64,000 bases of DNA from Hydrogenimonas sp. SS33 (GTDB lineage: Bacteria > Campylobacterota > Campylobacteria > Campylobacterales > Hydrogenimonadaceae). The DNA is taken from positions 931,501 through 995,500 of the forward strand of contig NZ_AP026369.1 in the NCBI RefSeq assembly GCF_040436365.1, in the 5' to 3' direction. Position numbers and translations under genes: made by a program. The notes under the pieces were generated by a model, which was not told the DNA's origin, ran no database searches, and was given only the letters and a program-made list of their open reading frames with translations. Positions 1 through 64,000 of this stretch are shown piece by piece (position 1 is the stretch's first letter; each line of letters opens with the position of its first letter).

Positions 1-357
1 GTACCGGCTTCCATGGTGAGGCCGGGAAACCGGCCGGTCGTAGAAATCGCCTAATTCTAACATAATTCGCGCCAAATAGCGGTAACCGTTGACATTCATC
101 CACGGTACTTCAAGTTTAAGGTTACTTTCGGTTTTAAGCGGCTTTGAGGGCGGCTGTTTGGCATAGGATGTGCCAAACAGCCCTCAACCTCGGAGAAATC
201 CCATGGAGGGGATTTCGAGAATGAGCGAAAAACTGAAAGAAACCTTGAACTTGAAGGACCTTGATATTCATCCACGCTACTTCAAAGGCAGAGGGAACCC
301 TTGCCCGGCGTCAAGTGTTGTCTTCCCGGACAAATGCCGGGAAGCGTTGTTCAGGCT
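1..357. other. Intergenic region after tolB with hairpins and a direct repeat
   Basis: No convincing gene is seen here. The stretch holds three perfect hairpins: 152-163/171-182 (12-base stem, 7-base loop), 195-202/209-216 (8-base stem) and 322-329/337-344 (8-base stem, just past the tolB stop and the best candidate for its terminator). It also holds a 26-base imperfect direct repeat at 89-114 and 261-286, with three mismatches. On the minus strand, an AT-rich patch near 50-66 resembles a -10 region reading out of the window, where pal would be expected. That last point is inference. Confidence 0.5.
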
Positions 358-1608
358 TTACCAATCGATGGACTGGATCTTCTTACCTTTAAGGGGGAAG
401 AGGAACCCTTCGTTGTAGTTGAGGCGGATGATGCCCACCGCCGTCTGGCGGGCGTAGTGTTTCAGGTACATCACACTCTCCCCGTCTCTGGAGAAGCGGG
501 GAAACTGGTTGACACCGCTGGCGGTGAGCCGGCGGATATAGTCGCTCTCGGTGGAGACGAGATAGAGGTTGAAGGTGTTGGCGGCGAAAGCGTTGTCGCT
601 CTCCCGGCTGCTGTAGACGATATAGTGGTCGTGGGCGCTGCAGGCGTTGTTGTTGCGGCCGTGGTAGACCAGCTGCTGGACGGCACGGCTTCCGATGCGT
701 GCCGCGAAAATGTTGGGGTAGCCGAGACGGTCGGAGACGAAGACGATCCGCTTCTCGCCGTCGATATACTGGGCCGAGACATCGATGCCCGGATAGAAGG
801 TCAGCCGCTCCTTCATACCCGTATCGAGATGGTACTGGTAGATGTCGGGCTGCCCGTCGGGGGACATGGTCAGCAGCAATCTCCGCCCGTCGGCACTGAC
901 GTCGGAACAGACCAGCATGCCGTCGGAAACGGCCACTTTGCGCCGCTTCCCGGTATAGATATTGTAGTAGTAGAGAACCGGCCGCAGGCCGATATGGGTG
1001 TAGTAGATCCCCTTCTGTTCCCGGTCCGCCCATTTGGGGAAGATGTTGAGGCCGCCGCTGACCACATGTTTGCGGTAGGTGAGCGTGTAGTCGGCGATGA
1101 CAATATCGGCCTCTTTGGGGCGGTCATATTCGGAGAGGACCACATAGCGGCGCATCCATCGCACGCTCGGCATCCCCAGGGCATCGTTGAAGTCAATCAC
1201 CGCCTGATGGATCAGAAAGGGGTAGCGCGCCCGGTTGGCCACCTTGTAGCTCCGTTCGAAGATCGGCGACCCCTGGGGCATTTCGTACCCCCGGACATCC
1301 ATGTAGAGCTCCTGCTGCTCCCCCTCTCTGACCCGGTAGCGGAACAGGTAGTTGTAGGATTTGAGCATCGGGTCGACCATGGCATCATAGGAGGCGGTCC
1401 GGTAGGTGTCATCCACTTTGAAGTGGGCGGTCACTTTCAAATCCCCCATGACGAGACGGAAAATTTTCTGACGGACCGTGTCGCCTCCGAACTCCGAAGC
1501 GTCCTGGATCGCGATGGAGGGGCGGTTGTCCGCCGATTTGACGATTTCGAGGGTAGCGTCGGAGGCGTAGAGGAAGACCCCCATCAAAAGTATCAAGATA
1601 GTTCGCAC
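358..1608 (-). CDS. tolB: Tol-Pal system protein TolB
   Basis: Periplasmic beta-propeller protein of the Tol-Pal envelope complex, 416 residues, the usual length. Residues 1-16 form a signal peptide. The N-terminal TolB domain follows, then PD40-type propeller repeats such as SADGRRLLLTMSPDG and IVFVSDRLGYPNIF. The start is GTG, chosen because AGGAG sits about seven bases upstream. It is the last gene of tolQ-tolR-tolA-tolB; pal is not inside the window. The family link is firm; the role is by family. Confidence 0.93.
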   Translation of the reverse strand: MRTILILLMGVFLYASDATLEIVKSADNRPSIAIQDASEFGGDTVRQKIFRLVMGDLKVTAHFKVDDTYRTASYDAMVDPMLKSYNYLFRYRVREGEQQELYMDVRGYEMPQGSPIFERSYKVANRARYPFLIHQAVIDFNDALGMPSVRWMRRYVVLSEYDRPKEADIVIADYTLTYRKHVVSGGLNIFPKWADREQKGIYYTHIGLRPVLYYYNIYTGKRRKVAVSDGMLVCSDVSADGRRLLLTMSPDGQPDIYQYHLDTGMKERLTFYPGIDVSAQYIDGEKRIVFVSDRLGYPNIFAARIGSRAVQQLVYHGRNNNACSAHDHYIVYSSRESDNAFAANTFNLYLVSTESDYIRRLTASGVNQFPRFSRDGESVMYLKHYARQTAVGIIRLNYNEGFLFPLKGKKIQSIDW

Positions 1609-1616
1609 ATCGGCTC

Positions 1617-2381
1617 CTACTCTTTGGCTTTGAATTCGACGTCGATCACGAGACGCCGCTTCTTTTTGTGGGGCGGAAGTTTCATCCGCTTCAGGCTGTC
1701 GAGGTATTCTATCAGGCTCTCGTTGAAGCCTTGATTATCCGACGGATATAGAAGACGGTAGGAAAATGTCCCGTCAGGTTCGATACTCAGGCGCACCGTC
1801 GCCTTGGAGCCGGCGTAGAGCGCTTCGGGCTGCCAGGAGCCGTAGAGCACCTTGTAGAGTTCGCTCATGTAGGCGTCCACCTCCCCCTGGCCCGAGGCGC
1901 GGGAGCGCATCGTGATGGAAGGTTTGCTCAGGTTGATGTCTTTGATGAGCTCCTGCGCCCGCTTTCTCGGCTCTTCGCTCTTTTCGGCATGGGGTTTGTA
2001 TTTGATCTTCGGCGCGTTGGCGAGGCGCCTGGCACGTGTCTGGGCCGGCTCCTTGATCTTGACCCCCTTGAAAAGGGAGGCAATCGCCTTGGGCGGCGCT
2101 TTAACGGGATGTTTGGGGGCGGGGGCCGCCTTCTTTGCCACGGAAGGGACTTTGGCTTTCACCTCTTTTTTGGTCTCTTTTTTTGCCACCGGCACTTTGG
2201 GCTTCGGACGGCTGGGGGGCAGCTGCATCAGGGAGACTTCCACCGACTGGGTCTGCTTGGGGACATAGTGTTTGGCATGCTGCATACTGTTGAAAAAGAG
2301 CAGCAGCAGAAAAAGCAGCAGAATGTAGAAGAGGAAGGCGGCCAGCCCCCCGGCGATGAAAAAGCGGTTGTTTCTATCCAT
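1617..2381 (-). CDS. tolA: TolA/TonB-like energy transducer
   Basis: 254-residue inner-membrane protein that would couple the TolQR motor to TolB/Pal. One membrane helix lies at about residues 9-30. A Lys/Pro/Ala-rich spacer (about 45-150) crosses the periplasm, and a C-terminal TonB/TolA fold (about 165-254) contains GQGEVDAYMSEL and VRLSIEPDGTF. The start overlaps the end of tolR by 8 bases, so translation is probably coupled. Its place between tolR and tolB favours TolA over TonB. The C-terminal domain alone would not decide this. Confidence 0.85.
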   Translation of the reverse strand: MDRNNRFFIAGGLAAFLFYILLLFLLLLFFNSMQHAKHYVPKQTQSVEVSLMQLPPSRPKPKVPVAKKETKKEVKAKVPSVAKKAAPAPKHPVKAPPKAIASLFKGVKIKEPAQTRARRLANAPKIKYKPHAEKSEEPRKRAQELIKDINLSKPSITMRSRASGQGEVDAYMSELYKVLYGSWQPEALYAGSKATVRLSIEPDGTFSYRLLYPSDNQGFNESLIEYLDSLKRMKLPPHKKKRRLVIDVEFKAKE

Positions 2382-2772
2382 TGGTGACCAGAGAGACCTT
2401 CGTGAAACCCGCCTCCTTCACCGTTTTGAGAAGAAACATCACATCTTTGTAGGGGAGCCTCTCGTCGGCGCGGATGTAGACCGGAATCGATTTGTCCAGC
2501 GACTGGGTCTTCAAGAGGAAACGGTCGGGAAAGGAGAGCTTGTCGAACTTCTCTTTCTGAAAACGGATCACCCCTTTGGCATCCATACTCAGCTGGATCG
2601 ACTTGACCTTCTGCAGGGTTTTGGTTTTCGAGCCCTGGGGAAGGGTGATGTTCTCTTCATAGATGATGGTGGGTGCCGTGACCATCAGAATGGCCATCAG
2701 AACCAGCATAATATCGACAAGGGGGGTGATATTGAGATCGGGTTTTTCGTCCCAGTCGTAGCGCATCGTCAT
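2374..2772 (-). CDS. tolR: TolR/ExbD-type biopolymer transport protein
   Basis: 132 residues, with a single N-terminal membrane helix (about 15-35) and a periplasmic domain. The motif LNITPLVDIMLVLMAILMV carries the Asp in the helix that is required for proton-driven motor function in this family. It overlaps the tolQ stop by ATGA. The neighbours tolQ, tolA and tolB identify it as TolR rather than an iron-uptake ExbD. Confidence 0.88.
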   Translation of the reverse strand: MTMRYDWDEKPDLNITPLVDIMLVLMAILMVTAPTIIYEENITLPQGSKTKTLQKVKSIQLSMDAKGVIRFQKEKFDKLSFPDRFLLKTQSLDKSIPVYIRADERLPYKDVMFLLKTVKEAGFTKVSLVTNG

Positions 2773-3344
2773 TTACCATGGGCGTTGGCCAGAAGCATAT
2801 CCTTCTGCATGGCGATAACGGTGGTCAGATCGTAGGCTCTCCGCTTGAGCAGCAGGTGAAAGCTGTAGGCGAACACCGCCACGAAAATACCTGCGGCTGT
2901 GGCGACGAGCGCTTCGCTGATGGCGGGTGCCACGACACTGAGGGTGGCGCTCTTTTGGATACCCAGCCCGGCGAAGGCTTCCAGAATGGAGATCACGGTG
3001 CCGAAAAGCCCGATGAAGGGGGAGGTGCTGGCGATCATCGAAAGGAGTGTCAACCCCTTGGTCGCCTCTTTCGTCGCCGCAAATTCACACATCTCCAGCA
3101 TGCGGGCGCTGATGTCGGGCGCCTTTTTGATACAGCTTTTGAGAATGGAAGCGTGGGTGACGCTGCCAGCGCCCATATGCATCTTCTGAAGCGAGTCACT
3201 CTCTTTGGCGAGCCACCGTGAAAGCACAAGATAGCGGTAAACGAAGGTCCAAACGGTGATGAAGAGATAGAAGGAGAGCAGGCCCAGCACAACGATCGTG
3301 ATGGGACTGCTTCGGTGGAGGTAACCGACGATGATGTCGATCAT
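2769..3344 (-). CDS. tolQ: TolQ/ExbB-type proton channel protein
   Basis: 191-residue MotA/TolQ/ExbB-family inner-membrane protein with three membrane helices (about residues 12-35, 100-125 and 140-165). The second and third include the family region STSPFIGLFGTVISILEAF and ISEALVATAAGIFVAVFAY. It forms the stator with TolR, encoded directly downstream. It begins 3 bases after the atpC stop, so the tol genes probably read through from the ATP synthase operon. Confidence 0.9.
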   Translation of the reverse strand: MIDIIVGYLHRSSPITIVVLGLLSFYLFITVWTFVYRYLVLSRWLAKESDSLQKMHMGAGSVTHASILKSCIKKAPDISARMLEMCEFAATKEATKGLTLLSMIASTSPFIGLFGTVISILEAFAGLGIQKSATLSVVAPAISEALVATAAGIFVAVFAYSFHLLLKRRAYDLTTVIAMQKDMLLANAHGK

Positions 3345-3347
3345 CTT

Positions 3348-3740
3348 TTAAAATCTTGTTTTGGCTGCGGTTTCCACTTTCGCTTCGACGTTGGCGATGG
3401 CGAAGTCGGAGTTGCTGGCTTTCTGGACCAGCTCTTTGGCCTCTTTGATCGCCTTGGCGATTTCACTCTCCGTCTCGCCGATGATCGGAACGGCGCCTTC
3501 GACGACGACAAGGGTCTTGTTTTCGTCGACCTTGACATACCCCGAATCGATGACGATCGACTCTTTGGAGCCGTCGACCTTTTCGATTTCAATGACACCC
3601 GCCTCCAGCAGGGAGACCAGGGAAGCGTGCTCGGGCAGTACGCCGAATTCACCCTCGACACCCGGGAAGGTCGCCGACTTCACTTCACCGTTGAAGATTT
3701 CGCCGACCGGCGTCACGATTTCAAGTTTCATTGTTTCCAT
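3348..3740 (-). CDS. atpC: ATP synthase F1 epsilon subunit
   Basis: 130-residue epsilon subunit of the F1 rotor stalk. The N-terminal beta-sandwich contains PGVEGEFGVLPEHASLVSLL, the family signature. A C-terminal helical part ends at residue 130. The start is supported by AAAGGA upstream. It is the last atp gene in the cluster, 48 bases after atpD. Confidence 0.95.
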   Translation of the reverse strand: METMKLEIVTPVGEIFNGEVKSATFPGVEGEFGVLPEHASLVSLLEAGVIEIEKVDGSKESIVIDSGYVKVDENKTLVVVEGAVPIIGETESEIAKAIKEAKELVQKASNSDFAIANVEAKVETAAKTRF

Positions 3741-3788
3741 ACTCGTCCTTTGGGTCAGGGTGCGGGACGCAAGGGGGCCTCAACCCTC

Positions 3789-6103
<2,315 letters not shown>

Positions 6104-6118
6104 AATTGATCCTTACGC

Positions 6119-7630
6119 TTAGGCGCTGAACGAAGTTTTGAACTCTTCCAGAGCTTTTTTCATCAACGCTTCGACTTCGTCGTCGATCTTCTTCTTCTCA
6201 CGAAGCTGTTCGAAGACTTCCGGATAGTTCGCTTCGACGAAAGGATAGAGCTCCGCTTCGAATTTGGTGACGGCGGATACCGGAATGTCGTCAAGGTAGC
6301 CGTTGGCACCCGCGTAGATGATGAGAATCTGCTTCTCGACGGGCAGCGGGCTGTAGGGAGGCTGCTTCAGCACTTCCACCATCCGCGCACCGCGCTCGAG
6401 CTGGGCACGGGTCGCATCGTCCAGGTCGCTCGCGAACTGGGCGAAGGCTTCGAGCTCGCGATACTGGGCAAGGTCGAGGCGAAGCGTACCGGAGACCTGC
6501 TTCATCGCTTTGATCTGGGCGGCACCACCGACACGGGAGACGGAGATACCGACGTTGATCGCCGGGCGGATACCGCTGTTGAAAAGGTTGGTCTCCAGGA
6601 AGATCTGTCCGTCGGTAATGGAGATGACGTTGGTCGGAATGTAGGCGGATACGTCACCGGCCTGGGTTTCGATGATGGGCAGCGCGGTCAGTGAACCGGC
6701 ACCCAGGTCATCGCTCAGTTTCGCCGCACGCTCGAGCAGGCGGGAGTGGAGGTAGAAGACGTCGCCGGGGAAGGCTTCGCGACCCGGAGGGCGACGCAGA
6801 ATCAGAGACATTTCGCGGTAGGCGACGGCGTGTTTGGAGAGGTCGTCGTAGACGATCAGGGCATGCTGACCGTTGTCGCGGAAATATTCACCCATCGTGA
6901 CACCGGCGTAAGGTGCCAGGAACTGGAGCGCCGCAGATTCGGACGCACCGGCGTTGACGACGATGGTGTAGTCCATGGCGCCGTGCTCTTCAAGTTTGCG
7001 GACGATGGAGGCGACGGTGGACTGCTTCTGTCCAACGGCGACGTAGATACAGATGACACCCTGCCCTTTCTGGCTGATGATGGAGTCGACGGCGACGGTA
7101 GTCTTACCGGTCTGGCGGTCACCGATGATCAGCTCCCGCTGGCCCCGTCCGATCGGCACGAGCGCGTCGATCGCCTTGATACCGGTCTGGAGCGGTTCAT
7201 GGACCGATTTACGGGCCATGATGCCGGGCGCCTTCTCTTCGACGAAGCGGTACTCTTTCGCTTCGATGGGCCCTTTGCCGTCGATCGGCTCACCGAGGGC
7301 GTTGACGACGCGTCCAACGATCTCTTTGCCAACGGGCACTTTCAGGAGCTGTCCCAAGCGCTTGACGCTCATCCCTTCCCGGACGTTGACCCCTTTTCCC
7401 AGGATGACGATACCGACGCTGGACTCCTCCAGGTTCAGGACCATCCCCTTTTCACCGTCTTCGAACTCGACCATTTCGCCAGCCATGACGTTGTTGAGTC
7501 CGAAGACCTGCGCGATTCCGTCAGCAACGCTGACAACTTTGCCGGTTTCGTCGATATCGACGCTCAGTTCGAAATTCTCGATCCGCTCTTTAATGATCGA
7601 GCTGATTTCATCTGCTTTCAGTTTAGACAC
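6119..7630 (-). CDS. atpA: ATP synthase F1 alpha subunit
   Basis: 503-residue non-catalytic nucleotide-binding subunit. The Walker A motif GDRQTGKT lies near residues 170-177, and the signature [17 protein letters not shown] is present. The start codon is GTG, with AAAGGAGA upstream. Length and order are normal. Confidence 0.98.
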
Positions 7631-7652
7631 TACCGATCTCCTTTCGTTTGTT

Positions 7653-8186
7653 TTACAATGCTTTGAGAATGTGGCTGATCATGTCGGACGCGACGCGATC
7701 TTTGGAGAAGCTCGCTTCGACGCCCAGATCCTCTACCGTCACCTTGATGCCGTCTCTCTCCGACTTCACCGGATGCAGGACCACCGTGGCGTCCACATAT
7801 TTTGACAGGGAACTCTCCAGTTCCGAGAGCAGCTTCTTGTCCAGCGGCTTCCTGCTCTCCACGACCCCTTCGTAGCGGTTGGCGCGCCGTTGAATCTCCT
7901 TCTGGAGAAGAAGCGCGATTTCGGGGATCAGGTCGAATCGGTTGTGGATGCCGAGGGTCTTGACGAAGTTGACGAGGTTTTTGTCCGCTTTTTCGCCCAG
8001 CATACTCAGAAGAAACTCTTCCCGCTGGCTTTTGGATACCTCCGGCGATGCGATAATCTCTTTAAACCGGGGGTCTTCGAAAGCCTTCGCCATGGCGGAG
8101 AGCTTCTCTTCCGCCTCGCCGATCTTCTTCTCGCCCAACGCCTCGATCAGGGCTTTGACGTATCGTTTCGCTATGAGTGCTTTCAT
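7653..8186 (-). CDS. atpH: ATP synthase F1 delta subunit
   Basis: 177 residues. It joins F1 to the peripheral stalk. The OSCP/delta pattern is seen in the N-terminal helices ([12 protein letters not shown]) and the C-terminal stretch [28 protein letters not shown]. The ATG directly follows the atpF stop, with AAGGTGG upstream inside atpF. Confidence 0.94.
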
Positions 8187-8708
8187 TTACGCCACCTTTT
8201 TCATGATGAGATTGACGAACTTCTTCTCATCCATGGCGATCGCGTCACCGCGGAAGAGCTCTTCGAGAACCTCCCGCACCGTCTTGCGGACCATCTGGCG
8301 TTTTTCCACTTCCATCTTCTCCTCCTGGAGTTTCTCCAGGTTTTCAAGTTCGGTCCTGAGCTGTTCGTCGAGCTTCTTCGCCAGAAGCTGGGACTCTTTT
8401 TTGGCGGATTCGATGATCTCTTCCGCCGTCTTCAGAGCGGCCTCGTACTCTCTCTCCGCATCTTCCTTGGCCTTTTTCGTCTCTTTCAAGCGGTTCTGGA
8501 CCTCTTCCAGGCGGGAAGCGATCTGGGCGCTTCTGCCGGTGAAGAAGTTTTTGACCGGTTCCGCGACGAAGTACCAGACGATCGCCGCGAAGATCAGGAA
8601 GTTGACGACGCGGGGAACGAAGTCGGTTCCCCCTTCCGCCGCTTCGTGACCCGAGGCGAAAAGGAGTGCGGGTGCCGCGAGGGCGGCTATCCAGAAGATT
8701 TTTCGCAT
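8187..8708 (-). CDS. atpF: ATP synthase F0 b subunit
   Basis: 173-residue peripheral-stalk subunit. An N-terminal hydrophobic leader (residues 1-18) precedes the membrane anchor (about 30-50), and a long charged coiled coil runs from about 60 to 150. I chose the ATG at 8708 because GAGGGAGA lies 6 bases upstream. An alternative ATG at 8726 overlaps the atpF' stop but has no ribosome site. A leader on b is usual for this phylum. Confidence 0.92.
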   Translation of the reverse strand: MRKIFWIAALAAPALLFASGHEAAEGGTDFVPRVVNFLIFAAIVWYFVAEPVKNFFTGRSAQIASRLEEVQNRLKETKKAKEDAEREYEAALKTAEEIIESAKKESQLLAKKLDEQLRTELENLEKLQEEKMEVEKRQMVRKTVREVLEELFRGDAIAMDEKKFVNLIMKKVA

Positions 8709-8722
8709 TGTCGGTCTCCCTC

Positions 8723-9145
8723 TCATATTTGACTGAATTTGGCTTTCAGAGACTCTTTGAAGAGCGGCATCTGTGAAAGGAGCTCGCTTTTGAGCTGCTC
8801 TTCCTCTTTCTTCAGCTCTTCGAGAAAGGCCTGGTGGCTCTTCTCGAGTTCCTCTTTCTTCGCTTCGATTTTGCTGGCGGCCAGCAGTTTCGAATCTTCG
8901 ATCGTTTTCCCCCGCAGTGCGGCGGCTTCGGCTTTGGCCTGGGCGATCACCTCCGCCGTTTTCGCCTTCAGTTCCTCGATCTCCGCCGTGTTGGAGCTGA
9001 CGTTCTCCAGATCTTTGCGGATCGTACGGTCACGGTTCTCCATGAAGGCCAGCAGCGGCTGATAGAGCCAGCTGTTGAGCAGCAACAGCAGCACGATGAA
9101 GATGACGGCCACCAGAAGCATCAGGGATATATGGATATCCAGCAT
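8723..9145 (-). CDS. atpF': ATP synthase F0 b' subunit
   Basis: 140-residue second b-type stalk subunit. The membrane helix is at about residues 5-25 (LMLLVAVIFIVLLLLLNSWL), followed by a charged coiled coil. The start at 9145 is chosen for AAAGGAG 6 bases upstream; the longer frame from 9193 begins in AT-rich non-coding DNA. It is the first gene of the atp cluster here. No a or c subunit gene is in the window, so the F0 genes are split from F1, as is common in Campylobacterota. Confidence 0.9.
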   Translation of the reverse strand: MLDIHISLMLLVAVIFIVLLLLLNSWLYQPLLAFMENRDRTIRKDLENVSSNTAEIEELKAKTAEVIAQAKAEAAALRGKTIEDSKLLAASKIEAKKEELEKSHQAFLEELKKEEEQLKSELLSQMPLFKESLKAKFSQI

Positions 9146-9205
9146 GCACACGCTCCTTTCTGAAAATTGGGCAATATTATCATATTTATCCAAAATTATA
9201 AATTA

Positions 9206-9385
9206 AGGATACCTCTAAAAATCCATGTCTGCCATAGCTTTGCGAGCTTTTGCGCAGACAAGGAGCCGCGACGCAGGACTGGCCAAAACCAATTCAAGGA
9301 GCGGCAACGCAGAATGCGTGAAAGCTCGCAAAGCCCGAAGGGAAGACCTCTTCTATGGCCGGATATGGGTTTTTAAAGGTATCCT
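9206..9385. repeat. 180-base palindromic element with terminal inverted repeats
   Basis: The ends form an imperfect inverted repeat of about 32 bases: 9206-9237 begins AGGATACCTCTAAAAATCC, and 9354-9385 reads back as AGGATACCTTTAAAAACCC. A second inner inverted pair, GCTTTGCGAGCTTT, is also present. The element holds no gene and lies between parB and the ATP synthase genes. I see no clear target duplication. It looks like a miniature inverted-repeat element or a long folded RNA. Confidence 0.7.
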
Positions 9386-9444
9386 CAAGGATACTGCCGA
9401 ACGCTTTGGATGAAAAACGTTCGAAAGTGCCCTCGAAGCCCCTT

Positions 9445-10332
9445 TTAGCGGGGCTGTACCGCCACGCGCTTGAGAAAATCCTTCAGCTCCTCTTCGTTTT
9501 CGAAGCTTATTTCGACCTTCGAGCGTTTGACACTGATACGAAAGGGAACATTCTCCTCTATCAGGTTCCTGTAGGCCGCCAGGTCGATCCCCTCGCTCTT
9601 TCTTGGCGTGTTTTGGGGTTTGGGGGCGGCGTCGTTTTTCATTTCGTTGACCAGTTGCTCCGTCTCCCGGACGCTCAGCTTCTGGCCGGTGATCGTATCG
9701 CAGACCACCTTCTGCTCCTGTTCATCCAGGCCGACCAGCACCTTGGCGTGCCCCTGGGAGATCCGGGAAGCCGCCACTTTCTCCAGGACATAGTCGCTCA
9801 ACTGCAGCAGCCGGAGGGTGTTGGCGATCTGGCTGCGGCTTTTGTGAACGACGGAGGAGAGCTCCTCCTGGGTGATGCCGTACTCCTCTATCAGCTCCTT
9901 GTAGGAGCGGGCCAGCTCCACGGGGTTGAGCTCTTCGCGCTGTATGTTTTCGATGAGCGCCAGTTCCCGGAAACGGGAGCGGTCGATATCGGCGACGACG
10001 GCGCGGATCGTGTCGAACCCTGCCATCCGGCTCGCCCTCACGCGCCGCTCTCCGGCGATGAGGACGTATCCGTCCTCCTGTTCGATGACCACGACAGGCT
10101 GCAGGAGGCCGTGGCGCTTGATCGATTCGGAAAGTTCTTTTATCGCCTCTTCATCAAAACGGGTCCGGGGCTGGTAGGGGTTGGGGGTGATCTCATCGAG
10201 AGGAATTTCGACAACGCGCTCCTGCATCGCCTCTTCGTTGCTCTGAAACTCGTTTTCGTAGGCTTCCGCCACTTCGCCGAGGATGGCGCCCAGCCCACGT
10301 CCGAGGGATTTGCTTTTGCCCTTTTTGCCCAT
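9445..10332 (-). CDS. parB: Chromosome partitioning protein ParB
   Basis: 295-residue DNA-binding CTPase that loads on parS sites for chromosome segregation. It opens with the family leader SLGRGLGAIL. The ParB/Srx domain (about residues 40-130) includes NPYQPRTRFDEEAI and the CTP-binding motif AGERRVRAS. A helix-turn-helix follows (ITQEELSSVVHKSRSQIANTLRLL). The start at 10332 has GAGGGG upstream; the longer frame lacks a ribosome site. It lies 10 bases after parA. Confidence 0.95.
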   Translation of the reverse strand: MGKKGKSKSLGRGLGAILGEVAEAYENEFQSNEEAMQERVVEIPLDEITPNPYQPRTRFDEEAIKELSESIKRHGLLQPVVVIEQEDGYVLIAGERRVRASRMAGFDTIRAVVADIDRSRFRELALIENIQREELNPVELARSYKELIEEYGITQEELSSVVHKSRSQIANTLRLLQLSDYVLEKVAASRISQGHAKVLVGLDEQEQKVVCDTITGQKLSVRETEQLVNEMKNDAAPKPQNTPRKSEGIDLAAYRNLIEENVPFRISVKRSKVEISFENEEELKDFLKRVAVQPR

Positions 10333-10342
10333 TTTGTTCCCC

Positions 10343-11128
10343 TCAGCTGGCCAGAATAGCACGGGCCAGGTGCTGATAGGCCTGGGAGCCGGTGGACTTC
10401 ACATCGTAGAGGATGACCGGCTTTCCGAAACTTGGGCTTTCGGCCAGTTTGACGTTACGGGGGATGACGATGAACTGGTCGTCGTCCGATTTGAAGAGTT
10501 TGCTTTTGAAGTGCTGGGTAAGGTCTGCGAAAACCTGCTTGGAAAGGTTGTTCTGGCCGCTGTACATCGTGGGCAGGAACCCTTTGATCTTCAGTTTCGG
10601 ATTGATCGTCTTCTTGATCAGGCGGATCGTGTTAAGCAGCTGCGCCAGCCCTTCCAGGGCGAAAAATTCGCACTGGATCGGGATGATGACGGAGTTGGCG
10701 GCACTGAGGGCGTTGATGGTGATGGGCCCCAGCGCCGGCGGCGAGTCGATGATGATGTAGTCGTACGCCTTCTTCACCTCGTCGATCTTGCGCTTGAGGA
10801 CCAGTTCCCGCCCCTTTCGGTTCTCGCTGTCGTAAAACTCCTTCTCCACGCCGACAAGGCCGATATTGGAGGGAACCAGGTGAAGCGTCGGCAGTGTCGT
10901 CTTCAGAATCGTGTCGGAGATCTTCTTGGCCCCGATCAGGACATGGTAGATGTTGTATTCGTAGTCGTTGCGGTGAAACCCGAGGCTGGTGGTGGCGTTG
11001 GCCTGGGGGTCGGCGTCGATCAGAAGCACCTTCTTCTCCGCCACGGCGAGGGAGGCGGCCAGGTTGACCGCCGTCGTCGTCTTGCCCACGCCGCCCTTCT
11101 GGTTGGCTATCGTGATTATTTCACTCAT
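10343..11128 (-). CDS. parA: Chromosome partitioning ATPase ParA/Soj
   Basis: 261-residue ParA-family ATPase that works with ParB. The deviant Walker A motif KGGVGKTT lies at residues 10-17, and the Walker B region is YDYIIIDSPPALG. The start MSEIITIANQ at 11128 overlaps the birA stop by ATGA; longer in-frame starts lie inside birA and do not match the family. Confidence 0.95.
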   Translation of the reverse strand: MSEIITIANQKGGVGKTTTAVNLAASLAVAEKKVLLIDADPQANATTSLGFHRNDYEYNIYHVLIGAKKISDTILKTTLPTLHLVPSNIGLVGVEKEFYDSENRKGRELVLKRKIDEVKKAYDYIIIDSPPALGPITINALSAANSVIIPIQCEFFALEGLAQLLNTIRLIKKTINPKLKIKGFLPTMYSGQNNLSKQVFADLTQHFKSKLFKSDDDQFIVIPRNVKLAESPSFGKPVILYDVKSTGSQAYQHLARAILAS

Positions 11129-11760
11129 CTTTGGCTCACTATCCTTCTTTTCCCTATCATCAGCGTCCCGTCGCTCTGGAGGACGGCATCCTTCAAATCC
11201 ACGGTTTCGTCGCCGCTGTGTGTCCGAAAATTTCTGCTTTTGCAAAATTCTAAACTATAGTTGCTAAAAATCTGCTTCCACGGCCGCTTTTTTTCAAGCT
11301 CTTTCAAAAAGGTTTCCAAAAGTTGCATCGGTGCCATGGAGATGTCCAGAACCCCGAAATCCCGGGGTGCGTCGACAATGTTGAGCCCGATACCGGCAAT
11401 GAGGAGATCCCCCTTTTTGGCGGTGATGCAGCCCCCGATTTTGCGCTGTTTCAGGTAGAGGTCGTTGGGCCATTTGACCCAGGCTTCCGACCCCAGATCC
11501 TGAAGAACTTTTTTCATGGTCCAGGCGAAGTAGATGGAGACGGCGGTGAGGGGCAGGTCCTCCGGAAGGTCCGCCTCCTTCACGGCGACGGAAGCGAAAA
11601 AGTTGCCCCGCTTTCCGATCCACCGGTTGTTGCGGCTCCCGATGCCGTCGCTTTGAAATTCGGTAATGACGGCACAGGGAATTTCCACCTCCCCGGCGGC
11701 CGCTTTGTCGGCCAGCCACCGCTGGGTCGAGGGGAGCGTCTCAAAGGAGTAGATCGTCAA
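11125..11760 (-). CDS. birA: Biotin--[acetyl-CoA-carboxylase] ligase BirA
   Basis: About 211 residues. It attaches biotin to carboxyl carrier protein. The catalytic domain motif is EFQSDGIGSRNNRWIGKRGNFF, in which GRG-like glycines and basic residues bind biotinyl-AMP. Later comes VKWPNDLYLKQRKIGGCI, the ligase signature. No N-terminal repressor helix-turn-helix is present, so it is a ligase only. I favour the TTG start at 11760 (AGAGG upstream); an ATG at 11796 is possible. It overlaps fmt by 20 bases. Confidence 0.9.
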   Translation of the reverse strand: MTIYSFETLPSTQRWLADKAAAGEVEIPCAVITEFQSDGIGSRNNRWIGKRGNFFASVAVKEADLPEDLPLTAVSIYFAWTMKKVLQDLGSEAWVKWPNDLYLKQRKIGGCITAKKGDLLIAGIGLNIVDAPRDFGVLDISMAPMQLLETFLKELEKKRPWKQIFSNYSLEFCKSRNFRTHSGDETVDLKDAVLQSDGTLMIGKRRIVSQR

Positions 11761-12649
11761 CGGCGAGCCTCTTGCCGCGGATGTAACTGAGCGCATCCAT
11801 CGCCTTTTTCGACGGCGGCTGGACTCTGAGAATCTTCAACGCCCCCTCTTGGCAAGCCACGACGATGCCATCCTTTTCCACCGCCACGATATGCCCGGGC
11901 TCTCCCGACGCTTCGGCGGGCGCGACCTCCAGCAGTTTGAGGCCGCTTTCGAGGTAGATACCGGGCCACCCTTCGAAGGCGCGGAAACGGTTGTAGATGC
12001 GCTTCGCGTCCATTTCGAAGGAGACCAGGCCGTCGGCACGGCTGATCTTTTTGCACCAGGTCGCATCGGCGTCGCACTGGGGCAGCGGGCGGATGGCGGC
12101 GAAGGTTTCAAGCACCCGGGGGGTCAAAGCCGCCGCACGCCGGGCGAGCTTCTCAAACAGCGCCTCCTTGCGCTCCGTCGGCAGAATCGGCACCACATCC
12201 CACGCAAGAATCGGCCCGCTGTCGAGCCCCTCTTCCATCAGCATCGCCGTCACTCCGGTCAGGGTGTCGCCGTGCAACAGCGCCTCCTGGATGGGGCTGG
12301 CGCCCCGGTATTTGGGAAGCAGCGACGCATGCAGGTTGATACAGGGGGCGATCTCGAGGATATTTTTGGGCAGTAACTGCCCATAGGCCGCCACGACGAT
12401 GAAATCGGGCGCGAAGGATGCGATGGTTTGGGCCGCGTCGTCGCCCCGCAGCGATTCGGGCTGGAAAACGGGGATACCCGCCTGCTCGGCCCGCACCTTC
12501 ACCGGTGGCGGCGTCAATACCTTTTTGCGCCCGACGGGCCGGTCGGGCTGGGTATAGACCGCCGCCACGTCGACCCCCTCCTCGGCCAGGAGTCTTTCGA
12601 GGATGGCTTCGGCATAGTCGGGTGTGCCCATGAAAACGGTACGGATCAT
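11741..12649 (-). CDS. fmt: Methionyl-tRNA formyltransferase
   Basis: 302 residues. It formylates initiator Met-tRNA with 10-formyl-tetrahydrofolate. The N-terminal domain shows [11 protein letters not shown], the catalytic region [30 protein letters not shown], and the signature [11 protein letters not shown]. The C-terminal tRNA-binding domain starts near residue 205. The ATG overlaps the cytochrome stop by ATGA. Upstream in-frame starts fall inside the cytochrome gene and are not used. Confidence 0.96.
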   Translation of the reverse strand: [302 protein letters not shown]

Positions 12650-15027
12650 GCGCCTCTCTTTCGTCTGAATTTGTTGATGATGAAAAGGATGAAGCCAAGG
12701 CCGGCCGCGCCCAGGAGCACCTGGACCCAGGCGGCGATCGTGATGTTTTTCTGAAGTATCTCGTTGTGTTTTTCGCGGTCGATCTCCACGCCCGCCGCTT
12801 CGGCCACATGGTGCATCAGCGACCCGGCCAGGCTCTTGTTCGGCATCGTTTCGTGACACGCCAGGCAGGCGCCCCGGCGGTCGAGTTTGGCGCGCTGGGC
12901 GTTACTGAGAGGGCCTGCCAGGTTCCAGTGGTTGTCCACCGTCTGCAGCGGCGTGCCGTTTTCGTCGACGAAACGGCTCCAGTCGACGTTGAAGTTTTCG
13001 ATTTTGGGCTTTTGGGCCGTGTAGCGGGAGGGGATAACCCTGCCGTCGGCGGTCTTGAGGTCGACGATGAAGTCGCGGCTCATGTCGCCCCAGATTTTGC
13101 CCCCTTCGATGCCGTACCCCATGGCAGCCGGATTGCCGTGGCAGCTTTCACAGCTGCGCGCCTCTTTCTGAACCGTATGGGAGTGGGTCGCCGCCATGAC
13201 GATGCCGGGAAGCTTCCGTTTGCTTTCGGAATGCTTGTAGTCGGGCATCATAAAGACATGGTTCTGCAGCACCGCCTTGCCCTCTTTGCCGATGACCGTC
13301 AGCACCACCTGGCAGCCGGGCATGGCGGGCGAGACGCGCCCCTCGCCGTTTTGCACCAGCGGGGGGTTCTCCCACCGCAGGTAGCTGCGGGTTTCGGTCA
13401 CTTTGCCGGGTATCAGGTGCTCTCGCAGCGTGCCGCGGCGCATGGCGTCGGTTCCGTGGATGTCCCGGTCATGGGCGGCGGCTAGCCAGTCGACGCTCTT
13501 TTTGCCTCCGCTGTAATCCACCTTCACGTGGCAGCCGTAACACTGGGGTGCCCAGCTGTCGTGGCAGGCGTAGCACTCCATCCGGTCGTTGTGTTTGGCG
13601 ACGGTATCCATCGCCACCAGCCCTTTTTTGGAGAGTTTTCCCTCCTCTTTGAGCTTTTTCAGCGGCGCAAGCCGCAGCGTTTTGCCACTGGCGAGGTAGA
13701 CCAGGACATCGTCACCATCTTTGACCACGTTTTTGTAGGGGTTGCCCCGGGCCGTCAGCAGGTACCCCTCTTTTTTGTCGAAAGTGGTCCCCTTTTTCAG
13801 ATAGTCGGCCAACGATCGGGCCAGGCCCCTGGGTTTGCCCCGGGCCGGTTTCGTCGCGAACTCGTCGCTGTAGCCCAGAGGGAGTTCCCACGGGTACTTT
13901 TTCGTGGTGCCGTGGCAATCCTGGCACTCGATCTCCACGGGCCCGAGGGTCGCGCCCGCCAGGAAACCGTCGCCGTGCAGGTCGCGGCTCGTGTGGCAGT
14001 CCTGGCAGAGCATCCCTTTGCGCATGTGCACGTCGGCTTTGAGGTGGAGGTAGTGTTTGGTATGGAGCTTGGGCTGGGCGTTGCCCTTCTCGTCGAAGGT
14101 GGGTTTGTAGGCGGTCTCCATCAGCCCTTCGTAACTGACGCCGATGCGTTTGCCGCGGTTGTGGCAGGTCGCACAGGTCTCCACCGGCACGCCGGTGTAG
14201 TGCATGCCGTGGACGGTCACCCTGGCGTTGCGGGAACTCTGGATCTGATGCACCAGCAGATGGCCCGGTTTATCCCTGGGAATCGTCGGGTCGCCCCCTT
14301 CGTAGAAGCCGTCGTTGCTGTAGGGGATGTGGCAGCTCGAACACCCCATGCCCCGGTAGTCGCCCCGTTTCTGGCGCCCCTTGGAGCCGGTATGGCAGCG
14401 CAGGCACTCCTGGCGCAGGTAGGTGTAGGCCGCCAGTTTCGGGTTCTTTTCCACCTCTTCGGGCGTGGGGGCGGGCGGCAGTTCCTTCATTTTCGCCGGG
14501 AAGACCTGGGGGTTCAGGTCGTGCAGTTTTTTCATATATTTGCGGTAGGTCTCGCTCCCCAGGCGCTTGTGGGGGTCGGGGTTTTGCGTCGCGTAGTTGC
14601 CCACGTCGTGGCGGTACCCCTCCAGGCCGCCAAAGCTGTAGAGCGTGCCGTGGATCTTTCCCTGCTCCGTCATCATCAGCGAATTCATCTGGGCCGCCAC
14701 CTGCTCTTTGTGGCACATGCCGCAGGTGTTCTGGTTGATCCACGCGCTTCCGGGGTCGGGGTAGAAATGCTTGGGCCCTTCGTAAGCCTGGAAATAGCGG
14801 GGCGCGCCCCTGTGGGCCGCCTCTTTCGTCGTTGCGTCGGGACTGCCGCCGTGGCAGACGACGCAGGTGTTGTCGCCCACGCCCGCTTTTCGCGCCTTTT
14901 TCGCGATGGCTTTGGCCATGCCCGTGTGCGGCTCACGGATCGGCTCGATGCCGCTGTGGCACTTGAGGCAGTTGTTGGCCCCGGCGAGGGTCAAAAGAAG
15001 GAGAAGCGGAAGGAAAATACGGAGCAT
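12646..15027 (-). CDS. Membrane-anchored dodecaheme c-type cytochrome
   Basis: 793 residues with an N-terminal signal sequence (1-16) and a single C-terminal membrane helix (about 762-784) followed by basic residues, so the heme part is periplasmic. I count twelve CXXCH motifs: CLKCH, CVVCH, CGMCH, CLRCH, CSSCH, CATCH, two CQDCH, CYACH, CYGCH, CESCH and CLACH. Many additional His residues could be distal ligands. The family is not one I can name. Electron transfer between the quinol pool or membrane and a periplasmic acceptor is inferred. It is translationally coupled to fmt, which is an unexpected partner. Confidence 0.88.
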   Translation of the reverse strand: MLRIFLPLLLLLTLAGANNCLKCHSGIEPIREPHTGMAKAIAKKARKAGVGDNTCVVCHGGSPDATTKEAAHRGAPRYFQAYEGPKHFYPDPGSAWINQNTCGMCHKEQVAAQMNSLMMTEQGKIHGTLYSFGGLEGYRHDVGNYATQNPDPHKRLGSETYRKYMKKLHDLNPQVFPAKMKELPPAPTPEEVEKNPKLAAYTYLRQECLRCHTGSKGRQKRGDYRGMGCSSCHIPYSNDGFYEGGDPTIPRDKPGHLLVHQIQSSRNARVTVHGMHYTGVPVETCATCHNRGKRIGVSYEGLMETAYKPTFDEKGNAQPKLHTKHYLHLKADVHMRKGMLCQDCHTSRDLHGDGFLAGATLGPVEIECQDCHGTTKKYPWELPLGYSDEFATKPARGKPRGLARSLADYLKKGTTFDKKEGYLLTARGNPYKNVVKDGDDVLVYLASGKTLRLAPLKKLKEEGKLSKKGLVAMDTVAKHNDRMECYACHDSWAPQCYGCHVKVDYSGGKKSVDWLAAAHDRDIHGTDAMRRGTLREHLIPGKVTETRSYLRWENPPLVQNGEGRVSPAMPGCQVVLTVIGKEGKAVLQNHVFMMPDYKHSESKRKLPGIVMAATHSHTVQKEARSCESCHGNPAAMGYGIEGGKIWGDMSRDFIVDLKTADGRVIPSRYTAQKPKIENFNVDWSRFVDENGTPLQTVDNHWNLAGPLSNAQRAKLDRRGACLACHETMPNKSLAGSLMHHVAEAAGVEIDREKHNEILQKNITIAAWVQVLLGAAGLGFILFIINKFRRKRGA

Positions 15028-15153
15028 GGCAAGGCCTTTGACACAATATTTGGCTGTAATATCACGTTATCTTATCTCAACGCAGATGAGAAAAAGGTAA
15101 ATGCACGAACGTTGCACATTGATCGGCTATCATTTCCGAAAAAAGGAGTTTCC

Positions 15154-15348
15154 ATGTGTATTCCCCACGCCCCTGCAAAAAATTACAGACAACCATCGGC
15201 GAAACGAAGCCGCGGAGAGCAGAAGAGAAAGATTCCCTTCAACAAAGCGCTCATGAAACCGGACCCGGATTTCGTAGATGAGCGCATTGCGCCCGAACGC
15301 GAAGGAAAAAAGGGGTTTTGGAAAAAGATCACCGACTTTTTCCGATAG
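15154..15348 (+). CDS. Small basic hypothetical protein (64 residues)
   Basis: The start ATG at 15154 follows AAAAGGAG with a spacing of 5 bases, which is the main reason to call it. The product is basic, with no membrane segment and no domain I recognise. It ends GKKGFWKKITDFF. It is divergent from the dodecaheme cytochrome. Much longer upstream frames in the same phase are antisense to the cytochrome and are not coding. Confidence 0.6.
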   Translation: MCIPHAPAKNYRQPSAKRSRGEQKRKIPFNKALMKPDPDFVDERIAPEREGKKGFWKKITDFFR

Positions 15349-15362
15349 TTTCAGGGCACTTT

Positions 15363-15758
15363 TTAGCCTTCCATCTCCTCAAGAACGACCCCGATGATAT
15401 CCGTCATCGTCAGAATGCCGTATAGTTCGTTGTCATCTACCACCAGAAGCCTCTTGATGCTGTTTTGCACCATCATCTGCGCCGCGTAGCGGATCTCCAG
15501 TTTCCGGGAGACGGAGATGGCGGGGGCGTTCATGATGTCGTAGACATTGAGCATGTCGATATCCCCCTCTTCCGCGACGATGGATTGGAGCACGTTCTTG
15601 AAGGTAACCAACCCGTAAGCGCCGTGTGGGCTCCCCTTCTCCACCACGACGGACTTGACCGCATGTTCCTTCATGAGCGTCAGCAGCTCCCGTACCGACG
15701 CCGTGGCCGGCACCGTCACCAGCCTCTCTTTCGGGGTCATGATCTCTTCTACCAGCAT
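15363..15758 (-). CDS. CBS-domain pair protein
   Basis: 131 residues, two tandem CBS domains (about 6-60 and 72-128). The first begins IMTPKERLVTVPATASVREL and the second IMNAPAISVSRKLEIRYA. Such pairs usually bind adenosyl ligands and regulate a partner. It is downstream of a PII-like gene (10 bases) and a DUF1538 membrane protein in one operon, so it may regulate that transporter. The partner is inferred. Confidence 0.85.
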   Translation of the reverse strand: MLVEEIMTPKERLVTVPATASVRELLTLMKEHAVKSVVVEKGSPHGAYGLVTFKNVLQSIVAEEGDIDMLNVYDIMNAPAISVSRKLEIRYAAQMMVQNSIKRLLVVDDNELYGILTMTDIIGVVLEEMEG

Positions 15759-15768
15759 CTTCGCTCCT

Positions 15769-16119
15769 TTACAGCAGGTTTTTCACTTCCTCTTCGAATT
15801 TTTGCAGCTCCTCCATATTGAGCCCCACCACATGCTCCAGAGGCATCGTGTATGCCATGCAGCTGTTCTCCATGTTCTCCATGTCCATCGCTTTGGCGAG
15901 GGCTTTCATCACCTTCATCGAGAGACGGCGGGGTAGAATGAAATAGAGCACCGTCACATTCTCTTCCAGCGTCAGGCCGAAAAAGATCTTCTTCTCCCTC
16001 AGCCCCAGCATTCTGGCATGGACGATGGTCACCGCCCCGGCCCCCGCCTCTTTGGCGACGGCGATCGCCTCCTCTTCCCTCTCTTCCGGCACGATGGCCG
16101 TCAATGCGACAAATTTCAT
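15769..16119 (-). CDS. PII-like signalling protein
   Basis: 116 residues with a ferredoxin-like PII pattern: [14 protein letters not shown], then the flexible T-loop-like region [21 protein letters not shown], then the second beta-alpha-beta unit. It is shorter and more divergent than GlnB, with no uridylylation Tyr motif that I can see. The ATG at 16119 overlaps the DUF1538 stop (ATGA), so the two are coupled. It probably controls that membrane protein, as PII-like proteins next to transporters often do. Confidence 0.75.
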
Positions 16120-17621
16120 GATGTTTTTCTCCTGGCAATGAATTCCGCGTAAATACCGTACCCCATGACCGTGACCATGGGAAAGAGCGACGCGAAGGCG
16201 ATGAGGCCGAAACCGTCCACCAGCGGGTTGCGCCCCTTGATGTTCTCCGCCAGCCCGAGGCCCAGGGCCGCCACCAGCGGCACCGTCACCGTCGAGGTGG
16301 TCACCCCGCCGCTGTCGTAGGCGATGGGGATGATGTAGCGGGGAGCCAGCCACGTCAGAAGAATGACGGCAGCGTACCCGACGATGATGTAGCTGTGCAG
16401 GGACCCGCCCGCGACGATGCGGTAGGCCCCGAGGGCGATGCCCACCGCCACGCCCATCGCCACGGCGACGCGCAGCACCGTGTCGTCGATGCGCCCTTCG
16501 CTCACCTCTTTTGCCTTGATGGCCACCGCCAACAGCGCCGGCTCGGCCATCGTCGTCGAAAAGCCGATGAGAAAGGCGAAGAGGTAGATGAGCAGGTCGT
16601 TCTTCATCGCCGTCAGCTGGAATGCGATGGTCTCCCCGATCGGGAAAAGCCCCATCTCCAGGCCGAGAATGAAGGCGTAAAGCCCCAGAATCACGAGAAT
16701 TATGCCCACCGTCACCCGATGCAGGCGGACTACGGGGCGGCGCAGAATCAGGTATTGGAAAAAGAAGATGACCGCCAAAATCGGCGCCACATCCCGCAAC
16801 ACCGCCAGCAGGTCCCAGAGAATGTCGCCGAGTTGAAAGGTTTCATGCGCCTCGACGGTCCCCTTGACCGCCTTTTCCATCACTTCGATGGTTTCATGGG
16901 CACTCTGTGGCGATATGGCATAAACGACAATGCCGTAGAGCTGGACGAAGATCATGGGGGTGAGCGAAGCGAAAGCGATGAGGCCGAATCCGTCGATGGC
17001 CGGGTTGCGCCCCTTGATGGAGGAGGCCAGGCCGATGCCAAGCGCCGCCACCAGCGGCACCGTCACCGTGGAGGTGGTCACCCCGCCGCTGTCGTAGGCG
17101 AGGCCGACAATCTCCGGGGGAGCGAAGAAGGTAATGAGCACCACCAGCACATAGCCGCCGATGATGTAGTACTGGATGGGGTGCCCCGCCAGAATGCGAA
17201 AGACCCCCAGGGCGATGGCGAAACCGACCGAAAAGGCGACGGTGAGCCGAAGCAGCGTCGCATCGATCTTTCCGGCGCTGATGGCGGCCGCCTTCTGGGC
17301 CACGGCGATGAGGGCGGGTTCCGCCACCGTGGTCGAGAAACCGATGGTAAAGGCGAAAAGCAGCAGCCAGAAGAGCGACCCTTTTTTGGCGAAATCGATG
17401 GCGAGGTTTTCGCCGATGGGAAAGATGCCCAGCTCCAGGCCGCGGATGAAGAGGGCGAGACCCACGGCGACAATGAAGAGGCCGAGAAGAATGGATGTGA
17501 GGTTTTCGGGAAGCTGCCGCACCACCGCCACCTGGAAAAAGGCGACGACGGCGACAATGGGCACGAGATCTTTGAAGGCGTTTTTCAGATCGCCGGCGAA
17601 TAACTTCAGGGACTCCCCCAT
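16116..17621 (-). CDS. DUF1538 polytopic membrane protein
   Basis: 501 residues, very hydrophobic, made of two homologous halves (about 1-240 and 255-501). Each half contains a copy of LGIFPIGE or MGLFPIGE, then [11 protein letters not shown] or [11 protein letters not shown], then [20 protein letters not shown], then the [15 protein letters not shown] stretch. This repeat layout is that of a secondary transporter, but the substrate is unknown. The ATG at 17621 has AGAGGGAA upstream; a GTG just before it is possible. PII-like and CBS genes follow in the same operon. Confidence 0.85.
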
Positions 17622-17680
17622 CACTTCCCTCTTATCGATATTTTAAAACACACCCTCCAGCGCGTGGTTCTTTTTAGAAG

Positions 17681-17807
17681 ACAGACGTTACGCAAAAAGC
17701 GTAACGTCCTCTCGAAATTTAAAGATTTCGAAGCTTTAGGGGGGTGCAGGGGACACTCGTGTCCCCGCCGAAGCATGGGCTTTGCTCATGCTTTGCGTAA
17801 CATCAGT
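17681..17807 (+). repeat. ACTGATGTTACGCA element, copy A (127 bases)
   Basis: The left end is ACAGACGTTACGC (two changes from the family terminus) and the right end is GCGTAACATCAGT. The interior matches copy B at 27896 in the same orientation, including a run of six G followed by TGCAGG. The flanks TAGAA and CAGAA agree at 4 of 5 bases, so the target duplication has decayed. It lies between the DUF1538 and NifU-like genes and ends at the NifU-like stop codon. Confidence 0.85.
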
Positions 17808-18154
17808 CAGAACATTTTTTTGACCTTTTCCATCAACCCCTCTTTTTTCTCCGTTTGGGGTGCTTCCCCACGATAAAGGTCGTCGGGCAGGCTCTCCTCC
17901 TGCCCCGCTTCCACGTTGACCACCTCCAGGTTGGGGTGGATCAGCTCCTTGAGCCTCTTCTCCACGACCATTTTCGTCGTCATAAGACTCATGGAACAGC
18001 CGTGGCAGGTACCGATCAGTTGAATATAGACCCGGCCATCCTTCACTCCCAGGACCTTGATCCCGCCACCGTGGGATTGGACATATTCGTTGACTGCGGG
18101 CAGATGGTTCATGACCGCCGTATAGATATCTTCGTCGGAAAAGGGCATATTCAT
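17807..18154 (-). CDS. NifU-like iron-sulfur scaffold protein
   Basis: 115 residues. NifU C-terminal domain with the cluster-binding motif GTCHGCSMS near residues 53-61 (CXXC). It would assemble or carry Fe-S clusters. The start at 18154 has GAGG 8 bases upstream. The C-terminal extension is charged (EKKEGLMEKVKKMF). The stop codon abuts repeat copy A. It is divergent from the EamA transporter. Confidence 0.88.
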   Translation of the reverse strand: MNMPFSDEDIYTAVMNHLPAVNEYVQSHGGGIKVLGVKDGRVYIQLIGTCHGCSMSLMTTKMVVEKRLKELIHPNLEVVNVEAGQEESLPDDLYRGEAPQTEKKEGLMEKVKKMF

Positions 18155-18200
18155 TCTGGTTGCCTCATGGAAAATGTCCTTTATCCTAACCAAGAAAAGA

Positions 18201-18229
18201 TTACAGAAAGTGGAATTTCCCGATATAAT
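18201..18229 (+). promoter_or_regulatory. Promoter for the EamA transporter
   Basis: TTACAG at 18201-18206 and TATAAT at 18224-18229 with a 17-base spacer. The -10 box is 41 bases upstream of the ATG at 18270. This is a close match to a sigma-70 promoter; no operator is evident. Confidence 0.6.
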
Positions 18230-18269
18230 CCCCACCACTATAAATTCGATGCAAAAAGGTAACCGTAGG

Positions 18270-19172
18270 ATGAGAGAGAGGCTGCTGCGCATTCACGCCA
18301 TAGACGCCGGTATACTGTATATGTTGGGAAGCGCCCTCATTTCGGCGCTCAACGGGGCGGTGGCGAAGATACTGGGCGAAGAGATGAGTGCCATGGAGAT
18401 CGTCTTTTTCCGCAACCTCATCGGCGTGGGGCTCATTCTGCTGGCCCTGCGCCACACACCGCCGACGCTGCCGGGAGGACGGCTGCCGCTCCTGCTGCTT
18501 CGGGGCCTTTTCGGATTTTCGGCGATGATCCTCTTTTTCTACACCATCACGACGATCCCTCTGGGAGAGGCGATCACCCTCAACAAGACCTCTCCCCTCT
18601 TCGTGGCGCTGCTCGCCTTTCTTCTGATGGGGGAGCGGCTCAACCGTTACGGCGTCGCCGCCCTCTTCATCGGTTTCACCGGTGTCGCCTTCATTACCAA
18701 ACCGCTGGGGCTGACCATCGGGTACGAACATTTTCTGGGCCTGCTGGGAGGATTTTTCGCCGCCTGCGCCTATGCCACCATCAAACGCATCCGTGACATC
18801 TACGACAGCCGGGTCATCGTCCTCTCTTTTGTCGGACTCGGTTCCCTGATTCCCGCGCTGCTCTTTCTCCTCGCTCCCTGGGTGGAGGTGCCGCAGAAAC
18901 TGGCCTTTCTTTTCCCGGCTTTTGCGTGGCCGAAAACGGCGGAAACATGGGGTCTCATCGCCTTTATGGCGGTCATCTCCACCCTTTCACAGTGGCTGCT
19001 GACCAAAGCCTACAGTATGGGGCGGGCCGGCATCGTCGGGGTCGTCAGCTATACCAATATCCCCTTCGCCATCGGCTTCGGGTGGATGCTGGGCGACCCG
19101 TTTCCGGATCTTTGGGTATGGACGGGAATCGGATTGATCGTCTTGGCGGGGTGGCTTTTGAAGCGGAGTTAA
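18270..19172 (+). CDS. EamA-family (DMT superfamily) membrane transporter
   Basis: 300 residues with about ten membrane helices in two EamA halves (about 8-140 and 150-295). The first half has FFRNLIGVGLILLAL and LTLNKTSPLF-like features (EAITLNKTSPLFVALLAF). Substrate is not predictable from the sequence. The start at 18270 follows AAAGG; an in-frame ATG at 18249 is an alternative. It converges with the coiled-coil gene across a terminator-like hairpin. Confidence 0.85.
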   Translation: MRERLLRIHAIDAGILYMLGSALISALNGAVAKILGEEMSAMEIVFFRNLIGVGLILLALRHTPPTLPGGRLPLLLLRGLFGFSAMILFFYTITTIPLGEAITLNKTSPLFVALLAFLLMGERLNRYGVAALFIGFTGVAFITKPLGLTIGYEHFLGLLGGFFAACAYATIKRIRDIYDSRVIVLSFVGLGSLIPALLFLLAPWVEVPQKLAFLFPAFAWPKTAETWGLIAFMAVISTLSQWLLTKAYSMGRAGIVGVVSYTNIPFAIGFGWMLGDPFPDLWVWTGIGLIVLAGWLLKRS

Positions 19173-19191
19173 TTCCCCCTCATCGGGGGAA
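19173..19191. terminator. Bidirectional terminator-like hairpin
   Basis: Stem TTCCCCC/GGGGGAA (7 base pairs) with a 5-base loop, between the convergent EamA and coiled-coil genes. It is followed on the plus strand by GAGAAAAATTT. Confidence 0.6.
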
Positions 19192-19200
19192 GAGAAAAAT

Positions 19201-19683
19201 TTAAGCGCTCAGGCGCCCCTGGAGTTTTGCCATTTTGCCCATCAGTTTCTCGATGGCGGCGCGCTGTTTTTCGTCGAGCTCCGCCGCCTCTTCTTCCAGT
19301 GCCATCTCCTCGTCGAGGAGTTTGGACTCTTTGGCCACCAGTTTCTCGTACTTTTTCTGCAGTTTCGCGTACTCTTTTTCGAGTGCCCGCAACTCTTTCA
19401 TGGCCCGGTCGTAGTCGCGCTCCAACTCTTCGACCTGACGGTCCGTCTCCGCCTTGAAGATCGCCTTCTTGATACGGGCAATCTTGTTGATTTTTTTGTG
19501 GATCTTCCGCTCCAGCTTGCGCATCTGGGAGACCACGCCGGTCACCTCTTCTTCAAGCTTGGCCACCTTGTCGTGGGCCTTTTGGATCAGCGTATCGATA
19601 TCGTCGATACGCTCTTCGGTTTCGTCGAGGACGCTCAGAAGATCCTCGATCGCTTTTTTGGTCTGTTTCAACGCTTTTTTCAT
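19201..19683 (-). CDS. Coiled-coil protein of unknown function
   Basis: 160 residues, almost entirely heptad-patterned charged helix (AKLEEEVTGVVSQMRKLERKI, then ERDYDRAMKELRALEKEYAK). No signal peptide and no Cys. The start at 19683 has AAAAGGAG upstream; a longer frame to 19911 would run through the non-coding region opposite sfsA. No function can be assigned. It could be a structural or scaffold protein. Confidence 0.75.
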   Translation of the reverse strand: MKKALKQTKKAIEDLLSVLDETEERIDDIDTLIQKAHDKVAKLEEEVTGVVSQMRKLERKIHKKINKIARIKKAIFKAETDRQVEELERDYDRAMKELRALEKEYAKLQKKYEKLVAKESKLLDEEMALEEEAAELDEKQRAAIEKLMGKMAKLQGRLSA

Positions 19684-19831
19684 GGGTCGGCTCCTTTTGG
19701 GTTGATGTAACGCAAACGCAAAAATCAAGCGTATATGAAGCATTTGCGTCCTATCGAATGATGCTATGATTCTACAATGGAAAGCAGGAGAATCTCTGCT
19801 ACTTCGGTTGCAATGGAGACAGTATAGCGCA

Positions 19832-20805
19832 ATGATACAAAAAGGCGAGACGCTTTTCGACCTCTCGTCGCTGGGTGCGACGGTCACGGGCCTGTTTCTG
19901 AGGCGACCCAACCGGTTCGTCGCCGTCGCCGAGGTCGGAGGAAGAGAGGTGAGGGTCCATGTGGCGGATACCGGGCGCCTGGAAGAGATTCTGACCCCCG
20001 GCCGGCCTTTGCTGCTGCTTAATAACTGATGTTACACAGTATATACCATCCTCCGCGGCATCAGTGTCGTGCGAGCACAAGGCGCGGCGGCGAGGCGTAG
20101 CCAAAGCTACGCCGATGCCGTCGCAACGCCGTGATTGTGCGGCGATGGTGCCGCCCCTTCGGGGTCCAACGATAACGCACACGCTGACGTCGTTGAAAAG
20201 AACCGGACGTAGCTTTGGCTACGCCCGAACCTATTCGCCTCGCATCGTATGCGTTCTCGTTGGACGGAGGATGGCATATACTGCGTAACATCAGTTAATA
20301 TAACCGTCCGGGCATGAAGACCGACTACACACTGCTGGCGGCGCGTATGGAGGAGGGGTGGGTCCTCATCAACACCCGCCTCCATGCCCCTGTGGCGAAA
20401 CGTGCCATCGAGAGAGGGGTTCTGGGGTTCACCCCCGAAACCCTACGGTCGGAAGTGACCTACGGACACAGCCGCTTCGACTACCTGGCCGACGACACCT
20501 ATGTGGAGCTGAAAGGGTGTTCGCTGGTGCTGGAAAACCGCTGCCTTTTCCCCAACGCCCCTACCGCCCGGGGCGTCAAACATCTGGAGTCTCTCATTCA
20601 CGCCGCCCGCTCCGGCTACGGCGCCGTCATCCTCATCATGGCCGTCCGGCCCTGCGACTGTTTCGCCCCCCACCCCGACAGAGACCCCGCCTTTCGGAAG
20701 ATCTTCGCAAAAGCCATCGCAAACGGTGTGGGGTACAGGGGTTTTCACATCCGCATCGAAGCAGGCCGCATCCTCTACGACGGCCCCCTGCCCCTCTGCC
20801 CTTAA
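19832..20805 (+). pseudogene. sfsA: sfsA (sugar fermentation stimulation/nuclease family), interrupted by a palindromic element
   Basis: The N-terminal OB-like domain is at 19832-20029 ([15 protein letters not shown], then [15 protein letters not shown]) and the catalytic part at 20314-20805 (INTRLHAPVAKRAIE, SRFDYLADDTYVELKGCSL, FPNAPTARGVKHLESL). Together they cover a complete short SfsA. Between them lies a 271-base element at 20025-20295, which supplies the TGA that ends the first part. Removing the element and one TAATA copy leaves the halves 2 bases out of phase, so a further small change has happened. Neither half is likely to work alone. Confidence 0.85.
20025..20295. mobile_element. 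ACTGATGTTACGCA element, copy F (271 bases, distinct interior)
   Basis: Terminal inverted repeats of about 31 bases, starting ACTGATGTTACACAGTATAT on the left and reading ACTGATGTTACGCAGTATAT back from the right, with two mismatches overall. It is flanked by the perfect direct repeat TAATA (20020-20024 and 20296-20300). Inner inverted copies of CGTAGC-AAAGCTACG type are present. The outer 14 bases match the other family members but the interior does not, so it is a separate subfamily moved by the same terminal sequence. It has no gene. Confidence 0.9.
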
Positions 20806-20813
20806 CTACCCTT

Positions 20814-20841
20814 TACTGTTTACTGTTCACCGTTTACTGTT
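20814..20841. repeat. Heptamer tandem repeat (TACTGTT/CACCGTT)
   Basis: Four exact 7-base units: TACTGTT, TACTGTT, CACCGTT, TACTGTT. They lie just past the sfsA stop and touch the stop codon of the next minus-strand gene. The same heptamers occur at 22416, 40833 and 40920. Confidence 0.8.
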
Positions 20842-21071
20842 TAAATATCCACACCGTCCCAGAACTCGTCGTAACTGAGATTGGTCTGGGCATTGTCGTC
20901 GGCGAGGCTCTTTTGGGCCAGCTGTTTCTGCACTTCGGCAAAGAAGGCGTCCAGCGCCTCTTCCGCCACCCGCTCTGGTTTCATCTTTAGTATCTGCGCC
21001 ATCACCTGCAGGGTTTCATAGGTTTCCGGGCGCAGCCTGAGGATTGGCTCTTCGCCCTCCGGACGCTCCAT
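20841..21071 (-). CDS. Small hypothetical protein after yebC (76 residues)
   Basis: Acidic, soluble, with an N-terminal stretch LRLRPETYETLQVMAQILKMKPERVAEEALDAF that resembles a ribbon-helix-helix or similar small DNA-binding fold; this is weak. AAAGGA precedes the ATG, and it follows yebC by 9 bases, so it is probably in that operon. The C-terminal DEFWDGVDI runs to a stop inside the heptamer repeat. Confidence 0.65.
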   Translation of the reverse strand: MERPEGEEPILRLRPETYETLQVMAQILKMKPERVAEEALDAFFAEVQKQLAQKSLADDNAQTNLSYDEFWDGVDI

Positions 21072-21080
21072 GCCGATCCT

Positions 21081-21821
21081 TTACGCCAGGTTGGTGTAGA
21101 CTGCCTGGACGTCGTCGTCATCCTCCAGCTTGTCGATGAGGGTGGCGACTTCGTCCATCTGCTCTTCACCAAGCTCCAGCGGCACGTTGGGCACCCGCTG
21201 CAGCGACGCTTTGGTCACTTCGATGCCCCGCTCCTCCAGGGCTTTGGCCAGCTCGCCGAATGAAGTGAAGTCGCCGTAGATGCGAACGATCTCTTTGTCC
21301 TCCCCGTTCTCCTGGGGCACTTTGTCCTCCTCCAGCTCTTCCAGGCCGTAATCGATGAGCTCCAGCTCCAACTCCTCCAGGTCGATGTCGTTGTGTTTGT
21401 CGAATTCGAAAACCGCCTTGCGGCTGAACATGAAATCGAGCGATCCGCTGGTAAGCAACTCCCCGCCGTTGCGGGAGAGTATCGCCCGCACATTGGCCAC
21501 GGTCCGGGTCCCGTTGTCCGTCGCACACTCAATGTACATCAGCGTCCCGTAGGGGCCTTTGGCTTCGTAGGCGATCTCTTTGATGTCGGCGGCATCTTTG
21601 TTGAAAGCCCGTTTGATCGCCGCTTCGATATTGTCCTTGGGCATATTCTGGGCTTTGGCGTTGGCGATGGCGGTGCGGAGTTTGGCGTTCATCTCCGGGT
21701 CGGGGCTTCCCCCCTCCTTCGCGGCAATGGTAATCATCCGTCCCAGTTTGGGGAAGATGCGTGACATCGCCCCCCATCGTTTCAGCTTCGCCGCTTTGCG
21801 GTATTCGAATGCGCGTCCCAT
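21081..21821 (-). CDS. YebC/PmpR-family protein
   Basis: 246 residues. The N-terminus [20 protein letters not shown] is close to the family signature, followed by [16 protein letters not shown] and [14 protein letters not shown]. The family acts as a transcription regulator or as a translation factor relieving proline stalls. The start at 21821 has AAGGAC upstream. Confidence 0.94.
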
Positions 21822-21909
21822 AAGATTCAAGTCCTTCAGTTTTTCGGAATTATACCATTGGTTCAACAGAGGCATCGAAGTTTAAATAAGAGTAAATTAC
21901 TCCTATTTG

Positions 21910-21923
21910 TTGACATCGGTCAA
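21910..21923 (+). promoter_or_regulatory. FNR/DNR-type operator TTGAC-N4-GTCAA
   Basis: Perfect dyad TTGAC-ATCG-GTCAA. The promoter next to it has TTGACT at 21924-21929 and TATAAT at 21946-21951, placing the dyad centre near -41 of the expected start. It precedes the DUF2249-like gene at 21984. Confidence 0.65.
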
Positions 21924-21983
21924 TTGACTCTGTGAAAAAATAGTATATAATCCCACTATAAATTGACGAAAAAAGGGGAGAAA

Positions 21984-22331
21984 ATGGAAATTTTACCGTC
22001 AGATGCAGAGAAAGTGGAGGTTCCCGGCGCGACCGTGGACTTCTACAAATACACCAAAGACGGCATCACCTACTACCAGTTCGATACATCCCGCTGCGGG
22101 CCGCCGGAGCCGATGGTCAACGCCATGAGCGGCCTGAAGCTGATCGACGGGCCCGACAAGAAGCTGGTGATGATCAACCACAAAAAACCGATGGGCCTTC
22201 TGGACAAAATCGGCCAGAATTACGAGGTTGAAACGGAAAACCTGGAGGATGGGCGCGTCAAACTGATCTTCAGTTACAAAGAGGGGGCCAGCGAAAAAGC
22301 CAACCTCGACGACAGCGCCTGCCACGGATAA
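21984..22331 (+). CDS. DUF2249-like (TusA-like fold) protein
   Basis: 115 residues. The core follows the DUF2249 pattern: a Cys/Gly-Pro-Pro-Glu-Pro motif (RCGPPEPMVNAMSGLK), a short strand (KKLVMINHKKPMGLL) and a final strand (GRVKLIFSYKEG). The start at 21984 has AAGGGGAG upstream and a strong promoter with a dyad. Related domains are encoded at 24366 and 26768. The exact role in denitrifiers is unknown. Confidence 0.7.
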   Translation: MEILPSDAEKVEVPGATVDFYKYTKDGITYYQFDTSRCGPPEPMVNAMSGLKLIDGPDKKLVMINHKKPMGLLDKIGQNYEVETENLEDGRVKLIFSYKEGASEKANLDDSACHG

Positions 22332-22342
22332 TTTTTCCCGGA

Positions 22343-22387
22343 AAACGAAAAGTGTAACGTGGCTCAGTCACGAAACGCTTTTCGTTT
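22343..22387 (+). terminator. Hairpin after the DUF2249-like gene
   Basis: Inverted repeat AAACGAAAAG/CTTTTCGTTT (10 base pairs, 25-base loop), followed by AACAAC. It may end or process the short transcript before the membrane-protein gene. Confidence 0.45.
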
Positions 22388-22415
22388 AACAACTTTCTAT
22401 CACATTTCATCTGTT

Positions 22416-22436
22416 TACCGTTCACTGTTCACTAAA
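22416..22436. repeat. Heptamer tandem repeat (TACCGTT/CACTGTT)
   Basis: Three 7-base units, TACCGTT, CACTGTT and CACTAAA, just upstream of the membrane-protein gene at 22455. Same unit as at 20814 and 40920. Confidence 0.65.
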
Positions 22437-22454
22437 CACAACAGAAGGTTTTCA

Positions 22455-23705
22455 ATGTTCAACGTATCGCGTGAATTCGCACCGCCTTTTTCACTCATAG
22501 CGCCCTTTTTCGTATTGGGCAGCCTCTTCTATCTCGCCGCCGCGTTCCTGCTTCCGATGTTCGACACTTCCATCAGCCATTTCGACATTTCGCTGGTCGG
22601 ATGGGCCCACCTCTTCCTGCTGGGCTTTGTGATGATGATCATCTTCGGGGCGATGGCCCAGCTCGTTCCGGTGGTGCTGGAGGTGGGGCACTTCAGCGTC
22701 GATTTCTACTACCTCATCTGGCCTTTTCTGGGCCTTGGGACACTGCTGATGGTCGCGGGATTCTGGCTCTCGCCCACTATTTTGCCCTACGGCGGTTTTC
22801 TGGTGCTCATCGCCATGGTCATCTTCCTCGCCGATACGATCCTGACGCTTCGCAAAGTCGAGCGCGTCAGCCTGACCGTCAAGACGGTGGCGGTGACCAA
22901 CGCCTTTTTGCTGCTGGGGATTCTGGTCGGCTTCATGATGGCCCTGGGCATCGGCGTGGGGGTCGGCGTCGACATCACCAAATGGCTCCACGCCCATATC
23001 GTCCTGGTCCTGGGAGGCTACGTGACGCTCACGATCATGGGAATGAGTCTCATACTGCTTCCGATGTTCGGTCTCTCCCACGGCTTCGACGAGCGTCCCA
23101 TCAACCTCAGCTTCAAAATCATGACGGGCGGCGTCCTCTTCTACCTGCTGGCGACTATCGTCGACAGTGAAACCGCCAGGACCCTCGCCCTGTTGGTGAT
23201 GCTGGCCGCCCAGGTGCTCTACCTCTACCAGATCTGGCTCATCAACGAAACCCGGGCACGCAAAGAGTGGGACATCTGGTACAAGTCGATGGTTTTCGGG
23301 TATGCCTCCCTGGCGTTGGCGTTGGTGCTGGGCCTCTTCGCCGCCCTCGGAGCGCCCGAATCCATCGGCATCGCCGCCGCCTGGTTTCTGGTGATGGGAT
23401 TTTTCACTTTCCTCATCAACGGCCATCTCTACAAAATCGTGCCGTTTCTGGTCTGGTTCGAGCGTTACAGCCCGCTGGTGGGCAAACGAAAGGTGCCGAT
23501 GCTGGCCGACATGGTTCCGGTGAAGCTGGCGGACTACCAGTTCCTCTTCACCGCCGCCGGCGTGGCCATCGCCGGTTTCGGGCTGCTCTTCCAAAGCGAT
23601 ACCATGTTCAAAGCCGGCGCCGCATTCAACGCCACCGGTGCCGTTTTTCTGGTGGCGGGCGTCGTAAAGATGATCAACTTCGGAAAAGAGTTGAAAGAAA
23701 ATTAA
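22455..23705 (+). CDS. Polytopic membrane protein, heme-copper-oxidase/NnrS-like, paralogue 1
   Basis: 416 residues with about twelve membrane helices. Conserved-looking His residues sit in helix starts: H52 (AHLFLLGFVMMIIFGAMAQL), H179 and H181 (HAHIVLVLGGYVTLTIMG), and one in NGHLYKIVPFLVWF. This H-x-H pattern is seen in NnrS and in CcoN/NorB-like proteins, but I cannot place it firmly in either. A paralogue lies at 25510. The start at 22455 has AGAAGG upstream. A role in NO or respiratory metabolism is inferred from the neighbours. Confidence 0.75.
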   Translation: MFNVSREFAPPFSLIAPFFVLGSLFYLAAAFLLPMFDTSISHFDISLVGWAHLFLLGFVMMIIFGAMAQLVPVVLEVGHFSVDFYYLIWPFLGLGTLLMVAGFWLSPTILPYGGFLVLIAMVIFLADTILTLRKVERVSLTVKTVAVTNAFLLLGILVGFMMALGIGVGVGVDITKWLHAHIVLVLGGYVTLTIMGMSLILLPMFGLSHGFDERPINLSFKIMTGGVLFYLLATIVDSETARTLALLVMLAAQVLYLYQIWLINETRARKEWDIWYKSMVFGYASLALALVLGLFAALGAPESIGIAAAWFLVMGFFTFLINGHLYKIVPFLVWFERYSPLVGKRKVPMLADMVPVKLADYQFLFTAAGVAIAGFGLLFQSDTMFKAGAAFNATGAVFLVAGVVKMINFGKELKEN

Positions 23706-23723
23706 TTTCAAGGAGAGAATGAA

Positions 23724-24035
23724 ATGGCTGAAACCGTAACGAAAGAACAGGTCTATGATGCCATCCGAAAGGTGGTCGACCCGGAAGTGGGGTTCAATCT
23801 GGTGGAGATGGGACTCATCTACGATGTCATCATCGACGAGAACAACAATGTCAAAGTGGTCATGACCCTCTCCACACGCGGCTGCCCCCTGCACCAGATG
23901 CTGACACAGTGGGTCAAGGATGCGGTCAAAGAGGTTCCCGGCGTCAACGATGTGGACGTCGAAGTGGTCTGGGAGCCGGCATGGAACATCTCCATGGCGG
24001 AGGACAATGTCAAAAAAGCGCTGGGGGCCCTCTAA
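23724..24035 (+). CDS. DUF59/MIP18-family metal-sulfur cluster assembly protein
   Basis: 103 residues, full-length MIP18 fold: VVDPEVGFNLVEMGLIYDV, then LSTRGCPLHQMLTQWV with the conserved Cys, then VEVVWEPAW. Family members help deliver Fe-S clusters. AAGGAGAG precedes the ATG. It is 18 bases after the membrane-protein gene and likely serves a protein of the same group. Confidence 0.9.
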   Translation: MAETVTKEQVYDAIRKVVDPEVGFNLVEMGLIYDVIIDENNNVKVVMTLSTRGCPLHQMLTQWVKDAVKEVPGVNDVDVEVVWEPAWNISMAEDNVKKALGAL

Positions 24036-24332
24036 GTGGAAGAGAAACCGGGCGCCAAAGAGGCTTGGATGCACGAACTGCGCCATCTCTACGGTGCGGG
24101 CATCCTCCTTTTCTACTACGCCAAGTGGCCCATCCTCATCGGATGGCCCGTCATGCGTTTCGTCCTCGACTACAAGGACAACTGGATCATCGACGCCCTC
24201 TGGCTCTGGTGCCTCATCCTCGTCGTCAAGGATTTCTACGTTCTTATTATCAAGAAAGAGCGTTACTGCACCGCCAAGGGCTGCAGACCCGAAGCGAAAG
24301 AGAAGGAAGAGAAGCCCTCTTCCGACATCTGA
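24036..24332 (+). CDS. Small membrane protein with C-terminal Cys pair
   Basis: 98 residues. Two hydrophobic segments at about 22-42 and 52-72, and a polar tail with CTAKGC near residue 80. It would start at GTG directly after the DUF59 stop; an ATG at 24069 is an alternative. No family is recognised. It is part of the plus-strand group 22455-24878. Confidence 0.65.
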   Translation: MEEKPGAKEAWMHELRHLYGAGILLFYYAKWPILIGWPVMRFVLDYKDNWIIDALWLWCLILVVKDFYVLIIKKERYCTAKGCRPEAKEKEEKPSSDI

Positions 24333-24365
24333 ATCCGGAGAACCGAACTGCAAGGAGCCAAAGAG

Positions 24366-24878
24366 ATGGAGATCACCCCAAAAACGAAAGTGAACGACCT
24401 GCTGAACGCCTACCCCCGACTGGAAGCGTTCCTGATGCAGCTCAACCCCAAATACAAAAAACTGAAAAACCCGGTTCTGCGCCGGACCGTGGCCAAAATC
24501 GCCACCCTGACCCAGGTCGCCAAAATCGGCGGCTACGAGCCGCTGGAACTGGTCAACAGACTGCGTAAAGAGGTGGGACAGCCGCCGCTGGGGGAGAGTG
24601 GAGAAAAAACGGAGGAGAGCGTGAACGAGGAAGCGCCCGCCTGGATAGACAAGGAACCCGGCGTCGTCGTCGACGCCAACAAACTTTTGGATGAGGAGAA
24701 AAACCCCCTCGCGGAAGTGACCAAAATGTTAAAAGGGCTGCAAAGCGGTGAGATCATCCTCATCGAAAGCGATTTTCTTCCCTCCCCCCTCATCGACACC
24801 TTCAAAGAGCAGGGGCACGACGTCTACGCGAAAGAGGCGGACAAAAACCGCTTCTTTACCTACATTCGCAAAAAGTGA
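24366..24878 (+). CDS. DUF1858 protein with a C-terminal DUF2249-like domain
   Basis: 170 residues. The N-terminal DUF1858 domain (about 1-65) reads VNDLLNAYPRLEAFLMQLNP and then LRRTVAKIATLTQVAKIGG. The linker is acidic. The C-terminal part (about 105-170, SGEIILIESDFLPSPLIDTF) resembles DUF2249. AAGGAG lies upstream of the ATG. Hybrid cluster and di-iron proteins often accompany DUF1858 domains, but no function is proved. Confidence 0.8.
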   Translation: MEITPKTKVNDLLNAYPRLEAFLMQLNPKYKKLKNPVLRRTVAKIATLTQVAKIGGYEPLELVNRLRKEVGQPPLGESGEKTEESVNEEAPAWIDKEPGVVVDANKLLDEEKNPLAEVTKMLKGLQSGEIILIESDFLPSPLIDTFKEQGHDVYAKEADKNRFFTYIRKK

Positions 24879-24887
24879 CCGTGTTCG

Positions 24888-24906
24888 GCTCCCGAACATC
24901 GGGAGC
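24888..24906. terminator. Bidirectional terminator between convergent groups
   Basis: Stem GCTCCCG/CGGGAGC (7 base pairs, 5-base loop) followed by ATTTTC. It separates the plus-strand group ending at 24878 from the minus-strand group ending at 24911. Confidence 0.7.
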
Positions 24907-24910
24907 ATTT

Positions 24911-25513
24911 TCATGAAACGGTGACGATCTCCTTCCAGAGCTCTTTCTCCGTCAGGATGCGCCGGACGCGGGCCTGCCAGAGTTCACCGAAGCGCTTTTT
25001 CTCCTCTTCGTTTGCCGCGCCCTGCATGATCTTTTGCATCAGAGGACCCATCTCCGGGCGGCCGGGGACGATGGAGGGGTCGTAGCTCATCTCGACATGC
25101 TCGGCATTGTCCAGCCGTGTCAGCCGCACTTCGGCACCCAGCTCCGCACCGAAGACGAGGCGGTTGTTACGGGCGAATTTGCCCCCGAGCCCTTTGAAGC
25201 CACCCTCGTTGCCCGCACCGGTAACCAGGCCGATGCAGCTGCCGATAACCCCGGCCACTCCCTCGTCCAGGGCTTCCCTTATCTCCACTTTGACATTGCC
25301 CCGTACCGGCAGTTCACTGCCGTAGAGTCTCTGCAACCCGATACGGGTCATCAGCCATGCACCGGCGACGGTGGGGCAGGAGTGGCCCGCCAGTTTGACC
25401 ATGTCGAGATAGTGGTAGGCGATTTTCCCCTCCTCCACGGCGCCGAGAATGTCGGCCAGGGGGTCGTAGGTGACGATGGGTTCGACGGTATCGAAAAAAG
25501 CGGGATAGATCAT
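24911..25513 (-). CDS. FmdE-like domain protein
   Basis: 200 residues. The stretch LAGHSCPTVAGAWLMT resembles the GHxCP motif of FmdE-type (formylmethanofuran dehydrogenase subunit E-like) domains, and GVIGSCIGLVTGAG gives a second Cys. It may bind a metal. The start overlaps the stop of the membrane-protein gene by ATGA. The functional assignment is weak. Confidence 0.65.
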   Translation of the reverse strand: MIYPAFFDTVEPIVTYDPLADILGAVEEGKIAYHYLDMVKLAGHSCPTVAGAWLMTRIGLQRLYGSELPVRGNVKVEIREALDEGVAGVIGSCIGLVTGAGNEGGFKGLGGKFARNNRLVFGAELGAEVRLTRLDNAEHVEMSYDPSIVPGRPEMGPLMQKIMQGAANEEEKKRFGELWQARVRRILTEKELWKEIVTVS

Positions 25514-26775
25514 TTGAGGATTCCTTTATCTTTGAGTCTGAAATAGATGCGCGCGGCACCCAGAAGGTTGAAGCCATAGAGCAGCGATTCGGCGAAAAAG
25601 AGCAGCGCCGCGGCTTTAAAGAGCGGCGGCAGCAAAACCGCCGCGGCGAGGGCGATGCCGACGGCCCAGTGGAGCCACAGGTGGGGACGCATCATTCTCG
25701 CGGCGATGATATCCCCCATCATCGGCGTCTCGAGCACCCCTTTGGCATTGAGGTGGAACCAGACCAGAAAGGGGATGATTTTGTAGCTCATGGCAAAAAC
25801 GACGCTCAGCACCACGTATCCGAAAAGATAGGCGGCCAGGGCGAAGCCGGGTGCCCATCCGCCGAGGTTTTGCAAGAACCAGAAGAGGACCGCCAGGGAG
25901 AGGGCCGCCATACCGGTACGCCACAATTGCACCGTCACGTCGGCCACGGGCCGTTTGCGCTGCCTGAGCCGCTTGAGAGTGATACCCGCGAATACCGCCA
26001 GCAGCAGCGCCAGGAGGGCGTCGAGCCATCCCGCCCACGCCGGCCTGAAGAGTTCCAGGGGTACATCCGCCACCAGTATGGCCATGATCGCCGACGGAAA
26101 CCACCGACGCACGTTGTTCGGATAGGGGGGCGTGACATAGAACATTTCGATCACCTGGAAGGCGACCGCCATGATCAAGACGACAATCCACCCGAAAAGC
26201 ATGAAATGCATATGGACATTGCGCAGATCCTGCGGCACGATGCCCAGATTCACCCCCATGAAAGTGAGCGTTACGGCAACGGCGAAAAGCAGTCCCATCC
26301 CCAGCGCCGTCAACGCCACGATCATCCCGATAACGGAAGGGGTCTTGTTCTCGACCTTCAGCAGCTTGAAAAGCATCATCAGCACAACGAACCCCAGGGA
26401 ACCCAGGAGCAGTGCCAGCGCGGGATGGAAGAGCCCGGGAACCTGGAAGTAGAGGCCGCCGGCAAGCATGAGCACCCCCAGCCCCATCAGGGCGTGGATC
26501 CAGCGGGCATGAAACATCGGGGCTTTGATGGCCGCCCCGGCGATGACCGGAAGCATCTGAAAGAGCGCACCCACCATCGCCATGCCGACCATGCCGAGCA
26601 GTACCAGATGCACGAGAGCCGCCGTCGTCGGCGCATCCCACACTGTCATCGTCTGCGCATCAGCCAAGCCGAGCGCCCCGGCCGCCAGCAGGCCGAAGAG
26701 GGGAATGGTGAGAAAAAAGCGTAGCACGGCCCCGAAGGGCGGGGCCTGGTCGAGTGAGAGCCCCCGGTTAAACAT
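25510..26775 (-). CDS. Polytopic membrane protein, heme-copper-oxidase/NnrS-like, paralogue 2
   Basis: 421 residues with about twelve membrane helices. It shares layout and motifs with the protein at 22455: H56 in VHLVLLGMVGMAMVGALFQM, H188/H190 in NVHMHFMLFGWIVVLIMAVA, and YKIIPFLVWFHLNAKG against YKIVPFLVWFERYSP. The start overlaps the DUF2249 gene by 8 bases. Function unknown; a heme or metal site built by these His residues is plausible. Confidence 0.75.
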   Translation of the reverse strand: MFNRGLSLDQAPPFGAVLRFFLTIPLFGLLAAGALGLADAQTMTVWDAPTTAALVHLVLLGMVGMAMVGALFQMLPVIAGAAIKAPMFHARWIHALMGLGVLMLAGGLYFQVPGLFHPALALLLGSLGFVVLMMLFKLLKVENKTPSVIGMIVALTALGMGLLFAVAVTLTFMGVNLGIVPQDLRNVHMHFMLFGWIVVLIMAVAFQVIEMFYVTPPYPNNVRRWFPSAIMAILVADVPLELFRPAWAGWLDALLALLLAVFAGITLKRLRQRKRPVADVTVQLWRTGMAALSLAVLFWFLQNLGGWAPGFALAAYLFGYVVLSVVFAMSYKIIPFLVWFHLNAKGVLETPMMGDIIAARMMRPHLWLHWAVGIALAAAVLLPPLFKAAALLFFAESLLYGFNLLGAARIYFRLKDKGILK

Positions 26776-27022
26776 GGCACGCCTTGCAAAGAGAGGCCAG
26801 ATCTACCGTGGGGCTTTTGGTGAAGTAGACGTGCCACTCCCCCTCCCCGGCTTCACACACTTCGTACCGAATGCCGAACCGCTCGGCGATCATCAGCAGC
26901 GGCTGGGGAAGGCGGTGGATCGTCAGGTGGAAAATATCCTCCCCGTCCATCCATTTGAAGACATCCATCGACCTCTCCAGCGGTTCGGGATGGTTGAGGC
27001 CTCTGGCATCAAGTTCGATCAC
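26768..27022 (-). CDS. DUF2249 protein
   Basis: 84 residues, single DUF2249 domain: ELDARGLNHPEPLERSM, FHLTIHRLPQPLLMIAERFG, WHVYF. It ends CKACHV, a Cys pair that could bind a metal or heme. It lies 10 bases after the hemerythrin gene and overlaps the membrane-protein gene by 8. Confidence 0.85.
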   Translation of the reverse strand: MIELDARGLNHPEPLERSMDVFKWMDGEDIFHLTIHRLPQPLLMIAERFGIRYEVCEAGEGEWHVYFTKSPTVDLASLCKACHV

Positions 27023-27032
27023 GCCAAAACCC

Positions 27033-27464
27033 TCAATGGTTCTTCATCTTCTCGACCAGCTCTTTCGCCTGCTCCGCAAGCACCTGGTCGCACATGGCGT
27101 AGAGCATCTGCTCCTCTTTCATATTGTGCTGCTGCAGAAGAATCATCAACGTGTCGGCCACAGAGAAGAAGGCGTCTTTGTCCTGCTTGTCGAGGGCGTC
27201 TTTCATCTGCTCCAGCAGCCCGCGGACCTGGTTATGCTCGTAGCGCATCACCTGGGTCGGCCCTTCGGTGCTGAGTGTCGCCGCTTCGAAGGCGGGAAAG
27301 AGCACCTCCTCTTCCCGGTCGAAGTGTTTGAGAGTATCGACCATGAAATTTTCGAAGGCGCTGAATGCCGCGCCGAAATCGCCGCCGTTGACCGCCTGCT
27401 CCACTTTGGCGAACTCGTCGTCGCACATCCGGTGTTCGTCACGCATATGGTTCGAAATTTCCAT
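27033..27464 (-). CDS. Hemerythrin HHE-domain protein
   Basis: 143 residues. Four-helix bundle with HMRDEHRMCDDEF (first His/Asp), HFDREEEVLFPAFE (His and Glu), RYEHNQVRGLL and LQQHNMKEEQMLY: the ligand set of a di-iron HHE domain. Such proteins repair Fe-S clusters or bind O2 or NO. It follows a tiny membrane-protein gene and leads the DUF2249 and membrane-protein genes. Confidence 0.9.
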   Translation of the reverse strand: MEISNHMRDEHRMCDDEFAKVEQAVNGGDFGAAFSAFENFMVDTLKHFDREEEVLFPAFEAATLSTEGPTQVMRYEHNQVRGLLEQMKDALDKQDKDAFFSVADTLMILLQQHNMKEEQMLYAMCDQVLAEQAKELVEKMKNH

Positions 27465-27467
27465 CTC

Positions 27468-27545
27468 TCAATCCTTGAACATAAAAATGATTTTGCCCAT
27501 CAAAAGGGCTGTCAGAGCCAAAAAGGACACCAGAATCCAGTCCAT
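27468..27545 (-). CDS. Single-helix membrane peptide (25 residues)
   Basis: Almost the whole peptide is one membrane helix (MDWILVSFLALTALLMGKI). The start at 27545 has AAGGA 7-8 bases upstream, and its stop is 3 bases before the hemerythrin start, so it is the first gene of that operon. It is like the small subunits that stabilise membrane oxidases, but no family is recognised. Confidence 0.5.
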   Translation of the reverse strand: MDWILVSFLALTALLMGKIIFMFKD

Positions 27546-27572
27546 TGTCGACATCCTTGCAGAAGGTAGCCG

Positions 27573-27614
27573 ATTGTACAAAAAAAATGGTTTCACTCGG
27601 TTGATACGTATCAA
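27573..27614 (-). promoter_or_regulatory. FNR/DNR-type operator and promoter of the hemerythrin operon
   Basis: Perfect 14-base palindrome TTGATACGTATCAA at 27601-27614. On the minus strand a -10 box TACAAT is at 27578-27573, so the dyad centre is near -41 of the expected start: the class II activator position. Confidence 0.8.
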
Positions 27615-27642
27615 CTTTTTGGCCGATACCAAATCAATCATA

Positions 27643-27670
27643 ACAGAGGTTACGCAAAAAGCGTAATGTC
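27643..27670 (+). repeat. ACTGATGTTACGCA element, copy G (fragment, 28 bases)
   Basis: ACAGAGGTTACGC followed by AAAAAGCGTAATGTC matches the left end of copy A and nothing beyond it. It is a remnant or solo end. Confidence 0.6.
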
Positions 27671-27824
27671 GGCACACATGTCACAACTGCGTCACGTGTG
27701 TCGCGGGAATGACCTTTACGTGACATTTTCGTGAGCGCTTTTTTTATGGCCCTCCCAGCCGATTCGTTCTATCATTTTCCTGTCCGAAAACCATTCGGGC
27801 CCTACTCCGAAACAGCTTGCACCG

Positions 27825-27874
27825 AAGGGCAGGGGCCGAAGCCTTTCCCTCCCCGGGCTTCGGCCCCTGCCCTT
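27825..27874. other. Strong 19-base-pair hairpin upstream of nrdD
   Basis: Perfect inverted repeat: left arm 27825-27843 (AAGGGCAGGGGCCGAAGCC), right arm 27856-27874, 12-base loop, then TGATTCT. The surrounding 27680-27890 has no gene. It may be a terminator of a non-coding RNA or a leader hairpin of nrdD. Confidence 0.6.
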
Positions 27875-27895
27875 TGATTCTCCGAAAAGTTATGA

Positions 27896-28020
27896 ACTGA
27901 TGTTACGCAAAAGGCGTAACGTCCTCTCGAAATCTACGATTTCGTAGCTTTAGGGGGGTGCAGGAGACGGCCAGTCCCCGCCAAAGCTTGGGCTTTGCTC
28001 AAGCTTTGCGTAACATCAGT
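27896..28020 (+). mobile_element. ACTGATGTTACGCA element, copy B (125 bases, best example)
   Basis: Perfect 16-base terminal inverted repeats (ACTGATGTTACGCAAA at the left; its complement at the right end). It is flanked by the direct repeat TATGA (27891-27895 and 28021-28025). The interior has a short palindrome GTTACGC-AAAAG-GCGTAAC near the left end and a six-G run near the middle. It ends 16 bases before the nrdD start. No gene. Confidence 0.92.
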
Positions 28021-28036
28021 TATGAAAAGAGACGAC

Positions 28037-30181
28037 ATGATCATAAAAGAGATACTCAAACGGGACGGGACCAAAGAACCCTTCGCCCCCTACAAAATCG
28101 AAGATGCCATCAAGGCGGCCTTTCGAAGCCAAAACGAAACCTATGACAACACCATCTTTTTTAGGGTACTCGATCGCCTGAAGAGCAGACGCATCGCCGC
28201 GGTGGAAGATATTCAGGACATGATCGAACAGGAACTCTTCAAGGCCCGCTATTTCGAGGTGATGCGCGCCTTTATGATCTACCGCCATACCCACAAGATG
28301 CAGCGTGAACACATCTACAGGCTCGCCGAAGACACCACCTTCGTCAACTCCACCGAAACCATCGAAGAGTACATCGGCAAGAGCGACTGGCGCATCAACG
28401 CCAACTCCAACACCGGCTACTCCCACGCCGGGCTCATCAACAACACGGCGGGCAAGGTGATCGCCAACTACTGGCTCGATAGGGTCTACTCCAAAGAGGA
28501 GGGGTACGCCCACCGAAACGGTGACTACCATATCCACGACCTCGACTGCCTCAGCGGCTACTGCGCCGGCTGGAGCCTCCGGGTGCTGCTGGACGAGGGG
28601 TTCAACGGCGTGCGGGGGCGGGTCGAGAGCCGACCGCCCAACCACTTCCGAGAAGCGTTGGGGCAGATGGCCAACTTTCTGGGGATTTTGCAGAGTGAAT
28701 GGGCCGGTGCACAGGCGTTCAGCTCCTTCGACACCTACCTGGCCCCCTACGTTTTCAAAGACCGGCTCCCCTACCGAGAAATCAAAAAGGCGGTCAGAAG
28801 CTTCGTCTACAACCTCAACGTACCGGCCCGGTGGGGCCAGTCGCCCTTTACCAACATCACTATCGACTGGACGGTGCCGGAAGACCTGAAGGAGCAGTTC
28901 CCCACCCGCGCGCAGCGGCACCTTTTCGAAGGCGTGGACGACGAGAGCCTGCTCGCGCTTGCCAAGCAACGGGACCCCGGCATCTCCTCGCTAAAAGAGC
29001 TTCGCTACAAACATTTCCAAAAAGAGATGAACCTCATCAACCGCGCCTACTACGAGGTGATGACCGAAGGGGACAGCACCGGGCAGCCTTTCACGTTCCC
29101 CATTCCCACCGTCAACATCACCGAAGATTTCGACTGGTACGGGGAGAATACCGACATTCTTTTCGAAAACACCGCGAAAGTGGGCTCCTCCTATTTCCAG
29201 AATTTCATCGGCAGCCAGTACAGGCGCGACGAAGAGGGGCGCCTCGTCCCCAACGAGGAGGCCTACAAACCGGGGCACGTCCGCAGCATGTGCTGCCGGC
29301 TGCAGTTGGACCTGCGGGAGTTGCTCAAGCGCGGCGGCGGGCTCTTCGGAAGCGCGGAGATGACCGGAAGCATCGGCGTCGTGACGATCAACATGGCGCG
29401 GCTCGGTTTCGTGTACAAAGAAGACGAGGAGGGGCTCTACAACCGGTTGGCGGAGCTGATGGACATGGCCTCCTCGACCCTGGAAAAGAAGCGGGCGTTC
29501 ATCCAGGAACTCTACGACCGGGGGCTTTTTCCTTACACCAAACGCTACCTGCCCCATTTCAACAACCACTTCTCCACCATCGGCGTCAACGGCATGAACG
29601 AAATGATCCGCAACTTCACCGGCGACAGGGAACATATCGCCACCGCATGGGGACGGAAGTTCGCCGTAAAAATCCTGGAGTTCATGCGCGAACGCCTCAA
29701 AAACTACCAGGAGCGCACCGGAAACCTCTACAACCTGGAAGCGACGCCGGCGGAGGGGACCACCTACCGCTTCGCCAAGGAGGATTTGAAACGCTATCCG
29801 GGCATCATCCAGGCGGGGATGGGGGAGCATATCTACTATACCAACTCCTCCCAGATCCCCGTGGACTGGACCGAAGACCCCTTCGAGGCGCTCGAACTGC
29901 AGGACGAACTGCAGTGCAAATATACCGGGGGGACGGTGCTGCACCTCTATATGCGAGAGCGCATCGCTTCCGCCGAAGTGTGCAGAAATCTCGTGCGCAA
30001 AGTCATTACCAACTTCCGCCTTCCCTACATCACCGTCACGCCGCTCTTCTCCGTCTGCCCGAAGCACGGCTACCTGCCGGGAGAGCACGAATACTGCCCC
30101 AAATGCGACGAGGAGCTGCTGCGAAGCTGTGACGAGACTTTTGAGGATGACATGCCTGACGGCGCCGTAGAGGCGTCCTGA
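28037..30181 (+). CDS. nrdD: Anaerobic ribonucleoside-triphosphate reductase, large part
   Basis: 714 residues. Class III RNR, which makes deoxynucleotides without oxygen. An N-terminal ATP-cone (IIKEILKRDGTKEPFAPYKI) is followed by the ten-stranded barrel. A zinc-binding CPKHGYLPGEHEYCPKCD lies near the C-terminus. The chain stops before the glycyl-radical motif, which is on the next gene. I chose ATG 28037 (AAAAGAG upstream); ATG 28022 lies at the edge of repeat copy B. The frame runs intact to the TGA. Confidence 0.93.
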   Translation: MIIKEILKRDGTKEPFAPYKIEDAIKAAFRSQNETYDNTIFFRVLDRLKSRRIAAVEDIQDMIEQELFKARYFEVMRAFMIYRHTHKMQREHIYRLAEDTTFVNSTETIEEYIGKSDWRINANSNTGYSHAGLINNTAGKVIANYWLDRVYSKEEGYAHRNGDYHIHDLDCLSGYCAGWSLRVLLDEGFNGVRGRVESRPPNHFREALGQMANFLGILQSEWAGAQAFSSFDTYLAPYVFKDRLPYREIKKAVRSFVYNLNVPARWGQSPFTNITIDWTVPEDLKEQFPTRAQRHLFEGVDDESLLALAKQRDPGISSLKELRYKHFQKEMNLINRAYYEVMTEGDSTGQPFTFPIPTVNITEDFDWYGENTDILFENTAKVGSSYFQNFIGSQYRRDEEGRLVPNEEAYKPGHVRSMCCRLQLDLRELLKRGGGLFGSAEMTGSIGVVTINMARLGFVYKEDEEGLYNRLAELMDMASSTLEKKRAFIQELYDRGLFPYTKRYLPHFNNHFSTIGVNGMNEMIRNFTGDREHIATAWGRKFAVKILEFMRERLKNYQERTGNLYNLEATPAEGTTYRFAKEDLKRYPGIIQAGMGEHIYYTNSSQIPVDWTEDPFEALELQDELQCKYTGGTVLHLYMRERIASAEVCRNLVRKVITNFRLPYITVTPLFSVCPKHGYLPGEHEYCPKCDEELLRSCDETFEDDMPDGAVEAS

Positions 30182-30202
30182 AACCAAAAGAAGGAGAGAA
30201 CC

Positions 30203-30355
30203 ATGCAAAAAGAGAAGATACTGGAAAAACTCCAGGAGAAACGGACCCGCTGCACGGTCTATACACGGGTCATGGGCTACCACCGGCCGGTGGAGAGTTT
30301 CAACCTGGGGAAAAAGGGGGAACATCGCCAGAGGAAGCAGTTTGTCCTCCGATAG
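30203..30355 (+). CDS. Separate glycyl-radical domain of NrdD (50 residues)
   Basis: The product carries YTRVMGYHRPVESFNLGKK, which matches the C-terminal glycyl-radical region of class III RNR; the radical Gly would be residue 25. AAGGAGAG sits 5 bases before the ATG. It starts 21 bases after the nrdD stop and overlaps nrdG by 14. Because the ribosome site is strong, this is a real gene rather than a frameshift. It recalls the YfiD/GrcA spare radical subunit of pyruvate formate-lyase. Confidence 0.8.
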   Translation: MQKEKILEKLQEKRTRCTVYTRVMGYHRPVESFNLGKKGEHRQRKQFVLR

Positions 30356-31019
30356 GATTATCTACGACATTACCCCCTTCACCCATCTGGACTATCCGGG
30401 AAAACTGGCGGCCATCGCCTGGTTCGTCGGGTGCAACATGCGTTGTATGTACTGCTATAACAGCGATATTGTCTTCTCCAAGGAAGGAGAGTATACACCC
30501 GACGATCTCTTCGGTTTTTTATCGAGGCGCAAAGGGTTGCTCGACGGTGTGGTCCTCAGCGGAGGGGAACCGACCCTGCACGACCTGAAACCCCTCTGCG
30601 AAAAGATCAAATCGATGGGTTTTTCCGTCAAGCTGGATACCAACGGCCTCAACACCGGCCGCATCAGAACGTTGGTGGAGACGGAACTGGTCGATTTCAT
30701 CGCCCTCGATTTCAAGGCCCAGAACGGAAAATTCGGTTACATTACCGGCTCCAGCCGCTTCGAATCGTTCAAAGAGACGCTGATGTTTCTAAGTGCTTCC
30801 AAATTTCCCTTTGAAGTCAGAACCACCGTCCATCCCGACCTGCTCCAACCCCCGGACATCAACAAAATGATGCAGACCCTCGAAGAGGCGGGGTACCGGG
30901 GCACCTATTACCTTCAACGCTTCATACCCACGCCCAATACGATCGCGCAGATGGAAGCCCCCGCCTCCTCTTTCGACGAATCGCTGCTCGAAAAAAGCGT
31001 ACCGCTTCAGTGGCGCTGA
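30342..31019 (+). CDS. nrdG: Anaerobic ribonucleotide reductase activating protein
   Basis: 225 residues. Radical-SAM enzyme that generates the glycyl radical. The CX3CX2C motif is CNMRCMYC near residue 30, followed by LSGGEPTL, which binds SAM. The start codon is TTG, with GAGGA upstream. It ends 13 bases inside the convergent response-regulator gene. Confidence 0.92.
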   Translation: MSSDRIIYDITPFTHLDYPGKLAAIAWFVGCNMRCMYCYNSDIVFSKEGEYTPDDLFGFLSRRKGLLDGVVLSGGEPTLHDLKPLCEKIKSMGFSVKLDTNGLNTGRIRTLVETELVDFIALDFKAQNGKFGYITGSSRFESFKETLMFLSASKFPFEVRTTVHPDLLQPPDINKMMQTLEEAGYRGTYYLQRFIPTPNTIAQMEAPASSFDESLLEKSVPLQWR

Positions 31020-31696
31020 TCGACCTTCAGCAGATACCCCTGCCCCGCCACATTCTCGACGAGCCCCTTGTCGCTTTTCTGCCTGACCCGCTTGATGAAG
31101 GTCCGCAGACGCTCGTCGCTGACTAAATCCTCATCCCAGAGGCGCTCCTTGATCGCTTCGTTGGAGAGGTAGTGGTTGGGGCTGTGATAGAGCAGTGCGA
31201 TGAACCGGCTCTCCCGCGGGCTCAGATGCACCAGGACCCCTTTTCTGAAGAGCTGTTCGCTCTGCAGGTCGAAACTGAAAGGGGGCATGAGCGGCACCAG
31301 GCTCTTTTTCTTGATCTGTTCCGCCAGGGTGCAGAGATAGGCCAGCAGCTCTTCCGGATCGAAAGGTTTGATGAAGTATTTGACGACCCCGGCATCGATG
31401 GCGCCCAGCAGCTTCTCCTTGTCGCTGTAGGCACTCAGTATCACCACGGGAATGTCCGATTTTTCCTTTTTGATCTTCTCCGCCAACGCCAGGCCGTCCA
31501 TCTTCGGCATCGTGATGTCGGTGATGACGATGTCGGGACGGAGAGTGCGGAACTTCTGCAGCCCCTCCACCCCGTCGTGGGCCAGTACAAACGAGGAGAA
31601 ATACTCCCCGATCGCCTCCTTCAGCAGTTCGGCAAGCCGTTTTTCGTCTTCGACCAGCAAAAGCTTCAAAGGGGCCAGTTTCGTTCTACACGCCAT
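31007..31696 (-). CDS. OmpR-family response regulator
   Basis: 229 residues. Receiver domain (about 10-125) with acidic pair ED at the first strand, phospho-acceptor D60 in DIVITDITMP, and the conserved Lys in KYFIKPFDPEEL. A winged-helix DNA-binding domain occupies about 140-229 (LSPRESRFIALLYH). The start at 31696 has GAGGAAA upstream. It overlaps the kinase gene by 11 bases. Targets unknown. Confidence 0.92.
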   Translation of the reverse strand: MACRTKLAPLKLLLVEDEKRLAELLKEAIGEYFSSFVLAHDGVEGLQKFRTLRPDIVITDITMPKMDGLALAEKIKKEKSDIPVVILSAYSDKEKLLGAIDAGVVKYFIKPFDPEELLAYLCTLAEQIKKKSLVPLMPPFSFDLQSEQLFRKGVLVHLSPRESRFIALLYHSPNHYLSNEAIKERLWDEDLVSDERLRTFIKRVRQKSDKGLVENVAGQGYLLKVDQRH

Positions 31697-32918
31697 CTTT
31701 TTCCTCCCCGTCGTTTCGCTCCCTTGGCAGGCGTATCGTAAATTTGGCGCCGTCGCCTTCATTGAGCGCCTCTATCGTGCCGCCAAAACTCTTCTCGACG
31801 ATCATTTTGGACATAAAAAGCCCCAACCCCGTCCCCTGGGCCGCATGTTTGGTGGTAAAGTAGGGTTCGAAAATCCGCTCCAGAATCTCCTCCCCGATAC
31901 CCCCCGCATTGTCCCGGATTACGATGACCGCCTCCTCCCCTTCGGCGTGGATGCCTATACGGATACGCCGGTCGGCGACCCCCTGTTGGCGGAAGGCGTC
32001 CCGGGAGTTTTGCAGCAGGTTGATGATGACCTGGGCCAGTTCGTTGGAAACGCCGGTGACGTACAAGCCGCTCTCTACCTCTTTTTCGATGGCCACCGCA
32101 TCTTTGGCCATCGTCTTTTCGACGATGCGGATCGCCTCTTCCAGGCATCGGTCCAGGGAGAACGGGGCCTTGGGTTTGCCCGGTTTGAAAAAGTTGATGA
32201 AGTCCTCGATGGTCATGGACATGCTGGCGATAAGGGCCCTGGCATCTTCGTAGGCGGCTTCGATTTTCCCATCGTCTCTCTTTTTCGCCGCCTTTTTGAG
32301 GTTGAAGAGTGCGAGGGAGAGTTCCGTCAGGGGCTGGCGCCACTGATGGGCGATGTTGGCCATCATCTGCCCCAGGCTCGCCATGCGCGACTGCAGAAAG
32401 AGCATCTTCTGCTTCTCTTCGTTTTTGCGCACCTCCTCCGCGACCCGCTCTTCGAGATGGCGGTTGAGTTCGTAGAGTTTGCGTGTCTGCAGCCGCACCC
32501 GCTCCTCCAGGGTTTTGTTGAGCTGCTCCAGTTCCCGCTCCTTCTTCTCCAGCGCCATCTTCAGCTCCACCTCTTTGGTGACGTCGTAGCGGATGGCGAT
32601 AAACTCCTCGATCTCCCCGGCTTCGTCGAGGATGGGAATGATCGTCGTGTTGACGTAGAAGGTGCGCCCGTCTTTGGCCAGGTTCTTCACCGTCGACTTG
32701 AAGGTCTTTTTAGCAAGGATCGTGTCCCAGAGGCGTTTGAAATTCTCTTTCGGAACGTCGGGATGGCGGACGATGTTGTGGTTCTGGCCGATCAACTCGT
32801 CGCGGCTGTAGCCCGAAATCTTGCAGAATTCGTCGTTGACGAAGGTGATAATACCGTTGATGTCGGTCTTGGAGACAATGTTGGAACTCTCGATCGCCTC
32901 TTTGTACTGCTTGAACAT
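31686..32918 (-). CDS. Cytoplasmic PAS-domain sensor histidine kinase
   Basis: 410 residues with no membrane helix. PAS domain (about 1-120, with NDEFCKISGYSRDELIGQNH), a coiled coil (about 120-175), then a dimerisation region with H191 in MANIAHQWRQPLTELSLALF, and an ATPase domain with LLQNSRDAF (N box), DNAGGIGEEI (G1) and GTGLGLFMS (G2). A PAS of the Aer/redox type could sense the respiratory state. Paired with the response regulator downstream. Confidence 0.92.
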   Translation of the reverse strand: MFKQYKEAIESSNIVSKTDINGIITFVNDEFCKISGYSRDELIGQNHNIVRHPDVPKENFKRLWDTILAKKTFKSTVKNLAKDGRTFYVNTTIIPILDEAGEIEEFIAIRYDVTKEVELKMALEKKERELEQLNKTLEERVRLQTRKLYELNRHLEERVAEEVRKNEEKQKMLFLQSRMASLGQMMANIAHQWRQPLTELSLALFNLKKAAKKRDDGKIEAAYEDARALIASMSMTIEDFINFFKPGKPKAPFSLDRCLEEAIRIVEKTMAKDAVAIEKEVESGLYVTGVSNELAQVIINLLQNSRDAFRQQGVADRRIRIGIHAEGEEAVIVIRDNAGGIGEEILERIFEPYFTTKHAAQGTGLGLFMSKMIVEKSFGGTIEALNEGDGAKFTIRLPRERNDGEEKDGV

Positions 32919-32982
32919 CCCTACAATCCCAAATTTACGTCATCGGTTGCCGGTATAGGGGTTGTCACTTCGCTCACACCCC

Positions 32983-33990
32983 TTACAAAGCGGCATGGGC
33001 CGCCTCCCACTTTTCGAATTCGGGCGAAAAGTACTGGATCCGCACCTTTTTGAACTCGCGGGTCGAGTAGAGGTAGCTGTACTCCTTTACACCGATCTCC
33101 TTCGCCATCTCTTCGACGATAGCCTCCACCTCCTCTTTGCTTTTGCCGTGGACCATGGAGAAGAGGGGATAGGGCCAGTTGGGGTAGACCGGACGCAGGT
33201 AGCAGTGGCTGACGGCGCTGTAGGCCGCGACGGTCTCGCCGATGGCTTCGGCCCGCTCTTCGGGCACTCTCCAGACCACCATGGCATTGGCGGTGAAGCC
33301 CGCTTTTCTATGGTACAAAATCGCGGCGAAGCGGCGCATGACGCCGGCTTTCTGCATCCGCTCCACCTCCTGTCGGAGCGTCTCGTAGTCGATGTCCAGC
33401 GCCTCGACCATATCGGCGAAGGGTTCGGGCACGGGTTCGATATCTTTTTGAAGCCACTGTATCATCTCGTAATGGAGAGGCTCAAGATCCATCGGCTCCT
33501 TTTTGGCCCGCTTCACCTTCTCCTTTTTGGCCCTGTCGCCTTTGACGTCGAGCTGGACCGAGATTTTGAACATCTTTTTGGTCGGCAGAATGATGAACTC
33601 CTCCGCCCCGCTCTCTTTCGCCAGAATCTCCACCGTCCGCTCCAGACCCAGCTTCGAGTCGGGGGCCACGGCGATGGTGAACCAGAGGTTGTAGGGATTG
33701 TTGCGCTCGTAGTTGTGGCTCACCCCGGGATGGCTGTTGACAATCTCGGCGGCCCGGTCGATGTCGGCCACTTTGAAGGCCACCAGGGAGGAGCGATACC
33801 CCAGCGTCTTGGTATCGAAAATGGCGGAGGTTTGACGGATGATCTTCTCCTCCTTCAGACGCCGATAAAGATCCAGCACCTCCCCTTCATCGCTGCCGAT
33901 ACGTTCGGCGATTTCGGCGAAGGGGCGCCGGGTGACGGGAAAATTTTTCTGTATCTGGGTCAGGAACTCTTTTTCAATCGTTTCGGTCAT
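32983..33990 (-). CDS. Fused siroheme decarboxylase (NirDL/NirGH type)
   Basis: 335 residues made of two Lrp/AsnC-like halves (about 1-155 and 175-335). Each half has a winged helix and then a conserved SHxYxR segment: HPGVSHNYERNNPYNLWFT in the first and VSHCYLRPVYPNWPYPLFS in the second. It removes two acetate carboxyls from siroheme in heme d1 synthesis. An upstream TATAAT box and a TTGAC-N4-ATCAA dyad give it a regulated promoter. Confidence 0.9.
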   Translation of the reverse strand: MTETIEKEFLTQIQKNFPVTRRPFAEIAERIGSDEGEVLDLYRRLKEEKIIRQTSAIFDTKTLGYRSSLVAFKVADIDRAAEIVNSHPGVSHNYERNNPYNLWFTIAVAPDSKLGLERTVEILAKESGAEEFIILPTKKMFKISVQLDVKGDRAKKEKVKRAKKEPMDLEPLHYEMIQWLQKDIEPVPEPFADMVEALDIDYETLRQEVERMQKAGVMRRFAAILYHRKAGFTANAMVVWRVPEERAEAIGETVAAYSAVSHCYLRPVYPNWPYPLFSMVHGKSKEEVEAIVEEMAKEIGVKEYSYLYSTREFKKVRIQYFSPEFEKWEAAHAAL

Positions 33991-34012
33991 GAAATCTCAC
34001 TTTTTTGTTTGG

Positions 34013-34055
34013 ATTATAGAGGTTCACACTTTAGAGTTTCCTTGACGGCTATCAA
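34013..34055. promoter_or_regulatory. FNR/DNR-type operator between siroheme decarboxylase and cysG-like genes
   Basis: TTGAC-GGCT-ATCAA at 34042-34055. On the minus strand TATAAT is at 34018-34013, so the centre lies about -42 from the predicted start of the siroheme decarboxylase gene. It may also serve the divergent gene at 34111, where a weaker TGATAC (34075-34080) lies at a suitable distance. Confidence 0.75.
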
Positions 34056-34110
34056 CATCCATTTATCCCTCATGTGATACCATTACAACCATTCCACGCA
34101 AGGATATGTT

Positions 34111-34686
34111 TTGGCCTATTTTCCGGCATTCGTCAAACTCGACAACCGTAAGATACTCCTGGTGGGCGGCGGCCGCATCGCCGGCGAAAAACTGGAAAAA
34201 CTGCTCGACTTCACCGAAGATATCACCATCGTCGCACCCGACATCGCCGGCCCTGTCCGCACGCTGGCACAGGCCCACGGCCTGACGATGCACGAGCGCC
34301 CCTACCGGCCCGACGATCTCGAAGGGGTCTTCCTCGCCATCGTCGCCGTCGACGATCTGGAACTGCAAAAGGCCATCTACGACGCCTGCCAGAGCCGGCA
34401 TACACTCTGCAACAGCGTCGATTCGGTCGATTACTGCGATTTCATCTTCCCCTCCTACACCAAAAAGGGGGATCTGACCGTCGCCTTCTCTACCTCCGGA
34501 ATCTCCCCTTCCGTGGCCAAATACCTGCGCCGCGCCATCGAAAGCGTCATCCCCGACGCCATCGCCGACTTCCTGCAGGAGATGAAGGCGCTTCGCGCCT
34601 CGCTGCCCAAAGGGAAAGAGCGGATGCGCCTGCTCGATGCCAAAGCCAAAGCCTATATCGAAAAACTTTTCAACAAGGAACTCTGA
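34111..34686 (+). CDS. Precorrin-2 dehydrogenase/sirohydrochlorin ferrochelatase-like protein
   Basis: 191 residues, the CysG N-terminal/Met8 family. NAD-binding motif LLVGGGRIAGEKLEKLL at about 17-33; CNSVDSVDYCDFIFP and STSGISPSVAKYLR match the family. TTG is the start (AAGGA upstream). It would convert precorrin-2 towards siroheme, feeding the heme d1 route with CobA and the siroheme decarboxylase next to it. Confidence 0.9.
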   Translation: MAYFPAFVKLDNRKILLVGGGRIAGEKLEKLLDFTEDITIVAPDIAGPVRTLAQAHGLTMHERPYRPDDLEGVFLAIVAVDDLELQKAIYDACQSRHTLCNSVDSVDYCDFIFPSYTKKGDLTVAFSTSGISPSVAKYLRRAIESVIPDAIADFLQEMKALRASLPKGKERMRLLDAKAKAYIEKLFNKEL

Positions 34687-34689
34687 GCC

Positions 34690-35061
34690 ATGTTCAGCAA
34701 AAAAACTGTCTACATTCTGTTGGCCGTCTTCGCCTTTTTGAGCATCAGCGCCCTCATCGTCAACATGCCCGAAGCCAAAGACAAGAAGGTGATGGCCAAA
34801 ATCACCCCCTACTTCCCCTATGAACTCACAAAAACCTTCGGGGGCCTCGACATCAAGGACAAACGGACCGGCAAACGGCTGAAGGTCGCCAACGCCAAAG
34901 TCTTCCTCGCCTACGACGCCAAACTGAAAGAGTGGGGGAAAACCCACCTCAAGCTCGACGGCGATACCCTCGACATTCTCGACGACAACGGCACGGTAGT
35001 AGACCGCATGAAACTCGACGCCAAAGACCTCGCTTTCGTCAGGCACTTTTTTAACTTCTGA
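34690..35061 (+). CDS. Membrane-anchored or secreted hypothetical protein
   Basis: 123 residues. An N-terminal hydrophobic segment (6-26) is followed by a soluble domain (KTFGGLDIKDKRTGKRLKV, LKLDGDTLDILDDNGTVVDRM). It starts 3 bases after the cysG-like gene. The end HFFNF-stop lies in the border of repeat copy C: before the insertion the codons would have been TTT TAA, and now they are TTC TGA, so the protein sequence is unchanged. Confidence 0.7.
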   Translation: MFSKKTVYILLAVFAFLSISALIVNMPEAKDKKVMAKITPYFPYELTKTFGGLDIKDKRTGKRLKVANAKVFLAYDAKLKEWGKTHLKLDGDTLDILDDNGTVVDRMKLDAKDLAFVRHFFNF

Positions 35062-35193
35062 TGTCACGCAAAGCTCTAACAAAACCCAAGCTTTGACGGG
35101 GACCGGCCGTCCCAAAAATTGAGATAGCCTTCCTCCTAAAGCTACGAAATCTTTAGATTAGAGAGGACGTTACGCCTTTTGGGTAACGTCAGT
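35057..35193 (-). mobile_element. ACTGATGTTACGCA element, copy C (137 bases, reverse orientation)
   Basis: Left end TCTGATGTCACGCAAAGC, right end GGTAACGTCAGT; the body matches copy B in reverse. The direct repeat TAACT flanks it (35052-35056 and 35194-35198). It separates the hypothetical gene from the chemoreceptor gene and supplies the stop codon of the former. Confidence 0.88.
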
Positions 35194-35254
35194 TAACTTT
35201 TAAAGGGTCGGGCCGATATTGGTAAAAAGTCTCTTTATACACAAGGATAGAGCC

Positions 35255-36391
35255 ATGATCCGGTCTCTCTTTTTTCGCATGCGTGCCGTCCACTGGATCG
35301 GCATCGCCCTGCTTCTCATCAACGCCGCCTTTTTCACGAACAACCTTTTCGGTTCCATCATTCAGGTGGTCATCGCCCTCGTCATTCTCGTCCACGACAT
35401 CGACGAAAAGGTCAACGGGGTCGACATGACTAAAAAGACGATCGCCTACCTCAGACAGATGCGCCTGGGCGAACCGCTCAAAATCGAAGCGAAATTCAGC
35501 AAGGAGTATGAAGACCTGGCCGATGCGGTCAACCACTTCCGCGAAAAAGTCCTCGACGTACTCAATGTAGGAGAGATCGTCCAGCAAACCGAGCGGATCA
35601 GCCATGAGATCGAAGCGATTTCCAAAGAGGTCGACACCCACCTGGCGGAGAGCGACACACTCTCCGGGCAAATTGTCGAATCTCTCGAAGTAGCGGAAGA
35701 GGAGAGCAAAAGCAACATCGAATACTCCCTCAAACTGCAGGAGGAGATTGTCAAATCGGGCGAGATGATCGACAACGCCCGTCAAAACATCGAGCGGCTC
35801 AACCGCCAGGTGACCGAGCAGCACGACAAAAACCTGGAAGTGAGCGAAGAGTTGCGTGGGCTCAGCGAGACGACGGCACAGATCAAAGATGTCCTGGGCA
35901 TCATCTCCGACATCGCCGACCAGACCAACCTGCTGGCGCTCAACGCCGCCATCGAAGCGGCGCGTGCCGGCGAACACGGCCGCGGTTTCGCCGTCGTCGC
36001 CGACGAAGTGCGCAACCTGGCCGAAAAGACCCAGAAGAGCCTGGGAGAGATCAACATCACCATCAACACGATCGTCCAGTCGGTGGAGAATGTCAGCGGC
36101 CGCGTCGCCGCCGGTGCGGTGGAGATGGAGAAACTGGTGGAGATCAGCACCGAAGCGAGCAGCCTGATGGGCGAAGCCAACGCCAAAGTGATCGAGATCA
36201 ATGCCCTGAGCCGGGAAGATACGGACAATTCGAAAATCATCGACGAAGAGGTGAAAAAGGCGAAGGAGAGTGTGGAACGGCTCAACAGCAAACTGCTGGA
36301 GAATACCCGTATCTTCGAAAAGAGCCGTCAGCTCTTCCAGAGCCTCATTCAGAAGATCGAAACCCTCAAAGACCGGATCAACGCGGCATAA
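35255..36391 (+). CDS. Methyl-accepting chemotaxis protein
   Basis: 378 residues. Two close hydrophobic segments near the N-terminus (about 8-45) without a large periplasmic domain, so sensing is probably cytoplasmic or in the membrane. The signalling tip is DIADQTNLLALNAAIEAARA followed by GRGFAVVADEVRNLAEKTQKSL. AAGGAT lies before ATG 35255. Its last 14 bases overlap the convergent thioredoxin-like gene. Confidence 0.9.
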   Translation: MIRSLFFRMRAVHWIGIALLLINAAFFTNNLFGSIIQVVIALVILVHDIDEKVNGVDMTKKTIAYLRQMRLGEPLKIEAKFSKEYEDLADAVNHFREKVLDVLNVGEIVQQTERISHEIEAISKEVDTHLAESDTLSGQIVESLEVAEEESKSNIEYSLKLQEEIVKSGEMIDNARQNIERLNRQVTEQHDKNLEVSEELRGLSETTAQIKDVLGIISDIADQTNLLALNAAIEAARAGEHGRGFAVVADEVRNLAEKTQKSLGEINITINTIVQSVENVSGRVAAGAVEMEKLVEISTEASSLMGEANAKVIEINALSREDTDNSKIIDEEVKKAKESVERLNSKLLENTRIFEKSRQLFQSLIQKIETLKDRINAA

Positions 36392-36764
36392 GCCACTCCC
36401 TGAGAGAGCGGCCCTCCACCGCCCCTTTCAGGGGCTTTTTCAGAAATCTCTCTTCACTGTCCATCAGAAAAAGGGTCGGATAGTCGAGGGTATAGAGCAT
36501 TTCGACCGGATAGTTCCCGAACTCCTTCGTCACGATAACCGGCACGGTGTGGCGATTGACCCACGCCGCCACCTGGGTATCGCGGAAGGCGGTGGTCAAC
36601 ACCTTACGGCAACCGCCGCAATCTTTCGAAACCATCAGCACCAGCAGCGGCCGGCCCGTCTTTTGCGAGACTTTCAACGCCTGACGGTAATCCCCAAGCC
36701 AGTGGACCCACTCCCCCGCCAACACAACACTCCATAGCAAAATGATCCAACAAACCCGTCTCAC
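36378..36764 (-). CDS. Exported thioredoxin-like protein
   Basis: 128 residues with an N-terminal signal sequence (1-17) and a thioredoxin-fold motif KDCGGCRKVL, a CXXC active site, near residue 50, then the cis-Pro region DYPTLFLMD. The start is GTG, at the border of the octamer repeat, which also provides the GA-rich ribosome site. It follows the cytochrome c peroxidase gene. A role in thiol or cytochrome maturation in the periplasm is plausible. Confidence 0.8.
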   Translation of the reverse strand: MRRVCWIILLWSVVLAGEWVHWLGDYRQALKVSQKTGRPLLVLMVSKDCGGCRKVLTTAFRDTQVAAWVNRHTVPVIVTKEFGNYPVEMLYTLDYPTLFLMDSEERFLKKPLKGAVEGRSLREWLMPR

Positions 36765-36767
36765 TTT

Positions 36768-36822
36768 CCCACCCTCTCACCCTCTCACCTTCTCACTTTC
36801 CCACCCTCTCACTTTCCCACTT
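36768..36822. repeat. Octamer tandem repeat between peroxidase and thioredoxin-like genes
   Basis: Seven 8-base units: CACCCTCT, CACCCTCT, CACCTTCT, CACTTTCC, CACCCTCT, CACTTTCC, CACTTCAC. They encode the last residues of the peroxidase, contain its stop, and end just before the thioredoxin-like start. A matching repeat in opposite orientation is at 38038-38097. Confidence 0.85.
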
Positions 36823-37923
36823 CACCGGATCACCCTCCAGCGATTTCAAAAAGGCGACAATGGCGTCGACCTGCTCTTTCGTCAGCGTCAGTCCCAGCTG
36901 ATGGCGCGCCATGATCCGCACCGCCTCTTCCAGCTTCTCGACCGTGCCGTTGTGGAAATAGGGCGCCGTGCGGGTGATGTTGCGCAAAATCGGAACCCGA
37001 AAGAGAAACTGGCCGTTTCGGCCGTGGAATCCCCCCGTGTCCGGGAACGGGTAGGGATCGTCGTTGGGGGTCTGCCACCGGAAGCCGGCGAAGTAGCGCT
37101 CGCCGTTGACGAAGCGGGATTCGGGTGCAAAAAGCCCCCGGTAGGGCCGCAGGGGAAAGTGCTGGAGGCTCTGCCCACCCACACTGGCACCCGTATGGCA
37201 CCCTTTGCAGCCCAGGTGCATGAAAAGATAGAGCCCCTTCTGCGCTTTTGGGGTCAGCGCCCCGTCGTTTCCTTCCAGGAATCTGTCGAAAGCGCCCCTT
37301 GTCAGCAGTGTCCTCTCATAGGCGCCGATGGCGTTGGTCACCGTGTCGAAGGTGATGCCCTCTTTCGGATAGACCTCCCGAAAGGTTTCGACATAGTCGG
37401 CCCGCTTCTTCAGCCTCGACACCACCTCTTCGGGAGTCATCGCCATCTCGAAAGGCGCCTGGATCGGCCCTTTCGCCTGGTCCTCCACATCCGGGCTCCG
37501 GCCATCCCAGAACTCCCGCTTGGCGAGGGCCGCGTTCAGGACCGTCGGGGAGTTGAGATGTTTGGGGTTGGGCTGGTGACGGTAGCCGATGGCGGTAGGG
37601 CGGTTGTCGTCGCCCCCCTCTTCCAGGATGTGGCAGGAGGCGCAGTTGATGCTCCGGTCTTTGGAGAGGATCGGGTCGAAGTAGAGCCGCTTTCCCAGGG
37701 CGATCTTTTCGGGTGTCAGAGGGTCGCCCGCCTTTTCGACCATCGGTTTCGTTTCGCTCCAGAGTGCGGGAATGGGCTTGAGCCCATGCTCCAAAGCCTC
37801 CCGGCGAAGCTGCTTTGCCGAAGGCATCTTGAAACCGGTGTCCGGTTTGGGAATGAAAAAGCCGTTGAAGTAGAAAAAAAGTGTCACGACGCTGATGAGC
37901 AGAACGATCAGGTGGGTCCGCAT
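36793..37923 (-). CDS. Di-heme cytochrome c peroxidase
   Basis: 376 residues. N-terminal membrane or signal segment (4-22), then two CXXCH hemes: CASCH (near 95) and CKGCH (near 240), with GRSPDVEDQAKGPIQ and FRVPILRNITRTAPYFHNG typical of the MauG/CcpA family. It reduces H2O2 in the periplasm with electrons from cytochrome c. The start at 37923 has AAAAGGAG upstream. Its last codons are made by the 8-base repeat. Confidence 0.93.
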   Translation of the reverse strand: MRTHLIVLLISVVTLFFYFNGFFIPKPDTGFKMPSAKQLRREALEHGLKPIPALWSETKPMVEKAGDPLTPEKIALGKRLYFDPILSKDRSINCASCHILEEGGDDNRPTAIGYRHQPNPKHLNSPTVLNAALAKREFWDGRSPDVEDQAKGPIQAPFEMAMTPEEVVSRLKKRADYVETFREVYPKEGITFDTVTNAIGAYERTLLTRGAFDRFLEGNDGALTPKAQKGLYLFMHLGCKGCHTGASVGGQSLQHFPLRPYRGLFAPESRFVNGERYFAGFRWQTPNDDPYPFPDTGGFHGRNGQFLFRVPILRNITRTAPYFHNGTVEKLEEAVRIMARHQLGLTLTKEQVDAIVAFLKSLEGDPVKWESERVGK

Positions 37924-38037
37924 GAAGATCTCCTTTTCCGCAGCATTAAATCCCATTGTACATACTTCATAAAAGTTTTACAATAGGTTTTTATCACAAA
38001 AGGAAATTTTTTCCGTCACGGAAAGAAGTTTTTTTCA

Positions 38038-38097
38038 AAAGGTGAGGAGGTGAGATCGTCACTTCGTGACGGGTGAGAAGGTGGGAAGGTGAGTGGT
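38038..38097. repeat. Octamer-like repeat upstream of the peroxidase gene
   Basis: Units such as GGTGAGAA, GGTGGGAA and GGTGAGTG, the reverse complement of those at 36768-36822. The two loci flank the peroxidase gene in inverted orientation. A small hairpin GTCAC-TTC-GTGAC interrupts the run. Confidence 0.65.
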
Positions 38098-38134
38098 CGT
38101 TGATTTCTGCCCATTGCCGATTTGCGAAGCGCTT

Positions 38135-38354
38135 ATACCAATCTCCAACCCATCCCAAACAAGATATCGGGGGCGTGTGTTTGGGTAGCGTTGCGATTTG
38201 AGCGGCCTCTTGCCGTCAAGAAAACCGCGCGTGCCCGTAGGGTGCCGCAGGCATTAGCGGTTTTTAGGCAAGAGGCCGCGTCCCGAAGGGCAAATCGCAC
38301 TCCCGCATGCCAAACAGACGAACCCGATGTCTTCTAATGGATGGGGATTGGTAT
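38135..38354. repeat. 220-base palindromic element with ATACCAATC termini
   Basis: The ends are inverted copies of ATACCAATC followed by imperfect matches for about 50 bases. An inner perfect inverted pair, GCGGCCTCTTGCC/GGCAAGAGGCCGC, is also present. TTA may be a short target duplication on both sides. No gene. It lies between the peroxidase and AraC-type genes and carries part of the AraC stop codon. Confidence 0.75.
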
Positions 38355-39259
38355 TACTTCAAATCTTTCGGATAGAAACCGTAGGCTTCGAAGAAGAGGC
38401 GGCTGAAGTGGCCGTGATGGCGGAAACCGACCCTTTCGGCCACTTCCGCAATCGAGAGGCGATGGTCCCGCAACAGTTGGTTGGCACGCTGGAGGCGAAG
38501 CCGGCGCACATAGGCACCGATCGTCTCCGCGTAAACCTTTTTGAAAGCCCGTTTCAGGGTCGTGGGGTTGGTCGCGCACATTCTGGCCAGTTCCACGATG
38601 GTGGGAGGGTCGGCGAACCGCTTTAGAAGATGCGCTCTGGCACACTTCGCGATGCGCAACGATTCACTCTCAAGCGTCTCGTCGTGCATGTCGATCAGTT
38701 CGAACCGGTGCAGCAGCAGTTCCATGGCATCGTGCTCGGCACGCATGGGAAGACTGCGGCTCTGGGGTGCTTTTTGTGTGATCTTTCGGATCAGATAGAG
38801 GCTGAGAGCATCGACCGGTACACGGTCAAACCAGCAGACGTCGCAGTCGTTTTGCATTTTGTTATAAAGAAAATCGACCGGATCGTTCAAACGGCCGCTG
38901 CAATAACGCTTGAGAAAAAAGTCGGAAACCGCTACGGCAAAGAGACGGCTATCGGGAAAGATATGCAGCCTCATCGCCTGACGTCCCGAGGTAAAAAGGA
39001 GCGAATCGCCCGCTTTCGCTTCCCATTTCGTCGCCTTGTTTCTGCTTTGAAGCGAAAAACCGCCCTGCTCCACCATTGCCAGCAGCGCCATCCGCTCCAG
39101 GCCTTCGATAGGCAAAACCGTCTTCTGGCCGAGTTCGAGGGTTTCAAAGACCACCAACGCGTTGGAGATGTCGATCCGAAGCATCGTGCCCCCGCACGGA
39201 AGGCTCACCCTGCCGCGACGGTAGCGCTTCTCACCGGCATTGAAAAAGAGGCTCTCCAT
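38354..39259 (-). CDS. AraC-family transcription regulator
   Basis: 301 residues. C-terminal AraC DNA-binding domain (about 205-300) with two helix-turn-helix units: LARMCATNPTTLKRAFKKVY and IAEVAERVGFRHHGHFSRLF. The N-terminal domain is unlike sugar-binding AraC domains. It overlaps the SDR gene by one base and so may regulate or be co-expressed with it. Confidence 0.9.
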   Translation of the reverse strand: MESLFFNAGEKRYRRGRVSLPCGGTMLRIDISNALVVFETLELGQKTVLPIEGLERMALLAMVEQGGFSLQSRNKATKWEAKAGDSLLFTSGRQAMRLHIFPDSRLFAVAVSDFFLKRYCSGRLNDPVDFLYNKMQNDCDVCWFDRVPVDALSLYLIRKITQKAPQSRSLPMRAEHDAMELLLHRFELIDMHDETLESESLRIAKCARAHLLKRFADPPTIVELARMCATNPTTLKRAFKKVYAETIGAYVRRLRLQRANQLLRDHRLSIAEVAERVGFRHHGHFSRLFFEAYGFYPKDLK

Positions 39260-40065
39260 TAGAGTTCGTAGTAGGCTTTGACCCGCCGTTCGAAATCTTC
39301 GTCACTCAGTTCGCGGCGCATCGGGATGAACTTTTTCGACTTCTCTCCCGCCGTCATCCGTGCGGGCGCGTCGGGCGTTTCGATGAGATATTCGATGAGC
39401 TTGGCGATCTGCATAGCATCATTTCCCCCGTTGATCTCTTCGACGATACGGGGCGCCAGCTTCTTGGCGAAGGGGCGGTAGGGAGAGGATTCATCGAACG
39501 TTGTTCTGTTGCAAACCAGATTGGAACGGGCGAATTCGGTATCGAAAAAACCGGGAAGAATGGAGTGGACGCGGATATGGAAGGGGGCCAACTCGTAACG
39601 CAGGGAGTCGGTGACCCCCTCCACCGCGTACTTGCTGGCGTTGTAGAGCGTCAGCAGCGGCAAGCCGATCTTTCCGAGAAAGGAGCTGATATTGACGATC
39701 ACCCCGCCGCCTCTCTCGCGCATGGAGGGGATCACCGCCCTCGTGACGCGCAACAATCCGAAGAGATTGATCTCGAACTGCGCTTTCATCTCATCATCGT
39801 CCAGATGCTCGACCGCGCCGACCAGGCCGTACCCCGCATTGTTCACGAGTACATCCACCCGGCCGATGTCGGCGACGGCACGGTCGACACTCTGTCTCTC
39901 GCGAAGATCCATACCGACGGGATGAAGGCGCGCATTGGCGATATCCTCCAACCGCTTTGGCGTTCTGCTGGCGGCGAAAACTTCGTAGCCTCTTTCGCTT
40001 AGATAAAGCGCGCTCCGGCGCCCCATTCCCGTCGAAGCCCCGGTGATGAGAACACGCCCGGCCAT
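39259..40065 (-). CDS. Short-chain dehydrogenase/reductase
   Basis: 268 residues. Nucleotide-binding motif TGASTGMG at 8-15, NNAGYG near 78, catalytic Ser (NISSFLG) and YNASK. Substrate not predictable. It lies 1 base after the cobA gene and overlaps the AraC-type regulator. Confidence 0.88.
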   Translation of the reverse strand: MAGRVLITGASTGMGRRSALYLSERGYEVFAASRTPKRLEDIANARLHPVGMDLRERQSVDRAVADIGRVDVLVNNAGYGLVGAVEHLDDDEMKAQFEINLFGLLRVTRAVIPSMRERGGGVIVNISSFLGKIGLPLLTLYNASKYAVEGVTDSLRYELAPFHIRVHSILPGFFDTEFARSNLVCNRTTFDESSPYRPFAKKLAPRIVEEINGGNDAMQIAKLIEYLIETPDAPARMTAGEKSKKFIPMRRELSDEDFERRVKAYYEL

Positions 40066-40066
40066 C

Positions 40067-40813
40067 TTACGCTTTCTCTTCGATCCACTCCAGATCGTTT
40101 TTGAGGTTCACGACCTTGCCCACGACGATGAGCGCCGGGGTCTGGATGCCGGCGGCTTTGACCCGGTCGTGGATCGTCTCCAGGGTGCCGGTGACGGTGC
40201 GCTGGTCGGGGGTCGTCCCTTTGGAGATGACCGCGACGGGGGTATCGGGCGCTCGGCCGATGCGGATCAGGTTTTTGGCGATATTGCGCAGGTTGTGCAG
40301 CCCCATCAGAAAAACGATCGTCTCGTCCGCCTTCATCGACTCCCAATCGACCTGGGACTGCTCCTTGTTGGGGGCTTCGTGGCCGGTGACGACTTTGAAG
40401 GAGACCGCCACGCCCCGGTGGGTCACCGGTATGCCCGCATAGGCGGGAACCGAAATGGCGGAGGTGACACCGGGAATGAATTCGTAGGCGATCCCACGCT
40501 CCTTGAGGTACTTCGCCTCTTCGCCTCCCCGACCGAAGACCAGCGGGTCGCCCCCTTTGAGGCGCACCACATTCTCGTGTTTCAAGGCGTTCTGGTAGAT
40601 CACCTCGTTAATCTGATCCTGCGGCAGCGTATGGCGGCCATCCTCCTTGCCCACATAGACGAATTCGCACCCCTCCTTCGCCTCTTTGAGAATCTCCGGA
40701 TTGGCGAGACGGTCGTAGATGATGACATCGGCTTCCCGCACGACCCGAAGTGCCTTGACGGTCAAGAGGTCGATGTCGCCGGGGCCGGCGCCGGTGAGAT
40801 AAACTTTTCCCAT
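40067..40813 (-). CDS. cobA: Uroporphyrinogen-III C-methyltransferase
   Basis: 248 residues. SAM-dependent methyltransferase with GAGPGDIDLLTVKAL, VRLKGGDPLVFGRGGEE and PGVTSAISVPAYAGIPVTHRG, the full SUMT signature. It makes precorrin-2, the entry to siroheme and heme d1 (NirE role). AAGGAAG precedes the ATG. It follows nirJ after a repeat-rich gap. Confidence 0.94.
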   Translation of the reverse strand: MGKVYLTGAGPGDIDLLTVKALRVVREADVIIYDRLANPEILKEAKEGCEFVYVGKEDGRHTLPQDQINEVIYQNALKHENVVRLKGGDPLVFGRGGEEAKYLKERGIAYEFIPGVTSAISVPAYAGIPVTHRGVAVSFKVVTGHEAPNKEQSQVDWESMKADETIVFLMGLHNLRNIAKNLIRIGRAPDTPVAVISKGTTPDQRTVTGTLETIHDRVKAAGIQTPALIVVGKVVNLKNDLEWIEEKA

Positions 40814-40832
40814 TTTCTTCCTTCGGATTTTT

Positions 40833-40963
40833 TAGTGAAAAGTTAAAAGTGAATAGTGAAAAGTTTAGGAAAATCGCTACGCTTTTTTTATATTGTCCGC
40901 GCAAAGCGCGGCTCACCAGCACTATTCACTGTTTACTGTTCACTTTTCACTGTTCACTATTTT
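40833..40963. repeat. Inverted pair of heptamer repeats
   Basis: Two blocks. 40833-40868 has units TAGTGAA, AAGTTAA, AAGTGAA, TAGTGAA, AAGTTTA. 40920-40963 has CACTATT, CACTGTT, TACTGTT, CACTTTT, CACTGTT, CACTATT. The blocks are inverted copies around a spacer that contains the small hairpin CCGCG-CAAAG-CGCGG. The second block encodes the last residues of NirJ. Confidence 0.85.
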
Positions 40964-42073
40964 CTCACTCTCCGTGAGATAGCACGACGGGTCTTCCGCC
41001 CACAGGTCGCCATGGATCGCCCAGGCGCGGCTTCGGCTGCCGCCGTTGCAAATGTCGATGACCCCGCATTCGCTGCACGCCCCCGTGAGCCGGCGGGGAT
41101 GCTCCCGCAACCTCGTCAGCAGCGCGTTGCTTTCGTCCAGCCATATTTCACTGAAGGGGCGTTCGGTCATGTTGCCGACGGTGACGGGGAAGAAGGGGTC
41201 GGGTTTGACGTTGCCCATCCAGTCGATGTTGACCAGCTTCCGCCCCGCGCTGTTGCCGCCCCAGTTTCTCAGGCGCCGGATCATCTCCTCCCGCAGGTCG
41301 GGGTATTTCTTTGAAAACTTCTCCAGAAAGAGGATGGCGTCCATCTCCATATTGCCCGTCACCACATCGATGTCACGCCCCTCCTCATGGTACTGGAACG
41401 CCTTGTCGATGATGAACGCCACGAATTTGCGCCGCTCCTCTTTGGAGATGTCGATCTTCAGGTTCTCCAGCCCCCGTCCGCTGTAGACCAGGTGGGAGAT
41501 GTAGATTTTGTCCACACCGATCTCTTCGGCCAGGTCGAAGATGTCGTAGAGATTCTCTTTCGTTTCGTCGGTGATGGTAAAGCGGATGCCCGCATTGCCC
41601 CCGTGCTTTTGTATGAGCGCGATGGCGTCGAGGCTTTTTCGGTAGGCCCCCTCCAGGCCCCGGAAGCGGTCGTGCACCTCTTCGATGCCGTCGATGCTGA
41701 TGCCGATGTAGTTGAAGGTTTCGATAATGCGGTCCACATTCTTTTCATTGATGTAGAGGCCGTTGGTGGAGAGGTAGGTGACGATCCCCCTTTCGCGCAT
41801 TGCCTGGGCGATATCGAAAATGTCGCGGCGTATCAGGGGCTCTCCGCCGCTGAAGATGACAAAGCGGATGCCCCCTTTTTTCAACTCGTCGATGGCGCTC
41901 AGGATGAATTCGGTGGAGAGAAAGTCCTCCTGGTTCGGGTCGGCGTAGCTGTAGCAGTGGTGGCACGCCAGGTTGCAGCGGTTGGTGAAGTTCCAGATGG
42001 CGATGGCGCCATCCAGCACCCGCTCCTTTTTCCCTTCCGTCACCGACTTGATGAGATTGGAGAGGCGGAACAC
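40940..42073 (-). CDS. nirJ: Radical-SAM heme d1 synthesis protein NirJ
   Basis: 377 residues. CX3CX2C motif CNLACHHC near residue 33, FSGGEPLI, and a C-terminal SPASM-like Cys set (CSECGVIDICNGG, near 345). It forms the acrylate or oxo groups of heme d1 precursors. The start is GTG, 1 base after the nirF stop. The final IVNSEK is coded by the heptamer repeat. Confidence 0.93.
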   Translation of the reverse strand: MFRLSNLIKSVTEGKKERVLDGAIAIWNFTNRCNLACHHCYSYADPNQEDFLSTEFILSAIDELKKGGIRFVIFSGGEPLIRRDIFDIAQAMRERGIVTYLSTNGLYINEKNVDRIIETFNYIGISIDGIEEVHDRFRGLEGAYRKSLDAIALIQKHGGNAGIRFTITDETKENLYDIFDLAEEIGVDKIYISHLVYSGRGLENLKIDISKEERRKFVAFIIDKAFQYHEEGRDIDVVTGNMEMDAILFLEKFSKKYPDLREEMIRRLRNWGGNSAGRKLVNIDWMGNVKPDPFFPVTVGNMTERPFSEIWLDESNALLTRLREHPRRLTGACSECGVIDICNGGSRSRAWAIHGDLWAEDPSCYLTESEKIVNSEK

Positions 42074-42074
42074 G

Positions 42075-43226
42075 TCAGTGGCTCACTTTTCTCAGCTTCG
42101 GTGCCGGGTCGTCGGGGGCTTCAAAAAGGAAGATGCCCGAAGGTTTGGGTACCGGCCACATGAAATGCTTCCACCACTTTTTGGGGTCGGGATCCGAGAC
42201 ATTGTAGCCCAGCACTTCGTCCTTCGTATTGACGCTGAAATAGAGGTGCGGCGTCAGTTTGGACCACCGCAGATGCAGAATCCATCCGGGAAACTGAAAC
42301 GTCCGCCTGATTTTCAGGGTCTTGGTGTCGATGATCTGTACATAGGGGAAATCTTTGCCGCTGAAAGAGACGGCGAGCCATTTTCTGTCGGGGCTGATGG
42401 CGGTGAAGACCGGGTTGCCTTTGACGTCGATGGCGGTAACGGGTTTGAAATCGTGGTCGAAGACGAAGACTTTGCGCGCTCCCACGGCGGGGACGAAGAA
42501 GTACTTTTCCGAAATGCTCCAGAACCCGAAATGGGGCACCTTCAGTATGCGCTCTTTCTGCCCCAGGTTGAGAGGGATCTTTTTGTAGGTCATCGTGTCG
42601 AGGTTCAGAAGGCCCACTTCGGGTGAGTTGAAAAGCCCCGCCACGTAGAGGTTTTTGTGAATCATCGCATCGAAGGGGACCTTGCCGATGTTTTCGAACT
42701 TCTTATAGAGGACGAAACGGGGTTTGCCTTTGCCGGCGTTTTTGTCTTTCATGACCCAGATCTGGTCGTCGTCCATCAGTTCGAAAACCAGATAGTCCCT
42801 GTACGTTTTGATGCCGACGTTCCGGCTGCCCGTCTCGATGGTCTGGATGGGGTTTAGGTCCCTGTCGAGAACCTCCACGGTTTTGTTGTCGTAGTTGGCG
42901 ACAGCGACATAGTTTTTGCCGATGATGAATCCGATGGCGCTGCGGGAGGTCTTGTACTCTTTTAGCTTTTTGTCGTGGATGGGGTCGAATTTGATGACAT
43001 AGCCGTCGCGGGTAATGGCATACCCGTCATTGTCCCGAAATTTCACGACCGCATGGTTGCAGTTGTGCATCCCCTTGATCTCGTCCCAGACCAGGTTGTG
43101 TTTGATGACGGCCAGGGCGGAGTTTTCCCGCTCGACGACGAAAATCTTCTCCTGTTTTTTCTCGCCCGCCTGGGCGAAGCCGGCCAGAAAGAGGCCCAGA
43201 AGCAGCAGTACGGTCAATCGTCTCAT
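42075..43226 (-). CDS. nirF: Heme d1 synthesis protein NirF
   Basis: 383 residues. Signal sequence (1-19), then a d1-domain-like propeller with repeats such as GYAITRDGYVIKFDP and VAVANYDNKTVEVLD. It is a periplasmic late step of heme d1 assembly. The start at 43226 overlaps the cytochrome stop by ATGA; AAGGAC lies upstream. Confidence 0.92.
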   Translation of the reverse strand: MRRLTVLLLLGLFLAGFAQAGEKKQEKIFVVERENSALAVIKHNLVWDEIKGMHNCNHAVVKFRDNDGYAITRDGYVIKFDPIHDKKLKEYKTSRSAIGFIIGKNYVAVANYDNKTVEVLDRDLNPIQTIETGSRNVGIKTYRDYLVFELMDDDQIWVMKDKNAGKGKPRFVLYKKFENIGKVPFDAMIHKNLYVAGLFNSPEVGLLNLDTMTYKKIPLNLGQKERILKVPHFGFWSISEKYFFVPAVGARKVFVFDHDFKPVTAIDVKGNPVFTAISPDRKWLAVSFSGKDFPYVQIIDTKTLKIRRTFQFPGWILHLRWSKLTPHLYFSVNTKDEVLGYNVSDPDPKKWWKHFMWPVPKPSGIFLFEAPDDPAPKLRKVSH

Positions 43227-43534
43227 TTTTTGTCCTTGAATTGCATGATGAAGTCGGCCAGAGCGTTCAGTTCGCTGGCATTGAGGTCGTTGAAAGCCGG
43301 CATGGAGTTGCGTTTGTACCCGAGCGACCGGTAGGTGTGCTCCGGATCGGCGATCTGGGCGATGATCTGCCCTCTGTCCCGCTTGTTGGCGATGCTTCTG
43401 AAAGAGGGTCCGAACGCTTCGGCCGTCTGATGGTGGCATCCCCAGCAGTAGGTTTTGAAAAGTTTCATCCCCTCCGGCGCCCCGGCGAAGAGTGCCGCGG
43501 AAAAGAAAAGAGAAAGCAAAGCGCTTCGTTTCAT
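43223..43534 (-). CDS. Small mono-heme cytochrome c, NirC-like
   Basis: 103 residues. Signal sequence (1-17), one CWGCH motif near residue 30, and a Met ligand candidate in RNSMPAFNDL. It sits before nirF as NirC does. It may donate electrons to NirS or to heme d1 steps. The start at 43534 has AGGGG upstream. Confidence 0.85.
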   Translation of the reverse strand: MKRSALLSLFFSAALFAGAPEGMKLFKTYCWGCHHQTAEAFGPSFRSIANKRDRGQIIAQIADPEHTYRSLGYKRNSMPAFNDLNASELNALADFIMQFKDKK

Positions 43535-43606
43535 CTGTTTTGCCCCTGTCATAAACTGAAAAGCATTTTATCCGAAAATGCTTAGGTTCACTTTGATTTT
43601 GGGCAA

Positions 43607-44710
43607 TTAGCGCAGCGTCGTCTCCGCCTTTTTCATCAAAAGCGGTGTCGTCAGTTCCCTCTCTTTCAAGTCAATCGCCGCCGAGCATTCCGGTTTGGCG
43701 AGAATGACGTACATCGCCGCTTCGATTCTGTCTCTCTTTTTCATTTCGGGCACGGCATACTCGAGGGTACGGGTTTCGTTGGCGTCCAGATTGTTGACGA
43801 ACCCCCGCTTCGTGGCGAAATAGGGAATCAGCGACGGTTTGCCGTGTTCGAGAAAGTTGGTGACGAACACCGCTTTTCTATCCTCCATCGGATCTTTCTT
43901 GAAATTGCGCCAAACCACCTTTCCGTCGCGGTAAAGTCTAAGGTCGAGGTATTTCATACGGGCCGCCTGGATGATGAGCGGATGGCCCATTTTGTTATGC
44001 AACGTGACGATGATTTTTCTCCTTTCGGGACGAATAGAGATGTCAACGCTTTTTCGGCGCATCGCATCGTCGTGGATTCCGTTGAAAAAATGGCTGTGGT
44101 GGGTCATTCTAGCCCGTTTGTTCATCTTCTCCGGCGCGCCGGGAATTTCAGGCATATGGCATTTGATGCACCCCTCGCTTCCCTGGTTCTCCTTCATGGC
44201 GCGAAAGATGAGGACATCGTTGCCGTTGCGTTTGTGGGAGTGGCATCCGGCACAGACAAATTTTTCATAGATGGGGCTCTTGACCGATGAGTGTTTGTCA
44301 CAATCATCCGGATTGTTCAGTGCCCCGTAAAGGGTCGGCTTGTAGCCCTCCGCCTGTTTCGCCAGGACGATCTGGTTGAAACGTTGCGCCTTTTTGACGA
44401 AAGCGATCTGATGGCAGTAGAAGCAGGAGACGGCATCTTTCTGCCGTTGATGGATGGGGTTGGGCCAGGTTTTGCCCTTCTCCATATCGCGCAGATTGCC
44501 GGCAGCCGGCATATGGCAGCGGCCGCAGTCGTACACCGGGGCCTTTTTTGCCACTTTTCTATGCAATTCATCGTTGAAAAAGGTTTTGGAATGGTAGGAA
44601 TGCTGATACTCCCGGTAGATGTCGGGATGACACTCTTCGCACGATTTGTTGGAGAGATAGACTGCATACAAAAGCGGAGTTGTCAGCAAAAAAAGAGAAA
44701 TCTTTTTCAT
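43607..44710 (-). CDS. Periplasmic penta-heme c-type cytochrome
   Basis: 367 residues. Signal sequence (1-16) and five CXXCH motifs: CEECH, CGRCH, CFYCH, CAGCH and CIKCH, all in the first 190 residues. A DDCDKHSS segment may hold another ligand. A beta-rich C-terminal half (about 220-367) has no Cys motif apart from CSAA. Not a NirC or NirB that I recognise. It lies between nirS and nirC in the operon. Confidence 0.85.
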   Translation of the reverse strand: MKKISLFLLTTPLLYAVYLSNKSCEECHPDIYREYQHSYHSKTFFNDELHRKVAKKAPVYDCGRCHMPAAGNLRDMEKGKTWPNPIHQRQKDAVSCFYCHQIAFVKKAQRFNQIVLAKQAEGYKPTLYGALNNPDDCDKHSSVKSPIYEKFVCAGCHSHKRNGNDVLIFRAMKENQGSEGCIKCHMPEIPGAPEKMNKRARMTHHSHFFNGIHDDAMRRKSVDISIRPERRKIIVTLHNKMGHPLIIQAARMKYLDLRLYRDGKVVWRNFKKDPMEDRKAVFVTNFLEHGKPSLIPYFATKRGFVNNLDANETRTLEYAVPEMKKRDRIEAAMYVILAKPECSAAIDLKERELTTPLLMKKAETTLR

Positions 44711-44740
44711 TTCGAATACCGAAAAAAGTGAAGGGAAAAG

Positions 44741-44771
44741 CGCTCCTCCCCCGAAGGGGAAGAGAGGAGAT
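44741..44771 (-). other. Hairpin after nirS
   Basis: Minus-strand stem CTCCTC-(TCTT bulge)-CCCC/GGGG-GAGGAG with a TTCG tetraloop, directly after the nirS stop. No long T-run follows, so it may protect or pause the mRNA rather than fully end it. Confidence 0.5.
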
Positions 44772-46480
44772 TAGGCGCCGGGGACTTCCTGTCGATGTTC
44801 GACGGAGTAAGTGAAAGTCGGCGTCGTCATGTTGTAGATATATTTGATAAACTTGCCGGTTTTGGCGTCATAGATACCGATCCGCCCGGTTGTCCATTCG
44901 GAGATAAAGGTCCATTTGCCGTGGTTGGCGGGCTCTGCGTGCAGCAGGCGCGGTTGTACCGGATGCTTGACACGATGGCCTTTCTTCGGCGTATAAGTGA
45001 CCAATTTCTCTTTGGACATTTTGGATGCGATCTCTTTGCCTTTGACCGTCTGATACTGCGTAGCATCCCAGGTTTGCAGGATTTTGCCGGTATGGGCGTC
45101 GATCAGATGTCCTTTCTTCTTGCCGACTTCGATGATTCTGTCGGTTTTGAGGGTCTGCTTGTTGATCAGGTAGACCTTGTTGTAGTTGGAAGGTCCACCC
45201 AACACGCAGTCGGACCAGATGTAGGGCGTATCTTTGCTGGTACCGACGAAGAGTCCGCCGCCTGCCGTCGGAACGTTGGCGACGACTTCATTGTTCATGT
45301 CCCAGATAACAACATTACCGACATTCATACTGTTGGTCGCATTGAGCTGGCCATATTTGTCATTGTACCAGGAGCTGCCCTGTCCGGGGTGCGGTTTGGT
45401 ACCGGGGCCGGTATAAATTTTGGCCGCCAGTTTTTTCGTTTTCAAGTCCACAACACCCATCAGGTCACTTCCCTGAGATGCGACATAGACGAACCGTCCC
45501 ATCTGCTTACCTTCGTTCTCAAATGCATCGTGCAGAATCTTACCGATATTCGGAATATCCCCGACAATCGGGAAGTCAGGCTTGCTGTAATCGACGATAT
45601 AAACATGTCCGCCATCTTTGAGGGCAAAGCTGAAGTAAGGTGCGTAGGGTGTGTCGGCAATGTAAGCGACACGGCTCGGTCCGATGTTGCCGTCAGGGTC
45701 GATGACGCTGGCGGTCGGGTAGACTTTCAGCGGCTCCAGAGTCAACGCGTCGCAGAGAACGGCACCGCCGGGGTTGTAGTTACCCGCCATGACATATTTT
45801 CCGTCAGGTGAGACCGCCAGACCGCGGGATTCCTGACCGACCTGGACACTGGCGATAGCCGGCTGTCCGGGAGCGTTGAGGTCGAACATCGTCAGACGTC
45901 CGGAGCGGCTGATGGAGTAGGCGTAGCGTGGCATACGCTTGTTGGTCACGGTCACATGTACAGCGAAGCCCGCTTTGTGGCGAGAAAGGACTTTGCCGGT
46001 CGTTCCGTCGATGAAGTCGACCAAAGAGGCGTCACGCTCGGTCGCGAAGACGATATCTTTGACATCTTTGACATCGGTCGGATGGGGATACTTCTTGAAA
46101 AGAGCTTCACGATCGGCCAGCTTTTTCCACGTTTTTTTGACTTCATCGAGTGAAAGTTTCAGTTCGACCGTATTTTTCCAGTTCATCAGCCAGTCGACCA
46201 TCCCGGCGGCATCGTCGCGGCTGAATGTACTCTTCCATGCCGGCATCGCCGTACCGGGCTTACCGTTTAAAATGGTGTCGACCAGCATCTGCTTGTTTTT
46301 CTTTTTCAGCGCCTTGGGCCGCAGGTCGGCACCGACACCTCCCTGGTGAATCGGGCCGTGACATCCCTGGCACTCTTTTTCGTACATTTTACCGAAATTC
46401 ATATGGGATGTACCCGCATAGAGCGATCCGGTCACCATAGATGCAGCTGCAGCCAGACTCAGAAACTTGGCAATCTTCAT
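44771..46480 (-). CDS. nirS: Cytochrome cd1 nitrite reductase
   Basis: 569 residues. Signal sequence (1-22), cytochrome c domain with CQGCH near residue 37, and the eight-bladed d1 propeller (about 120-569). Segments GRFVYVASQGSDLMGVVDL and TKPHPGQGSSWYND fit the d1 domain. It reduces nitrite to NO. ATG 46480 has AGGAG with better spacing than the ATG just before it. Heme d1 genes follow. Confidence 0.96.
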   Translation of the reverse strand: MKIAKFLSLAAAASMVTGSLYAGTSHMNFGKMYEKECQGCHGPIHQGGVGADLRPKALKKKNKQMLVDTILNGKPGTAMPAWKSTFSRDDAAGMVDWLMNWKNTVELKLSLDEVKKTWKKLADREALFKKYPHPTDVKDVKDIVFATERDASLVDFIDGTTGKVLSRHKAGFAVHVTVTNKRMPRYAYSISRSGRLTMFDLNAPGQPAIASVQVGQESRGLAVSPDGKYVMAGNYNPGGAVLCDALTLEPLKVYPTASVIDPDGNIGPSRVAYIADTPYAPYFSFALKDGGHVYIVDYSKPDFPIVGDIPNIGKILHDAFENEGKQMGRFVYVASQGSDLMGVVDLKTKKLAAKIYTGPGTKPHPGQGSSWYNDKYGQLNATNSMNVGNVVIWDMNNEVVANVPTAGGGLFVGTSKDTPYIWSDCVLGGPSNYNKVYLINKQTLKTDRIIEVGKKKGHLIDAHTGKILQTWDATQYQTVKGKEIASKMSKEKLVTYTPKKGHRVKHPVQPRLLHAEPANHGKWTFISEWTTGRIGIYDAKTGKFIKYIYNMTTPTFTYSVEHRQEVPGA

Positions 46481-46537
46481 CATTTCTCCTTTGAAAATTG
46501 AGGTTTCTCCCCCTCTTTAAACCGTTTGATTAACGGT

Positions 46538-46714
46538 TCACCACTCTCCCGCAGACTCTATATCGCCCTGTTCGATCTTCTTCTTCTCCTGAAAATAGAT
46601 GAAGAACATCGGAATGATCAAAATCGTATGCAGTGCGATCGTCAGAGTCAAAGGACCCTGATTGAGCCAGGCGAAAATGTTGTTACATGCCACATCGGTA
46701 CATGCTGTCCACAT
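46538..46714 (-). CDS. Small membrane protein between norB and nirS (58 residues)
   Basis: Start ATG with AAAGGAG 7 bases upstream. One helix at about 22-41 (LTLTIALHTILIIPMFFIYF), short N-terminal part with two Cys (ACTDVACNN), charged tail. No family is recognised. It looks like a small subunit or assembly partner for NorB or NirS. Confidence 0.7.
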   Translation of the reverse strand: MWTACTDVACNNIFAWLNQGPLTLTIALHTILIIPMFFIYFQEKKKIEQGDIESAGEW

Positions 46715-46753
46715 ATTCTACTCCTTTCTTTCTTAAATTACTTTTTACACATA

Positions 46754-46774
46754 AGGAAGGGATGGACCCTTCCT
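46754..46774 (-). other. Hairpin after norB
   Basis: Perfect 8-base-pair stem AGGAAGGG/CCCTTCCT, 5-base loop, between norB and the small gene. It may act as a stability hairpin; no T-run follows directly. Confidence 0.5.
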
Positions 46775-46779
46775 CATGC

Positions 46780-48243
46780 TCAAGCGGCTGCAGCGGCAGC
46801 TGCAGCGCCTTCCATATTCTCGGCCTGCTTGGATTCGACGGCACCGATGGTGAGAAGATCCCAGGCAAGATAGACAAATCCGACAAACGTCACGATACCC
46901 ATCGCCAGGCGCCAGCCTTGTGCCTGAAGCATCCAGGGAAGGTTCTGTGCGATGAAGTAGGCATCCCAACCGCCGCCGAGGTCGGCACGCTCGACGAGCA
47001 CCTGCTCATAGCCGGCGATCGTCAGTGCGACAGTCATACCCAGCACACCGAAGGTGATGAGAACGATGGCCATTTTGCTTTTGAAGGTCATCGTCATCTT
47101 TTTGATTCCATAGGCACCCTGAACACCCAGATACATCATACCGATCAGGATAGTCGCATAGGCTCCGAAGAAGGCCAGGTGGCCGTGGGCCGCCGTAAAC
47201 TGCGTACCGTGGGTATAGATGTTGACCTGCGGCAGAGTATGGAAGAATCCCCAGATACCCGCACCCAGGAAGTTTCCGAAGGCGTTGATGGCGATCCATC
47301 CCATGGCAGGGGTGTTGTTTACCGCATGCGCACCGCTTGTGGCCTCTTTATGCCCCTGTTCTTTACCCCAGTCGTAGAGAACATGAACGAACATCGCAAC
47401 CAGCGGCACAGGCTCCAGGGCGGAGAAGAGCGCACCGATCTCCCACCAGTACTCGGGCGTACCGATCCAGAAATAGTGGTGTCCCAGTCCCAGAATACCG
47501 GAACCAAACAGCATCAAAACTTCGATCCAGAGCCACATTTCGACGATTTCGCGTTTGGCGCCCAGGATTTTGATGAGGCCGTAGGCTGCCAGCGTTCCGA
47601 CGAAAACTTCCCAGGTCGCTTCGACCCACAGGTGGATGACCCACCACCACCAGTACTGATCCATGGAGATGTTGTCGGTGAAGAACATGCCGCACAGATA
47701 GAGGCCGGCTAGGGCGAAGAGGTCGGCGACCATGACAGTCATGATTCCGGTTTTGCGACCTTTCATATAGGTCGCGAAAACGTTCCAGTAGAAAATCAAG
47801 ACGACCACGACGATGCCGATATCGGCCCAGCGCGGCGCTTCCAGATATTCACGGCCTTCGTTGATGAACCAAATGGTACTTTCGTTACCCGGTCCGACCT
47901 GAATGAAGATGAAGACCAGAACGACGACGGCGACGGCTGCGGTCAGAACCCAGAAAGCGAGCTTACCGAGGCCGATAGCCACCGCCTCTTCACCCGTTTC
48001 GTCGGGCAACATATAATAGACCGCACCGATCATCGCATAGAGCATCCATACGACCAATGCGTTGATGTGCACCATACGGGCAACGCTGAAGTCGAAAATT
48101 TCGTAGAGAAAACTTGGATATACAAACTGAATGGCGGCAATCAGACCCATCAGCAGCTGTGCGCCGAAAAGGACGAGAGCCACACGGAAATAGTTCATCG
48201 CGAGCTTTTGCGATTCGTATTTCAAATGAGCACTAGTGAGCAT
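46780..48243 (-). CDS. norB: Nitric oxide reductase large subunit NorB
   Basis: 487 residues, about twelve membrane helices. HINALVVWMLYAMIG has the heme b His; WWWWVIHLWVEATWEVF has the active-site His/Glu region; GHHYFWIGTPEYWWEIG and TAAHGHLAFFGAYA give the remaining heme and Fe ligands. It reduces NO to N2O with NorC. The C-terminus is a run of eight Ala. The start follows GGAGG and overlaps the norC stop by 11 bases. Confidence 0.95.
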   Translation of the reverse strand: MLTSAHLKYESQKLAMNYFRVALVLFGAQLLMGLIAAIQFVYPSFLYEIFDFSVARMVHINALVVWMLYAMIGAVYYMLPDETGEEAVAIGLGKLAFWVLTAAVAVVVLVFIFIQVGPGNESTIWFINEGREYLEAPRWADIGIVVVVLIFYWNVFATYMKGRKTGIMTVMVADLFALAGLYLCGMFFTDNISMDQYWWWWVIHLWVEATWEVFVGTLAAYGLIKILGAKREIVEMWLWIEVLMLFGSGILGLGHHYFWIGTPEYWWEIGALFSALEPVPLVAMFVHVLYDWGKEQGHKEATSGAHAVNNTPAMGWIAINAFGNFLGAGIWGFFHTLPQVNIYTHGTQFTAAHGHLAFFGAYATILIGMMYLGVQGAYGIKKMTMTFKSKMAIVLITFGVLGMTVALTIAGYEQVLVERADLGGGWDAYFIAQNLPWMLQAQGWRLAMGIVTFVGFVYLAWDLLTIGAVESKQAENMEGAAAAAAAA

Positions 48244-48898
48244 GGGTACCTCCTGCTAAACGTTTCGCACTTTGAGAGAAGTTTCTCGGGAATCCGTTGG
48301 TGTCGATTGCACTCATGTGTTTCAGGAAAGCCACCAGTGCGACCGCCTCATCCTTCGTAATTCCCAGGTCGGGCATCATGCGGGCGTGCGTCGGATATTT
48401 GTCGGGGTGCATCAGGAATTCGGCCATCGCCTCTTCCTTTGTGCTTTTGCCGGTAATCCCTTCCATCGTGCCGTCGTTCCATTTTGTGTCGAGCCACGCT
48501 TTGGTCAGGTCGGGGGCGTAGTATCCGCCGTTACCCAGCAGGGTGTGGCAGTCCATGCAGTTCTTGGCCTGCTCGGTCAGCTTGCCTTTGTGCAGCAGGG
48601 CCGCCGCCTCCTGGGCACTCCACTGTTTGCCGAAGAAATCCTCTTTTTCGCCGATCACCGGCACCTCATGACCCCGTTTCTGGTCATACTTGTAGTCGAT
48701 ATGGTAGTTGATGACCGTCGCGGCGGGGATCCGCTTGGTCACACCGTTTTTCAGGTCCGCATCGCTGCCCATACCGATCTGTCCCATCGTGTCGAACGTC
48801 AGCCAGATCAGCAGTACGGTCGCGGTACCGGTGACCCAGGCCGCCGAACGACGCCAGAACCGTATGCTCGTCCAGACGGAAGCACTCTTCTTGCTCAT
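48233..48898 (-). CDS. norC: Nitric oxide reductase cytochrome c subunit NorC
   Basis: 221 residues. A membrane anchor at about 18-38, one CMDCH heme site near residue 114, then GNGGYYAPDLTKAW and a Met ligand candidate in ARMMPDLGI. It passes electrons from periplasmic cytochromes to NorB. AGGAGAG lies upstream of the ATG. Confidence 0.94.
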   Translation of the reverse strand: MSKKSASVWTSIRFWRRSAAWVTGTATVLLIWLTFDTMGQIGMGSDADLKNGVTKRIPAATVINYHIDYKYDQKRGHEVPVIGEKEDFFGKQWSAQEAAALLHKGKLTEQAKNCMDCHTLLGNGGYYAPDLTKAWLDTKWNDGTMEGITGKSTKEEAMAEFLMHPDKYPTHARMMPDLGITKDEAVALVAFLKHMSAIDTNGFPRNFSQSAKRLAGGTHAH

Positions 48899-48913
48899 CT
48901 CTCCTCCTTTGAA

Positions 48914-49255
48914 TTATTGATGATCTGCCTCTTTGGATTCATAGCGCTTTTCCGACTCCGTCACCAGATAAAAGTAAAGATGGGGCGCGAACAGATAGGC
49001 GATCATCGTCACCATCAATACTTTGGTCGTGAAAGCGCTGCTGTGAATCCGCAGTGCCAGATCATACAAACTGTAAGCCTGCAATATCCAGAATATATAG
49101 CCGGCAAACTGCCACTTTTTCGAAAGAAATCCCATCTTTGAAAGTGTCACCAACCCGGCATAGCCGACTCCGAACACCAGGACCAGCGTGGCTACGATGA
49201 AGATCCCCAGAAACTCACCCGGTGCGAGCTGGGGAAGATTGATGACCGATTCCAT
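48914..49255 (-). CDS. Membrane protein preceding norC (113 residues)
   Basis: Three to four hydrophobic segments (about 14-36, 48-65, 82-103). AAAGGAG precedes ATG 49255. First gene of the nor-nir operon. It may help Nor assembly or be an extra subunit, but no family is recognised. Confidence 0.75.
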   Translation of the reverse strand: MESVINLPQLAPGEFLGIFIVATLVLVFGVGYAGLVTLSKMGFLSKKWQFAGYIFWILQAYSLYDLALRIHSSAFTTKVLMVTMIAYLFAPHLYFYLVTESEKRYESKEADHQ

Positions 49256-49301
49256 GACGGCACTCCTTTCTGAACTATACACCTGAATAAGGCGTAGGGA
49301 T

Positions 49302-49343
49302 ATTATGGCAATTTTTTAAGCCATCCCTATTGACATGCATCAA
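49302..49343 (-). promoter_or_regulatory. FNR/DNR-type operator and promoter of the nor-nir operon
   Basis: The dyad at 49330-49343 reads TTGAC-ATGC-ATCAA on the plus strand. On the minus strand CATAAT lies at 49307-49302 as the -10 box, which puts the dyad centre near -41. It precedes the gene at 48914 and so the whole nor-nir cluster. Confidence 0.8.
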
Positions 49344-49411
49344 GAAAAAAGGATTTTTTTGTAATTTAACGTATGGGTATTTTTGTTAAGTTATTTTTTA
49401 TAAGTAGAAGG

Positions 49412-49435
49412 TGAAGCCCGTTTTTATGGGCTTCA
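49412..49435 (-). terminator. Terminator of the gene at 49443
   Basis: Stem TGAAGCCC/GGGCTTCA (8 base pairs, 8-base loop), followed on the minus strand by CCTTCTACTTATAAAAAAT. It insulates the next operon downstream. Confidence 0.7.
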
Positions 49436-49442
49436 ATGAGTT

Positions 49443-49814
49443 TCACTGCTCGTAGACAAGACAGCGGGCGGCGAAAAAAGGGCGTGTATAGGCATCGGAA
49501 AAGAAGTAATCCCCTTCGAGACGCCAGCCGTTCTCTTTTTTTAAGATAACCGATTGGGCGGCTTTTCTGTTGGCCCGACTTTCACAAATGACGGCTTTGC
49601 CGGCATGAAACGCCGCCTCTACCTCTTTTATCCGGGAAGTCGTGGCCCAGTAATGGAGCCCGATAGCCACTGCGAGAAAGAGTGCGACCCCCGTCAACCC
49701 CTTTTTGACGGCACCCTTTCCCATAAACGGCCGGGTCGTGACGAAGAGTGTGACCAGCAGAATAATGCCCGCAAGTATGAGGTAGGCCCCTTCGATATAG
49801 AAAAACTTTCCCAC
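49443..49814 (-). CDS. Hypothetical membrane protein divergent from the Crp/Fnr regulator
   Basis: 123 residues. Two hydrophobic segments (about 6-26 and 38-55) and a soluble C-terminal part with two Cys. The GTG at 49814 is chosen because AAGGAG is 5 bases upstream. Shares the TTGAT-N4-ATCAA site with the plus-strand genes. Function unknown. Confidence 0.65.
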   Translation of the reverse strand: MGKFFYIEGAYLILAGIILLVTLFVTTRPFMGKGAVKKGLTGVALFLAVAIGLHYWATTSRIKEVEAAFHAGKAVICESRANRKAAQSVILKKENGWRLEGDYFFSDAYTRPFFAARCLVYEQ

Positions 49815-49888
49815 GCACACTCCTTCTTTTATCTTTAAAACAATTTTAATTATTAAACAAAATGGTATCATAAAGTGTCGATATCTCG

Positions 49889-49902
49889 TTGATCAAAATC
49901 AA
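49889..49902. promoter_or_regulatory. FNR consensus site between divergent genes
   Basis: Exact consensus TTGAT-CAAA-ATCAA. On the minus strand a weak TACCAT (49867-49862) would place it near -40. On the plus strand TATACT (49944-49949) would place it near -60, a class I position. It may control the Crp/Fnr regulator itself. Confidence 0.75.
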
Positions 49903-49981
49903 GATTTGGCCTCTTTCTAACCTCTTTCTCAGTATTTCGCATCTATACTCATGCTCCAAAGCAATTCCGGAAGGATATTCC

Positions 49982-50167
49982 ATGGATGCGGTCCTAACCC
50001 TTGTTTTCAGCATTGTCATGCTCTTTTTCATGATCTATCCCGCGATGAAGATTACGGAGTGGATCGACGCGAAAATCGGCATACCGGATCGATGGTACAA
50101 ACCCGTCATGCTTCTGACGGTTCTCGTTTTATCGCTTTTCATAGGAGTTTTTCTTAAATATGCCTGA
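49982..50167 (+). CDS. Small two-helix membrane protein before the Crp/Fnr gene
   Basis: 61 residues with two helices (about 3-22 and 40-58). AAGGAT precedes the ATG. Overlaps the regulator gene by 8 bases. No family is recognised. Confidence 0.7.
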   Translation: MDAVLTLVFSIVMLFFMIYPAMKITEWIDAKIGIPDRWYKPVMLLTVLVLSLFIGVFLKYA

Positions 50168-50816
50168 ATCAAAGACAATGGAAAAGCTGAAAAGTTTCTA
50201 CCTTTTCAAACATTTGACCGATGCGCAGTTCAAACGGCTCGAAGAGATATCCAATATTATGGATTATAAAAAAGGAACCATTCTTTTCTTCGAAGGGGAC
50301 GAGGCGAAAAACATGATCGTCCTGCTCGACGGGATTCTGCAAGTCTACAAAACCGACCAGAAGGGGAACAAAGTCATTCTCCACCACTTCTTTCCCGTCG
50401 ACGTCATCGCCGAAATCGTCAATTTGGAGCATATGCGCTATCCCGCTTCCGCCGAATTCGAAACCGACGGGAAAGCACTGGTCATCAACTATGAACACTT
50501 CGAAAACGAGTTTCTCAAAAACCCCGAAGTCGCTTTCGCCTTCATCAAGTCACTCTCCAAAAAGATCAAATACCTCGAAAATGTCATCGCCACCAACATG
50601 GTGATGAACTCCACCGCCCGGGTCGCCAAATTCATCTGCGAACACGGCCACGAAATCTCCTCTTTGAAAAAGAGCATGATCGCCGCCGACTTGAACATGA
50701 CCCCTGAAACCCTCTCCCGCATTCTCAAAAAACTCTCCACACTCGGCTTGATAGAGAAGAGAAAAGAGGAGATTGTCATTCTCGACAAAGAGGGCCTCGA
50801 GACGTTTTATCTTTAG
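50160..50816 (+). CDS. Crp/Fnr-family regulator, DNR-like
   Basis: 218 residues. N-terminal cyclic-nucleotide-binding-like barrel (about 15-125), long helix, and C-terminal helix-turn-helix with recognition segment MTPETLSRILKKL. Its E-x-x-S-R matches FNR/DNR members that read TTGAT. There is only one Cys (FICEHG), so it cannot carry an FNR Fe-S cluster; NO sensing as in DNR is more likely. It is located between the nor-nir and nap clusters, next to matching operators. Confidence 0.9.
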   Translation: MPESKTMEKLKSFYLFKHLTDAQFKRLEEISNIMDYKKGTILFFEGDEAKNMIVLLDGILQVYKTDQKGNKVILHHFFPVDVIAEIVNLEHMRYPASAEFETDGKALVINYEHFENEFLKNPEVAFAFIKSLSKKIKYLENVIATNMVMNSTARVAKFICEHGHEISSLKKSMIAADLNMTPETLSRILKKLSTLGLIEKRKEEIVILDKEGLETFYL

Positions 50817-50946
50817 TAATGCAAAGCATGGGCAAAGCCCATGTTTTGGCGGGGACCGGCCGTCCCAAAAGATTTTATGGTATGCCCCTAAAACTTCGGA
50901 ATCTTTAGATTAGTGAAGACGTCACGCTTTTTGCGTAACGTCTGAT
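50817..50946 (-). repeat. ACTGATGTTACGCA element, copy D (degraded, reverse)
   Basis: The body GGCGGGGACCGGCCGTCCC and right end ACGCTTTTTGCGTAACGTCTGAT match copies C and E. The left terminus is damaged (TAATGCAAAGC). No target duplication is evident. It lies just past the regulator stop. Confidence 0.8.
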
Positions 50947-51083
50947 CCAAGAAATATGCAAAGTGCGGGAAAAACCCGTGTTTTTACGAAGACATGACTC
51001 TCCACTCCACTCTTTTTACTTCCCATTATTACAAACTTTTTACACACCATATTTAGTTTGACTTGAAAGATTCATCAATGATT

Positions 51084-51125
51084 TTGACGAAAATCAAGAA
51101 CAATTCAGGTCTACTCCTGTAAAAT
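51084..51125 (+). promoter_or_regulatory. FNR/DNR-type operator and promoter of the nap operon
   Basis: TTGAC-GAAA-ATCAA at 51084-51097 and TAAAAT at 51120-51125. The dyad centre is about 41 bases before the expected start near 51132. The remaining 413-base gap upstream of napA holds repeat copy D and no gene. Confidence 0.8.
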
Positions 51126-51229
51126 TGGAGCGTGTTGGAATCCTAGTGCCCAGACTCAAGATATCATTAAGGATATTTTCTGTCTGGGCGCTTGGGGTCC
51201 AGAACGTGCAAATTTATTAGGAGGTAAAT

Positions 51230-54034
51230 ATGTCATCTATGTCACGACGTGACTTCCTCAAGAGCGCTGCCGCCGCTACGGCTGCCAGTGCTGTGGGGAT
51301 GTCGGTTCCTACCGAAGTGGCGGCCAAGGCCAACGAAGCGGAGAGCGGCTGGCGCTGGGACAAAGCGGTATGCCGGTTCTGCGGTACCGGTTGCGGCATC
51401 ATGGTTGCAACCAAAGACGGCAAGATCGTCGCGGTCAAAGGGGACCCGGCGGCTCCGGTCAACCGCGGTCTGAACTGTATCAAAGGGTACTTCAACGCCA
51501 AAATCATGTACGGTGCCGACCGTTTGACCACGCCGCTGCTGCGCATGAACGACAAGGGCGAATTCGACAAACACGGCAAATTCAAGCCGGTCAGCTGGAA
51601 ACGCGCCTTCGACGAAATGGAGCGTGCCATCCGCAAGGCGCTCAAAGAGGGCGGCCCCGAAGCGGTAGCCGTCTTCGGTTCGGGTCAGTATACGATCCAG
51701 GAGGGGTATGCCGCATCCAAAATGATGAAAGCGGGATTCCGCTCCAACGCCATCGACCCCAACGCGCGCCACTGTATGGCTTCCGCGGTCGTCGGTTTTT
51801 ACCAGACTTTCGGTATCGACGAACCCTCCGGATGTTACGACGACATCGAAATCACCGATACCATCGTCTCCTGGGGTTCCAACATGGCGGAGATGCACCC
51901 GATTCTCTGGTCCCGCGTCACCGACCGGAAACTCTCCGATCCCGAGCGGGTCAAAGTGGTCAACATGTCGACCTACACGACACGCAGTTCCGACCTGGCG
52001 GACATCGAGATCATCTTTACCCCCAACACCGACGTCGCCATCTGGAACTACCTGGCGCGTGAAATCGTCTACAACCATCCCGAAGCGATCGACTGGGATT
52101 TCGTCAAGAAACACTGTATCTTCGCGACCGGTTTCGTCGAAACGGGTTACGGTATGAGAACCCCGGAAGAGGCGAAAAAACTGGGGTACAGCGACAAAGA
52201 ACTCGAAACAATCAAGAACGAGACGAACCACATCGTCAGCAAACGCGAAGCACCCGCTCTCGCACCTCTGGGTTACAAAGCGGGCGACAATATGAAAATG
52301 GTCCACCGCGGCCATGCCCTCGGGCACTGGGAGATCAGCTTCGAAGAGTTCAAAAAAGGCCTCGAACCCTATACCCTCGACTATGTCGCCAAAATCGCCA
52401 AAGGCGACCCGGACGAGCCGCTGGAAATCTTCAAAGGCAAACTGGAAGCGCTCCGCGACCTCTATATCGACAAGAGCCGCAAAATGGTCAGCTTCTGGAC
52501 CATGGGTATGAACCAGCACAACCGCGGCTCCTGGGACAACGAACTCTCCTATACCGTCCACTTCCTTCTCGGCAAGCAGGCCAAGCCCGGTTCCGGTGCC
52601 TACTCGCTCACCGGCCAGCCTTCCGCCTGCGGTACGGCACGTGAAGTCGGTACCTTTACCCACCGTCTGCCGGCCGATATGCTGGTCAAGATTCCAAAAC
52701 ACCGAAAGATCGCCGAGAAAATCTGGAAATTGCCTGAAGGAACCCTCAACCCGGTCGGATATCAGCATATCGTCAATATCCACCGACAGATCGAAAGTGG
52801 AAAGATCAAATTCGCATGGGTCAACGTCTGTAACGCCTTCCAGGATACGGCCAACGCCAACCACTGGATCAAAGCGGCAAGGGAAAAAGATGTCTTCATC
52901 GTCACATCCGACGGTTATCCCGGCATCTCCGCGAAAGTCTCCGACCTGGTTCTGCCGTCGGCGATGATCTACGAAAAGTGGGGTGCCTACGGAAACGCCG
53001 AACGCCGCACCCAGCACTGGCGACAGCAGGTCCTGCCCGTCGGCGACGCCATGAGCGACACCTGGCAGTGGGTCGAACTCTCCAAACGCTTCACGGTCAA
53101 GGACCTCTGGGGCGAATGGACCATCAAAGGGGGCAAAAAACTCCCCAACGTCATCGAAAAGGCGAAGAAGATGGGCTACAAAGAGGATACGACCATGTTC
53201 GAGATCCTCTTCGCCAACGACTACTACCGCAGCTTCAAAGCCGACGACCCGATTATGGAAGATTTCGACAACTCCGAAGTCTTCGGCGACAAGCGGAACG
53301 TAGTCGGCAGCGACGGCAAAGTCTTCAAAGGGTACGGCTTCTTCATCCAGAAAGCCCTCTGGGAAGAGTATCGCCTCTTCGGTGAAGGCCACGGCCACGA
53401 CCTCGCCGACTTCGACACCTACCACCGCGTCCGCGGTCTGCGATGGCCTGTCGTCAACGGAAAAGACACCCCCTGGCGCTTCAACGTCAAATACGACCCC
53501 TATGCACGCAAATGGGCGAAGCCGGGTGAAGAGTTCTGTTTCTACGGGCCGCTGCTCAAAACGATCAAACGGGGTAACCTCAAGAAGATCGAACCGGGCA
53601 AAGGCAAGATCAATCTCAAGAACAAAGCGAAGATCTTCTTCCGCCCCTATATGGATGCGACGGAGTGGCCGGACGAAAATTACGACACCTGGCTCTGTAC
53701 GGGCCGTGTCATCGAGCACTGGCACTCAGGTACCATGACGATGCGCGTTCCAGAACTCTTCCGCGCGATGCCGGAAGCGCTCTGCTACATGAACCCGAAA
53801 GATGCGGCCGCCAAAGGCCTCAAAGACGGAGACCTCGTCTGGATCGAAAGCCGCCGGGGCAAAGTCAAAGCCCACATCCAGACACGCGGACGGAACCGAC
53901 CGCCCCGCGGACTCGTCTTCGTACCCTGGTTCGACGAGCGCGTCTTCATCAACAAAGTTACGCTCGACCACACCTGTCCGATGTCCAAACAGACCGACTA
54001 CAAAAAGTGTGCGGTCAAGATCTATAAGGCGTAA
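51230..54034 (+). CDS. napA: Periplasmic nitrate reductase catalytic subunit
   Basis: 934 residues. Tat signal SRRDFLK at 5-11; 4Fe-4S ligands C48, C51, C55 and C83; the Mo-bis-MGD Cys in [19 protein letters not shown]-terminal dinucleotide domain with [15 protein letters not shown]. Reduces nitrate to nitrite in the periplasm. Ribosome site AGGAGG. The length is that of the epsilonproteobacterial form. Confidence 0.98.
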
Positions 54035-54038
54035 TTAC

Positions 54039-54063
54039 GGGGAAGCGCTTTGCGCTTCACCCC
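54039..54063 (+). other. Hairpin between napA and napG
   Basis: GGGGAAGCGC/GCGCTTC-A-CCCC with a TTT loop, 4 bases after the napA stop. No T-run follows. It probably stabilises napA mRNA or reduces readthrough into napG, setting different subunit amounts. Confidence 0.6.
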
Positions 54064-54089
54064 ATTTCAAATAAAGGTGGATTGAGTCT

Positions 54090-54923
54090 TTGAACACTCA
54101 GGATCCGAAAAAAGAGACCAAAACCAAAATCACCGAACGACGGCGATTCCTGACCATCATGGCCCAGAGCATCGGGCTGTCGGCGCTGGGGGGCATCGTC
54201 TGGACCGGGTACGTGGAAGAGGCGAAGTCCGCACCGCTGGTGCTGAGGCCGCCCGCCGCGCTCCCGGAGAAGGATTTCCTGCGCACCTGCATCAAATGCG
54301 GCCAGTGCGCGGAAGCGTGCCCCTACGACACATTGATCATGGCCAAACCGGGGGACGACGTTCCGATGGGGACGCCCTATTTCATTCCCCGGGATGTGCC
54401 CTGCTATATGTGCGAGGACATCCCCTGCGTACCGGTCTGCCCGACGGAGGCTCTCGATCAGAAGAGTGTGACGACGGTCAAGAACGGGAAGCCGGAACTC
54501 GATATCAACAAGGCCCGCATGGGGCTGGCGATCATCGACCACGAGAGCTGCATCGCCTACTGGGGTATCCAGTGCGACGCCTGCTACCGGGCCTGCCCGC
54601 TTCTGAAAGAGGCGCTCACCATCGAGTTTCTACGCAACGAACGAACCGGCAAGCATGCCAAGCTTGTGCCGGTGGTTCATGCCGACTACTGTACCGGCTG
54701 CGGTCTGTGCGAACACGCCTGTGTCACGGAGAAACCGGCCATTTTCGTTCTGCCCCGCGAGGTCGCCATGGGCAAACCGGGCGACTACTACGTCAAAGGA
54801 TGGAACAAGAAGGACCAGGAGCGCATCAAGCAGCGCGATTTGAGCAAGATCCGAACGAAAACCGAACGGAGCGAGAAGAAACCGCAGGATTACCTCAATT
54901 CGGATGAGGAGCTGTTTCAATGA
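54090..54923 (+). CDS. napG: Ferredoxin-type protein NapG
   Basis: 277 residues. Twin-arginine-like leader ERRRFLTIM, and four 4Fe-4S sites: CIKCGQCAEACP, CYMCEDIPCVPVCP, the CIAYW-CDACYRACP set and CTGCGLCEHAC. With NapH it forms a quinol-to-NapAB electron path. The start is TTG, with AAAGGTGG upstream. Overlaps napH by 4. Confidence 0.95.
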   Translation: MNTQDPKKETKTKITERRRFLTIMAQSIGLSALGGIVWTGYVEEAKSAPLVLRPPAALPEKDFLRTCIKCGQCAEACPYDTLIMAKPGDDVPMGTPYFIPRDVPCYMCEDIPCVPVCPTEALDQKSVTTVKNGKPELDINKARMGLAIIDHESCIAYWGIQCDACYRACPLLKEALTIEFLRNERTGKHAKLVPVVHADYCTGCGLCEHACVTEKPAIFVLPREVAMGKPGDYYVKGWNKKDQERIKQRDLSKIRTKTERSEKKPQDYLNSDEELFQ

Positions 54924-55753
54924 AAAAGCTCTTCAAAATGCGATACATGATCCTGCGGCGAATCACGCAGGTGGGTCTGCTCTTTCTCTATTTCGCGGGC
55001 AATGCGTGGGGCTGGAACGTCCTGAAAGGGACGCTCAGCTCCTCCTTGCTGTTTGGCACAATTCCGCTCGCCGACCCCTTCGCCATTCTGCAAATGCTGG
55101 CGGCGGGGGCGGTGATGGGGGTCAACGTCTTCATCGGCGCCGCCATCATCGTTGCCTTCTACGGCATCGTGGGCGGCCGGGCCTTCTGCAGCTGGGTCTG
55201 TCCGGTCAATATGGTCACCGACCTGGCCAACTGGCTCAGGCGTGTACTGCTGCTCGACAGGGTCGAGAGGAAAGTGTGGGTCAGCCGAAACGCCCGGTAC
55301 TGGGTCATGGGATTGGCGCTGATCGTCTCCGCGATCACGGGCCTGGCGGCTTTCGAGCTGGTCAGCCCTATCACCATCTTCAACCGGGGTGTCATCTTCG
55401 GTATGGGAATGACCTGGGGTGTGCTCCTCGCCATCTTCCTCTTCGACCTCTTCGGGGTCAAGAACGGGTGGTGCGGGCATATCTGCCCGCTGGGGGGCAT
55501 GTACTCCATTATCGGAAAATACAGCCTCATCCGCGTCTATCACGACGAACCCAACTGCACCCTCTGCATGAAGTGCAAAGAGGTGTGTCCGGAGACCCAG
55601 GTCCTCTACATGATCGGGAAGAAGAGCCAGATCGTCGATATGGGTGAGTGTGTCAACTGCGCCCGCTGCATCGAAGTGTGCGACGACGACGCGTTGCGGT
55701 TTAGTCTCAGAAATTTTGCAACTTCCAAAGAAGCCAAAGGAGAGAAAAAATGA
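54920..55753 (+). CDS. napH: Quinol dehydrogenase membrane component NapH
   Basis: 277 residues. About four membrane helices (16-40, 50-80, 125-150, 160-180). Cytoplasmic CSWVCP and CGHICP pairs, and two 4Fe-4S sites in the C-terminus (CTLCMKCKEVCP and CVNCARCIEVC). Takes electrons from quinol. Overlaps napB by 4 bases. Confidence 0.95.
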   Translation: MKKLFKMRYMILRRITQVGLLFLYFAGNAWGWNVLKGTLSSSLLFGTIPLADPFAILQMLAAGAVMGVNVFIGAAIIVAFYGIVGGRAFCSWVCPVNMVTDLANWLRRVLLLDRVERKVWVSRNARYWVMGLALIVSAITGLAAFELVSPITIFNRGVIFGMGMTWGVLLAIFLFDLFGVKNGWCGHICPLGGMYSIIGKYSLIRVYHDEPNCTLCMKCKEVCPETQVLYMIGKKSQIVDMGECVNCARCIEVCDDDALRFSLRNFATSKEAKGEKK

Positions 55754-56322
55754 AAAGATTGTTAATGACGGCATTCTCGGCGGCCCTTGTCCTGGGGCTC
55801 AACGCCTGTGCCGACAAAGGTAGCGGAAACTCCGTTAAAGTCGAAGAGCAGGAGTTGAATTCCAAATCCGCTCCTGTCGTGACGGAAGAGGAGCTCGGAC
55901 TCCGTAAAGAGAATCTCTATAATGAAAACACGAAACCGGTCAAGGCCGAATTCAAACGGCCGGCACCGGGTGCGGCGAAGCCCTTTGCCCGCTCCTATGA
56001 AAACGCGCCGCCACTCATTCCCCACAGCGTAGACGGGCTGCTTCCCATTACGAAAAACAACAACGCCTGCCTGGGCTGTCATATGCCGGATGTGGCAAAA
56101 AGCGTAGGGGCGACGCCGATCCCGAAAACCCACTTCATGGATTTCAGGACCCAGAAGCCTCTCGGACACCTGGCCGAGCAGCGCTACAACTGCTCTCAGT
56201 GCCACGTTCCCCAGGCCAACGTGAAGCCGCTGGTCAAAAACAACTTCACACCCGATTACCGACGGCCTGAAGACAAACACAAATCCTTCCTGATCCACGA
56301 CCTCAACGAAGGCGTGAAGTAA
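55750..56322 (+). CDS. napB: Di-heme cytochrome c NapB
   Basis: 190 residues. Signal sequence with a lipobox-like LGLNAC ending at residue 20, so it may be lipid-anchored. Hemes at CLGCH (near 107) and CSQCH (near 150). Passes electrons to NapA. The last two bases of the gap before napF show tight packing of the operon. Confidence 0.94.
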   Translation: MKRLLMTAFSAALVLGLNACADKGSGNSVKVEEQELNSKSAPVVTEEELGLRKENLYNENTKPVKAEFKRPAPGAAKPFARSYENAPPLIPHSVDGLLPITKNNNACLGCHMPDVAKSVGATPIPKTHFMDFRTQKPLGHLAEQRYNCSQCHVPQANVKPLVKNNFTPDYRRPEDKHKSFLIHDLNEGVK

Positions 56323-56323
56323 C

Positions 56324-56833
56324 ATGATCGACGAAGAGAGACGGGGCCTGTTCACCTCGCTCTCCTCGGCAGCGAAGGGGAGGACGGAGGAGAGGAAAAA
56401 ACCGCTCCGTCCCCCCTACTGCGGCGACCCGTCCCTTTTTCAAAGCCTCTGTCCAGGTTGTGAAACCAAAGCCTGTGCCGGAGCCTGTGAAGAGGAGATC
56501 ATTCTGATCGACGAAAAAGGAATACCCTTCCTCGATTTCAGCCGAAGAGGCTGCACTTTCTGCGACGCCTGCGCCGATGTCTGTGAAGCGGATGTCTTAA
56601 GCGACAAATCGCTAAACTTCATCGATACAAACGTGGAGATCGACATACTCAAATGCCTGGCCTGGCAGCAGGTAATGTGCAACAGTTGCAAAGACCCGTG
56701 TCTGGAGCATGCCATTACCTTTCTCGGCCTCTTTCGGCCGGAGATCGACATGAACCGCTGCACGGGATGCGGATGGTGCAACACGGTCTGCCCCGCCGAT
56801 GCCATTTCGTTCGTCCCAAAAAAGAAGGATTGA
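56324..56833 (+). CDS. napF: Ferredoxin-type protein NapF
   Basis: 169 residues. Four Cys-rich segments: CPGCETKACAGAC, CTFCDACADVC, CNSCKDPC and CTGCGWCNTVCP. Cytoplasmic Fe-S protein thought to help NapA cluster loading. It lies 1 base after the napB stop. Confidence 0.92.
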   Translation: MIDEERRGLFTSLSSAAKGRTEERKKPLRPPYCGDPSLFQSLCPGCETKACAGACEEEIILIDEKGIPFLDFSRRGCTFCDACADVCEADVLSDKSLNFIDTNVEIDILKCLAWQQVMCNSCKDPCLEHAITFLGLFRPEIDMNRCTGCGWCNTVCPADAISFVPKKKD

Positions 56834-56837
56834 GATA

Positions 56838-57797
56838 ATGAGAAAGAAAATTTTTCTGCTCTTTTTACTGGGTTGTTCCCTTTTTGCGGCCGTTACGGTC
56901 AAACCCGCCTATCAGATCGATGTGGAGGGCAATGTCGTCGATATGGTGGTCCGTGGAGACAAACTCTTCGTCGGGACCGATGCGGGGAAAATGGAAGTCT
57001 ACGACTGGCGCAACAAAAAGAAGACCTTTGAAATCCGATTCGACAAAATACACGATTTCATGGGCGACCCGATCGCCCCGAAAGTCTTTTGTGTCGACGA
57101 AGATCCCGGGACGGGAAAGATCCTGATGCTGGTACAGGATGAAGGAGGAGAGAAGATCCTCTACATCTACCAGAATGGCAAACGCTCCGTCATTCTCGAC
57201 AAAAAGGCCCACCTGGCGATGCGGGAGACCCGTTTCGTCGACAGTGACCATATTCTCGTCTCCACCATCAGCAACGAACTCATCTTTTACGACTACGTCA
57301 ACGGAAAAATCGTATGGCGAAAGCAGTTGAGCGAATCCTCCTTTTCAGATTATCAGCTCAACGAAGACCATTCGAAAGTGGCAAGTACCTGCGAATCGGG
57401 TGCCGTCTATGTCACCGACATCCAAAGTGGCAAAGTACTCAAACACTTCGAGAATGTCAACAAGGACAACGTTTTCCACGTCGATTTCAAAAACTACCAC
57501 ATTCTCGCCTGCGGCAAGGACAAAAAAGCGGTCCTCTACTCCCTGGGACCCACCCCGCCCGTCATTTACGAAACCAAATTCATGGTCTACGCCGGGGCTT
57601 TGAACAAAAACGCATCCATGAGCGCTTTTCAGGTCGACGAAAATATCGATATCGGTATTTTCGACAATGAAACGAAAGCAATGCGCTATCTTCTGAAAGG
57701 ACAGCAATCGGTCTTGAACAACATCGTTTTCGTCAACGACAAGGAGCTTATCAGCTCCAGCGACGACAATCACATCATGATCTGGAGGTTACCATGA
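56838..57797 (+). CDS. napL: NapL, WD40-like periplasmic protein
   Basis: 319 residues. Signal sequence (1-17) and a propeller of WD40-like repeats (ISSSDDNHIMIWRLP at the C-terminus). The gene occurs in nap operons of epsilonproteobacteria and its role is not settled. The start at 56838 follows AAGGAT in the napF end. Confidence 0.9.
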   Translation: MRKKIFLLFLLGCSLFAAVTVKPAYQIDVEGNVVDMVVRGDKLFVGTDAGKMEVYDWRNKKKTFEIRFDKIHDFMGDPIAPKVFCVDEDPGTGKILMLVQDEGGEKILYIYQNGKRSVILDKKAHLAMRETRFVDSDHILVSTISNELIFYDYVNGKIVWRKQLSESSFSDYQLNEDHSKVASTCESGAVYVTDIQSGKVLKHFENVNKDNVFHVDFKNYHILACGKDKKAVLYSLGPTPPVIYETKFMVYAGALNKNASMSAFQVDENIDIGIFDNETKAMRYLLKGQQSVLNNIVFVNDKELISSSDDNHIMIWRLP

Positions 57798-58153
57798 ATA
57801 TATCGAGTATCGTAGTACAGGTTCGGCAGGAGTATGTCGACGAGGTGGTCGAAGCCCTCAAAGCGGCCGACTTCTGTGAATACCATTTTCACGACAAAAG
57901 CATCGGCAAAATCATTGTGACGGTAGAGGGCGAAGGGGTCAGCGAAGAGATCGCCAAGGTGAAGAAGATTCAGGAAGTCCCCCATGTCATCGCCGCCGAC
58001 ATGATGATGGCCTACAGTGAAGAGGAGTTGGAGAAGGAGCGTTCCAAACTGGAAACGGGCCCCAACATCCCAGAAATGCTCAACGACGACAGCCTGCGGG
58101 CCGAAGATATCGTCTATCACGGCGACCTGAAGCACAAAAACCTCGGTTTTTGA
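57794..58153 (+). CDS. napD: NapD chaperone for NapA
   Basis: 119 residues, ferredoxin-like NapD domain (1-80): ISSIVVQVRQEYVDEVVEAL and GKIIVTVEGEG. Binds the NapA Tat signal before export. C-terminal acidic extension. Last gene of the operon; its ATG overlaps the napL stop by ATGA. Confidence 0.93.
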   Translation: MNISSIVVQVRQEYVDEVVEALKAADFCEYHFHDKSIGKIIVTVEGEGVSEEIAKVKKIQEVPHVIAADMMMAYSEEELEKERSKLETGPNIPEMLNDDSLRAEDIVYHGDLKHKNLGF

Positions 58154-58169
58154 CGGACGTCAGGTTAAC

Positions 58170-58195
58170 AGAGGGGAGAGGATAAACCCTCTTTT
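58170..58195 (+). terminator. Probable terminator of the nap operon
   Basis: AGAGGG/CCCTCT stem with an 11-base loop, followed by TTTTCC. It is 16 bases after the napD stop. Confidence 0.6.
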
Positions 58196-58268
58196 CCTCC
58201 TGCCGCCATTTCAAAATTCCACACTTTTTGAGGAGGTAACGCGTTCAACGCAAAATCTCTCTTCTGTA

Positions 58269-58835
58269 TCACTTTTCCGCCAGCAATTTCTCTTTCAAAT
58301 CCTTCTGGACGGGCTCTTTTCCCAGCCATATTCCCCACAACGCCTCTTTGAAATCGTGTCCCTTCAGTGTCACCATCGGTTTTCCGTTTTTTAGCACCGT
58401 CACCCCTTTGCCCGGTTCATAGAAGAGGTCGAGCCGGTCCTTTTTGCCCAGATGGTCGCCGAAAGCCTCGGTAAAGCGGCCGATCCGCTCTTTCAACGCT
58501 TCGGTGTGGCCGTGGGTCGATTTTTCGAACCCCTCCTCGATCCCCTTTTTCATACGCTTTTTGGAGATGAGGGAAGAGACGATGACCAGCCTCATGAGCT
58601 GGGGCTCGTCGGCACGGATGATCTTTTCCGCATCGCGGCTCTTTTGCGGAAGGTAGAGGGCGACGGCATAGAGGTCGATCCAGAATTTTTCCCTGACCCC
58701 ATGGCCATTGAGAACAAATCTGTGCTTTTCCATCGTTATGTGATTTTCGAAACGGGGAAGGCCGGCGACAAGCGTACCGACCGATAAAAGCAGCAGAAAA
58801 AGGCGGTAAATCTTTTTACCCCCTTTCGTTCCCAT
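58269..58835 (-). CDS. Chalcone isomerase-like exported protein
   Basis: 188 residues. Signal sequence (about 1-24). Chalcone-isomerase-like domain: LNGHGVREKFWIDLYAVALYLP and ALWGIWLGKEPVQKDLKEKLL. Bacterial members bind fatty acids or have unknown roles. ATG 58835 with AGGG upstream is preferred to ATG 58850. Follows the gene at 58843. Confidence 0.85.
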   Translation of the reverse strand: MGTKGGKKIYRLFLLLLSVGTLVAGLPRFENHITMEKHRFVLNGHGVREKFWIDLYAVALYLPQKSRDAEKIIRADEPQLMRLVIVSSLISKKRMKKGIEEGFEKSTHGHTEALKERIGRFTEAFGDHLGKKDRLDLFYEPGKGVTVLKNGKPMVTLKGHDFKEALWGIWLGKEPVQKDLKEKLLAEK

Positions 58836-58842
58836 TGTGTCC

Positions 58843-59442
58843 CTATGCATGGCGCAGTTTGACGATGGCCAGCAATCCTGCCTGGGTATGTTCCACATGA
58901 AATTCGGAATCGACCGGCGGTTTTCGCTGCTCCAGCCTCTCCGCCAGATGGTGCAGAACCATGCCGAAGTGGTTCAGCAGCGGCAGTTTGATCTCTTTGA
59001 TCTTCGCCTTGACCACCTCGTCGGCGATGCGTTCCAGAAGGCACTCGTATGCCTCCTCGTTGGTGACATACTGCATGTAGTAGCCGATCATATTTTCGAT
59101 ATTGCCAAGCCAGGCCCGCCTCGCCTCTTCGCTAATGTGCGGGTGGGATTCGATCCGGTTTTTCAGGTCCTGCGCCAGGGCCCGGGCCTTCTCTTTTCTC
59201 TCTTCTACCCGTTTGTCCAGGTCCGGGCAGTACTTCTGCAACATGTCGTTGATGACCGTCTCGCTGAATTCGCTGGATTTGGGATGGTAGACGATGTCGT
59301 GCGCCTCCCCCCTGACGTCGAAAGCCTCCGCCAGCTGGAGCGCCGCACTCAGGTAGATGTACTTATCCGGCTTACTGGGGTCGAAGCGGACTCCCCTGTC
59401 CGATACGATCGGCGCGGGACCCACGAATTTGATGGTTGCCAT
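58843..59442 (-). CDS. Hypothetical soluble protein
   Basis: 199 residues, mostly helical, with no signal or Cys motif. ATIKFVGPAPIVSDRGVRFDPS at the start looks conserved in style; the rest is a helical bundle (ALAQDLKNRIESHPHISEEAR). GGAGG precedes the ATG. I do not recognise the family. Confidence 0.75.
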   Translation of the reverse strand: MATIKFVGPAPIVSDRGVRFDPSKPDKYIYLSAALQLAEAFDVRGEAHDIVYHPKSSEFSETVINDMLQKYCPDLDKRVEERKEKARALAQDLKNRIESHPHISEEARRAWLGNIENMIGYYMQYVTNEEAYECLLERIADEVVKAKIKEIKLPLLNHFGMVLHHLAERLEQRKPPVDSEFHVEHTQAGLLAIVKLRHA

Positions 59443-59490
59443 GGTGCCTCCATATTAAAGTTTATTTCTTCCAGATTATAGCATGCATCA

Positions 59491-59910
59491 TCACGCGACC
59501 CACATGATCTGTGAAAGAATGATGATAATGACGACCAGAGTAAAGGGAAAATAGTGGCTTTTGAAGAGCCACGGGTTGATTTTGAAGACCTTCTGCATGA
59601 AGCCGCGAAGCCCCAGCCAGAGGCCGAGAAAGGCTTTGAAAAGAAGGACGATCTGTAGATGGCTCAACCCCTCCGGGCCCACTTTCCCGAAGACGTGGGG
59701 AAACATCCAGATCCCCGTCAGAACGACGACGAAGAGGGCATAGGGCACCACTTTGCGGACATGGACCATGATCGCCTCGCGGCAGGCACTTCCCTCATTG
59801 TCGGGGAGGCTCTTTTGCATCTTCTGAAGAAAGAGAATGTCGGTAAAGAGAAAACCGCCGTAGACAAAAGCGGCGAGAAGGTGGACGGTATGAACAATGG
59901 TGAAAAGCAT
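59491..59910 (-). CDS. Four-helix membrane protein, CopD-like
   Basis: 139 residues. Four membrane helices; first helix HTVHLLAAFVYGGFLFTDIL and last SHYFPFTLVVIIIILSQIM. His in helices 1 and 4 could bind heme or copper. The start at 59910 has AAAGGG upstream; the longer frame runs into repeat copy E. Weak similarity to CopD/DUF2269-type proteins. Confidence 0.7.
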   Translation of the reverse strand: MLFTIVHTVHLLAAFVYGGFLFTDILFLQKMQKSLPDNEGSACREAIMVHVRKVVPYALFVVVLTGIWMFPHVFGKVGPEGLSHLQIVLLFKAFLGLWLGLRGFMQKVFKINPWLFKSHYFPFTLVVIIIILSQIMWVA

Positions 59911-59965
59911 TAGAAACCCTTTGAGATAATTTGAAAGGATTCTACCTAAAAAAACCGCCTTACTA

Positions 59966-60089
59966 TCTGATGTTACGCAAAACATGAGCAAAGCCCATAC
60001 TTTGGCGGGGACTGGCCGTCCCCTGCACCCCCCTAAAGCTTCGAAATCGAAGATTTCGAGAAGACGTCACGCTTTTGCGTAACGTTTGT
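59966..60089 (-). mobile_element. ACTGATGTTACGCA element, copy E (124 bases, reverse)
   Basis: Left end TCTGATGTTACGCAAAAC, right end GCGTAACGTTTGT. The direct repeat TACTA flanks it (59961-59965 and 60090-60094). The body holds CCTGCACCCCCCTAAAGC, the reverse of copy B. No gene. Between the CopD-like and His/Pro-rich genes. Confidence 0.9.
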
Positions 60090-60100
60090 TACTATGTCTT

Positions 60101-60571
60101 TTAGCGGGCGCGTCGCACAGGCCTGGGTGTCGGGCGCGGTTGCGGCATGGGTCTTCCCACGGGTTTGACGTTCGCAGGCGGAGTGACAGGTTGCGCAGCA
60201 GGGGGATGAATGGGCTGCGTCGTCGGTCGATCGGGATGATGGTCATGATCGTGGTGGTGGTACCAGTAGCCGGAAGGATAGGCATAACCAAAACCGTGCC
60301 AGTCATCGTAACGGTCGCTTTTTTCTCTATCGCTTCGCGGCTTGGCTTCGCGCTCTTCCCCCTTTTTGATCATCCGTTCTATCCGGGCTTTGGAGAGGCC
60401 GTGTTTGCGTGCCGTTTCGATGAAAGTGTTACGTTTTTCAAAGATCTGGATGATCTCTTTACCGTCATCGACGACAAAACAATTGGTACGTTGTTTGTAA
60501 CAGTGGGAGGTTGCATACAGCGTACCAGCCGTCAACAAAAAGAGGGCTGCCCATTTTTTGGGATGGTTCAT
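60101..60571 (-). CDS. Exported His- and Pro-rich protein
   Basis: 156 residues. Signal sequence (1-21), a basic helical part with two Cys near its start (CYKQRTNC), then a His/Asp cluster WYHHHDHDHHPDR and a Pro-rich tail (PMPQPRPTPRPVRR). Could bind metal. GAGGAAA precedes the ATG. No family is recognised. Confidence 0.7.
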   Translation of the reverse strand: MNHPKKWAALFLLTAGTLYATSHCYKQRTNCFVVDDGKEIIQIFEKRNTFIETARKHGLSKARIERMIKKGEEREAKPRSDREKSDRYDDWHGFGYAYPSGYWYHHHDHDHHPDRPTTQPIHPPAAQPVTPPANVKPVGRPMPQPRPTPRPVRRAR

Positions 60572-60636
60572 CACGTTTTCCTCATAACGGTATATCACGC
60601 CCATTATACAACAACAGCCTGTTCCGGAAGAAATGC

Positions 60637-60659
60637 TATAATCCCGAAAAAATTTCGGG
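60637..60659 (+). promoter_or_regulatory. -10 box and palindrome before the Cys-rich gene
   Basis: TATAAT at 60637-60642 followed at once by CCCGAAA-AAA-TTTCGGG. The palindrome covers the predicted start of transcription and could be an operator or 5' hairpin. Confidence 0.5.
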
Positions 60660-60717
60660 GCGCCACTCTCCACTGTCGCAACAGTTGGTAAGCAGAGGCG
60701 TCTTACAGGAGGAAAAG

Positions 60718-60879
60718 ATGGCAAAAGTACCGGAAGATGTTGGATGCAACAACCAGGAGTGCAAAGAGAAGGACAACTGCAAACGCAACGAGATCGCCAA
60801 AACGGGCAAAGCCCGCGAAGTTAAAACCTTCGGCGGCACCCCCGAAAAAGGGTGCGGCAAGTTTATCCCCAAATCGTAA
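60718..60879 (+). CDS. Small Cys-rich protein (53 residues)
   Basis: Four Cys in CNNQECKEKDNC and CGKF, positively charged. AGGAGG precedes ATG 60718. Could be a small metal-binding protein or chaperone. It converges with trpB with 3 bases between stops. No family recognised. Confidence 0.75.
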   Translation: MAKVPEDVGCNNQECKEKDNCKRNEIAKTGKAREVKTFGGTPEKGCGKFIPKS

Positions 60880-60882
60880 TGG

Positions 60883-62097
60883 CTACGCCTTCCAGTCGAT
60901 GACGCCGAAGTTGTCGACCACATAGTCGATATCTTTGTCTCCCCGGCCCGAGAGATTGACCAGAATGGCGTCATGGGGGACCTCTTTGGCCAGCTTCATC
61001 GCGTAGGCGATGGCATGGGCGCTCTCCAGCGCCGGGATGATCCCCTCCATCTGGCTGATGGCGTAAAACGCCTCCACCGTCTCTTCATCCGTCGCCCCCC
61101 GTACATGCACCCGTCCGATGTCGTGCAGGTAGGCATGCTCCGGCCCCACACCCGGGTAGTCGAGGCCGCTGGCGATGGAGTGTACCGGCGCGGGGTTGCC
61201 CTCCTCATCCTGCAGAAGAATCGACTTGAAGCCGTGCAGCACGCCCTCTTTTCCATACTCCAGCGTCGCCGCATGGTCTCCCAGGCGGGTGCTCTTGCCC
61301 AGAGGCTCTACCGCGTAGAGTTCCACCGGGTCGTCGATGAAGCCGCTGAAGATCCCCATGGCGTTGGAGCCGCCGCCGACACAGGCGACCACATGGTCGG
61401 GCAGCTCCCCGTCGGTCATCTCCATGTACTGCTCCCTCGCCTCGATGCCGACGACACTCTGAAAATCGCGCACCATCAGCGGGAAGGGGTGGGGACCGAC
61501 GACCGAACCGATGGCGTACATCGCCGTGTCGAGCTGGCCGAGGTAGGCTTCGAAGGCGGAATCCACCGCCTCCTTGAGGGTCCTGAGGCCGTGGGTCGCC
61601 GGCACCACCTTCGCCCCCAGAATCTTCATGCGCACCACGTTGGGATGCTCCTTTTCGATGTCCACCTCACCCATGTGGATCTCGCACTCCAGCCCGAAAT
61701 AGGCGCACGCCGTCGCCAGCGCCACCCCGTGCTGCCCCGCGCCGGTTTCGGCGATAAGCTTGGTTTTGCCCATGCTTTTGGCCAGCAGCGCCTCTGCCAT
61801 GCAGTGGTTGAGCTTGTGCGCGCCCGTATGGTTCAGATCTTCGCGTTTGAAATAAAGCTGCGCCCCGCCGATGGCGTCGCTGAGGCGTTTGGCGTGGTAG
61901 ACCGGCGTGGGGCGCCCCTGGTAATGTTTGCGGATGCGGCGCAGTTCGGCCAGAAATTCATGGGATTTGCGCATTTTCAGGTAGGCTTCGGTGATGCGCT
62001 CGAACTCCTCGACGAGCTGCGGCGGCAGAAAGGCACCGCCATACTCGCCGAAGTAGCCCTTCTCGTCGGGCTGGGATTTGAGATATGTATGTTTCAT
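60883..62097 (-). CDS. trpB: Tryptophan synthase beta chain
   Basis: 404 residues. PLP Lys in HTGAHKLNH near 88, GAGQHG, the phosphate-binding GGGSNA, and GRGDKD near the end. Length and motifs are those of the standard TrpB1. No trpA or other trp gene is nearby. AAGGAG before ATG 62097. Confidence 0.95.
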
Positions 62098-62155
62098 GGA
62101 GAACTCCTTGTAATGGGTGTGCAAAGAGTGTAGTAAGTTTCCTCGTAAAGAGCGG

Positions 62156-62365
62156 TTAAATCAGGCCCAGATCCGCCAAAATGGGTTCGAGGCCGGCGAA
62201 TTTCTCCACCAGGGTCTCCATGAGGGTGCCGAAGGCCTTGTCCTCTTCGTACCACTCTTCGATATGTGCCAGCGCGTTGTTTTTCTCCTCTTCGCTCAGC
62301 TTGTCGGAGTTGCGGATCGCCTCTTTAAGTTGTTCCAGTTTCTCGTGATGTTTGTGATGGGGCAT
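62156..62365 (-). CDS. DUF4404-like small protein
   Basis: 69 residues. Helical and acidic, with [20 protein letters not shown] and a His-rich start (PHHKHHEK). Similar in look to DUF4404. 58 bases before trpB. Function unknown. Confidence 0.7.
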
Positions 62366-62427
62366 CGTTCACCTCTTTTTTTTGTTTGAAGTCTACCTTT
62401 TTTATAGTTAATGTATCATTTAGCCAC

Positions 62428-62763
62428 CTACTTTTTCGTTACCATCCACTTCTTGAAGGGTTGCAGAGAGTCAATGAAGTCGGCGACATTTTCGATCTCT
62501 TCGGGCGTCAGTATCAACGTCGGCATGGCATTGGCGCTGTAACCGAATTTTCTGTACTCCCGGCTCGGGTCCCGGACATAAGCCTTGATCTCTTTTTTGG
62601 TACGGGTATAGGAGACGAGGTTGAAATCCCTTCCCAACCCGCCGGTCATATGAATACTGTGGCACTGGGCACAGTTGGCTTCGTAAACCGCTCTCCCCTT
62701 TCCAACATCACCGAAAAGGAGGCTGACGATGGAGACAAGTGCAAAAACGATAATGGTTCTCAT
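62428..62763 (-). CDS. Mono-heme cytochrome c with a DNR-type promoter
   Basis: 111 residues. Signal sequence (1-18), heme motif CAQCH near residue 31, Met ligand candidate in ANAMPTLILTPEEI. Class I fold, similar to the NirC-like protein at 43223. An exact FNR consensus lies at -41. It may be the electron carrier to NirS or NorC. Confidence 0.88.
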   Translation of the reverse strand: MRTIIVFALVSIVSLLFGDVGKGRAVYEANCAQCHSIHMTGGLGRDFNLVSYTRTKKEIKAYVRDPSREYRKFGYSANAMPTLILTPEEIENVADFIDSLQPFKKWMVTKK

Positions 62764-62788
62764 TACAATCCTTTCAAATGGAGGCGCT

Positions 62789-62830
62789 ATTTTATTTAAA
62801 TAGGAGTAATTTTGTCTTGATTAAAATCAA
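62789..62830 (-). promoter_or_regulatory. FNR consensus operator and promoter of the cytochrome c gene
   Basis: TTGAT-TAAA-ATCAA at 62817-62830. On the minus strand TAAAAT lies at 62794-62789, giving a centre near -41 from the predicted start. Confidence 0.8.
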
Positions 62831-62919
62831 AGAAAGGAAGATAGTCGTGAATAATATTGTTTACAACAATAAATCGATAAAATAATCGAAATTTGTTCGG
62901 ATACCAAAGGAAAACGCCC

Positions 62920-63972
62920 ATGGAATTTTTCCACAAAACTTTCTACGGCAACACCGTTTTGGAGTGGAGCCTCGCCGCGGCGGGGATCATCCTCTCCTTC
63001 ATCGTGGCCAAAATGGTCTACTGGCTCATCAGCCGCTTCGTCAAGAAACTGACGAAACGCACCGCCAACCGTTTCGACGACATTCTCGTGGATATGATGG
63101 AGGAGCCGGTCGTCTTCGTACTCATCATCACCGGCATCTGGTACTCGCTTCATACCCTGACGTTGAGTGCCGCCATGGAAGCGGTCCTCTCCAAAGCCTA
63201 CTACGTCCTCATCATCGTCGCCGTGGCGTGGCTCATCACCCGGCTTTCGGACGCCATCATCGAAACCTACCTGGTCCCCTACGTCCGCAAGACCGAAGGG
63301 AAGCTGGACGACCAGCTGCTGCCCATCATCCGCAAGGGGATCAAACTCTCGGTCTGGGCCATTGCCATCATCGTCGCCCTGGACAATGCGGGCTACGACG
63401 TCAAAGCGGTTCTGGCCAGCCTGGGTATCGGCGGCCTGGCGCTGGCACTGGCCGCAAAGGATACGGTGGCCAACCTCTTCGGCAGTTTCACCATTTTCGT
63501 CGACAAACCCTTCGTCGTGGGAGACCGCATCAAAGTCAAAGGGTACGACGGTTTCGTGCGGGAAGTGGGCATTCGCAGCACGCGCCTGCAGACGCTGGAC
63601 GGGCGGACGGTCACCATCCCCAACCAGTTCGTCGCCAACGAAAGCATCGTCAACGTCAGCAGCGAGCCGAGCCGGAAAATCACGATGGATATCGGCCTGA
63701 CCTACGACACGGCACCCGAAAAGATGGAGGAAGCGATGGCGATCCTACGCGAGATCGCCGCCTCCCACCCCGACACGGAAGAGACCATCGTCACCGCTTT
63801 CACCGAATTCAAAGACTCCTCCCTCAACATCCGTTTCATCTACTACATCAGGAAGGGAGCGTCGGTTTTCGGCACCCAGAATGCCGTAAACATGGAGATT
63901 TTGAAGCGGTTCAACGAGAAAGGCCTCGAGTTCGCCTTCCCGACCCAGACCGTCTACCACAAACCCCTCTAA
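62920..63972 (+). CDS. MscS-family mechanosensitive channel
   Basis: 350 residues. About five membrane helices; the pore helix region is VLASLGIGGLALALAAKDTVANLFGS. The beta domain contains VGDRIKVKGYDGFVREVGIRSTRL and TIPNQFV. ATG 62920 with AAAGG upstream. Releases osmolytes on sudden osmotic down-shift. The last 28 bases of the window follow its stop and hold no feature. Confidence 0.93.
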   Translation: MEFFHKTFYGNTVLEWSLAAAGIILSFIVAKMVYWLISRFVKKLTKRTANRFDDILVDMMEEPVVFVLIITGIWYSLHTLTLSAAMEAVLSKAYYVLIIVAVAWLITRLSDAIIETYLVPYVRKTEGKLDDQLLPIIRKGIKLSVWAIAIIVALDNAGYDVKAVLASLGIGGLALALAAKDTVANLFGSFTIFVDKPFVVGDRIKVKGYDGFVREVGIRSTRLQTLDGRTVTIPNQFVANESIVNVSSEPSRKITMDIGLTYDTAPEKMEEAMAILREIAASHPDTEETIVTAFTEFKDSSLNIRFIYYIRKGASVFGTQNAVNMEILKRFNEKGLEFAFPTQTVYHKPL

Positions 63973-64000
63973 AAAAGGCCCACCAGCGCCGCCAGCAGGA

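Follow-up and report, generated by a model that had tools for sequence, protein, structure and literature searches.

The window analysed here, a stretch of 64,000 nucleotides from Hydrogenimonas sp. SS33 (NZ_AP026369.1, positions 931,501 to 995,500), was found to hold two groups of five genes, designated P1 to P5 on the plus strand and M1 to M5 on the minus strand, which converge on one terminator-like hairpin. The gene content proposed for both groups by an earlier, sequence-only reading of this DNA was recovered by open reading frame and Pfam analysis, all frames being present with the named domains and the DUF2249 score of P1 falling below the Pfam cut-off. The features, in window coordinates, are the following:

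21910..21923, plus strand: DNR/FNR-type box TTGACATCGGTCAA of the plus operon (exact match; centre about -41.5)
21946..21951, plus strand: -10 element TATAAT of the plus operon (with TTGACT, 11/12 matches to the sigma-70 consensus)
21984..22331, plus strand: P1, 115-aa DUF2249/TusA-like soluble protein (open frame; Pfam DUF2249 below cut-off)
22455..23705, plus strand: P2, 12-helix membrane protein with a predicted heme-copper oxidase (HCO) fold, type 1 (AlphaFold, Foldseek, VIA)
23724..24035, plus strand: P3, DUF59/FeS_assembly_P protein, SufT-like (Pfam E 1.6e-19)
24036..24332, plus strand: P4, 98-aa small membrane protein (alignment of 37 sequences, the window and 36 loci)
24366..24878, plus strand: P5, DUF1858 + DUF2249 protein, homologue of Thermus DrpB (Pfam DUF1858 E 1.4e-14)
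24888..24906, no strand: terminator-like hairpin between the two convergent operons (8-pair stem GCTCCCGA/TCGGGAGC, then ATTTT)
24911..25513, minus strand: M5, FmdE-like protein with a conserved GHSCP motif (Pfam FmdE E 2.1e-7)
25510..26775, minus strand: M4, 12-helix membrane protein with a predicted HCO fold, type 2, paralogue of P2
26768..27022, minus strand: M3, DUF2249 protein (Pfam E 7.2e-11)
27033..27464, minus strand: M2, hemerythrin-domain protein (Pfam E 1.7e-22)
27468..27545, minus strand: M1, 25-residue single-helix membrane peptide MDWILVSFLALTALLMGKIIFMFKD (open frame)
27573..27578, minus strand: -10 element TACAAT of the minus operon (pattern match)
27601..27614, minus strand: DNR/FNR-type box TTGATACGTATCAA of the minus operon (exact match; centre about -41.5)

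The P3 and P4 genes abut in a tight, operon-like packing, and on the minus strand both M3/M4 and M4/M5 overlap. P1 reached 17.6 bits against the Pfam DUF2249 cut-off of 29.5, and 11/28 of its homologues matched this model (best E 1e-6); their alignment revealed the conserved motifs DTSxCGPPEPMVNAM and NHKxP and a conserved C-terminal Cys113. P3 was clearly assigned to DUF59/FeS_assembly_P (70.4 bits; cut-off 23.5), with a conserved Cys54. The DUF59 and hemerythrin domains are shared with SufT and RIC (YtfE), respectively, but the NCBIfam equivalog models place P3 and M2 below both cut-offs, with 99.8 against 143.4 bits for the SufT-type TIGR02945 and a weak match of 28.3 against 204.7 bits for the RIC/YtfE model TIGR03652. 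Altogether, the Pfam assignments of the DUF59, hemerythrin and DUF2249 partners agreed with the metal-sulfur family content read earlier from the sequence. The M1 peptide was 79-92% identical at the same position in other Hydrogenimonas loci and was not found beyond this genus among the loci compared.

Promoter architecture and the shared regulon

Both operons fit a promoter pattern comprising a box (TTGAY-N4-RTCAA), 22 bases and TANNNT, and for this reason both box centres lie near -41.5, the distance between box and -10 element being identical in the two operons. The DNR-type site at -41 before both groups, as proposed from the sequence, was thus confirmed by the exact boxes and their common spacing, and the proposed meeting point of the groups by the terminator-like hairpin between the last genes. 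An exact box was found upstream of P1 homologues in 97/114 Campylobacterota loci, against 0.22 expected from shuffled upstream regions, and upstream of M2 homologues in 22/38 loci, against 0.10 expected from shuffling, counts that are not fully independent because some genomes occur twice. Moreover, a TATAAT-like element usually lay upstream of the P1 homologues at the same spacing from the box or 1-2 bases off.

Across the 2.25-Mb genome, the box and a -10 element at this spacing coincided at only 12 sites, and at none in the reversed control. Behind these 12 sites, by gene names taken from sequence, stand both operons together with nap, a NosZ-like gene and another gene of the nos type, as well as cytochromes c and a gene resembling siroheme synthase. 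The link with a denitrification regulon was therefore supported, since the same box precedes nap and a nosZ-like gene. This genome encodes three Crp-type regulators, one of which is located between norCB and nap (50160-50816), presenting the recognition helix TPETLSR and no N-terminal Cys cluster; FNR carries a TPETLSR-like recognition helix and an N-terminal Cys cluster. Both operons are probably controlled by one DNR/FNR-type activator, for which the regulator at 50160-50816 would be the candidate.

Fold and conserved histidines of P2 and M4

P2 and M4, membrane proteins of a kind annotated as 'hypothetical protein', were homologous over their full length (hhalign probability 100, E 2e-69), in agreement with the paralogy that had been suggested for them. 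AlphaFold produced confident 12-helix models for both (pLDDT of 88.6 for P2 and 93.0 for M4), for which the best Foldseek match was CcoN, the subunit I of cbb3 oxidases (E 3.5e-7 and 1.6e-6, respectively). Full-length structural alignment by VIA led to the same result, with Z 35.1 over 388 residues for P2 and Z 33.6 over 386 residues for M4 against CcoN, followed by NorB (Z 33.1 and 31.4). At the sequence level, the family profile matched significantly only CcoN chains among PDB sequences (best E 1.4e-8), and the direct hhalign comparisons of the family with CcoN and NorB gave weak scores only, because the alignments were shallow. As judged from the predicted models, P2 and M4 belong by fold to the heme-copper oxidase superfamily.

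The correspondence of the units of these proteins to those of CcoN was less uniform. A Pfam COX1 match paired unit 2 of the P2/M4 family with the last HCO unit, as was also hinted at by HMMER domains, and sequence alignments set family units 1 and 2 opposite CcoN units 3 and 1, while the structural alignment was collinear. The CcoN helix X pattern H-x4-G-x7-GA-x5-P was seen in TM2 of P2. When circular permutation was tested against CcoN with the family alignment in all six unit orders, none stood out.

The conservation of histidines was evaluated in 135 sequences (100 of the P type and 29 of the M type, from Campylobacterota, with 6 outgroup sequences of haloarchaeal, rhizobial and Thermus origin). 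The invariant positions were two, H52 in P2 (H56 in M4) on TM2 and H181 (H188) on TM6, and no further His was invariant across this set; H209 and H324 were invariant among P sequences only, M sequences presenting Met at the H324 position and keeping a His at 341. Because only two His are invariant, the six-ligand oxidase pattern is not kept: the catalytic subunit of HCOs and NO reductases, as in CcoN and NorB, has six conserved His that include the CuB/FeB ligands and the H-x-H of helix X, whereas in this family the CuB/FeB ligands are absent and the H-x-H is not conserved. By this criterion, the binuclear (heme/CuB) centre appears to be lost in P2 and M4. The H-x-H that the sequence-only reading had taken as a shared motif (LHAH and VHMH in the window proteins) proved to be a coincidence, since P sequences keep its second His and M sequences its first, the other His of each pair not being conserved. 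A common chemistry through this motif was accordingly rejected.

Each protein carries 17 Lys and Arg residues in cytoplasmic loop segments versus 2 in periplasmic ones, a charge distribution that predicts that TM2, TM6 and TM10 end in the cytoplasm, where the N-terminus would also lie, and consequently places both invariant His near the periplasmic side. The hemes of oxidases likewise lie near the periplasmic side. Towards the cytoplasmic side lie E76, H79, H209 and E336/H341. The two invariant transmembrane His, on TM2 and TM6, would suffice for the binding of one bis-His heme b.

Distribution in Campylobacterota and in other phyla

Of 80 named Campylobacterota loci that the P2 profile retrieved, 77 contained the P1 cluster and 75 the P3 cluster, in the gene order P1-P2-P3. 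P4, P5 and FmdE come after this triple in Hydrogenimonas and a few other lineages, and outside Hydrogenimonas P4 was often located several kb away from it. M4-type genes outside Hydrogenimonas were found in separate loci, with hemerythrin and sometimes with DUF2249 and FmdE genes, which indicates two modules that are joined, as sampled, only in Hydrogenimonas; the convergent layout is, as far as sampled, an arrangement of this genus. The view of the two groups as a single unit was therefore not sustained by the neighbourhood survey, which puts them apart in relatives; the plus-type module by itself does recur near denitrification genes.

The proposed association with NO and denitrification was reinforced by co-occurrence. 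P2-type proteins and NOR-type oxidases (COX1 matches other than CcoN that reached 150 bits or more, strong aa3-type matches being left out) occurred together in 30 genomes, each without the other in 7 and 4, and neither in 19 (p 2e-6), and the corresponding counts without the genus Hydrogenimonas were 16/6/2/18 (p 4.5e-5); these counts ignore ancestry, and some of the P2 'hits' in them correspond to M-type genes. Since 7/37 genomes carrying P or M groups, some of them drafts, had no NOR-type oxidase found, the target of the module need not be self-made NO.

Beyond Campylobacterota, the breadth of this module rests on plasmid records, in which the M4 search gave no match and the P1 search retrieved only one Aliarcobacter plasmid. 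The combination that recurs is an oxidase-fold protein with DUF2249 and DUF59 proteins, observed in the Thermus nar island and in rhizobial nor/nir/nos clusters, whereas haloarchaeal plasmids hold the oxidase-fold protein and DUF2249 without DUF59. In T. thermophilus JL-18, the island comprises narGHI with a chaperone, a transporter, drpA and drpB (two DUF2249 genes behind the nar transporter, named by the gene order in PMC6282519), followed by genes for a 144-aa 4-helix protein, a protoglobin, an HCO-like protein and a DUF59 protein. The last two form a pair as in P2-P3, with 38% identity between P3 and the Thermus DUF59 protein (E 6e-25), but the Thermus island differs in its protoglobin and 4-helix HCO-like unit and in having neither a hemerythrin nor an FmdE gene. 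In S. medicae, norCBQD and hemN were found with DUF2249, HCO-like, DUF59, NnrS and Crp/Fnr genes, and the R. phaseoli cluster was alike, plus a second DUF2249 gene and nirK. In Mesorhizobium, HCO-like, DUF2249, DUF59 and DUF1858 genes accompanied Crp/Fnr, pseudoazurin, NnrS and nosRZ, while in Paracoccus the HCO-like, DUF2249, DUF59 and Crp/Fnr genes were close to nor genes. Haloprofundus presented nirK, three DUF2249 genes and an HCO-like gene without DUF59, and some haloarchaeal copies had no reductase gene beside them in the stretch seen.

Known relatives, alternative explanations and proposed function

To our knowledge, DUF2249 has no known function, and we take COG4309 to be the DUF2249 family. 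Several parts of these operons had already been connected with denitrification. COG4309 was tied to norB in 2005, in genes adjoining nor (PMC1274295), and DUF2249 genes are induced in Haloferax denitrification in a study that attributes to Pei et al. 2014 a connection of DUF2249 with the HCO superfamily (PMC11218638). These two studies share the domain and the regulon context with the operons described here but cover DUF2249 by itself and not the whole operon; unlike their DUF2249 proteins, P1 belongs to a family in which the TusA-like motif mostly contains a Cys and the C-terminal Cys is invariant. A Bradyrhizobium DUF1858 gene is strongly NnrR-dependent (PMC6710368), and SufT, a DUF59 protein, acts in Fe-S maturation under high demand (PMC4982691). 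P5 is homologous to DrpB of T. thermophilus JL-18 (blastp E 1.5e-27, 32% over 165 aa), both containing DUF1858 and DUF2249, but DrpB has two tandem DUF2249 domains and Pfam finds one in P5; M3 gave E 0.002 to DrpA, a short DUF2249 protein, when 11 sequences were compared. The claim that the unit was undescribed was thus overstated as regards the DUF2249-HCO and COG4309-norB links and DrpA/DrpB, while for the operon as a whole no description was found among the papers searched that mention DUF2249, DUF1858 or COG4309.

Two explanations other than the one we favour remain live rivals because the drpAB double mutants of Thermus show both altered nar expression, which is uncoupled from nitrate, and a nitrate reductase protein that is made but has little activity (PMC6282519). 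These mutants point to regulation and nitrate reductase activity, which counts against repair. The operons could form a maturation module that helps to insert or repair the cofactors (heme, Cu, Mo or Fe-S) of the N-oxide reductases Nap, NOR, NosZ or Nar, consistent with the poorly active enzyme, with the DUF59 partner P3 and with the location of the module within or close to the nar, nor, nir or nos clusters of other phyla. The adjoining enzyme varies by lineage (nap, nar, nor, nirK, nosZ), so that there is no single client, and the genomes without a detected NOR-type oxidase and the haloarchaeal copies without a neighbouring reductase also make this explanation unlikely. The uncoupled nar expression, the homology of P5 to DrpB and the DNR-type regulon would instead suit a signalling module, in which nitrate, NO or the redox state is sensed by the heme protein and the signal reaches transcription through the DrpB-like and DUF2249 proteins. 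Pfam and NCBIfam detected no kinase, phosphorelay or DNA-binding domains in the operons, and a DUF59 protein of the Fe-S assembly type is among the two most conserved soluble partners; on these grounds signalling is considered rather unlikely.

The membrane proteins themselves suggest two further explanations. NnrS is a 12-helix membrane protein of denitrification regulons, as are P2 and M4, and the weak hhalign similarity to it (M4 probability 82, E 1e-5; P2 probability 46), as well as the proximity of both genes in rhizobial clusters, could indicate an NnrS-like factor, active either on iron-NO complexes or in the export of a nitrosylated product. The Pfam model PF05940 matched neither P2 nor M4 up to E 0.1, and NnrS has a gene of its own at another place of this genome, as it does within those rhizobial clusters; this coexistence argues that the activity is probably not the same, and the explanation is highly improbable. 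The least probable of all is a new HCO subtype acting catalytically, as an NO reductase or in NO detoxification: although the fold, with NorB among the closest structures, and the NO-type regulation would fit, P2 and M4 lack both the pair of CuB/FeB His and the first, conserved His of helix X, and a canonical NorB with its full set of ligands is already encoded in the genome (46780-48243). NO reductase activity of P2 and M4 is therefore unlikely, as the catalytic ligands are absent.

The reading that we favour, tentatively and with somewhat less than even confidence, is that of two denitrification accessory operons, each centred on a 12-helix HCO-fold protein, which connect heme-linked NO sensing or electron transfer with the assembly or repair of metal-sulfur cofactors; their likely role, we infer, is the protection or repair of such cofactors during denitrification. 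Each membrane protein would hold one bis-His heme b, and its cytoplasmic face, which displays type-specific conserved charged and His residues, is the likely docking side for the co-encoded soluble proteins, namely the DUF2249 (TusA-like), DUF59 (SufT-like), hemerythrin and FmdE-like proteins and the DrpB homologue. With soluble proteins of the metal-sulfur type as encoded partners, P2 and M4 differ from CcoN and NorB, which have cytochrome c subunits as partners. During nitrate or NO respiration, the membrane heme protein would sense NO or feed electrons to the cytosolic metal-sulfur proteins, which in turn may keep the cofactors of the denitrifying chain, or cellular Fe-S enzymes, assembled or repaired despite NO.

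A broader proposal, possible but doubtful at present, is that these proteins represent a widespread bacterial and archaeal class of oxidase-fold membrane proteins that have no catalytic metal centre and employ one heme to link the membrane (the quinone pool or NO) to a cytosolic metal-sulfur repair kit of DUF2249, DUF59, DrpB-like and hemerythrin proteins, a branch of NO protection that would be new for denitrifiers. As the DUF2249-nor, DUF2249-HCO and DUF1858-NnrR links are known, the operons are better regarded as a well-conserved, little-studied variant of known parts than as a new category. The conservation of the operon, the box and the two candidate heme ligands make the proposal directly testable. 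Among Campylobacterota with NOR-type oxidases the module is frequent, and it is found again next to nar, nor, nirK and nosZ in rhizobia and Deinococcota, as well as partly in haloarchaea. P2 and M4 offer a test case for an HCO fold without its catalytic centre and, if their role is cofactor protection or maturation, the module would be a missing part of denitrification that bears on the release of NO and N2O.

A repeated palindrome in the window

The palindrome TTACGC-N5-GCGTAA was found in five copies in the window, against 0.07 expected from shuffling with one mismatch allowed, and the copies that were inspected were intergenic.

Copies of TTACGC-N5-GCGTAA in the window (at most one mismatch)
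17688
27650
27903
35170
50922

HCO-like proteins in Thermus and Hydrogenimonas

In the nar island on the plasmid of T. thermophilus JL-18, the gene of the 12-helix protein resembling heme-copper oxidases (HCO) is close to that of a 144-aa protein (L197:8665-9099; SHVHAGLVGFFLQMVMGVAYWMMP), located between DrpB and a protoglobin, whose sequence looks like that of one 4-helix HCO unit. Two further HCO-like proteins were observed in the Hydrogenimonas genome (G000). An unusual HCO subunit I of 590 aa (L199, G000:C1:1015672-1017129), carrying the motifs MTVHPIVG, SHHLLGDQ and SFAHFHIA, is possibly another NOR class; the DNR-type box that precedes the two operons, here too with a -10, lies upstream of its gene (G000:C1 1014910-1014951). 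An additional weak COX1 match corresponded to an HCO-like membrane protein with GHAHVAVG (L202, G000:C1:113791-114849), whose frame comes after one that, from its sequence, looks like an ABC-transporter ATPase.

Surroundings of the P1-P2-P3 triple

The siroheme-synthase-like gene at 34042-34683 of the window has an exact DNR-type box, and in the Sulfurovum locus L067 a siroheme-synthase-like gene lies immediately upstream of P1, the DUF2249-like protein. In Sulfurovum-like contigs (L069, L071, L094, L108, L140 and others), approximately 8-10 kb separate homologues of P4, the small membrane protein, from the triple, and the comparable stretch of L067 contains nap genes. The triple was also present in the Aliarcobacter butzleri plasmid NZ_CP104333.1 (L192), where it has a Tn3 transposase/recombinase on one side and an IS21 element on the other and so may be mobile.
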